DNA of 64,000 nt from Topomyia yanbarensis. Its lineage: Eukaryota; Arthropoda; Insecta; Diptera; Culicidae. The stretch lies in contig NC_080672.1 of the NCBI RefSeq assembly GCF_030247195.1, positions 402,583,037 through 402,647,036 on the forward strand, in the 5' to 3' direction. The notes under the pieces are model-generated. The model had not been told where the DNA came from. It worked only from the letters and a program-made list of their open reading frames with translations, and made no database searches. Below are positions 1 through 64,000 of this stretch, piece after piece. Numbering within the stretch: position 1 is the first letter of the stretch; every line of letters begins with the position of its first letter. The position numbers and the translations under genes were made by a program.

Positions 1-745
1 ATAAAAAGGAATGCGGTCGCCCAACAAAATTAATTGCCAGAACAAGAAAAAATGTTCTGTCAAGTGCCAAAAACTTTATTATACACCTAAGCGAGCACCA
101 AAATATGCACCGAAACAACTCTAAAAAATACCAATTTGTTGCCGTACACTTCACTGTAAACACATTGCGAATGAAAAATTGTTCATTTTGGATGAGAAAT
201 CATTTACATTTTCGCACCAAAAAGTAAATGAAGACGATGACTATTACACTGACAAAACGGAAGCAACACTTGAAGATGTCAAATACACCGGCAAATCAAA
301 ATTCGGTGACGATGTGGGCAACCATCACTTAAAAGGGTGCTTCAGTGCGTCTGATTCTTCCAATCAAAGCTAAATCGGTCGGTACAGATGGTAATATCAG
401 TAAATGCTTGCCGAAATTATTACGTTCGTCAAAAAATCAAGTTTTGGTCAAGTCTTTCAAGTCATTCGGCCAAAAAACGACGAGTTGGCTGAATATAGAA
501 AATATACTATTTGTTCGGAAAAGGAACAATCCTCCAAACATGCCACAAACGAAAATGTTACTTCCATTCCAACAGACACGAGCCCTTCAATTTACCTGCA
601 AATTCGACCAATTGAAAAATTTTGGGCATTGACATTGAAATATTTTGGGCATCTTAGGTAAAATGTCTCCACATCAGACACCATTGAACAGCTTGAAAAA
701 GATTGAAGAAAGTGTCCAAATTTGAAGTGTGTGCTGACTCTAATA
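1..745 (+). pseudogene. Degenerate Tc1/mariner-superfamily transposase, 5' end outside window
   Basis: Reading across frames gives a recognisable IS630/Tc1/mariner transposase. A GRPTKL-type segment near position 10-30 fits the end of the N-terminal helix-turn-helix part. It is followed by a KRAPKYAPKQL stretch (about 90-120, then an in-frame stop), then LFILDEKSFTFS with the first catalytic Asp region and a YYTD motif (about 180-255). Near 525-630 comes the family's C-terminal signature (NNPPNMPQ in one frame, RPIEKFWAL in another), where the last catalytic acidic residue lies. A CSEK…-type stretch and several frame changes around 345-560 show indel decay, and the middle catalytic Asp region is not clean. 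The N-terminus would lie before base 1. The enzyme class cuts and pastes DNA at TA sites; this copy cannot be active. No terminal repeats were identified. Confidence 0.75.
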
Positions 746-1700
746 AACATTCTCCGGTCAGAATACGCCATTTTTGTGCACGCACCATTTATATTATGAA
801 TGACGTTCCAAGCGCGACAGCAATCAAAGCTTAAAACAGTGAACCAATCGCTAAAAATACGTATGGAATCCATCCTGTAATGGGTTGGCGATCACACGCA
901 TGCTCATTTTGCAATTTATTAGGTTCGAAGGGTGCCAACCATTCCGGTTAAGTTCAGTCAGAAATGGACGATATCTCGTTTGCCCGTTCTAACCGGAGCT
1001 TATGGAATACGACCGAGGAAGGATAAAATGTGAGTCGCTCGGAACAAGCGAGATGAATGTAGAACACGTGAACGGCAAAATCGGGAACATTAGAGCTCTT
1101 CCAAAAGGATGGTATGTACCACAGCGCCAAGAAACGACTTTGTTCCATCTAATACATCAAAACTTCGCTAAAAGTTTAATATCACCCTAGGTCGACCAAT
1201 CGAAAGATCGTTCTACTTGCAGTTGCACCAGTTGATCGCCACTGCATATTCCGAGTCAATTTTGCTCAATGTCAAAAGCCATTCTAAAGAATAAATTATC
1301 CCCTTTGACATGAGGCGACTTCATGCGCACGAGATTGCGTTTTTGCTCCGATCAGAACTCGCGATCGTGCACGCATTCCTTTCCAGTAGGTACCTATGGG
1401 CTTGTTTTCCACAATCTCCTATATAGCAAATGAGCTGACCGCCGACCTGCAAGTGTCAGCCGATGTGAAAATTTTAATTGACCAAGTGAAAAATTTGCCC
1501 CAATCACCACAACGCAGCATGGGCTTACACCACTTGACCTGGTCACAAGCGGCGGCAATCGGCGATGATGGGGGGGCGGAGCCGGCGGTGCTAAGGTGGA
1601 CCCTCTAATCGACCCCTTTGAAGCCTAAGTAAACCACCTAATTTACACCCCCGGAGTAGGATATATTATATATTTACGATCAGTACGCTGACACTAGTGT
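746..1700. other. Unassigned; one short GC-rich ORF
   Basis: The sequence after the mariner relic is not recognised. Position 1396-1608 (+) is open for 70 codons starting MGLFSTISY and is GC-richer than its surroundings, with a run of G near 1567. I recognise no domain, signal peptide or splice-site support, so I do not call it a gene. It could be an exon fragment, but chance is the simpler explanation. Confidence 0.3.
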
Positions 1701-4127
1701 AGCGGAAAATTAACTCGCACCGTCCTACACGATATCACGCAAAGCTGGCAAACGCGTTTTCAAGTATTGTCCAGTTATTAATAATTGTCACGAAAACGAT
1801 CAGCTTGCGTCAAATTACAACTCGTTTACCAAGCTTTGGATTAGGATTGGAGAAATTGGAAAGACGACCAGATTTAAAGTAAGACTTACGTAAACTTCTA
1901 TAGAAGCATACAATCTTACAATAATCAGAGAAATAGAATTTACCAAACTTTTTCATATATTCTCATACACACATACAAATCGTATATTCTTGCGCTTGGT
2001 AAGGCCTCCCACGGTTCCTCCTGCAAATAACTATGTTTCACTGGATCCGCCCTTCACCAACGCAATGCACTCTTTTTATTGTACTATTCGCCTACTCATT
2101 CAATATCTTAAGTACACAATGTGTTTGACCGCTGTACATTGAAGGGGCGAAAAAAGGATCACGCGGGGCACCGATCGCATGGTGACCTACTGCGGCGTGA
2201 GCTGCTAGTAAATCTCCATCACTGTCAGAGTCAGAGCCCCGTTCAACGCGAGTAATTGTATGTGCGAGTGTTTATTTATTTAGTAGGTAATTCAATCGTC
2301 TTACTTCAAACTCATAGTAGTAGTAGTAGATCACGGCAGTTTTATGAGCTGAATATAATATCAAAATCACGTCCTAACTCATTCGAACAGGCAATCATCG
2401 TTCAGTGGGCCCGTCCGGGGTGATTATGAGCCGAGCCTGGTTGAATGAGTTCTTAATTGAATGTTGGAGCGAAAAAAAAGGATGCGGGTTAGTGGGCGGA
2501 ATAGGGGCTAATACCGGACTAACCAATCACGCGAATATGATCGATTCAGCAGCACGGAAATAATTAGCTTGTTGCAGTTAAATGATGGAAATAATGCACC
2601 ACAGTAAAGTGCCATGGTGTCGTTAGTTTTACTAGCTTTTGAATGATTTATACTTAAACAGTTAATTTTTTTGAGCACTTGGTTTATTGAATCTGTATTT
2701 TCTATCTCATTTCAGGTAATTTCATCGATTAACCAATTGAGGTTTTACAACTAAGGTACAGTCAATTAAATGTTTTTACCCTCATATTGATTAACACAGC
2801 CATAACTAATTGTTTTTACCATACTGTATTCCACAAAAGCGGTATTAGAATTATATGTTGTAGATAGTTGAAATTTTTTATGTTAGATATTGATGGGGTC
2901 GTTTATTTATAGTTAACATCTAGTAAGCGTCCCTTTGAATTCTGCACACGAACTGCTTCGATCTTCTGGGTAATGATTACGACTCCTGCTTCTTTGGCAC
3001 TTGACTTCTTGACTGAATATTTTGAAGATGATGTGTTGGTAGGTTAGTTGATTGCAACAGATAATTTTTTCTTAGCAAATCTAGAAGGTACAGTCGCACC
3101 TCGACTGTGTTATCAGCCGGCGAACTTTACCTATGCGTAATAAGTCTAGACGACTTGTTACAAGTCGCTATGCATAAAGAAAAAAGGGTGATCCTCACAT
3201 GATGGAACTGGATATAGGTGGCAACCATCTTTTCTTTCGAGAAGTTTCTCACTTTGCGAACAGAGAAGTAAATTTTGCAAGATTTCAAATTTAAATTCGA
3301 AATTGAACCACTGGTTGCTGTTCAGTTTCACTCAATTCGATAAACCCGATCCTCTCAGCAGGAATAGAAGTGACGGTTCTTTGTTTAAGATTTTTACCAC
3401 ACAATGTTTACACACACTTGATGCGGTGGGTAGAACTGGATTATATTGTAGTTTATTTAATAATAATAGATAATAGTCTCTGCTAAAATATTGTTCGTAG
3501 ATTTCGACGATCTTGTGATCAAATTCAATATAAATCAATAATCATTTGTGAGAAATTTTGGGTTCTTGTGATCCCTGCTATTATCATGAACTTAAGCGCT
3601 TCAAAGGATCTATCTCACAAAGTATGCTAAATTTTCTTATTTCCTTATTTGCATTAAAAATCTGTAAAATCAAATTTTTGACAATTAGCTCCACCAGGCT
3701 CTACTGATTTCTTTTATGGCCCTTAGTAATTGTGCAAATTTTGGTACTGATCGGTTGTGTCTGCGGACCCTCCAAAAATTTCAAAGTTTATATGGAATTA
3801 GTATGGAAAAACGGTTAACATTGAAAATAAATTCTTAAAAAACACCTCATCAAATAATTAATCAGAGCGCTATATATTTCTAAAGGTATTCTTCTATTGA
3901 ACATATTCGTGGAACTTTCTATTTTTTTGTAAAATTCGCTGAGAAAATTTATTAAATAAAGAAGCAGCATGACTTCAAAACAAGTTGTTAGGTTTTATTT
4001 TTTGTGTTTCGAATTCAGCTCGTCAGTAAGTAGCACTATCTGGGTGTCTAGTTAGGCGATGTATCTAAACTAGTACCCAACTTAGCACTAGTTAGGCACA
4101 AAAAAATTCCAAACAGTTCACACGACA
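1701..4127. other. Unassigned AT-rich sequence
   Basis: No coding region, transposon end or array is recognisable. Small features are a (GTA)n run near 2320-2335 and a short hairpin at about 3150-3166 (CGACTTG, TTA, CAAGTCG). Around 4020-4105 the motif CTAGTTAGG recurs next to the palindrome that follows, so this edge may belong to the same element. Confidence 0.35.
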
Positions 4128-4304
4128 CGGTGAAAACTCACTTTATTGGAAACACTGAGAAAAGATATGTCCTCAAGCAGGAATCGAACCTGCGATCTCC
4201 CAGTCTCTAGTTGGGTGCAACTAGAAACTGGGAGATCGCAGGTTCGATTCCTGCTTGAGGACATATCTTTTCTCAGTGCTTCCAATAAAGGTGAGTTTTC
4301 ACCG
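4128..4304. repeat. Palindrome containing an inverted duplication of a tRNA 3' half
   Basis: Two arms (about 4128-4207 and 4217-4304) are near-perfect inverted repeats. The right arm reads like the 3' half of a tRNA: CTGGG as the 3' side of an anticodon stem, a short variable segment, a T-arm with stem GCAGG/CCTGC around TTCGATT, then an acceptor-like TTGAGGA. GGTTCGATTCC is an exact match to the Pol III B-box consensus (GGTTCGANTCC), and because of the symmetry it occurs on both strands. On the minus strand an anticodon-stem-loop-like segment is also present, but there is no proper D-arm or 5' acceptor, so this is not a functional tRNA gene. It is best read as a foldback miniature element or an inverted SINE/tRNA dimer. 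No target-site duplication was found. Confidence 0.6.
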
Positions 4305-4384
4305 TTTCTTCATTCTCACCGTTCCGGTCATTCTGTCTCTGTCTGTTTTCCAGTGGACACGTTCATAAAAAATCCTTAAGAAAG

Positions 4385-5796
4385 GAAAAAACAAAGACAC
4401 ACGTCCAAACAAGGAATACTTATTTTGTTGTTCTATTCCTTTTTTATTTCTTTTCACTGATTCTTCTTTCTCGATTGCTTTTCAATTTCATTTCGTTTTT
4501 CTTTTTTTTTCATTACCTTTAATTTTCTGTTTTTAATTTTGCATTTTCTCTCTTTCCTATTTCATTTCTTGTTTTTCCTTAATTTCTGTTTCGTTTCTTT
4601 TTTATTCGGCTTTATTTTGTATTCCTTATTTTGTATATTTTTAAATTATTAGTCATTTCTTATTCCGAATTATTTACGTTTTATTCGTTGTTCCTTGTTC
4701 CTTATTTCTCGCACCGTCTTCCTTGTTCCATGCTTTTTTTCCTAATTCCTTCACTCTTGGTCCTAGTTCCTTGTTCTCTGTTCCTTGTTCCTTGTTTCTT
4801 GTTCCTTATTTCATATTCTTTTCTCTTGTTCCTTGTTCCTCACCTCTTTTTCCTTGTTCCTTGTACCTTTTTTCTCCTTTCTTGTTTATTTGCTTTCCTT
4901 GTCCATTGTTCTGGGTTTATCGTTTCTTGTTTCGTCGTAGTCGTGCCTTTTTCTCAATTTCTTGCTTTTATTTCTTGTTTCGGTTCCTTTTTGTTGCTCG
5001 TTGTTCTTCGTTCCTTGTTCCTCTTTCCTTGTTCATCGTGCTCTTGTCCTTGTAATTTGTTTATTGCTGCTTGTTTATTGTTTTTCCCTTGTTCCTTGTC
5101 CCTTGTTCTATGGTATATTTCTTTATTCCTTTTTCCTAGTTACTTGTTCCTTGTATCTTGTATTTTCTCCCTATGTATCTCGTTTCTTGTCTACTGTGCC
5201 TTGTTCGTTGCAGTTGTTTCTTGTTCCTTGGTCATTGTTCGCTGTCACTTGCGCCTTGTACATTGTTTCTTGTTTTTTGTTGCTAACTATTTATTTATTG
5301 TTGTTTCTTTTCTTGGCCATTGCTTCCTTTCTCTTTTTTCCTTCTATTTTTCTCCTTTTTCCTTTTTTTGTTGTCATTTTACCTTTATTTTTTTCTTTCT
5401 TCTTTTTTCTTTTACTTTTTTATTATTTCCTTTTTCCAAGTCTTCTTTCCTTTTCCTTTTTACCTTTACCTTTCACTTTTTTCTCTTTTGTTCCTTTGTC
5501 CTTCCCTTTTTTTCTATAGTTCTTTTGATTTTCCGATGCTTTCCATTTTCGTCTTTTCCCCTTTTCTTTTTTCCTCTTCCATTGTACATGTTCGTTTTTC
5601 TTCTTTTCCTTTTTCAGTTCTCTTTTTTACTTTTTATTTTCATTTTTGCTTTTTCGTTTTTCTTTTCAGTTTTATATTCTCTTTTCTCTTTTCTTTTTCT
5701 CTTTTTTTTCTTTTTCCGTTTTCCTTTTTTTGCATCTTTTTTATTTTTCCTTTTTTACTTTTTATATCTTCCCTTTTCCCTTCTTCCTTTTTCTTT
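4385..5796. repeat. Long pyrimidine-rich low-complexity tract
   Basis: The + strand is almost entirely C and T with scattered G and A. It is built on drifting units such as CCTTGTT (about 4690-5300) and TTTTTCC (about 5300-5790). Several long open frames cross it, but they encode only runs of Phe, Leu, Ser, Pro and Val, as expected from a stop-poor pyrimidine strand, so none is called as a gene. The tract is interrupted by a 2.2-kb interspersed element and then resumes. Confidence 0.85.
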
Positions 5797-5916
5797 TTGC
5801 CTTTCTCATATAAAGAAAGGCTATGCAATCACTGTAAAAATCGACTTTTTAACCGAGGCCCGGAGGGCCGAGTGTCATACACCATTCGATTCAGTTCGTC
5901 GAGATCGGCAAATGTC

Positions 5917-5947
<31 letters not shown>

Positions 5948-7990
5948 GTGTGTATGTGTGTGTGTTATTTAAACTCACACAATTTTCTCAGAGATGGCTG
6001 AACCGATTTTCGCAAACTTAGTTTCATCTGAAAGGTATAACGCTCCCATAAGCTGCTATTGAATTTTTAATTGATCCGACTTCCGGTTCCGGAGTTACGG
6101 GTTGAAGAGTGCGGTCACACAGCAAATTCCCATATAAACTGGTACCACCATGATGTTCAAATGATGTAAAACATACTAAAATTGATGGAACATTACTCTA
6201 GTTTGCGGGTCTGGATCACTAATGATCAATCAAAGCAGCTTTGACCACGTTGGCTACCTATGACGGTTCATGACGCCCCCATGGAACCCGCCATGTTCCT
6301 AAGCTAATATCACACCCATTCCACAACGAATTCTCTACCGATTTTTACAAACTTGATTTCAAATGAAAGATACAGTAATGCCATTGACTGCTGCTGAATT
6401 TCATTCGGTTCTGACTCTTACTTCCGGAGTTACAGGGGTGTTAGTAAGGATACACTGGAATTTCCCATATAAATCGGTACAATCGTAATACCTCAGAGGC
6501 TAAAAACTATTGAAATGGTCACCAAATTACTTCTAATCGCAGATCTAGATCACCGATTGCCAATCAAACATTTTTTGAATATATTGTCCACTATCGACGA
6601 TTCCGGAATTCCGGAGTTCCGGGCATATTCCACAATTAAAGTCACATCGGTTCTTCGGTGATGACTGAACCGATTTTCTCAAACCAAGTCTCAAATGGAA
6701 GGCAAAATATGCAGTTGAGTATTGCGTCGCCGCCCCCCACCCTCCCCCCTTGCCTTGCCCTTATACCTCCCTCCCTCACGCCCGCATTTCCTTCATCCAC
6801 CCCGTATACCGAAATAAGATGAAGGATTTCTGACGCATCCTCCACTCCCACTCTACTAACCCCCATTCCCTCCACTTTTAAACCCATTCCACCAACATTT
6901 CAAAATATAATCACATGAAGATAACATTGAACTCATGCTGATTAAGCTGATTAAATATTATTCTTTTGCCTTTCTCATATAGAAAAGTTATGCAATTGCT
7001 CCAAAAACCGACTTTTTAACCGAGACCCGGAGGGCCGAGTCTCATATAACATTCGACTCAGTTCGCCGAGATCGCTAAATATCTGTGTGTATGTATGTGT
7101 GTATGTATGCGTGTATGTATGTATGTATGTATGTATGTATGTATGTATGTATGTATGTATGTATGTATGTATGTATGTATGTGTGTATGTGCGGATTTGT
7201 TAACAAAATGTCCACATCGGTTTCTCGGAGATGGCTGAACCGATTTTTACAAACTAAGATTCAAATGAAAGGTATAATATTGCCATAGGTTGCTATTGAA
7301 TTTAATTTTCAACCGACATCTTGTTCCGGATTACGAGTTGAAGAGTATGGTTACAAAACAAAATTTGTTGATTTGTCCACATCGGTTTCTCGAAATTTTC
7401 TGAACCGATTTGGCAAACTTGATTTTAAATGAAAGGTCCATCAGCTGCTGTTGAATTTTGTGTGGATCCGAGTTCTGGTTCCTGAATTACAGGGTGATAC
7501 GTACGATCACGCAGCAAATCCCGATTCTAACGAATTCTGCGATGAATGTAAAAAGGTGAAATTTTTTCCAAAATGTAAACACAACTGTTGAATTTGTAGA
7601 TCTAGGTCACCAACAGTCATTCAAAGTCTCTTTGGCCACACTGGCCACCATCGACGGATCCGGTTATATTGGTTTCTCGAAAATAGCTAGACCGATTTGA
7701 TCAACTTAGTCTCAAATAAAAGGTGTTGCGTCGTCGGAAACTGATATTAAATTCCATTTCCATCCGACTCCGGCTCCGGAGTTACGGGTTGTGGAGTGCG
7801 ATCACATAGAAAACTCCGATTCAAACCGATACCGCGATGAATGCAAAAAGGTGCTCTTATATATACTTACCAAGTGTAATAAGAATGAAAGACATTTCCA
7901 TAATGTTATATTGTACGAACCAGCTATTAAATCATAGTTTGGAGAAATGAGAAAGGCACAATTGCACCTCTAGGTGGATTTAAACAGGTT
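5797..7990 (+). mobile_element. Interspersed repeat family A, copy 1 (two head-to-tail units)
   Basis: The element begins with TTGCCTTTCTCATAT and ends AATGAGAAAGGCACAATT…GGTGGATTTAAACAGG. The inner part of the end (AATGAGAAAGGCA) is nearly the reverse complement of the start, giving short terminal inverted repeats. A second start occurs at about 6964, so the element holds two units. Each unit has the conserved block CGGAGGGCCGAGT, then a GT-rich microsatellite at a fixed position. Diverged repeats follow of a motif set with GATGGCTGAACCGATTTT, TCAAATGAAAGGTAT and TTCCGGAGTTACGGGTTG. No protein is encoded. The element lies inside the pyrimidine tract and ends where that tract resumes. No target-site duplication was seen. 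It is probably non-autonomous; its class is unknown. Confidence 0.8.
7085..7190. repeat. (GTAT)n microsatellite inside family A copy 1
   Basis: This is a nearly uninterrupted run of the tetranucleotide GTAT. It occupies the fixed microsatellite slot of the second unit of family A. The equivalent position in copy 2 (about 25550-25612) is shorter and mixed GTAT/GTGT, so the slot differs in length between otherwise very similar copies. Confidence 0.95.
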
Positions 7991-8335
7991 TTTCCGTTTT
8001 CCTTTTCCTTTTTCTTACCCATTTTTTCTTTTTCCTTTTAATTTTTTTCTTTTTCTCTTTTCCTTATTGCTTTTCAATTTTTCCTTTTTTCTTAATGCTT
8101 TTTAATTTTTCCTTTTTCCTTATTTCTTTTTAATTTTTCCTTTTCCTTTTTACTTCTTTCTCTTTCTTTTTTCCGTTGCCTTTTTCTTTTTTCTTATTCC
8201 TTTTTCATTTTTTCTATTTGCTTTTTACTTTTTCCATTTTCCTGTACCTTTTCCTTTTTCCTCTTTCCTATTTGCCTATTTCTTTTTCCTTTTTTTATTT
8301 TTTTCTTTTTTTTTACCTTTTTACTTGGAGTGATA
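7991..8335. repeat. Pyrimidine-rich tract, continuation
   Basis: TTTTTCC-type low complexity resumes directly after the family A element and matches in composition the stretch before it. This is the main evidence that copy 1 inserted into, or expanded within, one original tract. Confidence 0.85.
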
Positions 8336-8344
8336 TGTAATCAC

Positions 8345-8530
8345 ATTTTCTTCTTTACTTTTCAACAACATTTAATTAGCTAGAGATTTCTGAGTTAGGA
8401 AAGGAAAATGTAGTGCCATGGTACTCAAGTGAGCGTAAGGATGTGAAATATACAGATCGATAATCTAGAAGTATTTGACTCATTAGAAATATTACTTCTT
8501 TTGTCTTCCGCTGGCAGGAGTCGAGCTTAG
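8345..8530 (-). repeat. Dispersed repeat B, minus-strand copy
   Basis: The reverse complement aligns with 16215-16400. Shared blocks include CAGAAGACAAAAG-like sequence, TTCACATC…CGCTCACTTGAGTAC and AATCTCTAGCTAATT. The two copies are inverted relative to each other and diverged. There is no coding content, and no terminal repeats were identified. Confidence 0.65.
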
Positions 8531-8559
8531 GCTGCATTACTACGAATCGCTCAAGCTTA

Positions 8560-8990
8560 CCAACATGTTTCATACCAAAGGCAGACTTTCTTTTTCCTTT
8601 GTTTTCTTTTTTATGCTTTGTCCATTTACCTGTACCAAAGGAGTGACATTAACCTTCTTAGCAAAGTCACTCCCAACGATTTATCATATCCCCTTTAAAC
8701 GGAAACGGTTGGTACGGTTGGCCTCGTTTCTTCCTCTTTTAAGATTCAAAACGGTTTGTCAATCAAATTATTCATTAATTGAATTACTTTCTTTTTTTAC
8801 TTTTCTTTCTTTTTTCCTCGTTTCTTTCTTCCTCTTTTTGTTTTCTTATTCTCTATGCCTCTTTTCTTGTTTTTTTTTTCATTTTTTCCTTTTTCCTCGT
8901 TCTTTATTCCTTAATCATTATTCTTATTTTGTTGTGCCTTTTCTCTTTTTCCTTAGCCACTGCCTATTCCTCATTCCTTAGTTAATAATG
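8560..8990. repeat. Pyrimidine tract containing dispersed repeat C
   Basis: About 8629-8765 aligns with 61362-61510. Shared blocks are GAGTGAC near the start, TCACTYCCAA, then GAAACGGTYGGTACGGTTG and a trailing AAAACGGTTTG/AAAATTCG region. The flanks (8575-8620 and 8790-8980) are again TTTTTCC-type low complexity. The 138-codon open frame over this stretch is a low-complexity artefact. Confidence 0.55.
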
Positions 8991-9579
8991 CTTATTTCTT
9001 TTGTCGATTGCCTCATCGCGAATGCCTTGTTCTTTGCGCCTTACTTATACCGATAAACCAAGCGCGTAATTCGTACCATCCCTAAATCGCATACTAGATC
9101 AGAAAAATTTCTTATGAATGCCTTCTTTTTCTTCTTAAGAAATAACCAATAAAATTTTGAAAGGAGCACCCAGATTGTCATATCCCGATTAGCAATCTTC
9201 ACGTACGAACTGGCGTCAATGCCTCAAATTTAAATTTTTATCGTATTATCTCAAGGATTAAACGTACGCTTTACCGCCCATCACAATACGAATTCAGTTT
9301 TGAACTGAACCTTGCCACGATTTGTTATTGAATCTCATTGGCAATGAGCTAGTTTTTCCGGCTAAATAATTTATATTTCACCTTCCTACAAACATGCTCT
9401 GAGCCAGAAAATCGCTTCCGAATGCAATCTTGTTTCATCTTTCGGTTGAAGGGCGAAAATATGATAAAAGAACTGTAATCACCACACGCATATATCGCTT
9501 GCCTGATCATATTTTTCGTTGCGCAATAAAATTTTGTTTTTCTGACACTTTGAAACGCTGCTTGCTTCTAGCGACATAT
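8991..9579. other. Unassigned sequence
   Basis: No recognised coding, repeat or RNA feature. The 62-codon ORF at 9430-9618 runs into the miniature element that follows and is not called. Confidence 0.3.
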
Positions 9580-9702
9580 TTAACCCTCCGGAAGTCGCGC
9601 TTATGGCCCACTGAATGAGCAGCGCTGGTGCCCTAAGACGATTTCGCTAGATTTTCAGAGCAGCGTGCACTCAGTGCACTAGCGCGATTGTCGGAAGGTT
9701 AA
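9580..9702 (+). mobile_element. TTAA-flanked MITE, copy 1
   Basis: This 123-bp element has inverted ends: TTAACCCTCCGGAAGTCGCG at the left and CGCGATTGTCGGAAGGTTAA at the right. The interior includes GTGCACTCAGTGCAC, itself a near-palindrome. A second copy lies at 38044-38167 in the opposite orientation and is highly similar over its whole length. Ending in TTAA on both sides is the target preference of piggyBac-type elements, so I infer a piggyBac-like MITE. It has no coding capacity. Confidence 0.75.
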
Positions 9703-9770
9703 ATGAATGATCTGCTTTATACTGTCCTATGGTATATCTCTCTGTTCGAAAAAAATCTGGGCAAAAACTA

Positions 9771-9953
9771 CAGTAAGATTCCGTTTTTGGCATATCTGGC
9801 AATAAAAAAGTTCCGTTTTTGGCAACAAATGTGTTCCGTTGTTGTACATAGTATTTTTTTTAGAAAAGAGTTAACACAAATTTTGTTGTAAAAATATATA
9901 TGACTTTTGACATTATTAAAAAAATAATTGCTGCCAAAAACAGAATCCTACTG
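9771..9953. mobile_element. TA-flanked pogo/Tc1-like MITE
   Basis: This 183-bp element starts CAGTAAGATTCCGTTTTTGG and ends CCAAAAACAGAATCCTACTG. The two ends are inverted repeats with two mismatches over the first 22 bases. TA flanks both sides (9769-9770 and 9954-9955). CAG ends with a TA duplication are typical of the pogo/Tigger branch of Tc1/mariner. It is non-coding. A TTCCGTTTTTGGCA-like repeat of the terminal motif also occurs internally near 9812-9823. Confidence 0.75.
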
Positions 9954-10462
9954 TATTTGAACTGAACTCACAGTACCTACTTTGTTTAGTTAGCTTTAAT
10001 GCATTGAATTCATTTCGTCAGCATATGGCACATGTCTTGACCGCCATGTTCAAAAAAAGACGACTTGTGTTCGCAAAAAATGACTAGTTTTAATCAGAAG
10101 CTCTGTTTCTAATAGAAAATACCACTCGCTCCACATTTCGATCTTTTTTTTTACTTTCGCTCGAGTTTGCCGGAAAAGGTAGCAATTAAAGTTATTGACG
10201 GGTTGAAATTAGTAAGCAATTTAAAATGGTTGTGTAAAATTCTTGAATTTTTTTTTTGGGCAAATAAGGCAATGTTTTATATCAAAAGACTATTATTTTA
10301 AATCTTAATAAAATTTACAAATTACACTTTTTTTCCTAGTTTGCTTAGTTCATATGGGCTTCCATAAATAAATGATAAAACTTGTACTAAGGCCCTTCTG
10401 CGTAAAAAGAATCCTCCAACCAACCCCCCTCCCCTTCACGAAAATGTGACAAGAAAGAACTT
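9954..10462. other. Unassigned AT-rich sequence
   Basis: No recognised feature. A C-rich segment near 10415-10437 resembles C-rich parts of MITEs seen at 14.8 and 40.7 kb, but no ends were found. Confidence 0.3.
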
Positions 10463-10738
10463 ATGCCAAACCGGGTAAGAGTAAATATTACAAATCACAT
10501 TGAATATTTTCCATGGCAGAAATATAATCTTTATGTAGCACGGCCCAAAGAGTATGGTAATGTTTCTGTAAACTATGTAATGCTCTATTTCCACAGCACT
10601 TCAAAGATAATTAGTGTGTTAATAGGTGGCCAACATATTTTTGGAACCGAAATCGGTAGAGATTCCGAATTATTATACTTCGGTGATATACGCCAAAATG
10701 CACCTGCCGGTAGCTTCCTGGGAGTACATCTCGTATGA
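10463..10738 (+). CDS. Unidentified 91-residue ORF, possible exon or relic
   Basis: The frame is open from ATG to TGA with a reasonable residue mix and none of the low complexity seen elsewhere. Its C-terminal half (IGGQHIFGTEIGRDSELLYF…GSFLGVHLV) alternates hydrophobic and polar residues like beta strands. I cannot assign a family; a fragment of an extracellular beta-sandwich domain is only a guess. There is no signal peptide or membrane segment. A GT donor-like sequence (GGTAAGAG) lies just after the start codon, so the ATG may not be the real start. It sits between a transposon-rich block and a unique GC-richer block. Confidence 0.2.
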   Translation: MPNRVRVNITNHIEYFPWQKYNLYVARPKEYGNVSVNYVMLYFHSTSKIISVLIGGQHIFGTEIGRDSELLYFGDIRQNAPAGSFLGVHLV

Positions 10739-13700
10739 CGTTACGTCCACCTATGAGTCACGTAAATGATTTCCACAGGTAACTTACTTCGATATTAGAC
10801 ACACTTTAAACGGGCCAGACTCAAACTAAATTACTACTTGGCTAGGCGCGCCTGTCGTCGCTCTTTCTAGTCGCGGATCATCCTAATCAAACCACATGAT
10901 TGCTCCTTCATATAAATGTTCTAAAACAATTCGCCGAAGCGATAAATTAGAATAGCTTTATGACCAGTAAAACCATACTATTAGCTTTGACAGAATGTCA
11001 CGCTGACTGCCAAACAGTCGAAGTAAATTTCTTCCCACTTTCTGCCTGCTAGAGATGAGGTTCATAAAATTTACTCAAAAACGACACTGCTCTCAATTGC
11101 AATCAAGATTTACGGTCGTAAAAAAGTCCCCCGAAAAGAACAAGTGTAATGCACACATTTCGACGGTCATTAAAATACAAAAAAAAACGGAACACTACGT
11201 TCCTCGACGAACAACCACTTCGGCATAGTATTTGCTCTGCTCCGCACGACTCTCCCCTGAAGCAGGTCCCATTCCTGTTTGATACGACAGAAGGTGCATC
11301 GTCGGTGTAGGTATCTACCAAGTACCAATCCTTTCCTGAGATTCCCGAGTTGTCCCGGTATCGGTTTTCTGTACGCGCGGCAATGGCAGTGGCACTGACA
11401 GTGACTTTCCACTTGCGATTCTCGGAATCAGTAGGCAACGACGACAACGACAAAGAACGACGCAGCGAACGGAAGGTGGTTCATAAATTTTATCGTTTTC
11501 GTCTGCGTCTCGTCATTGTGTTCCACTTCTGGCTCGATATTAGATTTTATTGTCATTTTTCATTATCCCGCTGCTTTCCCTTTCGAGCCGGTTGACACTT
11601 TGGGCGAACGTGCACCGAGTGCATCCTTTCGTCGACATATCCGTCCGGGGTTCTGCGCTAACTGGATGGAAGTAATCTGTGGCCTCAACTCTGATAAGTG
11701 ATCATCATCGTCGTCACATCTGCCTAGTTCTGGTTTCATTTTTTATACTCGATATTCTGCACTCGTTTAAGGACTGTCAACCAACAGAACAATTATGAGT
11801 TCAGGGAGGATGCTGGTTACGATCGAATCGGTCACGGAAATGAGATTAATTTACTGATGTTTAAAACAAACTGCAAAATGCGCTTTCATTTTCAAGTCAG
11901 TCATTTTTACGCTGAAAGCCTTAATCCTGCACCTCATTGACGTTTGGCGAAACCAGTACATAGTTGGAGCCCTCCTCGTGTGCCATTTTTGCTGCCACCC
12001 TCCACTCCCCAGAGTGCAGCATTTCTTCTCCAAATATCTCATTTGTAATGCAATGGTGGAGCCGCCATTCTCCGTAGCCCAATTGAAGCCATCATCATGC
12101 TTCTTCAGCCAGACAACGATTGCATGACAATTTTCAATTTCCCCTTAGACCCAGACAAACGGCAGTTTGGCACTGACTGAGCTGCAGTGTTGAGCATTGA
12201 GCATCCGTGCCACCGACTGCCAGCCATAATGTGTCTGTGTGTAAAGAGTAGCATGGCACAGCAGTTTCCCGCTTTTTATTGCTCCTCTGCATTTTCCCGC
12301 CATTCACTTTCCATTTCAGCTCTCTTTTAGTGGTTCCGATGATTCAAGCCACCAGTCGTTCTGGTTTGGTTTTTCCTTTCCACAGCACCGAGGCACCGAG
12401 TTTGCGAGTTTAGTGCAGTGACGTGATCCAATGTTATTTTTTTTGCTCTATGACTCTTGGATAAAAAAATAAAGATTGTCACCAGGCCAGGACGGAGAAC
12501 TTGGTCGGTAGAAAAGTTGTACCTTCGAAACAGGTAGTTGCACTTGAGGCATGCATCGAAGAGAAACTCAATTGCCATTCAGCCATTTATCGGATGCCAG
12601 ATTAGAGTTACCCTTGAAAGTTCATTGGCTAACCAGTCCTAGTCAGTCAATCTTGGCCAGGCAATAGCATCGCAGCCATTCGCGATCCGGTGGCGACGAA
12701 CGATGATGATTAGCTATGTCGCGACGCGAAACCTGCAGCCCATACTTCGAGGCCTTATATGTGCATAAATCAAACGCCGTTTACCGTTCGGTTCGCGGTT
12801 CGTCGTCGTCGTCGTACACCACGACCGACGACAACCAATGGCGCGCGGTTAAGCCAGTGTCGGTTTTGGGTAGAAGGGAAGGTTGGTCTTGGGGCGAGTT
12901 GGTGATGTTTTTTCCAAGCAGTTCATCCTGATTTTCTGTGCCCAAAGAAAAGTAGAAGTTAGAATTCTTTACACTCAATAGTTCGTGTTCAGTTTCATTA
13001 CGATGTCTTCAAAATGTTGTTTTGATTCAAAAATCCATTTTATATTGCCCCTAAATAACCCTGATCCTGTAACTCCAGCACTGTGCCGCACGCACCGAAT
13101 GCGCATCTCGTTTGCTGCATCTGCGCGATTATTCCGTTTCGATTTGCAATGAATTCTCCCTGGTTAACTGCAGACAGAGGCCACTCACCATTTGGTGACA
13201 TTTCAATTCTTTCAATTCGATTAAGATATTCAAATTTAAAGCACCAACATCCCGCACAGCAACGAATCGGAGAAGGTAGCAAATTTTCGCATACCCATCA
13301 GAATGACCTTGACCTACATTCCTCAGGCATCTCACAGCGGCAGCAACAGCAGCTGCTACTACTGCTACGACAGCAGCATCAGACTATAAGACAGATGACT
13401 TTTATATGTGCGAAATGAAGTGGCAAGCAATTTTTTAAACCGTACGCTCCTCGTACGTACACCGGTACCTACTTGCGTATATTCATGGGGCATATGACTT
13501 TCAAATCGCTGCTGCTCGCTGTCAGTTGAATCTGGCGGCTTGAACCGATGCCTGGCCATAAAAGTGTACACTTTTCTAGACGACGACGACGACGACTACG
13601 ACAACGCGGTTAATGTCCCTTTACTTGAACTGGTGTTTTCTCACCCCCTTTAAAGTATTAAGCCGCAGTCGCAGCAGCAGCAGCAGAGTACATACTGCTG

Positions 13701-13950
13701 GCAGTGGTATTAATGCCTGTGAGGCGGAAAAAAATGCTAACAGCATTATTACTAGTATGTTTATGGCACAATTAAATTCAAATTGAAAAGCCCTACACCG
13801 CGGTAGCCAACCGGAATATTGACATGTCATCCCATTTATATGGCCTATACTACCGCAGGACTGTACAGGTTCTCGGGCTTTCAGTAAAGATTTCGGCAAA
13901 TCTGACGTTTATGCGTCACCCGTTTTGACGAGCGACGATAAAATTTAACG
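10739..13950. other. Unique, GC-richer block with trinucleotide repeats
   Basis: No match to any repeat family in the window. It carries short triplet runs: CGACGACGACAA-type near 11440-11455, (TCG)n near 12800-12815, CAGCAG types near 13340-13385 and 13665-13690, and (GAC)n near 13580-13600. Overlapping ORFs on both strands (for example 11103-11453 minus and 13083-13418 plus) have no recognisable domains and no shared reading-frame signal. The composition resembles regulatory or UTR/intron DNA of insect developmental genes, but that is inference only. No promoter or exon can be proved. Confidence 0.35.
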
Positions 13951-14735
13951 GTAATATAGGTCGAATGAATTGATTTAATATGTTGATCTTCGGTGGGTTC
14001 AGAATTTTTACGATTCTCTTTCTTTAACTCTAAGCTGAATTTTGAATAGTCACATTGGGTAATAAATAATTCTGTCACGGTTTAGTAAAATGTAAATTTG
14101 TAAAGAAAAACTCATGATCTGTAAAGCGATTTGCAACTGTCGATGAACCCCGTGGTTGGGCGCTTGAAATTATTTTTGTAAAAGTGCAGCTGAAAAATAT
14201 TTCAACAAAGAAACAGAATAACAGAGCATAATGTAATTTTTGTACAAATTTGAGCTTTGATCAGATGCTAGCTCCTTAGGCCGAACGGTCAGAATGCCGA
14301 ATGAACCAAAAAATGAACCAAATAGAATAGTTCTAATTGAACACAAGATTTTAAACAATGATCAGTTTGCAATAAAGGGTGATTTTTTGCGATTTTTTCA
14401 AACTTTGAAACTAAATGTTTAGCATATTTAAATCATCTTTTTCGCGGCTTATTTAAATAAAACAAATATGTATTAATATGTATTCACATTCAGGCTTGTC
14501 GAAACTCAAAATTAGCAAGTTTATTATTCTTTAAGAATTTGTGTTACTAACGTAATGCAATGAATGAATAAATGGAGTGAGGACTTCAACAAAGTTGTCA
14601 ACTATTGTATTTCTAATAATTTTGTTGAAAATACCTTGTAGATTTATTTTTTGAGCTGCAATCGTTGTTCTTTGGCAGTTTAAATTTGCATTTTTTAACC
14701 TTTCCATATTGTAACCGCTATTGATCAACTCAATA
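13951..14735. other. Unassigned AT-rich sequence
   Basis: No coding or structural feature recognised. A 'CTTCAACAAAGTTGT' type motif near 14584-14600 recurs in related form near 19706-19730, 32535-32565 and 63030-63045. It may mark decayed copies of a common dispersed repeat. Confidence 0.3.
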
Positions 14736-14739
14736 TGTT

Positions 14740-14877
14740 CTACATGCGTGTAAGTGCGTGTAAAACATAAAATTTACGTAAGAAAGGGCAAACCCTCCCT
14801 CCCCCTTAGATAAGAATTCGTAAGATATTTTGAAACTCCCCCTCCCCTCATATTCCCTTACGTAATTAGTGTTTGGC
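14740..14877. mobile_element. Possible MITE fragment with TTACGTAA motifs and C-rich core
   Basis: Contains TTTACGTAAGAAAGGGC on the left and CCCTTACGTAATTAG on the right, in inverted relation, separated by CCCTCCCTCCCCC-like stretches. This layout resembles the C-rich core of the MITE at 40629-40952. No target duplication is visible, and the right edge abuts the minisatellite. Confidence 0.35.
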
Positions 14878-15728
14878 CCCTAACGGTCCATTCGGCCTAA
14901 TTTTCCATTCGGCCTAACTTTCCATTCGGCCTGTCTATTCGGCCTAACTGTCCATTCGGCCCAACTGTCCATTCGGCCTAACGGTCCATTTGGCCAAACG
15001 GTCTATTCGGCCTAACTGTTTATTCGGCCTACCTTTCCATTCGGTCTAACTGTTCATTCGGCCTAACTGTGCATTCGGTCTAACTGTGCATTCGGTCTAA
15101 CTGTCCATTCGGTCTAACTGTCCATTCGGCCCAACTATCCATTCGGCCGAACTGTCCATTCGGCCTAATTGTACATTCGGCCTATCTGTCCATTTGGCCG
15201 AACTGTCCATTCGGCCTAACTGTCCATTTGGCCTAACTGTCCATTTGGCCTAACTGTCCATTTGGCCTAACTGTCCATTTGGCCTAACTGTCCATTTGGC
15301 CTAACTGTCCATTTGGCCTAACTGTCCATTTGGCCTAACTGTCCATTTGGCCTAACTGTCCATTTGGCCTAACTGTCCATTTGGCCTAACTGTCCATTTG
15401 GCCTAACTGTCCATTTGGCCTAACTATCCATTTGGCCTAACTGTCCATTTGGCCTAACTGTCCATTTGGCCTAACTGTCCATTTGGCCTAACTGTCCATT
15501 TGGCCTAACTGTCCCTTTGGCGTAACTGTCCCTTTGGCGTAACTGTCCCTTTGGCCTAACTGTCCCTTTGGCCTAACTGTCCCTTTGGCCTAACTGTCCA
15601 TTCCGCTTAATGTCCATTCGATAAATATTACATTTTATTGTCACCGCAACATATTCATTTCATGAACTTGTTGATATTTCTCGGTGAATGTCTTAGGTCC
15701 ATTCGGCCTAATGTATATTTGACCTAAT
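14878..15728. repeat. 17-bp minisatellite, unit TAACTGTCCATTTGGCC
   Basis: Roughly forty tandem units run from about 14880 to 15610, with an outlying unit at 15695-15728. Variants are spatially ordered: CATTCGG units dominate on the left, nearly identical CATTTGG units form a homogenised block at about 15205-15505, and CCTTTGG units lie at the right edge. A related motif (GGTCATTTGGCC) recurs at about 60980-61075. The array is non-coding. The spacing is far too short and the units too similar for a CRISPR array. Confidence 0.95.
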
Positions 15729-15972
15729 CCAGCACTCCAATTTTCATCTTACTATTTGAGCCAATACGTCGAACGGATGTAGCACATGCTGTTTGATAAT
15801 ATGGAATAGTATCATATTTTTTTTCTAACACTTCGTGACCGACCAGCTTCGATTCCGATGAAACTATACACGTTTCACCGGCATGAAAGAGTAAAAATTT
15901 TCCACAGTCGATGGGATCATTTTGACTAAGAAGCAATTTTTTAAAAGCCGTAAAAGTTTTTGCATGTAGCAT
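15724..15972 (-). CDS. Unidentified 82-residue ORF
   Basis: The minus-strand frame is open from ATG to the edge of the minisatellite, with a non-repetitive, Lys- and Ser-containing composition (for example SQNDPIDCGKFLLFHAG and YDTIPYYQT). It has no recognised domain, signal peptide or membrane helix. It may be a broken exon or a relic of an element truncated by the minisatellite, or chance. Confidence 0.18.
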   Translation of the reverse strand: MLHAKTFTAFKKLLLSQNDPIDCGKFLLFHAGETCIVSSESKLVGHEVLEKKYDTIPYYQTACATSVRRIGSNSKMKIGVLD

Positions 15973-16194
15973 TTTCGAAAAAAAAGTGTTCGTTTACTGT
16001 ATTTTGTACAGCAAAACTATCTGAGAACGAATTATAGGAAATGAATACGAAAAAATATACACTGAAAAAAATTTTATCGCAAAAACAAAAGTTTATATTA
16101 AGAATTTAAATTACAAAAAAACATTGCTCATTTTTTTTTATTTTTGTCAAAAATTCAAAGAGAAAATATTCTAAATCTGATTGCATGATGGAGA

Positions 16195-16400
16195 ATGTAT
16201 CAGTAGAAAAGCTTCTAACAATAATCAGCAGAAGACAAAAGTTAGCTCGTACGATATTAAGCCCATTCTAATGACCCTGCCACTTCTAGTTTTCCGATCT
16301 GGTTACTTCACATCTTTGCTCTCACTTGAGTACTATGACTCTAATTTTCATAACTTTCCCTACCCAGTAATCTCTAGCTAATTGAATGTTGTTAAAATTT
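16195..16400 (+). repeat. Dispersed repeat B, plus-strand copy
   Basis: Aligns to the reverse complement of 8345-8530. Matching blocks include CAGAAGACAAAAGTTAG, TTCACATCTTTGCTCTCACT and AATCTCTAGCTAATTGAATG. The copies are diverged and no coding content is seen. Confidence 0.65.
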
Positions 16401-17640
16401 AAACAAGAAAATGTGACTAACATAGTCCAATTAAAAAAAGGAAAAAAGTCTAACAATAACTTTATACATGATTTTAAATTTCATACAAATGGCAATGTAA
16501 TTTTATTACAGAATATGATTCTAAATGTCATTTCAAATGCATTTAACAAAAATCGTTCAAAATGCGATAGTTATCGAACGGTCTTAAGCGCGGACCTACA
16601 AACAAATATGTTCACGCGATCATGAATCGGTCACAGTCGAAAGTCCCTACCATCAGTTCTAGCATAGGTTCATGTCTTCAGTTAAACCAATCAAAACATT
16701 ACACTCATATTTACAAAATAACGCGTCCCATTGCGACATGACCGGGACTTTGGTGATATAGGGCATCTCAATCTCTTAGCATTCAGCACGTTTAGATACA
16801 AACGCTTAAGACTTTCGCGATCATTCACGCACACTATAGCTCGCAGTCTCGCAAACATGAAAACAGCCCAGTGATTAAGTGAATGCAATAATAAACTTTT
16901 AAACACGATTTTAAACTGGAACCTACAAACGCCCATGTTCGCACGATAAAGACATCGGTCACATTCGGATATCTCTTCCTTCGCTCTTAGCAGCCTAGGT
17001 CCATGCCTTCAGTTTGACCAATAAAAAATTGACGCTCATATTCACTAGACAACACGTTCCATGGCGACATGACCGAATTTCTAGTGATATGGGAAAGCTT
17101 ATTCTCTTCTAGCATCTATACCATACACTAAAAATTATGTATTAAATTTACGCCCCGCGCGCGGTCATTCAAGAATACACGCGAATATGCGAATGGTCAC
17201 ACGGTTTAAACATTGAGTGTATGCACGCGAAGTTACATACACGCCAGCGCAAGCGATAAACACGTTAATATAAAAACGCTCGAGCCCTTCGCGATCATCC
17301 ACGCACACCTACACCCACGATCTCGCAAACTGGATAAAACCCCGGTGACTAAGTGAAAGTTTTAGCACCTTTAAATTGACAAACGCGGTCTCAAGAATGA
17401 ACCTACAAACACCCGCGTTCGCGCTATCATGAACCGGTTACGTCCGGAAGACCCTATCCTCGGCCCTAGTAGCGTGGGTCCAATGCCTTCAGGAGGACCA
17501 AACAAAAAAATACGCTCATGTCGACTAAACAACACGTTCCATGGCGACAAAACAAATCGAATTTATACACGTGAAGTCACACGCGACAAACACGTAAACA
17601 TACAAATGCTCGAGCCCTTCGCGAACATCCCCGCAATCTA

Positions 17641-18130
17641 AATAATTATTTTAAATTTCTCTCAGTTTGAATAAAATTATCTCAAAATTTCTGACTTTTT
17701 TGAGTCTGACTTAACATTTAGTGTAGTATCAAGATACATAGGCCTCATCTTGCGCATTTTTGCGCCGAAGTTGTTATATCTATGTTTTTGAAAATACCCA
17801 TGTGGGGACGCCCTATAGCTTATCAATCTTCTTATAAATTGGTTGCCTAAACAACATCATATTACTGAAAAATTAGTGATTTTTACTAGTTTTGTCAATC
17901 ATTTCTACTATCCGATGTGATATGCTACTATTATTAACGTGTATATTAACCCTAAAACAACCAACGCCTTCAAATGGGTTTACATAAAAGTAATCGAAAA
18001 AAAGAATTATGGAATTCCCAAACTGATAACAGAAATGGATTCTGCGACCCAAAATTAGTTAAAAACCCAGTTTTAAGATACATAAACTAATTTGTATAAT
18101 TTTGTCACAACTTTGTATGAAGAGGTGCCC
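17641..18130. other. AT-rich insertion within cluster 1
   Basis: This block of about 490 bp lacks all family D landmarks and interrupts the periodic array. The array stops in the CCTTCGCGAACATCC segment and resumes at TCTCGCAAACATGATAAC. No ends, TIRs or coding sequence were recognised. Confidence 0.45.
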
Positions 18131-18341
18131 CTGTGCTGCGTTCTCGCAAACATGATAACCTCCCGGTGATGAGGTGAACGTCTCAGCACCTATAAATTTT
18201 CAAACGCGGTGGCAAGCGTGAACCTACAAGCTCCCGCGCGATCATGAGTCGGTCACTTCCGGATGTCTTTATCCTCGGTACCAGAAGTCTTGGTCCATGC
18301 CTTCAATTAGACCAATCAAAAAAGAAAGCTCCCATATCTAG

Positions 18342-18416
18342 TAGGGGAAAGAGGGTAACAGTGGAACTATGAAAACGTATTGTTTTCATAGTTCCACTGT
18401 TACCCTCTTTCCCCTA
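18342..18416. mobile_element. 75-bp hairpin insertion with perfect 35-bp arms
   Basis: The left arm 18342-18376 and right arm 18382-18416 are exact reverse complements of 35 bp around a 5-nt loop (GTATT). The ends are TAGGGGAAAGAGG and CCTCTTTCCCCTA. Other family D units read straight through this point (CATATCTACTAGGCAACACG), so the hairpin is an insertion. It is probably a minimal foldback MITE. No perfect arm pair of this kind survives long by chance, so it is likely young. Confidence 0.8.
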
Positions 18417-19234
18417 GGCAACACGTTCCATGGTGACATGACCGGGAACTCTAGTGATATGAGAATATTACTCTCGGTCATAATCTGAACCGTGCACCGA
18501 AAACTAAATATCAGAATAACGGTCCACGAGGCCATCCGTTACCATCTAAGAACACACGCGAATATGTGAATAACCACACGGTTATAAAATCGAATTTATA
18601 CACACGAAGTCACATACACGTGAGCACATGCGACAAATACGTTAACATACGAACGCGATCATCCACGCAACCTAAATCAGCGATCGTGCAAACTTGATAA
18701 CACCCCGACAATAAGGTGAATGTTTTAGTACTTACGAAGTTACAAACGCGGTTTCTAACGGGAATCCACAAACGCTCGCGTTCGCGTGATCATGAATCGA
18801 CCACGTCCGTAAATCTTAACTCTCCGTCCTAGCAACTTAGGTCCATGCATTCAGTTGGACCAATAAAAAAATAACGCACATATCCACTAGATGGCATGTT
18901 CCATGGCGACATGTCCGGAAACTCTAGTGATAAGGAAGAAATCACTCTCTTCTAACATCTGAGCCGTACACCGAAAATTAAGTGTCAGATTCACGAACCG
19001 CGCGCGATCATGCAAGAACACACGCGAATATGCGAACGGACACACGGTTATAAATTAGAATTTATACACAGGAAGTTACAGACACGTTAGCACACGCGAC
19101 ATACAAACACGCGATCAAACACGTTGACGTACAAACGCACGAGCCTTTCGCGATGATACACGCGATCGCGAAGTCCCTACGCTAGCACATATCTGAACCG
19201 TACAATGAATATCACATTAAGAATCACGGCCTTC

Positions 19235-19365
19235 TGCAATTGGCCTTAAGCAGTGTTTTAGTGAGTGACATTTCCCGTCTCTGCAATTATAGTGAGTTAT
19301 TCTGACGGGGAGCCTTTCCGAGACCCTACCTCTCCAGTTCCAGTAGGAGAACTCTCGAAAAAATA
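19235..19365 (+). repeat. Terminal module of family D, cluster 1
   Basis: A non-periodic tail follows the last unit: TTGGCCTTAAGCAGTGTTTT, then CCCGTCTCTGCAATTATAGT, GATT/TATTCTGACGGGGAGCC, TTCCGAGACCCTACCTCT and GAACTCTCGAAAAAATA. Closely related tails end cluster 2 (30425-30560) and, more diverged, cluster 3 (51165-51310). This suggests the clusters are copies of one element with a defined 3' end. Confidence 0.75.
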
Positions 19366-20900
19366 ATTTACAAGAGCATTCCAGTGACATTAAAGATTAG
19401 GAAAAATAAAAAAAATAAATGTAGTCAGCTATGTCAGATTTATATTTGAGTGCTGAGTTCGACGGCGTAATTTAATTTTGTTATATGCTTTTAAAGTGAA
19501 GAAAAGTAAAATCAATATTTAAAACTAGTTTTTTTGTTGTCAAGATCACACCATTTCCAAATTGTCAATTTTTAAGGTTAAATATCTTCGGAATTATTTT
19601 ACAGCATAATTCAGCCCACTTTCTGGCACATTAATGGTGCTGATAAAATCTCGTAGAAGTAATTATGAAAAATTGGCTCTTTAAAAACAATTTGAGGGGC
19701 AGTGTCTTCAGCAAAGTTGTAAAGAACACAAACAACTTTGTTAAAGACATGGATGCTGTATGTGTTCAGGGTATCATGATATATTAGGTTCTCAGCGAAA
19801 AAACTTTTGAAAGTAATCACAATACTTCCAAAAATCTATCAAATTTCCATCAAAATGCCAAAAATATACCATCTGTGAAAAAGAATCTGTGATCAAAAAT
19901 TTTGAAAAAATAAAATCTCTGACGTTACAGAAAATCTGTGAATATAGTAACCGAAAGTATAGCGAAAGAGACAACTAGTACCACGACACTATGTTAACCG
20001 TGTTTGCAAATGAAGCTTGAATGTACAAGCGATTTTGTGTAGGAATAACTGTGTTCGAGATTGTACATAAAAGTGTGCTGGAAACGAGCACAACTCAAAA
20101 GAAAACATAGCACTGGATAGCGTACCTCCACAAGCAGTGTAACAGACTTCTCACTGTGCTACACTGGCTGTGACAACACCCAGCGCAGCGATCTGCTCCG
20201 CCTGCCGTTCAACAGGCAACTGAGCTTGTCCGGCCAAACCCGTTCTTTAAATAGTCGATGATGACGTCATTCATAGAAGCGTAGCGCGCTAGGTACACAA
20301 ATCTGTCATACCGGGCTTGGGAAGCTCTATCTTCTGTGTGTAAATGTGCGATATTTTGGCAAGGTTGTATATTATTTATATTTTTAATGCCATGATATCA
20401 AAAATCTTTGAGTTTATCTATTTGAATCTATTCTTAGAAGTATTTCGGGGCGATTTGCGCAAAAAAATTGAAAATTTATCGTGGGATGGCTGAATTATAT
20501 GCGTTTAAAATTGGACCACTTTTCGTTACATACAATTTTTATAGAATTTTCAAAGTGCACCCCCATATCGAAAACAAAGACGTAGTCCTACGTCAAAATG
20601 AATATGGTTCCACTTCTCCAAATCTGCGGCACCGCTCAACCAACCATCGATTCACCCTTTAAGAAACATAATACCAACGGAAAACTCTTCAATCAGCACC
20701 ATCTTTTTGCTCAGACGTCTAGCCACCTAGGTCATAAACCATCCTCCAGGAACGGAAGCAGTTTAATCATCACCCATTGACTCGAGAAAAATGTGTATTT
20801 GGTGCACAAGCATTAGTGAACGAAGAAAACCCCTTCCAGACAAGGCACCCAAACACACTAAATCATCCTTTCCGGCCAGAACCTTTGCGCCAGGACAGAC
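19366..20900. other. Mostly unassigned; dispersed repeat E and a CRE-like site
   Basis: About 19570-19820 is distantly related, read on the minus strand, to 61927-62160. Both translate to a shared FDTLNTY/HDTLNTY-centred stretch, so a dispersed repeat is likely, not a gene. The palindrome TGACGTCA (CREB/ATF consensus) is at 20262-20269 in a locally GC-richer stretch (20110-20330). At 20580-20595 GACGTAGTCCTACGTC forms a 6-bp stem with a 4-nt loop. No gene was found. Confidence 0.35.
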
Positions 20901-23243
20901 CGAATATGTCATATTTTTATGATCCAATAAAAGAAGTTTAGTCTAAATGCTGAAAATCTATCGATTCAAACAAACTGGACTGATAACACGCCCTGCCATA
21001 AAACACAAAAAAAATCCATCTAAATCATCGGCTAAGCAGACGACTGCACGGCGAAGAAAGGGTACAGACTGCTAATGAAATTATAATAAAGTGGAATTTG
21101 TCGGTTGCAACAACCCTCCCATATCCCTTAAGCGCAAACAATAACGGGTAATCCGAACGACTTCGACATGATTGGCATGCTATACAATAGCAGGTTGTTT
21201 TCCCTCCACATACTCTGCGCTGGAACAACGTACATACAACACTTTTCCAGCGTAGCATTAGTACGAGTAGAAGCAAAAAAAAAATGACTGACGCTGATGA
21301 TGATGGCAATGGTGATGATAATACGATAAATCAGAGTACGTCGTCGGACAGTTTCCAGCCAGAGGGATGCCATACGAATCGAGCGTACATAGGTACATCA
21401 AAACAGGGATGCAACCCACCGGAGACTCAGAGCCCCTAAAACACCCGCACTTCAACCGCTACGATGAATGAGAGAGCAGTGGGGGGCGGGGGAAGAAACA
21501 GTTCCAAACTAACAATATTGAAACTTGTGGAAAGCTTCTTTTCGTACACGTCGGGCAGGATAATGCAGGACTAACTCAGCGCAGTGCAGAGTCTGGAACC
21601 GGCGACGACAACGAAGACGCGACGTGACGCGTTGGTCCGCTGCTGGCGATACATCGATGAAGTCGTAAAAAGATGAACAATGATCGAGAGATGCGGTTAA
21701 CAGTAATCCGTGACTATTTGAGTTCAACGTGGCGAAGGGGGGATGCATGGAAGGACGATGCTCCGAGAAAAATGTTCATTCAGTGGTTGCAAGAAGATGA
21801 GAATTGATTTTCTGCTTATTTCTAATTTGAGTGATTACATGACAAAACAACTGGCTATAAACCTGGACCATCCTCGATTCGAACGGAACTTGTTAATTGT
21901 GTTCGGTTTATTAATGTTCAGGTTTCTCACTGGCATTCAGGATATTTTAACTCAAGATCATTTTTTTAAAATAGCGAATGGGTTTTTACATGCTCTACGT
22001 TCCAAAAAGTAGTTGCAAAATGAGAATTGATTTTCTGCTTATTTCTACTTGCCTTTATCGAATGAGTGCACTTATCTTGTTCTTGCAATTTTAGCCTAAA
22101 TTATCAATATCAATTTAATAAGTTTTCTTCTCTCGCATCGCCGATTCGGCATTATTGGGTATATACTACTACGACAATTTTGACATATATTAATTTGGAT
22201 CTCAGTCTGTTGATTTGATGATTTGACTAATACGAAGGTGCTTCAGACTACCATCCCACGGTAGACAGCGATATAAACAGTGAACGTCAATGATGCTGCA
22301 GTTGAAGAAATGGTTTGATATTCGATGCACAAAAACCGTTAATTGTAACGTCGTTCTGGTGGAATGTAGTCGCTTGATGCCCTCTTGTACCTTCTGTCCC
22401 ACTAAGCTAAGTTCCTGCAATGCAACTATCCGCGAATTTGTTGAACCCTGGTCAAGTTACTTATACAACAATCGTAGTCCTTTTTTCATCTCGTGAGTCT
22501 TTACCGATTGTTCCGATTCGTATTAGCTTCTTAATTGTACGTAACGAGGATTTTTACGGGTGGTTTTTTTGGCCTTGACCAATTCCCGTCTCGTCGGAGA
22601 ACGGTGTGTATATTCTCGTGGAAAACACGATTTCATTGTGAAAATCTTCAACGAATTTTTTATCTTCTAACATGGACTTGCACGGAGATGAATGAGCTCG
22701 TTTGCAAACATTCGAATGAAAATATTAATACCCCCGTAGCCAACTAATCAATATTGTAAGAATCAGACTATCCATTCTGGAGATATGGTTTGAAGAGTGC
22801 AATTATATATATTTACTTTTATCGAGGTTATTGAAAGCAAATATAAACCAAGCTACCAACCAAGCTAAACAAGCTACCATGAAATTCAGCTTATTTCAGC
22901 ATCTATTTCGAATCGATTGACTGAATGAGAAATGATGTGCCTCATCAGCTATATCCTAGATGGCTAGGTTAGTTATAACAACTCTGATAGGGGGTGGCAT
23001 GGCGACATTTTAACCAATAACCCAGAAAAATGTAAACATTTAAATGTCAAAGGAGATAACCCGATGTATTAATGTGCTTCAAATTCTACGTATGATATCT
23101 GATTTTACAGTTTTGATTATTAGATGAAATATCTAATGCCTTCTTTTTCTCTGTTCTTCCCACAGGTATGTCTAGAAACGTTCGGATTACTTTGGATTTA
23201 ATAGACAAATCAACCTCAAATTATTTAATAATTTCAAGTAAGT
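20901..23243. other. Unassigned, unique-looking sequence
   Basis: About 20990-21760 is GC-richer with no recognised repeat, and overlapping ORFs on the minus strand there show no domains. About 21760-23240 is AT-rich and unassigned. The minus-strand ORF at 22202-22420 has no recognised motif. Confidence 0.3.
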
Positions 23244-23450
23244 TTATAACCTCATAATTTTTTGACATTCCGGCAAGAATCTCGGACTTCCTTTCGCGAA
23301 AAAAGTGGGTCTTCCGGACTTAAAGCAGTGGCAAGTATCCTTATTATTCCTTATATCATCTGCCTGAAGTTTTTCTGGATTCCAATTGTACGGACAATGA
23401 GCAACCATTACTTGCTTCCTATTCAGTTCTGCTAGGACACCGCAACGCAT
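23244..23450 (-). pseudogene. Possible gag zinc-knuckle relic of a BEL/Pao-type retrotransposon
   Basis: The 68-residue minus-strand frame contains a CPYNW-like Cys-Pro segment, then a Lys/Asn-rich linker and DTCHCFKSGRP…CQK. This layout matches the region just before and across the zinc knuckle of BEL/Pao gag proteins (a conserved CFNCLKSGH-like motif followed by a Cys-x2-Cys pair). Key metal ligands are altered here: the expected His of the knuckle is replaced by Arg, and the second half has lost a Cys. It is therefore broken. No LTRs, protease or reverse transcriptase were recognised nearby. A chance resemblance is possible. Confidence 0.4.
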
Positions 23451-24241
23451 TCAACTATCGCTCTTGCTTCTCGCGAACTGCTCGACCTCGCTCTGAAAAA
23501 TTCTCGTGAGCACTGTCATTTTAGTGCCCCCAGAAAAATTGAAATGTGAGCATTACAAAGAATGAATTCTCGCATCCCTTAACAGAACTGCTACTCCAAC
23601 CGAGCATTTTCTGTACATTTACTAAGAACAAATTCTTTAAATATGGGTAAAATTTTCAATAAGACCCAAGTAACATTCAAATCGAATGGCCCAGTGAATT
23701 TGAAGTTCTGATGTACACCGCTCCCATTATTTTTCGAGGCTCCTCCGAAGATTCACTGTCATTCGCTTATATTTTTTTTCAATGTTTTGCAATAAAAATT
23801 TGGCCGGAGCTTCGATGATGAGCCTAAGGGCGCGCACTCTTGGGTCGTGGATAAGAGTGGGAGCTTCGAGCGAATGCTGGTTCTTTGATCTCTGAATCTC
23901 ATGACTAATAATCATTAGATCGAGTCTTATTTGGATCAATGGACTGTCATCTATAAGAGATGATCAGACTGAAGGTGGGTGTTTTTATCTCTTAACTCGC
24001 TCGAACTGTCGCCCTGGATGGTGAGTAACACTCGTCTATAATGAATCGGATTCGCTGTTTTCAGAAACAGGGACGACAATCGCTTATGGATGAAACCTCT
24101 TTCTTGAACACACTGTTCTGTCCTTAGTTAATGCTCAACTAGCCAAACATAATAAACTGAAACGCGTAGTTTTTTAAGAAATCCAATCCACGCGAACCAC
24201 ATCATCAAACACCTAAAAGTAGTTTAGATGCATGTAATATC
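23451..24241. other. Unassigned sequence
   Basis: No recognised feature. It could include more of the gag relic upstream on the minus strand, but I could not read it. Confidence 0.3.
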
Positions 24242-26430
24242 TTTTGCCTTTCTCATATAAAGAAAGGCTATGCAATCACTGTAAAAATCGACTTTTTAAC
24301 CGAGGCCCGGAGGGCCGAGTATCATACACCATTCGATTCAGTTCGTCGAGATCGGCAAATGTCTGTGTGTGTGTATGTATGTGTGTGTGTGTATGTGTGT
24401 GTGTATGTGTGTGTGTGTCATTTAAACTCACAATTTTCTCAGAGATGGCTGAACCGATTTTCGCAAACTTAGTTTCATCTGAAAGGTATAACGCTCCCAT
24501 AAGCTGCTATTGAATTTTTAGTTCATCCGACTTCCGGTTCCGGAGTTACGGGTTGAAGAGTGCGGTCACACAGCAAATTCCCATATAAACTGGTACCACC
24601 ATAATGTTCAAATGATGTAAAACATATTAAAATTGATGTAACATTACTCTAGTTTGCGGGTCTGGATCACTAATGATCAATCAAAGCAGCTTTGACCACA
24701 TTGGCCACCTATGACGGTTCATGACGCCCTCGGGGAACCCGCCAAGTTCCTAAGCTAATATCACACCCATTCCACAACGAATTCTCTACCGATTTTTACG
24801 AACTTAATTTCAAATGAAAGATACAGTAATGCCATTGACTGCCGGTTCTGACTCTTGCTTCCGGAGTTACAGGGGTGTTAGTAAGGATACACTGGAATTT
24901 CCCATATAAATCGGTACAATCGTAATACCTCAGAGGCTAAAAACTATTGAAATGGTCACCAAATTACTTCTAATCGTAGATCTAGATCACTGATTGCCAA
25001 TCAAACATTCTTTGAATATATTGTCCACTATCGACGATTCCGGAAGTCCGGAATTCCGGGCATATTCCACAATTAAAGTCACATCGGTTCATCGGTGATG
25101 ACTGAACCGATTTTCTCAAACCAAGTCTCAAATGGAAGGCAAAATATGCAGTTGAGTATTGCGTAGCCGCCCCTTCCCCCCCTCCCCACCTTGCCCTTAC
25201 ACCTCCCTCCTTCATCACTCCCCTCTTCTTGGATCACCCTCACGCCCAGATTTCCTTCATCCACCCCGTATACCGAAATAAGATGAAGGATTTCTGACGC
25301 ATCCTCCACACCCACTCTACTAAACCCCCATTCCCTACACGTTCAAACGCATTCCACCAACCTTTGCAAATTATAATCACATGAAGATAACATTGAACTC
25401 ATGCTTATTAAGCTAATTAAATATTATTCTTTTGCCTTTCTTATATAGAAAGGTTATGCAATTGCTCCAAAAACCGACTCTCTAATCGAGGCCCGGAGGG
25501 CCGAGTCTCATATAACATTCGACTCAGTTCGCCGAGATCGCAAAATATCTGTGTGTATGTATGTGTGTATGTATGTGTGTATGTGTATGTGTGTATGTAT
25601 GTGTGTATGTGCGGATTTGTTAACAAAATGTCCACATCGGTTACTCGGAGATGGCTGAACCGATTTTTACAAACTAAGATTCAAATGAAAGGTATAATAT
25701 TCCCATAGGTTGCTATTGAATTTCATTTTCAACCGACATCTTGTTCCGAATTACGAGTTGAAGAGTATGGTTACAAAACAAAATTTGTTGATTTTTCCAA
25801 ATCGGTTTCTCGGAATTTTCTGAACCGATTTTGACAAACTTAATTTTAAATGAAAGGTCCATCAGCTGCTGTTGAATTTTGTGTGGATCCGAGTTCTGGT
25901 TCCTGAATTACAGGGTGATACGTACAATCACGCAGCAAATCCCGATTCTAACGAATTCTGCGATGAATGTAAAAAGGTGATTTTTTTCCAAAATGTAAAC
26001 ACAACTGTTGAATTTGTAGATCTAGGTCCCCAACAGTCATTCAAAGTCTCTTTGGCCACACTGGCCACCATCGACGGATCCGGAAGCATCCAAAGTCAGA
26101 ATAACGGTTATATTGGTTTCTCGAAAATGGCTAGATTTGCTCAACTTAGTCTCAAATGAAAGGTGTTGCGTCCCCAGAAACTGATATTAAATTCCATCTC
26201 CATCCGACTTCCAGCACCGGAGTTACGGGTTGTGGAGGTCGATCACATAGAAAACTCCGATTCAAACCGATACCGCGATGAATGCAAAAAGGTGCTCTTA
26301 TATATACTTACCAAGTGTAATAAGAATGAAAGACATTTCCATAAAGTTATATTGTACGAACCAGCTATTAAATCATAGTTTGGAGAAATGAGAAAGGCAC
26401 AATTGCACCTCTAGGTGGATTAAAACAGGT
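24242..26430 (+). mobile_element. Interspersed repeat family A, copy 2 (two head-to-tail units)
   Basis: Same structure and length as copy 1 at 5797-7990, with only scattered substitutions, small indels and microsatellite length changes. The second unit starts at about 25430. The GT microsatellites are at about 24362-24418 and 25550-25612. The C-rich stretch at about 25170-25240 corresponds to 6730-6785 in copy 1. The flanks differ completely from copy 1 (AATATC before, TTTTTTCTCTG after), so the two are independent insertions of a two-unit element and not a larger segmental duplication. Confidence 0.85.
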
Positions 26431-27170
26431 TTTTTTCTCTGTAGCTAATATATTTTTATTTACTCAATAGTATATATAGTATAGTCTTTATATTTCCCTG
26501 CTAAAATAATCTATATTTATGTTCAAACTCCATCTATCTTTGCATGACTTTTTTCCTTTTAATATTATATCTTAGATTCATACTAACTCTCACTAACACA
26601 ATAAGTTGCATATTCTCTTCTATTCTAATCTCACAATCTCTTTCATGTACGTTTACAAACGCTCGTGGCCTTCGCGATAACACAAACATGGTTACTAATA
26701 CGGACATGCAATTGCAATCATTCACACATACTTACACTCGCGATCTTTCCAAAATTAAAACAACCAGGTAATCAAGTGAATGTTTTAACATTTATAAATT
26801 TACAAACGCGGTCTCAAACATTAACTCACCGCTCGCGCGATCATGAATCCGTCCCGTTCGGAAGTCTCTACCCTCGATCCTAGCAGCCTAGCCTCATGCC
26901 TTCAGTTGGACCAATAAAAATGACGCTCATATACACTAGGCAACACGTTGCATGGAGACATGACCGGGAACTCTAGTGATATGGGAGGACTTAGGGTGAA
27001 GCCAGAGTGGACGCGATGCGTAACGCGACGCGATGCGATGTGAACTGCGTGCGATTTCCAACACGACATGATAGCCAGAGTGAACGCGACTGGAAGCGAT
27101 GGTCATATGCGTTATACGTAAACAAAAATTGCGTTGAAGTGTCGAACGGATTGCGAGCTAAAAAGTTTCT

Positions 27171-28310
27171 GTGAAAATGAGCTCAGACGAAAAATATTTC
27201 ATGTCCGAATGCGTACGCGATTTCTTTTTCAGAAACCATAAAGATTTTGGAATTCATCCGATCAATAGGAAAAGAGAAGACGTATCTCACCCTGCACCAA
27301 GATTTGCTAAATTATTTAAAAAAAATTCGCAACTATACCCGTGTGAGCATCGAAACGTTTGATTACATTTTAAGCCATATTGAAGTTGTTCTCACTAAAG
27401 AGTGGACCAACGTTATTAAAACTCCCATAGAACCACGAGAGAAACTTATAATCACGCTAAGGTAATGCTAGACCTCTCCTTTCCCTGTCGTAGTATGTCT
27501 TCACGAATTGCAAAGCAATCACCCCTTAAAAAATAATGTTGAATTTGTAGAATACCACACATTAATTCTACAATCCCTACGATATATCGTGGCATATTAG
27601 CAAAATTTATAAGCTGTTTTTAGATTGAATTATTAAATAGTTTTATTTAAGAACCAATACAGTGCAATATTTCTAGGCTTCTGGCAATGGGTTTGTCGTT
27701 CAATGCACCATCCTACACGTTTCGTATTGGAAGATCTACGGTCGCTAAAATCATTAAGGAGACCTGTCTTGCATTATGGATAAAGCTTCAGCCAATTCAT
27801 ATGCCACAGCTAACCCAACATTTATTTACACAACGTGCGCAAGATTACTGGACTTTGTGGAGCTTCCCCCATTGTTGTGGCAGCATTGATGGAAAGCACA
27901 TTCGAGTGAAATATCCGCCACACTCTAGGACAATGTTCTACAACTACAAAAAGTTTTTTTTGGTAGTACTTGATTGAATCGGGACAACTAGGCATTCCAT
28001 CAGAAAATAATCTCCCCGGAAACAAACATATCCATGATGAAGCTCACCCGTTGTTAAAACATGTTTTGCGACTATATGCTCAACGAGATATCACTATTTC
28101 AGAAGAATATTTTAATTCTAGTCTTTCAAGTGCAAGGAAATCGATCGAGTGTGCTGTCGGGGCAATAAATGCTAAATGGAGACTGCTATGGAAACCAATT
28201 GAAAGGAACGGCCTAAGATACTACCAAAGCTTTCTGTATTTGTCACAATGTTATCATTGATAGGGAAGGATGTATAGATGCTATTATGAAGAGTGAAGAT
28301 TTCTTATAAA
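27171..28310 (+). pseudogene. Harbinger DDE transposase (DDE_4 type), with intron and lesions
   Basis: Translation starts MKMSSDEKYF at 27171. A frameshift near 27275-27340 moves the frame to that of LHQDLLNYLKK…FDYILSHIEVVL. A canonical intron lies at 27462-27676 (GTAATG…TTCTAG): removing it joins ITLR to LLAMGLSFNA…FRIGRSTVAKI, the conserved HTH-like segment. The first catalytic Asp is visible in CGSIDGKHIRV, the second in IHDEAHPLLKH and the Glu in ARKSIECAVG, followed by INAKWRLL. After FYNYKKFFLVVL the sequence jumps to ESGQLGIPSENNLPG; relatives carry roughly thirty extra residues here, so an internal deletion is inferred. A further frameshift near 28220 is followed by FCICHNVIIDREG in another frame. 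The copy is inactive but only lightly decayed. Confidence 0.88.
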
Positions 28311-28383
28311 ACGTTCAAAAGCCCACACATAATCCTGTCTGTTGCAGCACAATTCGAAGCCGAAGCTTCTCTAGGGGATTTCT

Positions 28384-29130
28384 TTACATGGGGTAGCGGG
28401 CTATCAAAGAAAGTTTTATATCAAGCAGTTCTAGCTTCCTTTGCTCAAGCTCTAAAAGATATTCTGCTTGAGCGTTCTTTTCGTTATTCTTTTTATATCG
28501 TTTGGTGGGAAGCGAGACAGGAGCACTTGATGATCGCCCAATGAAGGTATCAGCTACCTCCATTGTTTCTAGTTGACTTGGTAGGATTTCAAAAAATCCT
28601 TCCAATGCCTTGACGTCCTCAAATACCTCGCTGTTGGAAAATTGAGGCTTGAGATTGCCAATTGCTTGCCTGGACTACATTTGTTGCCGTAAAAAGTAGA
28701 CTTTTGAAATACGGTCAGCTAGAGCAAACGCTTTGGTCACCAGCATCCTCGGATCTGAACACCGGCAGCTTGCATAGTTCGCGACCAAAAGTGTCACGCA
28801 ACTTTTTACACCTATTCTTTGCAACATCGTCTGAAATTTAAAAATATATAAAGTTTAGAGCAAGTATAACATTTGAGAAAATGTCGGTCACTCACAGTAC
28901 CCATTAATAACAATTTAAAAATTGTCCATCGATTTTACTTACCATTAATCCAAAACATATTTCCAACATTGGTTCACAAGAATCCGGTGCCGTTAATTGC
29001 GGGGTTGTTGGTCCCACAGTGCACACCTTTGGAAGACAGCTCCAATGTGTGCTTCGACATCGACATAAACATCCTCTGCCACCAAAGTAAAATCAAATTT
29101 TGAATTTGTCAGCATCTTTTCGCGCGAAAA
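28384..29130 (-). pseudogene. Harbinger accessory MADF/Myb-like DNA-binding protein, decayed
   Basis: Read on the minus strand from about 29122, MLTNSKFDFT leads to FQRCALWDQQPRN, matching the 'Leu-Trp-Asp' opening of MADF domains, and then a stop. Downstream, a donor-like GTAAGT near 28946 and an AG near 28833 join FWIN to DDVAKNRCKKLRDTFGREL, the conserved second half of MADF; this intron is inferred. A premature stop interrupts before PYFKSLLF, and another before the tail. The C-terminal part (ALEGFFEILPSQ-like, then AQAEYLLELEQRKLELL) matches the coiled tail of such proteins. In Harbinger elements this partner brings the transposase into the nucleus and binds the ends. It is convergent with the transposase, and their 3' ends lie about 75 bp apart. 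Confidence 0.75.
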
Positions 29131-30424
29131 ACCTGTGCACGTACTGGTTGGTCGCGCGTCGCGCAAAAAATCGCTTAGTGCATCGCATCGCGTCGCTTCC
29201 ACTCTGGCATGTACTGTATTATTTTGCAGGAAACAAATGAACGGAGCTCGGTCGCGCGTCGTCGCGCGATCTGTCAAAAATCGCTTCGCATCGCGTTAAC
29301 TCTGGCATCCCCCTTACTCTCTTCTAGCGTCTGAACCCTACACTGAAAATTATGTATAAGATTTACGGTCCGCGCGCGATCATTTAAAAAGACACGTGTG
29401 AATGGACACACTGTTATAAAATCGAATTTACATACGCGAAGTGCGATGCGATAAACACGTTAACATGCAAATGCTTGAGCCCTTCGCGATCATTCACGCA
29501 ACCTACACCCGCGATCTTGCCAACATGATAACATCCCGGTGATAAGGTGAACGTCTCAGTACTTTTCATTTTCAAGTGCGGTCTCAAGCGTGAACCTACA
29601 AACTTACGCGCTCGCGCGATCTTGAATCGATCATTTCCGGAAATCTCTATCCTCGGTACCACCAGTCTAGAACCATACCTTCAATTGGAATAAATAAAGC
29701 AAAGAAAGCTCTCATATCCAATGGACAACAAGTTCCATGTCGACATGACCGGGAACTCTGATGATATGGGGTGACACACTCCCTGTCAGAATGTGATCTG
29801 TACACCGAAAACTAAATATCAGAATGACGGCCCACGTGACCATCTAAGAACACACGCGAATATGTGAAAGTCCACACGGTTACAAAATCGAATTTATACA
29901 CGCGAAGTCACATACACGCGACACGTACACCTACGCTCGCGATCGCTCAAACTTGATATCACCTCGGTAATAAGGTGAACGTCTTAGTACTTACGAAGTT
30001 AAAAACGTGGTCTTAAACGCGAACCCACAAACGTCCGTGTCACGTCATGAATCGATCACGTCCGTAAATCTTTGCCCTCCGTCCTAGCAACTTAGGTCCA
30101 TACATTCAGTAGGACCAATCAAAAAATAAAGCTCATATCTACTAGGCATGGTTCCATGGCGACATTACCGCGAATTCTAGTCATATGGAAGATCTCGCTT
30201 TCTAGCACCAGAACCGTACACCGAAAAACACGCGAATACGCATAAGACTCACGGTTATAAAATAGAATGTATACACACGAAGTTACATACACGGTAGCAC
30301 ACGCGACATACATACGCACACGCGATCGAACACGTTAACGCTCGAGCCCTTCGTGATGATACACACGATCGCGAAGTCCCTACACCCGCATATATCTGAA
30401 CCGTACAATGATTATTACATTCAG

Positions 30425-30560
30425 AATCACGACCCGCTGCAATTGGCCTTAGGCAGTGTTTTAGTGGGCGACCTGCCTGTCTCGTCTGCAATTGTAGTGT
30501 GTGATTCTGATGGGGAGCCCTTCCGAGAACCTAGCTCTACAGCTCCCGTAGGACAACTCT
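30425..30560 (+). repeat. Terminal module of family D, cluster 2
   Basis: Contains AATTGGCCTTAGGCAGTGTT, CCTGTCTCGTCTGCAATTGT, GATTCTGATGGGGAGCCCTT, CCGAGAACCTAGCTCTACAG and CAACTCTCGAAAAAATA. It is highly similar to the module at 19235-19365, including where similarity stops, after the A-run. Confidence 0.78.
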
Positions 30561-30701
30561 CGAAAAAATATCATTTCTATGAGTTTTATATATTCTATTA
30601 AGTTTTTCCAATCGGCAACTTTCACAATTTTCATTAACGTATAATTTTCCCTATCTCGAGCATTTCCGAAGATATAGGGAAATTTTTGAAAAACAATAGT
30701 T

Positions 30702-32168
30702 TTTGCCTTTCTCATATAAAGAAAGGCTATGCAATTTCTCCAAAAATCGATTTTCCAACAGAGGCACGGGGGGCCGAGTGTACGATTCAGTTCGTCGAGA
30801 TCGCAAAATGTCTGTGTGTGTTCGTATGTATGTGTGTATCAAACAAAGTCACTCAATTTTCTTAGAGAAGGTTGAACCGATTTGCACAAACTTAGTTTCA
30901 AATGCACGGTATAATGCTCCCATAAGACGCTGTTGAATTTTTAGTTTATTGGACTTCCGGTTCCGGAGTTACGGGTTGAAGAGTCCGGTCACACAGCAAT
31001 TTCCCATATAAACTGGTAACCCGAATGATGTAATACTTATTCAAATACGTTCAACATTACTTCAACTTGCGGGTCTAGATCACTAATGACCAATCAAAGT
31101 AGTTTTGACCACATTGGAAACCTGTGACGGTTCTTGATGCCCCCGGGGAACTCTCCAAGTTTCTAAGCTAATATCGCAGATATTTTCTAGTAAAATCTCT
31201 CATTGACTGCTCTTGATATTCATTCAGTTCGGACTTTTGGTTCCGGAGTTACAGCTTGGTTATTGCGGTCACATAGGAATTTCTCATATAAACCGGTTCA
31301 ATCGTAATACCTCATAGGTTTAAAGTCTATTGAAATGAGCATCAAATTACTTCGATTCGCAGGTTTAGTTCACTGATGGCGAATCAAAGATTATTGGACT
31401 ACATTGCCCACTAATTCCGGGAATCCCGGGTTCCGGGCATATTTCAGAACTAAAGCCACTTCGATGATGACTGAACCAATTTTCATTAACCTAGTCACAA
31501 ATGGAAGGTATAATATGCAGTTTGGTGTTGTACCCCCTATCTACCCCTCCCCTTCCTTCCTCTCAACTCCATCCACCTCTCTCACTCTCCCCTCTCAGAC
31601 CAACCTCACACCTGCATTCCCTTCATCCACCCCGTATATCAAAAGTTCTAGGTGGTTCCCTACGAATCCTCCCCCGCCCACTAATTATACCCCTTCCCTT
31701 CCAACAAACACCCCGCATTTCAAAATATGTTAACAGGAAGACAACATTGAACTCACGCTGATTAAGCTTCATTTAAATATTATATTTTTGTTCAGGTTCG
31801 TGATAGTCGTGCACTTATATACGCTTATCAAGTGTAATGAGAATGTAATGCAACCTTAATATAATAACCCAATATTATATTAAGGTTGCACAGAGAAAGG
31901 GTAAAATTCGCAAACGAAAAAAGCAGTTTTTTTCCACACCGTATGTCAGATCTTCATAAAAATCAATCAGCGTATGTAGAATGTTGTTACAGTACTGCTG
32001 ATTGATTTTTATGAAGATCTGACATACGGTGTGGAAAAAACTGCTTTTTTCGTTTGCGAATTTTACGCTTTCTCTGTGCAACCTTAACGTAACCAGACAT
32101 TAAATCATAGTTTAGATAAATGAACAAGGCACAATTGCACTGCTAGGTGGATTAAGATAGGTTTTTTT
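30702..32168 (+). mobile_element. Interspersed repeat family A, copy 3, diverged and rearranged
   Basis: Starts TTTGCCTTTCTCATATAAAG and ends GGCACAATTGCACTGCTAGG…TTAAGATAGG. It matches copies 1 and 2 block by block but with many substitutions. A short GT microsatellite sits at about 30811-30838, and the C-rich stretch at about 31530-31700 is expanded. The second-unit start is missing, so the copy is a one-unit or deleted version. A palindromic miniature element is inserted near its 3' end. Confidence 0.75.
31880..32087. mobile_element. Palindromic (foldback) MITE with TTAAGGTTGCACAGAG ends
   Basis: The arms 31880-31971 and 31997-32087 are close to perfect inverted repeats of about 91 bp around a loop of about 25 bp. 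The ends are TTAAGGTTGCACAGAGAAAG and CTTTCTCTGTGCAACCTTAA. It interrupts family A copy 3, whose sequence resumes at CATTAAATCATAGTTTAG. A third TGCAACCTTAA lies just upstream at about 31848, making a second, shorter inverted pair. A single-armed relative is at 38779-38890. It is non-coding. Confidence 0.78.
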
Positions 32169-32784
32169 TCAAAATATCTATGACTCTACTGGAGACAACG
32201 AGAGACAAGTAAAATTCATTAAGTTTTATTGAGTTCATGTTGCACTTCTAAATACAACTAGAGCTGGTTGTCCGCTTTGGCCCGTTCGTAAGATATTACC
32301 TTCGAAACTTTCGCAAATTTTATCAAAAATTATCCAACATCTTCTAAGTCGCAAGAGATAGACCAATGATCTCTTCTGTAAAGGCTTCTTGACTAGAAAA
32401 ATTAACTTTCTGGAACATTCTGAAGTATTATATACGCTATTCAAGAAACTATGTGATATAAAACCTTTAAGGGGACGTTCACAAATGACGGTCTATAACT
32501 TCGAGTGTACTACAAATTAAGATTTTTGGTCTTCAGTAAAGTTCTTTAACATTTCTGAAGACTTCATCTTGTTTTTCATATCTTAAAGAAATTTATAACC
32601 TATATCTCACTTCAAGGGGGATTAATCACTTTAACTATATCATAAAAATGTAGGTCTTTTTCTCATCAAAAATTATCATTCGCACGATTTGGCGAGAAAA
32701 AACACTGGCAACAAACTGGATGATCTTCATGCGGTCCCAGGAGATGCCACAGGAAGGAATCTTCGCACGCAATGGATTCAATGG
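32169..32784. other. Unassigned AT-rich sequence
   Basis: No gene. The stretch at 32530-32565 has the TTCAGTAAAGTTCTTTAAC…TCTGAAGAC pattern also hinted at near 14.6 and 19.7 kb, suggesting an old dispersed repeat. Confidence 0.3.
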
Positions 32785-32935
32785 TTGCCATTTTGTTTTA
32801 GGGTCGTTCGCCTCTTTTTCGGGTTATAGAAATCTCGTAAGAAAATTCTCTAACCCAATGTGCGGGGTTGGAAATTGAACCCAGGTGAGCTGCGTACAAG
32901 GCAATCGATTTACCAACTACGCTATGCTCGCCCTT
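32785..32935 (-). mobile_element. tRNA-derived SINE (family S1), copy 1
   Basis: On the minus strand the head reads GGGCGAGCATAGCGTAGTTG, with an A-box-like TAGCGTAGTTGG. A GCCTTGTACGCAGC segment follows that can form an anticodon-like stem-loop, then a B-box-like GGTTCAATTTCC. The body continues past the tRNA part to a tail with AAAAAGAGGCGAACGACC and TAAAAC. The tRNA head, Pol III promoter boxes and an unrelated shared tail mark a SINE and not a tRNA gene. Two more copies lie near 58.3 and 58.7 kb. No clear target duplication. Confidence 0.75.
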
Positions 32936-34255
32936 ACCCATTATTGTTTTATTCGTTGTAAATATATAACGGCACACGGCTCCGTTTAGCTTACTCATTC
33001 AGCCGTGTCAAATAAATGATCGAAATAAGGTTTACCACAACATTTCCCAAAAAAACAATATTTTTGAAAAATTCTTTTAAAAATGGCAATTTTGATTGCG
33101 TTATCTATTTTTGGCACATTAATAAAGTAATGAACCTGTTTCAACTATATTTGGTAGGGAGCCGCCCTGTTACGTAAATTACTCAGTCTACAATCGATGC
33201 AATACATATAAATTGGTATTAATATCTTAGCTCCATTCTTGAGAACCAGTATTATGCCGAAAATGGTATAAAAACACTGAAATACTCGTGTTTGAGTGCA
33301 GCAATCACTTGACTCGATTGTTCCAATTTTAAGCCTACCCTTTCAACCAATGCGTTGAACTGTTCTGACCAACGGCTTCAAATAGGTAGGTTGATAATAG
33401 GATGAGGGTAATAATAGGCTCATTAGTAGATGATTTAAAAAATGGCAAAGACCAATAAACTTTTAACAAAGTACAGTGGAGAAAATTTTTGGCAAAAATT
33501 ATTTTTTCTCCTTCGCGCGTTAGAACTAAATGAGTTATGGAGATGTGTCTTGCGAGACATCACGCAAATAGCTTTTCTTTTAATTTTTGAAGCTAGCGTC
33601 AATCCGGCACTAAGCTTAGTTCTATCACTTAGTGTCGGAATTTGATGAGAAGAACTCGAAACTTTCAAACATTTAAATTCCAAAAAAATTCTGCCTTGAT
33701 CTAGCGAGTCATAGAACATAATGCATTGCAATGGATCGTCTGCCAAACTAGAATTTCTGTTCTTCCGGGACCTCAATCGGGCCAAGTTGTTTGCTTCACG
33801 AGCACAAGTTGTGTTACGCTTTTAGATCTAGCGTCCATCTGGTACCAACTCGTTATCAGATACTGATGAGACGGCAGTTTTATTGACAGTAGACGATGAA
33901 TTTCCTCTGCTATTAGCCGCATCTGCATTGTTTTTCAATTCGTGTATTTGACACGACTCGATTTGACAGCTTCAAGGAGCCATGGGTCTTTAATATATTT
34001 ACAAAAAAGATAATAAAAATAACATTCTAGTGTGTTTCTATTGAATCATTTGCACGAACGAACACGTGGCAGTTTGTTGGTCATATGTGCACAGTGTTGT
34101 CTATGTATAGGGGGTGCCAGGTTTTTGGGTCATAAAAGAAGGAATATGCCTGGAGACAAATCATGTAGTTAATGTCCCGCGCATCTGCGTTACTGCAGGG
34201 GTTATTGCAAATGCCCCGAGTTTTAATGAAGATCAGCAAAACGCTACGCAGCTCG
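32936..34255. other. Unassigned sequence with one 116-codon ORF
   Basis: The minus-strand frame 33435-33785 is open for 116 codons (MARLRSRKNRNSS…) with no recognised domain. It may be part of a dispersed repeat. A low-complexity GATAATAGG/GTAATAATAGG pair is at about 33390-33418. No other feature. Confidence 0.3.
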
Positions 34256-34393
34256 GTCATTAGTCTGCAATCAAAAAAACCTTTGAGTTTTGTGACGATA
34301 TGTGATGACGGAGTGGGGGGGTTAAGGAATCATTCCTCTCATCATCACATATCGCCACAAAACTCAAAGGTGTTATGATTGCAGACTAATGAC
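34256..34393. mobile_element. Palindromic miniature element with imperfect arms
   Basis: The left arm starts GTCATTAGTCTGCAATC (34256) and the right arm ends GATTGCAGACTAATGAC (34393). Both continue inward through CTTTGAGTTTTGTG and GATATGTGATGA, with mismatches, around a G-rich loop (about 34312-34330). The arms are about 58 bp. No target-site duplication or transposon class was recognised; it could be a foldback MITE or an inverted duplication. Confidence 0.65.
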
Positions 34394-36203
34394 TCTCATT
34401 CTCGCATAGACTATTTGAGGAGTAATGTTTGTGAATAATAATTCTTCCAACAATCAATCCATTTTTCGGGTTTTGACGTAAATCCCAATGTTTTAGTTGA
34501 AACTATTTTGATGGTATCCAATTGGGAAAACAGACTGAAATGGTGAGTTAAACGAAAGCAATTTTTAACTCACATTCTACGAAGTATGGTCACTAACTTC
34601 GTTTCTCTGATACTAAACCAGGGAGTCCAAAAACGAGACAAAGTGAATAACAAAGATAATGTCGTAACACATTTTTGTTAGGACAAAATCTCTCTGCTAC
34701 ATATCTTTGTTGCTTACTTGAAACAACAAAGACAAACATCATGAATATATTGTCGCCAACACGACCGGCTAGCAACAAACGTATATCGTATTAAGAAGAC
34801 GATGAGTAACGTGTTGCATTGGCTATGTGTTCTAACATTTCAAGCAACGCTACATCGTGGTGTGTGATCTTATCTCCATTCTCTCATCCTCTCAATAAGA
34901 TGTGCCTTCGCTGCTCACTTGCAGTCGATGTTTGGGATTTTTTGTATGTTTTGAAAAAGTAGGTTGGTTCGTTATGAGGAATATAGTTTTAAGAGCATAT
35001 ATTTTTATGCAGGTAGGGTGATAAGCTTATTTTTTTACTGTTTCTATTATCACTCTACTCATTAGAAACCATTGGTTAGAGCAGCGTCTGCCACCTTTGC
35101 TAGTGCTATAATTGGGGCATTAGCTTGCAATTTTCGCTGCGATCAAACAGAAGTATTGCACAATTCTCAGGTCATGTTTGTTATTACATTGATTCTTTGG
35201 GAAGAAGCAATGCTGATGCCAATTTATACGCATTCCATCGATTGCAGGTCGCGTAATTATTGAGATAGTGCGGCACCCTTCCTTCATTCCGGGCAAAGTG
35301 AGAACGACGCGATGACCATCATACGTTGATACCACTAAGTTGTAACGTGCTTTAACATTCAGGCGGTAGCACTCAATTGTACAATACAACTGGCAGCGTT
35401 ATGTCCCAACTGAATATTTGTTAGAATAGCTGTACGAAGTTATATTTCAATAATAAAGCACTGTTTGTCAAAACAATTGTTTCTTATATCAGTGTTATGG
35501 AAACCAGTTTTTCGTTTTATGAACAATCTGTTTTAAACCACCCAAGCATTATTGTAATTGTGCCTTTCTCATATTCAACACAGTTAAAAAAATCTTAAAA
35601 TAATTGGCAAAATCCTCGTATTGAAAAATCTCATGTGGTCGCACAGTGGCGGGTTCCCGAACAAACCAAACCAACCACCAAACCAAAACTGTTGCTTAAT
35701 CTGGCTGAAAATCACATGTTACGCTAATTTTGGGGTGGTGAGTTCATTTTCAATGTCTAAAGTTATAGAATTTAAGAATTTCTATACAGTGTTATCGAAT
35801 CTTTCTTATTAGTATAATGCCATTGTTCTGATGAATTTATTTTACTGATTAGCTATATCAATAACAATGTAATAATATAACTAATAAAACTACTTCCAAT
35901 CTCTATATATAGTGTTTGTTTATATCTGATTCACTTGTTATTTGGCGCTAATCAGCATGCACCTCCATACGCATAGAAATAATTTTTAATTTCAACAATA
36001 TTCTGTATTGAAATCAACTAAAAAAATGTTTGTTTCCCGGCTAATAATAAATATTGTTTACGACAATTTTTTTTATTGAATTCAATGAAATATTTTTTTG
36101 GTTTTAAAAGAACACAGATTTTTTTGGAAATGACGAAAAATTGTATGAACAACAATTTTCATTTGCTAAATCACCCGTGTATGTTGGTTGAATCAAAAAT
36201 ATT
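34394..36203. other. Mostly unassigned; dispersed repeat F at about 34995-35290
   Basis: About 34995-35290 is a diverged relative of 49510-49745, sharing a TTAGARCAGYGTCTGCYAYCT block and a TTTGTTATTACATT / TTTGTTATTGTATT block followed by GGGAAGAAGCAA / GGAACGAAGCAA. An isolated TGTGCCTTTCTCATATT at about 35560 resembles a family A edge. The rest is AT-rich with no gene seen. Confidence 0.35.
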
Positions 36204-36879
36204 TTTGCTTTTCTCATATAGAAAGGTTATGCAATCACTCTAAAAATCGTCAAACTAATCCCGGCCCGGAGGGCCGAATGTCATATGCCATTCGACTCAG
36301 TTCGTCGAGATCGGAAAATGTCCACACAGCAAATTCCCATATAAACTGAAATGAAAAATTCGCAAAGGGGGGAGTAAGGGAAAATTTCAAAATAGAATTT
36401 GCCTTTTTGATGCTAAATGACTTTAAAATGCATAAAACGTTGAGATTTGATGAAATCTCGAAAAAAAAAATTTTGACCAAAAATTGACTTTTTTGGACTT
36501 TGGCACCTTTGGCCTTTCTCATATAGAAAGGTTATGCAATCACTCTAAAAATCCTTAACCTAATAATTTTTTTGACTTATTTAGGCGTAGGTAGGAATTT
36601 TCAATGAGGGGTTGCTACTTTAAAATTGAAACTAGTTTAAAATTTCTTAACAAGTTGAAAGTTTTCGGCAGGGTCAGGACCCCCCGGATCCTCTTCCTTG
36701 ATCCGCTGCTGGTTTCAAGCGATGTTTCAGTGTCAACACATAGCATCTCAAGATCGTGGCTGTCGATCCATTGTATGTATGTGCAATTCGTACTGAATAT
36801 GTAATATTCATTTCCACCGTTGTATTGAACATAACCAGCCATGGAATCGTGCACCACTAGGTGGATTAAAACAGGTTTT
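36204..36879 (+). mobile_element. Interspersed repeat family A, truncated and nested copy
   Basis: The family A start occurs at 36204 (TGCTTTTCTCATATAGAAAG), with GGCCCGGAGGGCCGAATGTC and CAGTTCGTCGAGATCGG but no microsatellite. A second start occurs at about 36510, and the family A 3' edge CACCACTAGGTGGATTAAAA is at 36851-36870. The body between is largely deleted and partly replaced by unrelated sequence. Confidence 0.7.
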
Positions 36880-38043
36880 CTTTGAAATAATACAGCAATG
36901 TTTGAAACAACAATATTTATTTGTTGAGTCGAAATAAGATATCTGTTGAATGTATTACAGGCCATATTCGATTTTCCGTAGTCTCGATTGTCCGTAGACT
37001 CGATTTTCCGTAGAAAATGACTCGATTATCCGTAGTCCGAAGAAATTGTTTCAATTTTTCGCATATTATGTTTTCACGTCTATCATTGTTATCAATTACA
37101 ATGATACAGTTTCTGAAAGAATTAAAATATTCTAAAAAATTATGAAATCTTCATAGAAATACAGAAGTTTTACTTAATTAGCATATTATTTTGAATTCGA
37201 TACGATGACTTACATATTTTCGTACACCAATCGATTACAATTGATACTAGCTACAGTTATTGGAAAACCAGAATTTTATGTTCTCACAAAATAGTCACAA
37301 AAATACGTGGAAATATAAAAATTTCGCATTTTCAACAAATAACTTTTTTTGCTATCCTAATATTTAAATACAAAAATCCATAGAAATTGATGTCAGCTAC
37401 ATTTCCTGGAAGCACAAAATTTTAAACTCTTGAAAATTACAATAATTAGGAAAAAATAAAGACATTTCATTTAATCAACAAATATTTAAATTCAATTCGG
37501 TGTGCTATGAAATTTGATTCACCTAATCAATTGGCTACAAACTACATTTTTCTGTAGATGCCTGTTATTTTCTGTGTAATTTTTAGAATGAATACAATGA
37601 CTGATTTTGTGAGCCCCGTTGTGTATTTACGACTGACGAAATCTGAAGATATTTGTTTCAGATTGTTTGGCACTATCTAAGGTATGAAATAAAACCCTAA
37701 AATACTCTTCGGAATCAGTCTATTACCGCATCAGTTTGAAAAAAAGGTTGAAATTTTTTTGATACTTGAGGAGCATCGGCATTTTGAATTCTTAACACAC
37801 TTACGCAAAGGCTTTCGTTTTGATTCTATCGTGTAACATAGGGGAATTCAATCAGAAGACGTTGTCTTAAATATGGTTGACAAGATCGGCTCAAAAAGCT
37901 GACAAACTCTGTTGTAGAAAAAATCGGAAGTGGACAAACAAGAGGACGAATAAAATAGGATCTTCACTGTAGTCAGTATTGTGCACCGCTTTGAAAAGAA
38001 CAGCGCTAATAATTTTTTACGAAGTAGATGCATTGAACAGCCT

Positions 38044-38167
38044 TTAACCTTCCGGCAGTCGCGCTAGTGCACTGAGTGCACGCTGCTCTGAAAATCTAGC
38101 GAAATCGTTTTAGGGCTCCAGCGGCTGCTCGTTCAGTGGGTCATAAGTGCAACTTCCGGAGGGTTAA
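38044..38167 (-). mobile_element. TTAA-flanked MITE, copy 2
   Basis: A 124-bp inverted copy of the element at 9580-9702. It begins TTAACCTTCCGGCAGTCGCG and ends CTTCCGGAGGGTTAA. It shares the internal GTGCACTGAGTGCAC and the TCTGAAAATCTAGCGAAATC block. It is nested within the pogo-like element. Confidence 0.75.
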
Positions 38168-38778
38168 GCGACTCGGTAGATTGCCGAACAATAGCCAAAT
38201 GAAGATCCTGGATTATGTTTCCACCAAAAAAACAAGAGAAAAAAGTTTACTGTGCGACGATGTATAACAAATTGAATCATTTAATGCGTTTGAACAAGCA
38301 TATTTAAAGCCAAAATATCAAAGAACCAAGATTCAACTAGTTTCTGATTGGCTCGCTAAATAATATCTCTAGAGCGCATGATGACGATGATGATACTGCT
38401 GCTGATTCAACAGCGCACGCTTCTTGGTGTCGTGCGCATAAAAAGTTGGGCATTTTTGATATTCGCAACGTGTGCAAAATTCATCCGCTTAAGAAATCCA
38501 TTTTTCAAAATTGTCCAATGCTGGTTCTTTGTTGGACCAACGTTGGGCGACGCCCAGCAGACCGTTCAGTAGGCGGCCATTACTGGATTTGTGTTGAATG
38601 GTTTTGAATCAAAATTTTTGGGCTTATCAGTGGAATCTAGCATGTTGCTTCTCTTAGAGGATTCCCAAAGTTTTGTTGTTGTATACAAACCAGTGGTGCG
38701 TAACTTCAAATTCAGTTGTTATTTCTGTCTGAATTCACCGAAACATAAGTATATTAATCCAAAATAATCAAACACAAT

Positions 38779-38890
38779 ACTTTAACGTTGCACAGAGAAT
38801 GGGCAAAATTCGAAAATGAAAAAAGCAATTTTTTCCACACCGTGTGTTAGATCTTTATAAAAATCAATCAGCTGTTCAACCTTAACATAA
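38779..38890. mobile_element. Single-arm relative of the TTAAGGTTGCACAGAG foldback MITE
   Basis: From TTAACGTTGCACAGAGAATG through CCACACCGTGTGTTAGATC to AATCAATCAGCTGTTCAACC and TTAA this matches one arm of the palindrome at 31880-32087. It ends directly in an inverted copy of the terminus with no second arm. It could be the simple progenitor MITE from which the palindromic form arose, or a collapsed copy. Confidence 0.65.
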
Positions 38891-39153
38891 AGTAAGTTAG
38901 CTAAATAACTTATTACATGTCTTACTTTCACTTTATAGAATATAAAGTGATCGATATTCGTCCAGAAGTCAAACATTAATGCATTTACCATAGGTCAAAC
39001 ATTGATGCATGTACCTTAGATACTGTTTTTCAACATATAACAAATATATTTTATGAAGAAAAAAAACTTTTTTTTATTCGATTATCCGGACGATTCGATT
39101 ATTATTATTAAGCGAAATTTTTCTGCACCTTACGGATAATCGAATCTGGTCTG

Positions 39154-40384
39154 TACTTCTAATCTTTGATTTAACAACATACATAGCTGGTTCAAAAAGA
39201 TTTTACTTTTTTTATAAATATTTGAAAAAATCAAAAATATTTTTCAAATATTTAATTTATATTTGCTACTTTCTACATTTATAAAATTTTACCGTTTACT
39301 CTAAGTAATTCTTCTATTATTGGATGATTAGTTGCTGCTTGAGCGAAGAGTCATACGAATGAGTATCCGAACACTTTTGTTGTAGTACACAAAGGGGCCA
39401 ACGGAAATTAAAAACCTGGCAAGGGTATGAAGGCCCTATAATCAATACAAAAAACACAATATATACAAAATCTATTTCCTTATTGCAAACAATAAATAAA
39501 ATAAAAAAAATATCTGATATTTTCTCCAGGTATTTATTTCATAAACGAATTTCACCTCAAATCGTGTACGAGCTGCAGAAAACATAAACTTGAAAATAAT
39601 ATTCAAGAACAAATAATAAATTACTCACCGATAAAGCACTCAACCGTATCTTCGTATTACTGAAATCCGTCCAAGATATCCACAGTTGTATTAGCGGACA
39701 CTTCTTTCACCACAACATGTTCGGCAATTTTTACGACGAACATTTAACTTTTAATTTTTAGCAAAATGGTGGTAATTGTTGATGACGCTAGCAATATACA
39801 ATATCTGCCAATATTTTTTTTGTTGAACCGACAATATATATTTCAAATAAAAAAAAAGTTTTTGTCGGATTAACAAACAAACATTTTTGATTTAACTTTA
39901 AGTGTTTTTATATATAAAAAATCGAATTGTTGAGTTGAAAAATGATATATTTGATTGAACTACACGAAATTACTCTGCGTGTACAAGAAAAAATTCAAAA
40001 ATGTCGTTATTCACCGTTAAATTGAAGCATACCATCCCGATCAGAAGAGGATAACAAAACAATAACATTGTTTTAACTATGGTGGATATTTATAACAACT
40101 GGAGTTATATTCAGATAACGGAATTGAAAGTGGATTGCGGGTAGTTTTCTATACTATCAATATTATAACATAATCTATTATGAGACCACCAATTTATGAA
40201 TTGATCGTTTGTTACAGGTCACTGTCATTAGATGATTATATCTAATTCTCACAGAATACCTATATACTTTTGGAAAAAATTATATCTCATTTAGTTTTAA
40301 CTTTGATAAAATCATATCAAATTTTGTTACAATTTTGTTACAATTAGCCAGGTTTTTGTTTTATTTTTTGTTATTTTAACAACT
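39154..40384. other. Unassigned, very AT-rich sequence
   Basis: Several long A and T runs and no recognised feature. At about 40030-40100 lies ATCCCGATCAGAAGAGGATA. Similar wording (GGGATACCACC, CAAAAGGGCATAAC when inverted) recurs at about 40460-40490, so part may belong to the repeat that follows. Confidence 0.3.
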
Positions 40385-41005
40385 AACCAGCCGGATCTAT
40401 AACTGGTTCTGTTTCAAAATATTTTTGAAATAAATAACTCCAGGTGTTATAAATCAGTTATGCCCTTTTGATTGGGATACCACCTTTATAGAAATCCAAT
40501 CTCACAAATTGCAATATCCTAAGTTCTACGGATAATGCTTTACAACTATTGGTGCTCAAATGAAAGGTAATAGTCTCAGTTATTAGTCGTACTTGTTTTT
40601 GTGAGCGAATTTTGCCTAAATCGAAAGTTAAGGACCATCCATAGATGACGTGGCATTTTTGAGTGATTTACAACACCACCCTCCCCCGTCGTACCATTTC
40701 GTCACAAACCTCTAAATACTCCCCCTGGTAATTACGTAGCTTGACGGTAACCCTCCTCCCTTGACCCATAAAAAATACAACAAAAAAAATAAAAAAAGAT
40801 GTTAGATGAAACGGGTAAGGTTGTCGTAACATCAGGTCAACCCCTATTCCCCTTTAAAAAAGACCCCCTACCCCCCCCCCCTGTCTTCGCACATCATCAC
40901 AAAATACAAAACTCCCCCATATAATGCTACGTCATTTATGGATGGTACCTTGTAGGTATTTAAAAACGTTGTTGTTTATAAACAACATGGGCATGAAGAA
41001 GTTAA
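40385..41005 (-). repeat. Dispersed repeat G (TTAA type), minus copy, interrupted
   Basis: Read on the minus strand from 41005: TTAACTTCTTCATGCCCATG, GTTGTTTATAAACAACAACG, (insertion), TTAGGCAAAATTCGCTCACA, GACTATTACCTTTCATTTGA. This parallels 48968-49200 (CCCATGTTGTTTGTGGACAA, AAGGCAAAATTTGCTCACAA, GACTATTGCCATTCATTTGA). The far end is not clear. A MITE is inserted at 40629-40952. Confidence 0.6.
40629..40952. mobile_element. MITE with ACCATCCATAAATGACGT-type ends
   Basis: The left end reads AAGGACCATCCATAGATGAC and the right end, inverted, CAAGGTACCATCCATAAATG; both continue as ACGT. The interior is C-rich (about 40679-40690, 40723-40735 and 40868-40882), in the style of a MITE type I associate with many insect genomes. 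It splits dispersed repeat G between AACTTTCGA and GTAGGTATTT (seen by comparison with 49020-49035). No clear target duplication; the superfamily is not assigned. Confidence 0.65.
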
Positions 41006-42540
41006 GATCAATATCAATTTCAGAAGCATAAGAATTTTGTCTACTCCCGATTTTATAAGTCAAATGAATTCGACCAAAATTCATGTTCATGTAGTGTCAC
41101 AATTCAAATCAATTCCTCTGATGATGGTAAACTACACTGCGAAAATTTACGATGACGCAAACAGCCATGGGCATGCTGGACTTGGAGAATGTGATTTGCG
41201 ACTGCAACATGCGGAACGCTATCGAGAATCCTGTTGGAGTGACGAAATTAACAGATATGCGTCAACGTAGGCTTATATGATAGCCTGATGGAGTTTATGA
41301 GATTTAAAAATGTGTAAATGATAATTAATCTAAATAATGAGAAATATTTATTAGACTATTTTTAGGGACTATAGAAGAATATTTAAATAGCTTCGGTTTA
41401 TGAAATAGAAAAAAATAAACTATGCTCCCTTTGGTCAGATGATGGAGCTGATAAAACAGGCCGTCACTGTAATAATATTTCAGTTGAATAACGTTTTCAA
41501 TCACACTTCAACTGATTGTGTCCATCCATGTTAATGGTTGGCAACACAAGAATCACACAATTTGCATCGAAACTTAAAGAAATATGCCAAGCTAGAATGA
41601 GTAGTAATTATTTACAGATAAGTTCTATTAAATTCAATCCATGATTAAATTTTCATTAAATTGTTCTATGATTTGCTAAATGAACGTCTATATCTAATGA
41701 AATTGATAAGCAATCGTTGAAAATCACTATTCACCGTCCGAGCAGCGTACACCAATAAATGAACTACCGAGCCGCCTGCGAGATGCGCATACAGCGCAAC
41801 GACCAAGAACCCATATCTGCTTCAATAAAATGTCCCAACAAAAGTTTGTCATGATCGCAAGGAACTAGGGACAAAAACAAAAAAGAATTTTGTTGCTCTT
41901 CTGTCTGGACAAGCGTACTGAAACACGCATGGTTGTCACGAATAAACTTTCTCTGCAATGTATCATTCTCTCACAACACATGCAACATTGCTTTATCTCA
42001 AATTCTCTTTGTGTGTACATTTCTTGCTTCTGAGGGTTGTGTGTTGCTGCGCGACAGAACAAACTGTATGTCGCATACTGTGTGTATCGTTTGTTTTGGT
42101 GAAATAATCGCAGCAAATTGACTCCCTGTACTAAACACAGTATTATGTCTATGCGACACTTTTTAAATGCATATTATATAGATTGGTTCAAATCTTTAAT
42201 TTGAAAAATTCAACGATTCAAACTGTAAAAAACTATAACCTGCACGGTGTGCAATATCTGGGTATCAATATTAATTCCATGCACCACCTATTCATCGTTA
42301 GTCCAAGGCATGATTCGAAACACCTTCACTCCGATAGATCCCTGTAACTTCGAAGATATATGCACATGTCAATGAGTCGTCTTTGTCGTCTTCGGTGATC
42401 AGTTGTAAGCTCGCCGGATTGTGAAGCCTTCTAGTTAAAAATCCCGAGCATCGGAATGCGTGAATAATGCAACAATTTCAGTCACCTCATCGCAGGCATT
42501 TTAGGTATTGGAAAATTCCACCGCAACTTCCTTGACATCA
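41006..42540. other. Unassigned sequence
   Basis: No gene or repeat recognised. The plus-strand ORF 41037-41270 and minus-strand ORF 41865-42116 show no domains. Confidence 0.3.
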
Positions 42541-42570
42541 GGTCGAAATGGAAATGTTCGACGACAATGA

Positions 42571-42783
42571 AAAGCTACCACCCATCGCCGATCAGATCCT
42601 GCAACGTTCTACCGGTTCACTCCAATGGAAAAATACAAATCCAGTTATGGTGTGATTGGTGGGATGAGTATAAGACACGGCACGGTGAAGAAAGGTGTGG
42701 TACTTAAGATTCAAACCACCATGGAGAGCGATTTATGTAATATTGATTGCCTAGATACGGAGGGGGATTTGTTGGCCAGCTGA
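42571..42783 (+). pseudogene. Unidentified protein-like segment of 70 codons
   Basis: The frame is open from 42571 to the TGA at 42781-42783, preceded in frame by a TGA. The text (DPATFYRFTPMEKYKSSYG, then GVIGGMSIRHG, then LKIQTTMESDLCNIDCLD) looks like real globular protein, with Gly turns and alternating hydrophobic residues. I cannot place it in a family. Immediately upstream another frame reads MEMFDDNEKLPPIADQIL, so a frameshifted gene relic or an exon is possible. A longer ORF at 42794-43276 in a different frame has no protein-like signal. Confidence 0.3.
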
Positions 42784-44930
42784 TCGACCAACTTTGATCC
42801 ACATTATACCATACGGGAGAGTTTGTATCCACACAACTGGATTGTGGACAGGGATGAACTTGGAATGCCTACTGGGATTGTTTGCAGTGAGATTCATATC
42901 ATCAATGCAGCTTCCTATAGAATTTGACACGTGGTTTAATTATGCAACCAAATCGAAACGAGTTATCCATACAAGCTTGCATACAATAAACTTTTCGTTT
43001 CGCGATTCGCAATGTCACCCTGACTTCAACCCCGCAAAGAACGCAGATTTATGCCGCTGCAGTTGCCGAAACGCGGTTTCGTTACCGCGGCTGTTAATGC
43101 ATATTAACGATATCGGTTTCAATTTGTCAATGCTCGCGGGGCTTTCGGTAGGTAGGTTGGTTGGTCTGAATACGCATTCATATCGGGTACCTACCAAACC
43201 ACCCCGTGAGCTATTTATTTATGTTATGCCATTTTCATACGCGTCGTTGTCGTTGTCGTCGTCGTCGCTGTCGTAGTCGCTTGGGCTCTGTTCGCCGCCA
43301 GTGGGATTTTGTGTTTAAATCTTTAACCCACATGTCCGCCCCGAAAACGGTAGGTCGTTAAGCAGACCGGTCCGCGGTCTGCTTTATACCGCCAGGCTGT
43401 CGGTAGGCAAATTTATGGGAATCTATGCGTGTGTACGATCTCGGAGACAACCTGCAGTAGCTAAGCCCAGGGAACAAAGGTTATTGAATTGAGTTTATAT
43501 AAACTTCGGGCTGGAATGTTTCGGTGGAATGGCTAATGTTGACAAATTCATTGGAGTTTCAGTATCTAATCGCTGTGCAGGTGGGAGTCAATTTGGTTTT
43601 TGTTCGTTGACATCTGAATCAGTTCAACGCACATGGGACCAATGCCGAATAGAGGGTGATGTGTTGTAATAGGAATCGTTTGCAAATGGGTACATACTGA
43701 TGATATTATCGTAGTTGATTCATTAACAATTCTAGAAATATCATCTAATTAACTCTTATAGACATGAACAAAAATCGATTTGTCATTTTGATTTTGAGTT
43801 TTCCTCTGCTTTGTTTTAAATTAAGAATAGCGAAATCATAAAAAGTTCGCGTTATTCACATTGCAAAAGATTCTCTATTAAACCGCACGCCTCCTCGTTA
43901 GGGACCCTTCGAACACATAACCATAACAGCCGTACATACATCAGATCAAAACAGCCGGCGGGCATCCAATGCACGGGTCAACAAAAGTGAATGAACGTCC
44001 GTGGCCGAATATCTGCGCTGTCATCTCCGACCACGTACTCAGGCACGCTGTTTTTTTTATCTATACCCGCAACAGAGTAGCGATGGTTTGTGGTGTCGCA
44101 ATCGCCCAAAACTGAAACCCCCGAATTGAAGAAACGGTACAATACACACACCGCGCGCTGCTGGTACGCGGTCTGTGTACCAATTCTCCATATATGCGGG
44201 TTCCAGTAGAGCTGCTTTATTTTATTTTTTTCTCTTTTGGTTGTTTTGGACCTCTTGCACACGCGCCAAGCAAAAGGTTGTTGAACAGATTGGCGAAAAA
44301 AGTGGTAAAATAGTTGGTCGAGGTTATGGGAAAAGTAGTTTCGCGTAGGGTCCCGAACGCGGTGAAGTAACAAACTGCGTGGGCTGCGTAGAGAAGAAGC
44401 TCGATGTAATAAGGTCTTCAGGTACATCGTACCAAATAATCGCTTAATGGTTATTACTGAACAATTTATTTTATTGAAAGGTGTTCATTAACTTAAATGG
44501 TACTAATGTCATCATTTTAGAACTACCTTCCTGTCTCCGAAAACTTCCAACAATTCCCATCTTCTTAACTAAATAACGAAGTATTAAAATTAAAACTATC
44601 AATACGACAAACAAGAAGACGGAGCGGGGCGCTTGAAGAATCCGAGATCCCATTTATAGATCGCAAACAGTAGTGTGATGTCGATTCAGCTTTTCGTTGC
44701 ATTTTATTTTTTAGTTTTAATAATAATTACTGCGGTTTACTTTCCTCACTTTTATTTTGATTGAATTGACGTTATTGCAAACAACATCAAGCAATATATC
44801 AGGTATCATATTGAATGAACTTAGCTTATCAAGTATCAACAAATGATGCTAATTTTATGTAAATCTCCACTTAATCTATTCATCACAATTACAACTCTTT
44901 ATATTGACATCTGACAGAAAGTTGTTTTAA
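42784..44930. other. Unique, GC-richer block; no gene proved
   Basis: No match to the repeat families here. (TCG)n-type triplets run at about 43243-43278. ORFs of 160 codons (42794-43276, plus) and 149 codons (43978-44427, minus) are the longest non-low-complexity frames in the window. Neither shows domains, signal peptides or splice support. The composition resembles the blocks at 10.7-13.9 and 53.7-56 kb. Confidence 0.35.
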
Positions 44931-45215
44931 GATGTTACGTGAAAATAACCACACGGTTTTAATAACGCATGAGTACATGCGAAATCACAAACGCACTAGC
45001 ACTCAGGACTCAAAAGCGCTCTGGTGATAAAAATAACGTGCACTGTGACATACAAACATTCAAGCCTTTCGCGATAATGTAAATATGACCATTCACGCCT
45101 AAGACCTCATTATCATAAAAACGCCTCGGCAATTGATTCAACATGCGAACCCTTCGACTTTATGAACGGGATCTCAAACGCGAACATACAAACGCTCGTT
45201 TTAAGAAGTACACAC
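44931..45215 (+). repeat. CpG-rich family D, isolated fragment
   Basis: Contains ACCACACGGTTTTAATAACG, GCGAAATCACAAACGCACTA, AAGCCTTTCGCGATAATG and CTCAAACGCGAACATACAAA in the family D order, with decay. It is followed within 100 bp by a family A copy, the same adjacency as at 26.4-26.6 and 30.6-30.7 kb. Confidence 0.65.
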
Positions 45216-45296
45216 CATTTTGCAAGAAAAATTAAAGAAAATTCGATTTTTTAAAAGTATGTAGGAATCGTTTTATTACCATCAAAGTTAGTTTTT

Positions 45297-45391
45297 TTTG
45301 CCTTTCTCATATAGAAAGGTTATGCACTCTGAAAATCGTTAACATAATCCCGGCCATATCCCATTCGACTCAGTTCGTCGAGATCAGCAAA

Positions 45392-45452
<61 letters not shown>

Positions 45453-46238
45453 TCTATTCTCACTCACTTTTCTCAGAGATGGCTGAACCAAATTGCTCAA
45501 ACTTAGTTTCAAATGAACGGTATAACACTCCCATAGGCTGCTATTGAATTCTTAGTTGATCCGACTTCCGGTTTCGGAGTTACGGGTTTAAGAGTGCGAC
45601 CACACACAAAATTTTGCCTTTCTCATATAGAAAGGATATGCAATCACTCTGAAAATCGTCAACCTAATCCCGATTTTTTTTTCGACTGGCATAAGGTTTC
45701 TGGGTTTTAACAGAGACGTAGCTAGGAGTGCACGGAGAGGGGTTACGTCCCCTCTCCCCCTCACTGCTCAACCACCCCTTTGAATCCCCCTAAGATCACC
45801 CCTCATTGTACCCCCCTCAGACCACCACCCCATCCATCGCTCACACCCCCTCCTCCTCTCAACCCCATTATCTTTATACCACCGCTATATCAACAAGGCA
45901 TCCCAAGTTAAGCCGGGGAGTGGTTCGGTCAAGGGGTTTTTCATCCTCCTCACACACCCACCCCCGCATGAAACAATTAGTTAACTGGAAGACAACATTG
46001 AATTAATGCTGATTAGGCTAATTAAGAATGATTTTTTGTTTTGTTTCGAGTGTTTCACCGTCTACACGTAGGTCATCAGGTTCGTGACTGGCGAGCCATT
46101 GTGTGTAGGCGCAAAGTTTACTCAGAATGTACTAGATTTTTCCACAATTGGAGCAAACATAAGCAGCCATAGAACCATAGTTTGGAGAAATGAGAAAGGC
46201 ACTGTTACACCACTAGGTGGATTAAAACAGGTTTTGAG
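45297..46238 (+). mobile_element. Interspersed repeat family A, shortened copy
   Basis: Family A starts at 45297, with CAGTTCGTCGAGATCAGC, a microsatellite, CTCAGAGATGGCTGAACC and TTCCGG…GAGTTACGGGTTTAAGAG. A second start is at about 45617 (GCCTTTCTCATATAGAAAGG). The 3' edge GAAATGAGAAAGGCACTG…CCACTAGGTGGATTAAAACA is at about 46186-46230. Most of the internal repeats are deleted. Confidence 0.75.
45393..45446. repeat. (CT)n microsatellite in the family A slot
   Basis: An almost pure CT run sits exactly where other copies carry GT or GTAT, just after TCGTCGAGATC…CAAAT. Confidence 0.95.
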
Positions 46239-47069
46239 TTTCCAAAAAAAAAATATGATAATTGACGGATTTATGGCATATCCCCCAAACCTATTAAAAA
46301 AAAGGTTTGCGGTGTTCACGATGTCCAGCAGATCAACTAAAATTCTGAAACTCAAAAAAAATCATTAGGAGTATTCCTCGTACCTTGACGATTAGTTAAA
46401 TATTTTTTTTGCATCCGAGAACGTTTTCCCAAGTAGTTATTGTTGATATTCCTATTTGTTATGGCACGTTTGGCGCGCTCTTTTCACACAAACCATCAGG
46501 TAGTGCCTTAACAAGTATCTCAAATGCCGCTATTCAAACGTCTGGATTTTATTGTCGGAAGGAATTTCTTTGTCCATAGGGAGTGTGCATAAGATCTTCT
46601 GCTTATGGAAAACCAGTTTGGCCTTTCATACAGTGATAAATTGAAAGTCGTTTGCTAGCAACATTTAGCTTTGCTGTTAAAACCAACTGTAGCCACGAGC
46701 GTAGTTCTTGCACTGATGATGGGTTCGCTACATCATCATCATCAAGGAAACATTTTTCCCAAGGCATCGATGTTTTGAACTCTAAAAATTGTATTAAAAA
46801 TTATTATCTACAAAACAAAAAAATATTCATAGAAAAGAAATCGTTAAGGCACGGGAAAATTAATTAAGAACAATTTAGGAACAAAATGAAGTAGATCGGT
46901 TGACTAGTTTTTCGGCAATCGTGATCACGGAAAAACCATTTTTGGCAAAACTCGGATCTCTATAAAAACTTGGAAAAATATGCTACTTAAAAAAAATTAA
47001 ATTACTTACAGATAGAGTAATAACAATTCGATTGAATTTTTGAAAATGAAAAAAAGGTAAGTAACCCCT
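46239..47069. other. Unassigned AT-rich sequence
   Basis: No gene or repeat recognised. A/T homopolymers and a TCATCA triplet run near 46732-46743. Confidence 0.3.
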
Positions 47070-47498
47070 TAACGCGGTCATGAATCATCTCCGTCCGTGA
47101 ATCCCCACGCTCAAAATGAAAAACAAGCTTCATAGCCAGATATTCCAGTGTTATGGAGAAAATCACTCTGGTCTGTTTGTTCCACGCGAAAATGTAAGCG
47201 ACGATACCTACACGCTAACACACGCGATCGAAAATATTAGCATACAATCGTACGAACAATTCGCGATAATGCAACCATTCAAGCCCTCCGCTATATTAAT
47301 AATGTGGTCACAAACGCGAACATACAATCTCGTTTATTCACCCAAACCTACGCTCGCTATCTCACAAACAGAAAATACTCCAGTGAATAAGACAACGTGT
47401 TGGCTCTAATGTTATAAGCGCAGTTTTAAGCGTCTGAATATAAACGCATGTTCCCACGCGATCACGAATCACTCACGTCCAGAAGCCACTACTATCAT

Positions 47499-48836
47499 TA
47501 GGACATTGCAAAAAAAAAATTTTTTTTGAGTTCTCGAAGGCCCCCCCTCTCATATTGTGACAAATGTCAAAGTAAGCTCAGATGCCAAATTTCACATCAT
47601 TTGGACAATTTTAGACCCCCGCCCACTTCGCTTGAAATTTTTGAAATTGGTAATATGGGAAAATATGGAGGAAAAATATATTAAATGCTATAACTTTTGA
47701 AGTAGCAATCAGAAAATTACAATTTATACCTCTTTTTAAAGTAAATAACCTTAGTATTTGAAGGAAGACATTCCTGTTTCTAGACAAATAGGGGAAAATG
47801 GGGTACTGGGTTATTTTGGCCTCAAAGTTCCCTATTTTTAATAATTTTTCTGCTCCGTGATGCAAATCATACATATTTTGGAGTGTTTCTAATGTGAAAA
47901 ATCTCAGAAATCGAACGGAACCTTTTTGACTTTTGTCCGAATACGGGAAGTTGGGGTTATAGGGCCTTTTGTCATTAATATTAAATTTTATCATTTTCTC
48001 GTGCATATTTCACATTTTTATCATAAAATTGCACATATTAACTCCGTTTAACAACAAAATTCTTATTAAATTTACTACTTTTAGTGTAAAATACGCTTGA
48101 GGATCGCATGAGCAAAGTTTCCATCCTGGAAAAATAGGGGAAGTTGAGGTATTAGGACATTTAACGAAAAAAATGTGATTTGTAGAGTTAATGTCCAAAA
48201 ATTTAATGTTTCTAAATTTTACCGCTAACGAATTTATCTTTGTTGTATTCATAAGAATTTTCCGCGTTCAACAAGCTATATTTATGAAGCTATATATGAA
48301 AATTGATTGAAGAATAATAGAGATATATGCACGAAAAAATTTAAAATTTAATATTACTGACAAAAGGTCCTATAACCCCAACTTCCCGTATTCCGACACG
48401 AGTCAAAAACGTTCCATTCGATTTCTGAGATTTTTTTACAATAGAAGAACTCCAAAATATGCATGATTTGCATCACAAAGCAGAAAAATTATGAAGAATA
48501 GTGGATTTTGGGGCCAAAATGACCCAGTACCCCATTTTCCCCTATTTTTCTAGATAGAGGAATATCTCCTTTCAATAACTTAGGTCATTTCATTTAAAAA
48601 AGGTATAAATTGTAATTTTCTGATAGCTACGTCAAAAATTATAGCATTTAGTATATTTTTCCTCTATATTTTCCCATAGTACCAATTTCAACAATTTCAA
48701 GCGAAGTGGGCGGGGATCTAAAATTGTCCAAATGATCTGAAATTTGGCATCTAAGCTTACTTCGACATTTGTCACAATATGGGAGGGGGGGTCTTTGAGA
48801 ATTCAAAAAAAAAGTTTTTTTTTTTGCAATGCCCTA
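47499..48836. mobile_element. hAT-like foldback element with about 0.5-kb inverted arms
   Basis: This 1338-bp element is flanked by the exact 8-bp duplication ACTATCAT (47491-47498 and 48837-48844). The ends are TAGGACATTGCAAAAAAAA and, inverted, TAGGGCATTGCAAAAAAAAA. An 8-bp duplication with a TAGGG start is the hAT signature. The arms, about 47499-48010 and 48325-48836, are inverted repeats over about 510 bp (CATATTGTGACAAATGTC, CCCGCCCACTTCGCTTGAAA, GGAAAATGGGGTACTGGG, TATAGGGCCTTTTGTC and others), around a spacer of about 315 bp. ORFs in the arms (for example 47611-48006 minus) show no transposase motif. Transcription through it would give a long hairpin RNA. Confidence 0.82.
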
Positions 48837-48967
48837 ACTATCATTCGTAGCACCCTAGGTCCATGACTTTAGTTGAACCATTATCAAAAAAATAACGCTC
48901 ACACTCTCTTCTAGCATCTGAACCGTACACTTCAAATTATACTTTTGAAACACGGCCCGCGCGAGCA

Positions 48968-49494
48968 TTAATCCATTCATACCCATGTTGTTTGTGGACA
49001 ACAACGTTTTTAAACAGCTAAAACTTTTGATTAAGGCAAAATTTGCTCACAAAAATAAGTAAGGCTAATAAATGTGACTATTGCCATTCATTTGAGTATT
49101 AATACTTGCAAGGACCAGCTCTAGAACTGAAGTTATTGTAATTAGTCTGATTGGATTCCGATGGAGCAGTGCTGCCAGGAACAGTTTACATTGACGACGG
49201 AAAATTAATTTTTCATATATCTTCGTTATGGTGCAATATTATTGAAAATTGATAAAACTTGACAATTTAGACTGTCTTTGGCTACATTTTCCACGCAATT
49301 GGACTATTGTAAATATTCTAGGAGAATTGTATTGAGCATTGGGAGGTAAAAATTGAGCAGCTTCTAGCACTGCGAGGGAAGCACCTATCTTTATGCAAAA
49401 AGGCTTTTCGTGTTTCTTGACCCCACCGTTTTCAAGGAAAAATAGTTTTGAAACCCTACATGATCGAGAAAAAAGTTGGGCATGAAAGGGTTAA
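48968..49494. mobile_element. TTAA-bounded element (dispersed repeat G, full copy)
   Basis: A 527-bp segment beginning TTAATCCATTCATACCCATG and ending GGGCATGAAAGGGTTAA; inverted, the end reads TTAACCCTTTCATGCCCAAC. The ends match at most positions and both include TTAA, suggesting a piggyBac-like MITE. It interrupts family D at GCGCGAGCA. An interrupted minus-strand relative is at 40385-41005. It is non-coding. Confidence 0.68.
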
Positions 49495-49794
49495 CTACAG
49501 GGTTCATATTAACAAATAGGGTAACAGTTCCCTAATGCTTCTTAGCACCTCTATTCATCCCACCTATTTGAACACATTTGTTAGAACAGTGTCTGCTATC
49601 TCTGTTCAACGTATTAGCTTAAATGGTAGGATTAATAAGGGTGCGTTATACTCGGCTTTTCACTTCGCTCAAACGCGAGTATTTCACATATTCCAGGCCA
49701 GTTTGTTATTGTATTACTTCTTAGGAACGAAGCAAATATGTTGAAACCTATTTAAGTGCAATCCAGTGAGTGAGATGAATCAGGTATCTTCTAC
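49495..49794. repeat. Dispersed repeat F, second copy
   Basis: This segment, between the TTAA element and resumed family D sequence, is related to 34995-35290 (see the shared blocks noted there). It begins near AAATAGGGTAACAGTTCCCT. The 69-codon ORF inside is not conserved between the copies. Confidence 0.45.
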
Positions 49795-51164
49795 CCTATA
49801 TACACGTTAACATATAAACGCTCATTTCTTTCTCATCCGTACAAACCTAGTCGCAACCACGAACATGCAATTGCGATAATCCACACATACCTACGTCCGC
49901 GATCTCGCAAACACACCGGTGGTTAAGTCAATATTTCAGAATTCACAAATTTATAAACGCGTTCTGAAGCACGAACATACCAGCGACCGTTTCCTACGCG
50001 ATCATGAATCGTACGCGCGTGGAAGCTCTCACCTTCAATATTAAATGGCGCTTGCCTTCAGTTAAACCATATTCAACCAAAAAACTTCATATGCACTAGA
50101 CAACAAGTAGCAGGAACTCACTCTCTCCTATCATCTGTATCGTCCACCCAAAAGTAAATATCAGAATCATGGCAGGCCCCAATCCGCCCACGTGAATATG
50201 CAATCGATCACACTATGAATATAACGAATTTATACTCGTGAAGTTATACACAAACACTGACGTGATGGAACACGTTACATACAAACACTCGTGCTTTTCG
50301 CGATTGTACAAACCTGCTCCGTAACGCATACTTCCACGATTTTGCAAACATGAAAATTAAGATGATTAAGTCAACGTTTTAGCGCGATCATGTAAACGAT
50401 CACGGCCCGCTCGAGCATTTAAAAACCTATGCGAGTATGCAAATGACCACATAGTTACACAAATTAATTTATACACTTGAAGTTACGAACATTTCGACGA
50501 TAAAATACGTTAACACACAAACGTTAACATGTAATGGCGATAGTCCACGTATCCATGCGCCCACGATCTTCCAAATGTGGCTAAGTCAAGCGCTTTCAAG
50601 CGCGAACATACTAACGACTGTTTCCACGCAATCATAAATCACGCGTAGATGCACCTACCTTCAATCTTAGAAGCCTTGGTCCATACTTTCAGTTGATCCA
50701 TATTTGCACGAGACAACACGTTTTAGGGTGACCAGTAATTGTAGTGATATGAAGGAACTCAATCTACTCTAGCATCTGTATCGTACACTTAAAACGAAAT
50801 ATTAGAATCACGGCTGGCGTAAACATTCAAAAGCTTACGTGAACATGCAATCGATTACACGGTGATACAAATGAATTTATACATGTGAAATTACGTACAT
50901 GTGGGCTCACACGACGTACAAATGGTCACGTAATAAAACACGTTAACCTGCAAACGCTCGTGCTCTTCGCTATTCTACAAACCTGTTCACAAACACATAC
51001 CTTCTCTCGCGATCGCGCAAATATCAAACGCCCTGGTGATTTTGATCTCGAGTTATTAAGCAGTCTTTTCAAATTTACAAATGCGATCTCAAAGGTGACC
51101 ATATAAACGCTCGTTGCCATGCGATCAAGAAGCCTTAGCGCCCCCATTTGAAGCGTAGACTCAT

Positions 51165-51310
51165 TATCACAATCAGAGCCACGACTCACTGTAATCGGCC
51201 TCATGCAGTTTTTTTTATTTTGTAACATTTTCCGTCTCGCCTGCAATTGTATATAGTGAAGTAATTCTACTGCAAATTCCTAGCTCCACCAAATTATGGG
51301 GTAAACCTGT
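51165..51310 (+). repeat. Terminal module of family D, cluster 3, decayed
   Basis: CACGACTCACTGTAATCGGC, CATGCAGTTTTTTTTATTTTG, CCGTCTCGCCTGCAATTGTA and CTGCAAATTCCTAGCTCCAC correspond in order to the modules at 19235-19365 and 30425-30560, with many substitutions and loss of the CTCTCGAAAAA end. Confidence 0.6.
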
Positions 51311-51796
51311 CTCAAATTCTACTCCAAGCGGCTGCATCACCAATACACCAATACAGATTAAACAAGAATAAATATACATAAATATAAATAATAAATACAC
51401 TGAATACCAACTGTACTCAATGTCTCCAAGCCAAAATATCCAGTACAACCAACAAAGGAGCGAACGCCGAAGAAGATGGATACACAGTAGCGACCAATAA
51501 AAATAAGAAACAATCACAAATATTTGACCGCGAACAGCAAAAAACAACGAAATAGTTTCAAATGACCACGCGAGAGACTGATTGATCCCCAGTGCAGTGC
51601 AGCGAACAACACAGCTTCACCGCCAAGAAAGAAGATCTCAAGACGCAGCAGCGAACTGCGGCAATAAGACGGAACGTTGGTAGGGAGATGGAATCATTTT
51701 TTTTTAAATTTATTTTATCATTTGGAAAAATACATATAAGACACATGCCTCCGTTATGTTAACGCATTAAGCCGCCTCAAATAAACAAAAAAACAC
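51311..51796. other. Unassigned sequence
   Basis: No recognised feature. The minus-strand ORF at 51215-51547 is rich in Tyr, Trp, Leu and Ile, and shows neither clean membrane segments nor a domain. Confidence 0.3.
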
Positions 51797-52020
51797 GTTC
51801 CAAAAATATCCATTTTGTCAGGGTTATCAAGAACATTACCTAACTGAAAATCGCCATTTTGGATTTTGAAATGACGTCACACCTCGTTTTTTGACATCTA
51901 CTCTTCTAGCCTGTTCCAAAAATACGCACAGTGTTAGGGTTATCAGGAATGTTGCTCAACCGGATGTCGCCATACTGCTTTCTGAAATGGCGTCAAACGT
52001 CGATTTCCATCATCTACCCC
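51797..52020. repeat. Tandem pair of about 110-bp repeat units, diverged
   Basis: Unit 1 (about 51797-51900) and unit 2 (about 51909-52020) share GTTCCAAAAATA, GGGTTATCARGAA, CTCAACCGGA/CTAACTGAAA, TCGCCAT, TGAAATGRCGTCA and ACATCTAC in the same order. Unit 1 contains a full TGACGTCA (51872-51879), lost in unit 2 (TGGCGTCA). The ORF 51891-52331 starts inside the pair and is not considered a gene. Confidence 0.65.
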
Positions 52021-53311
52021 TCTGGCACATTCTGGGATTATCTGAACTTAACTTTTCTTATGATCGATTCGCATTATCTGCCATTTTTGTAGTGACAACA
52101 CTTCTAGATCTCCAGACCTGTGCTCAAAAATGTTCTTGGTTGACATCCGTTAGACTGTATACTAATTTAAGCTTGTTATCACGAACTTCAAGGACTAAAC
52201 AAAAAAATCAAGCTGTTACTTATTGCGCTTGCAGATCTCATGTATCTCTGTATTTCAGAAAGTTCTTTTGTGACTATAAACGTCAATTGTACCCAATAGG
52301 TCATTCACCGTTGCATTATGACCCTCCGTAAGAATGTGCCGCATCCGTAAGCGACCGAAATATAACTGGTTACACTCGTAGATCTTGAGACCTTCACTCC
52401 AGGGAGTTCTTAAAATATCTGAAACTTGAATTAATAAATCCGTACGTTCCTAATTATTTGATGAAAAATAGTTTTAAATTATACAATTATTCAATTTTGT
52501 AAACTGCTTTGATGAAAGTAATTTCGATGGAGAACTTTTTTTACGACCTCAATCCCAAAAAATGAACTATTTTCGAGCCTAATTGCAAAGACTTTTTATA
52601 CAAAATACTTCAATTTATGAGCCCCCGTTCTGGTTCAGAAATGGAGATTTTCACTGCATTTTTTGCGGAAACTGTAATAATAAGGTACAATGATCATTAC
52701 CTAATAAAATGCGTTATTTAAGACAATAACATGGAATATTCATTAAGTTTAATAAGTCGTACTACCGAGTGGTGATTTCCGATATAAAGAAAAATTAGAT
52801 GAACAGCTTGTGAAGCTTTGTAGGTAAAAGTACGCTTAACCCACCCTACATCACCATCCCTTAGCCATCGTCACGCTTAACGCTTAGAAAACGCAACGCA
52901 CATATGAAAAACAGATGCATACGTGTAAGTTGTATACGCGACGAAATACATTGATCAAATCACAAGAATCAAAAATAAAGAATAACAAATAATTCAATCG
53001 GTTAACGCAGTCCGGTGATTTTTGGAAGGCTATCTGAAAACCGAGCTATTCTCCAATTGTTTCTAAGATTAATCGGTTTATTTTTTGCGTGTAGTATGAG
53101 CAATCTCTGTTATTTTTTGTTTAGCAATGAACAGTTAAATTTAGACAAAATGGATCTTAAATTTTGAGTAACATGAAAAACTTTTTTAAACTTTTTTTTT
53201 TGGATTTGGTGCAGCCACAAAAAAAATGAATTTTTTTTTGTTCATTCCGATACTGACTTTTATCGTACTTTCGAAAACGCGATTACAAGGAATATTTTCA
53301 AGCAATTTGTT
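52021..53311. other. Unassigned AT-rich sequence
   Basis: No gene or repeat recognised in this stretch. Confidence 0.3.
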
Positions 53312-53672
53312 CATAAGCATAAGCATAAGCATAAGAAATCGCCAGTGGTTGCTATTCCATTATTAACCAGAACCAAATGAGATTGCAAAAAGTTCATTGG
53401 AACAACATTCTTGGGAATAACATGATGAGCCCATTGTGCAATCGATATTGATCCCTGCATGCATGCTAATCGATACCGACGCTGGCCGTGTCCTTCTGGG
53501 GAAGGAAAGAATGTTAGTCCGATACATGTCGGTACTAGAGACCGAGGAATCCTCTGCATCTCCACATGTATCGCGGGAAGGGGAAATTTGTTAGTAAGTG
53601 TGTCAATAGCGTTATCACGTCGTAATAGTGGCGCTCTGGGCAGCCGGCTGCCAAGAATTTGAGAAATTTATC
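53312..53672 (-). mobile_element. 5'-truncated non-LTR retrotransposon 3' end with (GCTTAT)n tail
   Basis: On the minus strand a GC-richer, non-coding body of about 330 bp ends in four GCTTAT repeats (plus strand 53312-53335, ATAAGC type). The insert is flanked by ATTTGTT at 53305-53311 and 53673-53679, a plausible target-site duplication. Simple-repeat tail, 5' truncation and duplication of the target are the hallmarks of target-primed reverse transcription. It contains GGAAGGGGAAATTTGTTAG and CCGATACATGTCGG (a short palindrome). No coding part is kept, so the clade (or a SINE origin) is not assigned. Confidence 0.65.
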
Positions 53673-53679
53673 ATTTGTT

Positions 53680-56000
53680 ATATTATTACGATAGGCCGAA
53701 TAACCAACTTGAACTCCTGACAGCCGACTATGAGGAGCATTGCTGATATTTTAATAAATCCGTTTCATGCACTTTCTATCACGCGGCAAATTTATGGTGG
53801 CTAACTTTACCCGCCGATCGTTTGAATAAAATTCGAAATCTTTTGCAACAGATATTTGTGGGAGATAGTTGAAAATGAATTTTCAAACACACAATCCAAA
53901 ATAAATTCTTTCCTTGTTTAGCGAACAAATCTGCCATCTCTTTGCTCCACCACCGAGCTCGGGTAGTGCTCATCACGGGCAGTACAAACCAGCAGCATTT
54001 GTATTCACTTTCGATTTCGCGGTGCCCGCGTGGTCCCAGGAGGATGTCAGCAAGATTCGGTCATAACGGTACATATACCAGCGTGCAAAAGATTTTGCAA
54101 TTTTACCACTGCCCTATTTGAACGTGTCGAACCTTCGCATGGTGGGGTAGTTCGTTTTTGTTTTGTTTGAGAGGTTCATCGTTTCACCATACTGGGAACT
54201 TCCTCTGTTAGGAGGTAGGAGTTTTTACTTTGGGCTGCAAGCTTTCGAGATTGATGTTAGATTAGATATGAACCGTTCAAATTGTTGCGGTTTGCACAAA
54301 AATAAGATAATTTGAAGTTTAAGCTCTGCGCTTAGGCAACCGTATTAGGATGATCATTTTGTCTCAGCTTTTTCTCTAGTGGGCTTATGATGTTGTGCAA
54401 CATGTCGAATTAAAGCAGAAAGAAACGATTGCGAAACCGCATGTCTGAAGATATGTGGATAATAATACCAATCTAATGAAGGTAAAAATTTACTACGCGT
54501 TAACTAAGTTAACAGAGTTTGACCTTTTCAGCAGCATTTAAATGGGGAGCATAGGGGACCGGAGGCGAATTTGGAAAGGACTTACTTTGTGGCAACGAGT
54601 ACTTACTATGTTGAATACAGTTCGACCACCAGCTCGTAACATTAACAGTTTTGTCAAGCCCTGTCCGAAATGACAGCCGTGTCCAAAGTCGGCCGTCCCC
54701 ATGCTCGGAACTAGTGCCCAACGGTACAGCACAAAACCGTAGATTTGTAAACTGTTATACCGTCCCCGGTTCCATATACGGTCATTCACGGAATGTCATC
54801 GAACACGTCCCTCCGAGTTCCTCGGTAATATACAACCTTCAACAACAATAATAATAACAGCAACAACAACAGCACGCAGAGTTGCAGTGCTCTGGGACTC
54901 CCCTTTCGATTTCGTGTTCGCGCAGATAAATCTCGGTTGGCGCTTTGGTTGGTCGGCGGAACCTCTAGAGAATCGTGCGTTCGAGTTTTCCACCTGCACA
55001 ACACGATCTGTAAACGAACGGGGCATGAGCACGTGATACGGCGCGGCGCCGTGGCAGACCAAACCTTCTTTTTTCGCATTTGCAACTTGCTGTTGTTGTT
55101 GTTGGCCAACTTGTGCCGACAGACACATTCAGAGGTACGTGTAATTAGAGCTATATAGAACAATCATAATAACCAGCACCCACCGACAATATGTAATACG
55201 TAATAATAATAGTCAGTCGTAAGATAATTTTTATCGGCGTTACACACTCGACAGCTGTTTGGTAGTAGTACCCCCAGAATGACATTTAAATTAGACGCAC
55301 GCCCCAACGGAGCCGGGCCCCGCCGGTACTGTTGCGGACTGTCGTGGAACTGCATCGGGAGGGGTTTGGTTAGGTAAATTTATTCATGAGTTTGTAATTT
55401 TTCTGTTGTGGAAGTGTGTCTAATTTGAATTCGCGCAAGGATGTTGTTGGATTCAAGAAGGTAGAATACAAAACGAGATTTAAGCCGGGCATCCACGATT
55501 TGGAAGGGTAGAACCTTCCCTGGTGGCCGAGGCGTGATGGATTTGTGTGTTGTTTGTGAGTTACTAGCTTACGAAACGTACGATTAACTAACCTTTTGCT
55601 CCTAGGAGATGATTCTGTTGGTCACGACTAACAACTAACGTTTGGTGATATTCCGCGTGCTGCTGTAGCTTATCTATTTATTATTTTAATTTTGGTTAAT
55701 TTATTCTAATTCCTGATTCCAGGAAAAACAGAACCAGCATGTGTTTGATTTGTAGCAGGTCAACATAGTAGTGGTGTTCGTGTTACATGCTGCATGCATC
55801 GCCCTATCTCTATGAAGTGGACCAATTACACTAGTAGAGGAGAGCTCGCCAATATTACAAAGAAAAACACGTGCAACTGTCTATGTGTGCCGAAAATCCT
55901 TAATGCTTTCTTCTTACTGCACCATCTGAACTTACATCCACATGCTCTTCGTTCGATTAGCGAGCGACGAATGAGGCATCGATTCCGGGACTTATATACT
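53680..56000. other. Unique, GC-richer block; no gene proved
   Basis: AAC/AAT-type triplets run at about 54840-54872, and a (TTG)n run is at about 55092-55106. The minus-strand ORF 54786-55163 contains a Leu run encoded by the triplet repeat and shows no domain. The block resembles unique blocks at 10.7-13.9 and 42.8-44.9 kb and lacks repeat families. Confidence 0.35.
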
Positions 56001-58234
56001 TAACTTCTTAATATTCGATTAGGTCTGTTAGGTGCTCCATATTGACTGGAAAATTTCGGTTTTTCCGTGCCGCTTGCTAAAGATTTTCTAAAAATCGATT
56101 TTTGCAATGTTTGTAGAAGTCATACATAACTCGAAACCTAATAAAAAAATGGTTACCATTTGTTCAACTTATTTGTTCAAACATGGTGCAATTTCGTTCC
56201 TTACAATAAAAGTTACTAACGTACATTACATTCCTTATCGCTGTATTTCCATAAAGGTGCATCCACTGTTTTGGTACTACCTCAAAAAATACAAATTTTC
56301 AAAGCACCCATAAAAAGTTAAAAAAAATTCAACTGTCAGTTTAGTGTTTCTGATTGACCAAACCATTTCCATTTCTATAGAATTTTTGAACTATGATCTT
56401 TATGATCGATGGGATAAAATCCACATGCAAATCACAGATATAAGAGGAAATCAAGAGTAATTTTTCAATCAGTCCTGCATTCAGTGAAAAAAATATTGAG
56501 CGTAGTTTTTTATTTGGATTATAGAGGGTTCAACCTTATAGTCATTTGCCTCTTTTCAAGTTAGAAAAATCTCTTTAGAAAAATTTCTAACGCTATATGG
56601 TCAAGGCTCAGAAAATGGCAACCACAGGCGAAATTATTTTTTATCAAATTTTGTGTCAAACTGCTTGTTTTCCGTATGTATATAACCTCTAATATTAAAA
56701 AATATGAATGGTAATCCCAGAAAAAATTTCATGTCTGTCATTTATGAAAGTTTTTTGATGCTACTTGCATGACCTGAAAGTGACTAAAAGACCGTAAGGA
56801 GATAAAAAGGTAAACAAAATCCAAATTTTCAACTTTTTGCATGCAACCACATTTTTTATCGTAGTCTAATTTAAATTTGATGATATTGCTTTAAAAATTT
56901 TGATGAATATGGATTATAGCTTATTTTCAGTTGTGAGGTAATGGAAACCAAATAACTTGTAACGTGACAGATCAAAAATTCAATAAAGTTTTGTGGACCA
57001 CACCAACAGCATGCATACAATGTCTAACCTGCATTTTTTCTTACTACTTTGAGTCTACTTTTTGAAACTGTATTGTGAAAACTTTAAAGTTTTATTAATT
57101 TTTAAGAAAACAGTTTATCTTATGTAACGTGACAGATTTCTTCTGTTGTAAAGCAATTATATCAAGTTTGATTCAATTGTTCAATATTGGTAATTATCTT
57201 TGATTCTGATGAAACCTTTTATGTTTCATGTATATGGGAGACTAAGTTTTTTTCAATATTAAACAAGCAATTTTTATTCAAGAGTAATATTTAAAAAGGG
57301 CGTGTGAGATCTTGAATGCACTACTTTCAATATATATTTTTCGAAAATCGCCATTTGTGCAGTAAATATAATTTTCTTATACAATATTAATACTAAATAT
57401 AATTTCGAAGCAAAATGCTCTTAAGAATTTGTTTCGAAATATTTGGATTTTTTTTTCAACAAAAATATCTAGTAGTGAAAATACGCTCTTTTAATAAATT
57501 ACTCACAAATACCAAACGCAAAAAACATAATACGTTTAAAATTTGATTGCAAATAAAAAAACTTGAAAATATAATTACATCGTAGAGAAAATAACAATAA
57601 AAAGTTTTAACATATTTCAATAATTCTTTTAATTTTGAATTTTTATTTAATTTTTTTTTCTTTAAATAATTTAGTTATAGAATGTATTTCAAAATGGGTT
57701 TTCAATTCAAAATGCTCACGAAAAATTATCCTTCAAAATGCAGATGTTTTCAAGTTATTTTGGATTTTCTTTCGACATAATATGTTACTTCGTGAAATTA
57801 CGACCTTTTCAAAAGTTTTTCACGTTTGTTCATCAAACCCAATATGTTTTTCAAAATAAACATGAAATTTTCCGTTAATACTCAGTTCCTAGATTAAGGA
57901 TGATTTGTGTACGATTGTCTTGATATCCTTGCTTCAATGAATATGCAGAACTGTAACGTGACAGATTCTGGTTGTAACGGTTGTCATGAGAACACTCCAT
58001 AAAATCGAAAACAAAGTTTTTCTTCAGGAAAACTATATACCAAACTCTTCCTTGCTTTCTAAGTTTCAACTTAAAACTGTTTTCATGCAAATTTGGGGGC
58101 CAACGGAACAGACTTTTTCTACTTAGTCGGGCAACCTCCAAACTAACTGCGAAAATTGTGTAACGTGACAAACGTATCAAAATGACAATAAAGTGAAAAC
58201 GGTTCATGATAGAAAAAGTAAAAATGTAACGTGA
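56001..58234. other. AT-rich region with five exact TGTAACGTGACA motifs
   Basis: Otherwise unassigned. TGTAACGTGACA occurs on the plus strand starting at about 56958, 57123, 57952, 58159 and 58225. In four of the five it is followed by GA. The intervening sequences show no obvious similarity to one another. No gene was found; ORFs at 57635-57859 and 57875-58309 have no recognised domain. Confidence 0.5.
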
Positions 58235-58326
58235 CAGACAGAAGCCTTGACCATATGCGGTTGGGAATCGAACCCTGATGAGCTGCGTACAAGGCAATCG
58301 ATTTACCAACTACGCTATTCCCGTCC
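58235..58326 (-). mobile_element. tRNA-derived SINE (family S1), copy 2, head only
   Basis: On the minus strand: GACGGGAATAGCGTAGTTGG, AAATCGATTGCCTTGTACGC, AGCTCATCAGGGTTCGATTC and CCAACCGC. A-box TAGCGTAGTTGG and B-box GGTTCGATTCC are intact. The body after the tRNA part differs from copy 1 and runs into the TGTAACGTGACA zone, so the tail is missing or replaced. Confidence 0.72.
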
Positions 58327-58675
58327 GCATTGAGTGTAGTTCCTTAAGATTGCGATAGAAAAGCAGTTTTTTTTTCTTTCGTTTAGATCTTTAGCTTACA
58401 TTTTAATTTCGTCGAGCTTCTTTAAATGCGTAGAAATATCCCAATTTTTTCTCTGAGTTTAGATTTTTCTGTTTTTTCGATAGCCTCTCTCAAATTCGCA
58501 GGCTTTCGTACAGTTCGTAGAGCTTTTCTGAAATTCGTGGATCAGTTTACAAGATAGTCTTGGTTTATATATCTTTGAATACTTTGAACTGTTACCAGCT
58601 CCTATTCGATAGTTTTCAAGATGCCACCCGCGATACGGTTTGGTATAACCAAATTGTTGTCGAAGGGGGGTCAAT

Positions 58676-58812
58676 TAAATGTCGATTATAGGTTTTACGG
58701 TAATTCGCCTCTTTTATTGGGATAGAAATAATATTTGAAAAAAATATCTAAGCCCATGGTAGAAATAAGAAATCGAACCCACCTAAGCTGCGTACAAGGC
58801 AATTAATTTATG
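58676..58812 (-). mobile_element. tRNA-derived SINE (family S1), copy 3
   Basis: The minus strand retains GCCTTGTACGCAGCTTAGGT and GGGTTCGATTTC, but the 5' part with the A-box is lost. The tail AAAAGAGGCGAATTACCGTA plus AAACC matches that of copy 1 (32785-32935). Same orientation as copy 2, about 400 bp away. Confidence 0.7.
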
Positions 58813-59221
58813 GTTTTTGTTTGTCTCATCATCAGCGTTTCGGCTAAGAATCGATAGATAGTATCGAATTATTTTTACATCTGTGATTTGGTATATAATT
58901 TCTTTTTTGCTTCATTTAATTTTCTGTTCGCGTCAGTAGATTTCCTTAGACGTCGGTAATGACGTTTTCGTAAAAATTCCAAACACCCATAAATCCGCAA
59001 TTTTACGTCACAATCAGATTATGACTGAAAGAGGTTATAGCAATCGGTTACTTTTTTTATTTTTTTTCTCTAAGCAGAAAATATAGGATATCACTTTTTA
59101 CTGATAAACTAAACACCAAATAGTTGAACGGTTCCGTCAAATCATTGCAACGAACGAAATTTTAATAATTGCTTTCAATATCTTGGTATAGCGCTATTGA
59201 AAATAGTTGGAACAAATATTA
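58813..59221. other. Unassigned AT-rich sequence
   Basis: No recognised feature. Confidence 0.3.
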
Positions 59222-59427
59222 AATTTCATATCTGGAATTGTGATAAGAAACATTCCGCACTGATCGCCAATCACCGACGCCTTAGAGGTGACTCACTTCC
59301 CTTCCGAAGAAGACAGGGCCACAGATTTTCCACCTCAGAAAATCCCGACGGCCTCGGCTGGGATTGAACTTAGACTCACTGATGTGAGAAACGGTCACAC
59401 TTACCATTCAACTAACGGCGTCGTCAG
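59222..59427 (-). mobile_element. tRNA-derived SINE, second family (S2)
   Basis: On the minus strand: GACGACGCCGTTAGTTGAAT with an A-box-like TTAGTTGAATGG, then TGTGACCGTTTCTCACATCA (anticodon-arm-like hairpin) and B-box-like AGTTCAATCCC. The GC-rich body follows (GGCCGTCGGGATTTTCTGAG, CCTGTCTTCTTCGGAAGGGA, GTGAGTCACCTCTAAGGCGT). The head is related to tRNA, the body is not. The exact 3' end and target duplication are not clear. Confidence 0.65.
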
Positions 59428-59589
59428 TGTATGATGGTTTACAGTGACATTATATAAAAATGTCATCGCAACAAAATTCTTAGCTTCACAAAACTTGTCT
59501 GTCAATGGTCTGTCAATTGGACGAAACGAAAAAAAATTAACTTATCACGCGCCTCAAAATATGCTGGTTTTATGCTAGAATTATGAGGT

Positions 59590-59656
59590 ATAATGAGTGT
59601 CCGGTTATCTGGCCCAATTGCTGTTTGGTCAAATACTATCTGGCCGACTGCCACAT
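59590..59656. repeat. Left remnant of an 'ATTTGGCC' minisatellite
   Basis: Degenerate units (GTTATCTGGCCCAATTG, TGTTTGGTCAAATAC, TATCTGGCCGACTGCC) end in CACAT, the left copy of a 5-bp duplication. The array continues beyond the inserted element at 60971. Confidence 0.6.
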
Positions 59657-60970
59657 CACAGTGGCACGACTTAGAACATAAGGTGGACTAAAGTCCAAAC
59701 TTTTCCGTATCGGTTCATATAGGACGTTTTTATGTAATTTTGGTACGCTGAATTCGTTTTCGATATTAAAAATGAACATTTACTATTCATTAGGGTGTCT
59801 CAAATTTTTTTTTCTTAAAATTTGTGTATATTAATTTTCGTGTGCTAAATCGTTTTTGATATTAGATTAGTTTAATTCATTAGTGGGTTTCTTGGTATGA
59901 AAACTACATTTTTTTCCATTTTCAAAACAAACATTTTGAACGTCTTAGTGGAATATTGATTTATATTCACTAATCAACAAGATTTCTAACGATTTTGTTT
60001 TCGCAGGCGTGTTTTAAGTTGCTTAGATTGCTTATTTCATACCTTAAATTGAAATAAATCCAAAATCCTTTTTTCGCGTATATGGTTCATTTAAAAATGG
60101 TCTTATTTTATTAGGATAATATCTTATACCCTTAAGCTATATCAGCGCTATGCAAACTCGGAAAAAATAGTCTCACCAAATGACTAGAACTCAACTGTGT
60201 TCACTCAATTTGACAGTTATTACGTAAGTTAGCAAAAATAGTTCATGAAACATTTTATGACACATTTCAGATGGTTGAAAATATTTACTGAAATTTTAAA
60301 CATTTTTAATTTCTTTACCACTTAAAAACCATACTTCTTGATCACTAGTAGATCATGCTCTAAATGCTATTTGAAAGTTTTGCATAAATTAGTGTCATTA
60401 TTCTAGTCATAAAGTGAATATTCAAATTAAATATCATTAATAACCATGCGTCTCCATTCACAGTTTTTTCAAATTTTGACTGCTTATCGCAAGATTTCGC
60501 AAAACTAGCATAGGCTCATTTTAAAGAGAAAATGAAAAGCTTTCGAATGAGCATAGTGTGATCGCGGGCATTCACGGGCGTCGTTGTTGTTATCGCTTTA
60601 GAAGTTCGAATTCAATAAAAATTCATGACAAACAGTTACCTAAACACTAACTAAACCAACTAGTGACTTATTTTTGGCGATTTTGCGATGTAATTTTATC
60701 ACACGGATAATTTTGGTGAAGTAATGCAATTCATATAATCAACCGTTTCTTTGAAAAACGAGAATAACCGTATGTAGTTCCTATGGTCAAATAATGCAAA
60801 AAACACTTGAGTTATGCCCTTCAAAAAGCTGTCAAAAATTCATTTTGCATTCAAATCACCTAAAATCTCGCGAAAATGTCTCTGATGGCTCAGCTGATAC
60901 GAGATAAATACTAGTGAGAATATCGCATAACCTTCATATATGGACTTAAGTCCGGGCTCGTCCCACTGTG
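59657..60970. mobile_element. Transib-like non-autonomous element with RSS-like 12/23 ends
   Basis: This 1314-bp element is flanked by the direct repeat CACAT (59652-59656 and 60971-60975). Both termini begin with the heptamer CACAGTG, identical to the V(D)J signal heptamer, and continue GGCACGA / GGGACGA. Left end: heptamer 59657-59663, then 23 bp, then ACTAAAGTC at 59687-59695. Right end, read inward: heptamer 60970-60964, then 12 bp, then ACTTAAGTC at 60951-60943, lying inside the palindrome GGACTTAAGTCC. A 5-bp duplication and CACWGTG-like ends are known for Transib, whose transposase is related to RAG1. The interior is AT-rich with no RAG1-like coding, so it would need a transposase from elsewhere. 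The alternative is another TIR superfamily with a coincidental heptamer. Confidence 0.6.
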
Positions 60971-61085
60971 CACATAGCCGAATGGGTCATCTGACTGAAT
61001 GGGTCATTTGGCCAAATAGGTCATTTGAACGAATGGGCCATTTGAACGAATAGGTCATTTGGCCGGCATGCTGGGCCAAATGGCT
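60971..61085. repeat. Right part of the 'ATTTGGCC' minisatellite
   Basis: After CACAT, five or six units of about 17-18 bp follow (GAATGGGTCATCTGACT, GAATGGGTCATTTGGCC, AAATAGGTCATTTGAAC, GAATGGGCCATTTGAAC and so on). Similar wording to the 14.9-15.7 kb array suggests a common origin. Confidence 0.75.
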
Positions 61086-61510
61086 TTCGGTTAATTCACC
61101 TGGAACCGGTTTAATACAATTCTTTGATGTAAGCGTACACAATTGACGTCTTCAATATTGGCTACACCAAAACACAGCTTAGAAGTTAACAGAATGTAAA
61201 CAATACGCTTCAAAGGGACACTGTGCAAATTTGATTAAATTATGTGGATAAAAGTTACAGGCAGTTGTAGGTATTGCATTAATTTCGTATTCACCCTGTA
61301 CTTTCAAGGAGTGTTAATTTTTTTAAAATATACATGGTATAACACCGGTTATTCTGTCCTATCTCAGGAACCTAGGACCAAAAGAGTGACGATACCCCTC
61401 ATAGTCATGTCACTTCCAATAAGTTATCAAATTGAAACGGTCGGTACGGTTGTCCACGTTCACGAAAATATACGCTAGGATCTGTTTCTAAGGGTTTTGA
61501 AAATTCGTTA
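61086..61510. repeat. Unassigned, then dispersed repeat C (about 61362-61510)
   Basis: The part from about 61362 aligns with 8629-8765 (AAGAGTGACGATACCC, ATGTCACTTCCAATAAGTTA, GAAACGGTCGGTACGGTTG). The part before it is unassigned. Confidence 0.5.
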
Positions 61511-64000
61511 TATTATCGATTATAAAAATGCCACCATGCGGGATTCAAAACTAAGCAAAATTACAAAAAGTGACGCGAATGATTTTTTGTGTACATTTTA
61601 GATTTTGTGTACTCGACCTTGTCTCAAGTAAAAAATACTGAAATAAATGTTCAAAAAATAAGTTTTTTACGGACAAGATCACATAAATTCGAAACCTTCA
61701 ATTGTGGAGGTCCAGTGCCTACGAGGAACTTTTATAACAGGATATAGCACATATATTGAAAAAATAATTTGTGTGATTAATCCTCCTAAAAGTAATAATA
61801 GAGAATCAACTTTTCAAAAAGGATTATTTATAGACTTTGTATATTCAGTTAAGGTGCCCATAAATGATATTGGAAACAACTTCGTTTGAAATAGTTAAAA
61901 TTAGTCTTAAGGATTTTTGTAACGTGCTATGTAAAAAAAGAAACTGGCATAAAAAGCTTTTGCAAATGCCGTGTCAAATAAACGTTTGGAAAAAAAAGAA
62001 CTTCGTTTGAGACATAAATGGTATATGTATTCAGTGTATCGAAATGTATTAGGCTATTTGCGAAAAAAAACCATTTGAAACAAGTTGTTCCAATATTAAT
62101 ATTTAAAATAACTCTTACATTTGTTTGACCTTCTATTAAGTTGTTCAGACCATTATCCAAGGCAGGCCCGTGCGCAAGGGGATGATTTTTGGGGGGTTCA
62201 AACCCCTCTCATGAGAGTTTTGAATTACTTTCGTAATTTAATTAACTTCCTGATCAAGAATAAAAATTTTATACTGCGAGCCGTTTTGACACACAATGCC
62301 ATTTGCGTTCGGTCATTTTAGAAACAGTTTTAGTCGCTGTACAAGGACGTAAGTCAAGTTGGTCGGCATCGCAGGATCGGTTCTCGTCTCGACAAGTTTC
62401 GATGTTAACAATAATTGTGAGTAGATCAGTTACACAGCAAAGGTCTGTCAGCAAAATAGCACCAACAGCCAAGGAGGAAAAATAATTAACGAACAACACG
62501 AACTCAAAGAAAATCGGGATATCATTGCCCAGAGAAATTTTATCCTAGGTGATTTCTACACAAGAGTGGTTGAGAATCAAATGGCTCACAAAACGGGCAT
62601 CAGGAGAAATTCCGCCGCCGGAAAACTCTCAGTACAAGCTAGTAGATAATTAGGAACGAGTAGTGCAAAGAAGGATAAAAAACCCTGCGAGCCAGCAGGT
62701 GTTGGTGTCTGATGAAGATTCCTTCTCGAGAACAGATATTGTCCCAGTTTGTTGAACCAAGCCGACACAAGACTCAGCCCTCCGGAACTCGTAAAAAACC
62801 TTCAACCTTCCTCATATAAGGAACGAAAAAATTCAAAACCTCTCGCTTGAGAATTTTCTGCGCACGGGTTTGATCCAAGGTATGAGTCTGTTAAACGTAC
62901 TATGAAAGGTTACGAAAATGTTATGTTAATGGTAATGAATTTTCATAAATAATGTTCTATATTTCAACATGCTCAATTAATAAAGCCCTCATGTCTTCCA
63001 CAAAATTATTTCTCATATTATATCCAAGAACTTTATTGAAGACACTTAGTCTCATTATGCTTCTTGATGAATTGATTTTTAGGGGGATTAATTACCAAAC
63101 TATTTTTTCAAAAGATGCGGTGTATCATGTTCTAAAGCTTTCTAGAAGACACTCCATAGTCGACGAATTTTCAATCTCATAGCTATTTTTATAGTTAATG
63201 ATGCTAAAAATTTTGAAATGCGCATAAAAACCTGTCATACACAAGCAAACGGAAAACGCCATTTCCATCACTTTCCTTCTAGTTCTCGAAAAACAATATA
63301 CGGTCACAGTACACTCAAGTTGGTTCTTTTTGTCGAACAGTGTAATCGTTTAGGCATATTATATATGCTATTATTAGAATAAAGACGAATTTCGCGCCAA
63401 ATCATATTCGGAGATGGCAGCACCCAGGCAGATTTTAATGAAACTTTCTGTACATGGAGACTTTGTCACAAAAAGCCACTTTGCATACCTTGTTTTTCCA
63501 AAAATTATCTAGACTGTCTTTTGAAAAGGGCCAACCTTTTTTTTACCATTTTTTTTTTCAAATAGCTATAGTCTAAAAATGACAAATCCTACAAAAAAAG
63601 TTGTAGGAGTATCAACTTTTCGAATAAAAATATTGAAAAAAATCTTCATTGACTGCTACACTGAAAAAAATCGATTTTAAAAATTTAAAGTCGATTTACA
63701 AAAAACCCCATTTTTGATTTGGATGAAATTTTGTTCCAAGATAGATAATTATGTTCCCTACCGTCAAAAATTCAAGTTGGGCATTTTCAAGAAAAAAAAG
63801 TTATTTGAAAAAAGCAATATCTGAAACACAAAAATTCCACTGTTTTGTGCCTATTCCTGGTGGCAAAGTAGAGACGAAAAGGTATTCTAATTCAGAAGAT
63901 GAACCAAAAATATTTTCCTTGTATAGAAATAATACAAAATAGCATGCATGAAGATAGTTTCAAGATAAATGTTGTATATAAAAATAAATAAATAATTATG
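61511..64000. other. Unassigned AT-rich sequence with traces of dispersed repeat E
   Basis: About 61927-62160 (minus) is a distant relative of 19611-19820. A GC-richer patch at 62300-62800 has short broken frames on both strands with no recognised motif; a retroelement relic is possible but unsupported. An AACTTTATTGAAGACAC…TTCTAGAAGACAC pattern lies at about 63030-63150. The last ORF (63751-63942) is not recognised. No gene was found up to the window end. Confidence 0.3.

What the first reader, a model, noticed from the sequence alone, without database searches (positions are those of the whole stretch)
59652..60975. Element with V(D)J-like 12/23 recombination-signal ends
Seen directly: an exact 5-bp direct repeat (CACAT); CACAGTG at both termini; and a nonamer-like 9-mer, ACTAAAGTC exactly 23 bp inside the left heptamer and ACTTAAGTC exactly 12 bp inside the right one. 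The two 9-mers differ by one base. Established knowledge: RAG1/2 recombination signals are heptamer CACAGTG, a 12- or 23-bp spacer and a nonamer; Transib elements are the RAG1-related transposon superfamily with 5-bp duplications and CAC-starting ends. Inference: this is a mosquito Transib derivative whose ends keep, or have converged on, the 12/23 asymmetry. Only a one-turn difference in spacer length separates the two ends, which is what an enzyme with a paired 12/23 requirement would select.
Basis: partly seen in the sequence, partly recalled or inferred. Interest (0 to 1): 0.88.

Follow-up and report, generated by a model that had tools for sequence, protein, structure and literature searches.

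The report
Jumping element with 12/23 antibody-type ends
A gene-less jumping DNA element, present in dozens of closely similar copies in its host genome, ends in two signals spaced 23 and 12 bases like those that guide antibody-gene cutting, and is likely moved by an enzyme related to RAG1; similar ends were reported before in Transib elements of a malaria mosquito and a fruit fly.

Summary
The element is 59,657-60,970 (1,314 bp), flanked by CACAT; left end CACAGTG-23 bp-ACTAAAGTC, right end CACAGTG-12 bp-ACTTAAGTC. In the host genome (1.17 Gb) it is one copy of a non-coding family (majority consensus 1,674 bp). Of 51 unique left ends read, the 46 reached by similarity all have 23; five fetched by a scan for other spacings have 17-22. 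All 62 unique right ends read have 12. Of 32 copies with both ends, 22 have exact 5-bp duplications. Some copies at different sites are 99.9-100% identical, so the family likely moved recently. Targets lean to C-R-N-Y-G.

CAC ends, a 13-bp inverted repeat and 5-bp duplications fit Transib, but no transposase was found; the one answered search could not show absence. 12/23-asymmetric ends were already reported for Anopheles gambiae Transib2, N1-N3 and Drosophila Transib5 (PMC8355894). It is therefore a likely new member of a known kind. The 9-mer lies in a palindrome-like block, unlike the A-rich RAG nonamer. Whether a 12/23 pairing rule operates is untested, and two papers argue against one in invertebrates.

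The parts
59657..60970 (+). the element, 1,314 bp, non-coding; lacks about 305 bp that most other copies read carry near element position 208-214
59652..59656 (+). target site duplication CACAT, left copy
60971..60975 (+). target site duplication CACAT, right copy
59657..59669 (+). left 13-bp terminal inverted repeat CACAGTGGCACGA; first 7 bp heptamer-like
59664..59686 (+). 23-bp left spacer
59687..59695 (+). left 9-mer ACTAAAGTC, inside GGACTAAAGTCC (59685-59696)
60958..60970 (-). right 13-bp terminal inverted repeat CACAGTGGGACGA
60952..60963 (-). 12-bp right spacer
60943..60951 (-). right 9-mer ACTTAAGTC, inside the perfect palindrome GGACTTAAGTCC (60942-60953)
60979..61061 (+). 17-bp tandem array beside the element, right side; array-like sequence also at about 59603-59650 on the left

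Best explanation
Window 59,657-60,970 is one copy of a multi-copy, non-coding DNA transposon family whose left ends typically read CACAGTG-23-ACTAAAGTC and right ends CACAGTG-12-ACTTAAGTC between 5-bp target duplications, and it is likely a Transib-type element predicted to be cut and pasted by a RAG1-like transposase encoded elsewhere. Shown: copies, end structure, spacings, duplications, target preference. Inferred: recent movement (from near-identical copies at different sites); that the transposase would bind the CAC heptamer for cleavage and the GGACTWAAGTCC site for anchoring; that the 11-bp (about one helical turn) offset would make the two ends distinguishable, so that one of each is paired, as in V(D)J recombination; and that target choice C-R-N-Y-G would reflect an insertion step with a 5-bp stagger.
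For: Tally of unique ends: 46 of 46 left ends reached by similarity at 23, and 62 of 62 right ends at 12 (61 reached by similarity, 1 by pattern). Of these, 7 left ends (copies chosen by the right end) and at least 34 right ends (copies chosen by the left end) were not selected for their own similarity. Exact 5-bp duplications in 22 of 32 copies, none exact at 6 bp or more. In those 32 copies the mean majority-base frequency is 99.4% over the last 50 columns against 91.2% inside; the right end was not the search query there, though it had to be recognisable to enter the set. 100% identical copies at different sites, L012/L025 and L023/L024. Target G+C 64% against 43% in the flanks, C at first base in 26 of 37 and G at last in 25 of 37. 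The flanks read as an interrupted 17-bp tandem array. Literature, passages only: a RAG-type Transib with 13-bp inverted repeats and 5-bp duplications 'typical of Transibs' (PMC4411706); 5-bp duplications of Transib and 12/23 asymmetry of A. gambiae Transib2/N1-N3 and D. melanogaster Transib5 (PMC8355894). That Transib duplications are G+C-rich in general is recalled.
Against: No transposase with these ends was found. The 9-mer matches the RSS nonamer ACAAAAACC at only 6 of 9 and 5 of 9 and lies in a palindrome-like block. An exact pattern scan for spacers 13-22 found 8 ends in the genome: seven left-type (17, 17, 19, 20, 21, 22, 22) and one right-type (17); 5 were read, and one, L078 at 22, has an intact CAGGC duplication, so 23 is not absolutely required or these decayed later. 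10 of 32 copies lack an exact 5-bp duplication. One head-to-head pair (L026) has right ends on both outsides between CAGTG repeats, which could mean that a 12/12 pairing worked once. Against the pairing step in particular: PMC7204232 (passage) expects invertebrate RAG-like enzymes to rely on the outer 15-17 bp and to be rather insensitive to asymmetry, and PMC8355894 (section 6) says that 12/23 asymmetry is recognised only when RAG1 is complexed with RAG2.
Confidence: 0.72

Rival explanations
1. The family is a real transposon, likely Transib, but the 12/23 numbers carry no pairing rule: both ends share one roughly 30-bp inverted repeat, and an 11-bp length difference was fixed in the ancestor of the family. 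(Compatible with the best explanation except for its pairing step.)
For: With an 11-bp gap the ends align at 24 of 30; random continuations reach that in 105 of 4,000 trials, so the gapped alignment itself is only moderately unusual. All copies descend from one ancestor, so identical spacings count as one event, not many. Most Transib families have symmetric ends (PMC8289069, passage).
Against: Both sites stayed intact in most copies read while the interior fell to about 91%, so both spacings are compatible with movement; other 12/23 families are reported in A. gambiae and Drosophila.
Confidence: 0.45
2. The family belongs to another superfamily and resembles Transib only at the ends: the hAT5 group with 5-bp duplications (recalled), or another lineage of the CACTA-Mirage-Chapaev-Transib clade.
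For: CACAG has A at position 2 and G at 5 as hAT ends do (recalled). The clade as a whole shares CA..TG ends in most cases and makes 2-5 bp duplications (PMC12730594, passage). No RAG1-like gene was found in the one answered search.
Against: Third base C does not fit the usual hAT start (recalled). CAC ends with a 13-bp inverted repeat and 5-bp duplications match published Transib features. The PF12940 control failed everywhere, so its silence means nothing.
Confidence: 0.15
3. The GGACTWAAGTCC block is a binding site of a symmetric dimer (transposase or host protein) and not a nonamer equivalent; its distance from the end is tuned by helical phase only.
For: The right block is a perfect 12-bp palindrome, the left has 5-bp perfect arms; the offset is 11 bp, about one turn.
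Against: In each end the best match to ACAAAAACC among spacers 8 to 31 falls exactly at 23 (left) and 12 (right).
Confidence: 0.35

Closest known systems
Transib2 and TransibN1-N3 of Anopheles gambiae, Transib5 of Drosophila melanogaster
   Same: 12/23-asymmetric ends with heptamer- and nonamer-like sequences (PMC8355894, figure legend); N1-N3 non-autonomous by their names (recalled)
   Different: Their end sequences were not in hand (figure not held; original paper Kapitonov and Jurka 2005 not held), so sequence identity with this family could not be checked.
Hztransib of Helicoverpa zea
   Same: 5-bp duplication, GCTCG in the copy described; Transib-like (PMC1852546, passages)
   Different: 3,518 bp and coding; its ends are described as symmetric with little or no nonamer similarity (PMC8289069, passage).
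Vertebrate V(D)J recombination signals
   Same: CACAGTG heptamer, 12 and 23 bp spacers (consensus in PMC8289069)
   Different: A-rich ACAAAAACC nonamer; here a palindrome-like GGACTWAAGTCC.
ProtoRAG of amphioxus
   Same: CAC heptamer-like start and bipartite asymmetric ends
   Different: 27/31 spacers and a GCCATCTTG second element (PMC8289069, passages).

Membership tests
Transib superfamily | CAC-starting terminal inverted repeats | tested here: met
   CACAGTGG[C/G]ACGA at both ends of the window copy; 13 bp, 12 identical; CACAGTG in 44 of 46 similarity-reached unique left ends and 60 of 62 right ends (exceptions one L026 end and L074 left; L034, L061 right)
Transib superfamily | 5-bp target site duplication | tested here: met
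   22 of 32 copies exact, none longer; of 10 misses, L011, L020, L026b, L034 match 4 of 5, L032 and L038 3 of 5, L023 2 of 5, L014 1 of 5, and L039a/L039b (2 of 5) carry crossed repeats that fit an inversion between the two copies
Transib superfamily | RAG1-core-like DDE transposase in an autonomous relative | tested here: inconclusive
   PF12940: 0 matches in G000, but 0 of 14 controls rang; the protein search with P0033 did not complete
12/23-asymmetric Transib ends | heptamer-23-nonamer at one end, heptamer-12-nonamer at the other, throughout the family | tested here: met
   46 of 46 similarity-reached left ends at 23 and 62 of 62 right ends at 12; exceptions: 8 in-between spacings in an exact genome-wide pattern scan, 5 of them read
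V(D)J recombination signal | A-rich nonamer ACAAAAACC | tested here: not met
   6 of 9 and 5 of 9 matches; palindrome-like block instead
V(D)J recombination signal | obligatory 12 with 23 pairing | not testable with these tools
   needs excision assays; L026 is a possible natural counter-example
hAT | 8-bp duplication (5 bp in hAT5, recalled) and CAGNG-type start (recalled) | tested here: not met
   no copy of 32 has an exact duplication over 5 bp; start is CACAG; hAT5 stays open without a transposase

The most novel reading that the evidence does not exclude
A recently active Transib-type family in this genome enforces a 12/23 pairing rule without RAG2: its transposase tells the two ends apart by a palindromic anchor site set one helical turn further in on the left, so the 12/23 logic of adaptive immunity exists as a working transposon trait.
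Probability: 0.22. Interest if true: 0.85.

Novelty: new member of a known kind. Interest (0 to 1): 0.55.

Why it matters
Where the 12/23 rule came from is debated; PMC8355894 (section 6) argues that it came from Transib ends with 12/23 asymmetry and says that few elements have them. A family with dozens of closely similar copies and 23/12 ends offers natural substrates in which like and unlike end pairs could be compared directly, with or without RAG2.

Tried and rejected
No Pfam match in six frames of the window copy or of copy L012; in the flanks only two matches to domains of unknown function, E 0.055 and 0.042, below their cut-offs. No Rfam match in the window at gathering scores. Pattern scans of viral contigs and genome contigs gave nothing. 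A CAC..GTG pair with a 5-bp repeat at 40220-43577 (10 of 13) was taken as near chance: no Pfam match, and the window has 3 such pairs at 10 or more of 13, the real one included. Copies L005/L061, L030 and L031/L060, which are longer than the rest or lack a right end, were considered as autonomous copies; they were not scanned against Pfam. Kapitonov and Jurka 2005 was not held, so published end sequences could not be compared. Papers seen as passages and not relied on: PMC3212995, PMC9033116, PMC7728395, PMC6941560.

Full report
What is there. The finding's letters are all present at the stated places. The element spans 59657-60970, is 1,314 bp, overlaps no open frame of 100 aa or more (stop-to-stop frames of 30 aa or more listed) and has no Pfam match in six frames. 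It sits inside a 17-bp tandem array: the array is clear on the right (60979-61061), and the left flank also aligns to the unit better than any of 300 single-base shuffles (score 24 against a shuffle maximum of 22), so the joined flanks read as an interrupted array. No second copy was found in the rest of the window.

Chance. Among 20,000 random end pairs from the window, 9.5% share some 8-of-9 word, 0.33% share one at 12/23 plus or minus 1, 0.03% at exactly 12/23, and 0.12% share a 13-mer at 12 of 13 or better. The 9-mer is one of several frames of a 13-bp shared block, so one copy alone would not have been persuasive.

The family. The genome search answered: G000 has 1,168,131,283 bases in 1,044 contigs, and the window is C3:402583037-402647036. 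The left 70 bases gave 41 listed matches (40 of 1,003 candidates scored) and the right 70 bases 40 (40 of 1,104 scored); the tool says such counts are lower bounds. All 41 left matches lie in loci that I hold (L001-L039). Right ends were found for 39 of the 41; L031/L060 and L033/L067 showed none in the stretches read. In 32 copies with both ends in one locus, L001 and L002 share flanks, as do L014 and L015, so these are two duplicated loci counted twice. Mean identity of a copy to the others was 94.1-96.5%, with groups at 99.9-100% (L012/L025/L026b; L023/L024; L016/L039a/L039b; L035/L036). 25 of the 32 are 1,620-1,710 bp long; the window copy lacks about 305 bp present in most others near element position 208-214.

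Spacers. My first table printed spacers one less than the finding's frame (22 and 11) because it started the 9-mer one base early; in the finding's frame they are 23 and 12. The final tally of unique ends (BLAST matches with E above 1e-4, matches starting after base 10, and ends cut by a locus edge were dropped before the count) is: 51 left ends, of which 46 reached by similarity are all at 23 (38 in left-end-selected loci, 7 in right-end-selected loci, 1 in both) and 5 fetched by the pattern scan are at 17, 19, 20, 21 and 22; 62 right ends, all at 12 (29 in left-end-selected loci, 5 in follow-up stretches of such copies, 23 in right-end-selected loci, 4 shared, 1 in a pattern-selected locus). 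The position of the block was scored with mismatches allowed; the block itself is changed in L073 and L076 (left) and L022 and L063 (right). The heptamer is altered in one L026 end and L074 (left) and in L034 and L061 (right). The scan for spacers 13-22 (exact ends only) found 8 matches in the whole genome: seven left-type and one right-type, the latter at 17. Spacers above 23 were not scanned. Of nine right-end-selected copies fetched whole (L069-L077), seven showed a left end, all at 23, and two (L069, L077) showed none in the stretch fetched.

Duplications and targets. 22 of 32 copies have an exact 5-bp duplication and none a longer one. Of the ten others, L011, L020, L026b and L034 match 4 of 5; L032 and L038 3 of 5; L023 2 of 5; L014 matches 1 of 5 but is offset by one base relative to its twin L015, which is exact; L039a and L039b match 2 of 5, but their four flanks pair crosswise, as expected if recombination between the two inverted copies flipped the 750 bp between them (my reading). 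Thirty-seven left flanks (L002, L015 and the two L026 ends dropped) show C 26, then A or G 31, then any base, then T or C 31, then G 25: a C-R-N-Y-G preference. Target G+C is 64% against 43% for bases -60 to -11.

L026. Two copies lie head to head, with left ends meeting as GCCACTG-CA-CAGTGGC and right ends outermost, between CAGTG and CAGTG. Because CAGTG is both the outer repeat and bases 3-7 of the heptamer, and fits C-R-N-Y-G, one copy may have inserted into the other's heptamer with small later changes; alternatively a fused pair moved by its two right ends. Not resolved.

What it most likely is. CAC-starting ends with a 13-bp inverted repeat and 5-bp duplications fit Transib as described in PMC4411706 (passages), PMC8355894 (passages and section 6) and PMC1852546 (passages). 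PMC8355894's figure legend already lists 12/23-asymmetric ends for D. melanogaster Transib5 and A. gambiae Transib2, N1, N2 and N3, taken from its reference 8 (Kapitonov and Jurka 2005, by recall and by the reference lists seen), which is not held. PMC8289069 (passages) says most Transib families are symmetric. So the arrangement is uncommon but known. Two papers speak against a pairing rule outside vertebrates: PMC7204232 (passage) and PMC8355894 section 6. Whether this very family is already catalogued (for example in Repbase) was not checked beyond the paper searches.

What is missing. The coding partner. PF12940 gave no match in G000, and the same model rang in none of 14 controls. Protein searches from RAG1 reached RAG1 and RAG1-like proteins, none named Transib. 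The genome search with RAG1-like protein P0033 did not complete. Hence Transib membership rests on the ends, and the pairing rule is inference. The host's identity is not given by any search.

Noticed in passing
window 27181-28544 (+) and 28384-28674 (-): Broken transposase remnant, PIF/Harbinger-like by recall: weak DDE_Tnp_4 match (E 0.0068, below the curated cut-off), with an opposite-strand frame nearby.
   Followed up: partly
window 14879-15618: 17-bp tandem array CCTAACTGTCCATTTGG, 43.8 copies, the same period as the array that the element interrupts.
   Followed up: no
L026 1439-4699: Two near-identical copies (99.8%) head to head with left ends fused and right ends outside, flanked by CAGTG on both sides: self-insertion into a heptamer or a 12/12 transposition.
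   Followed up: partly
L039 1336-5418: Two identical inverted copies 750 bp apart with crosswise-matching 5-bp flanks, as left by an inversion through recombination between them.
   Followed up: partly
L002: Duplicated locus on C3 about 193 kb from the window copy, with the same flanks and an internal deletion of the element (763 bp against 1,314).
   Followed up: partly
window 59735-59928: Diverged direct repeats 90-97 bp apart inside the element (D3, D5).
   Followed up: no
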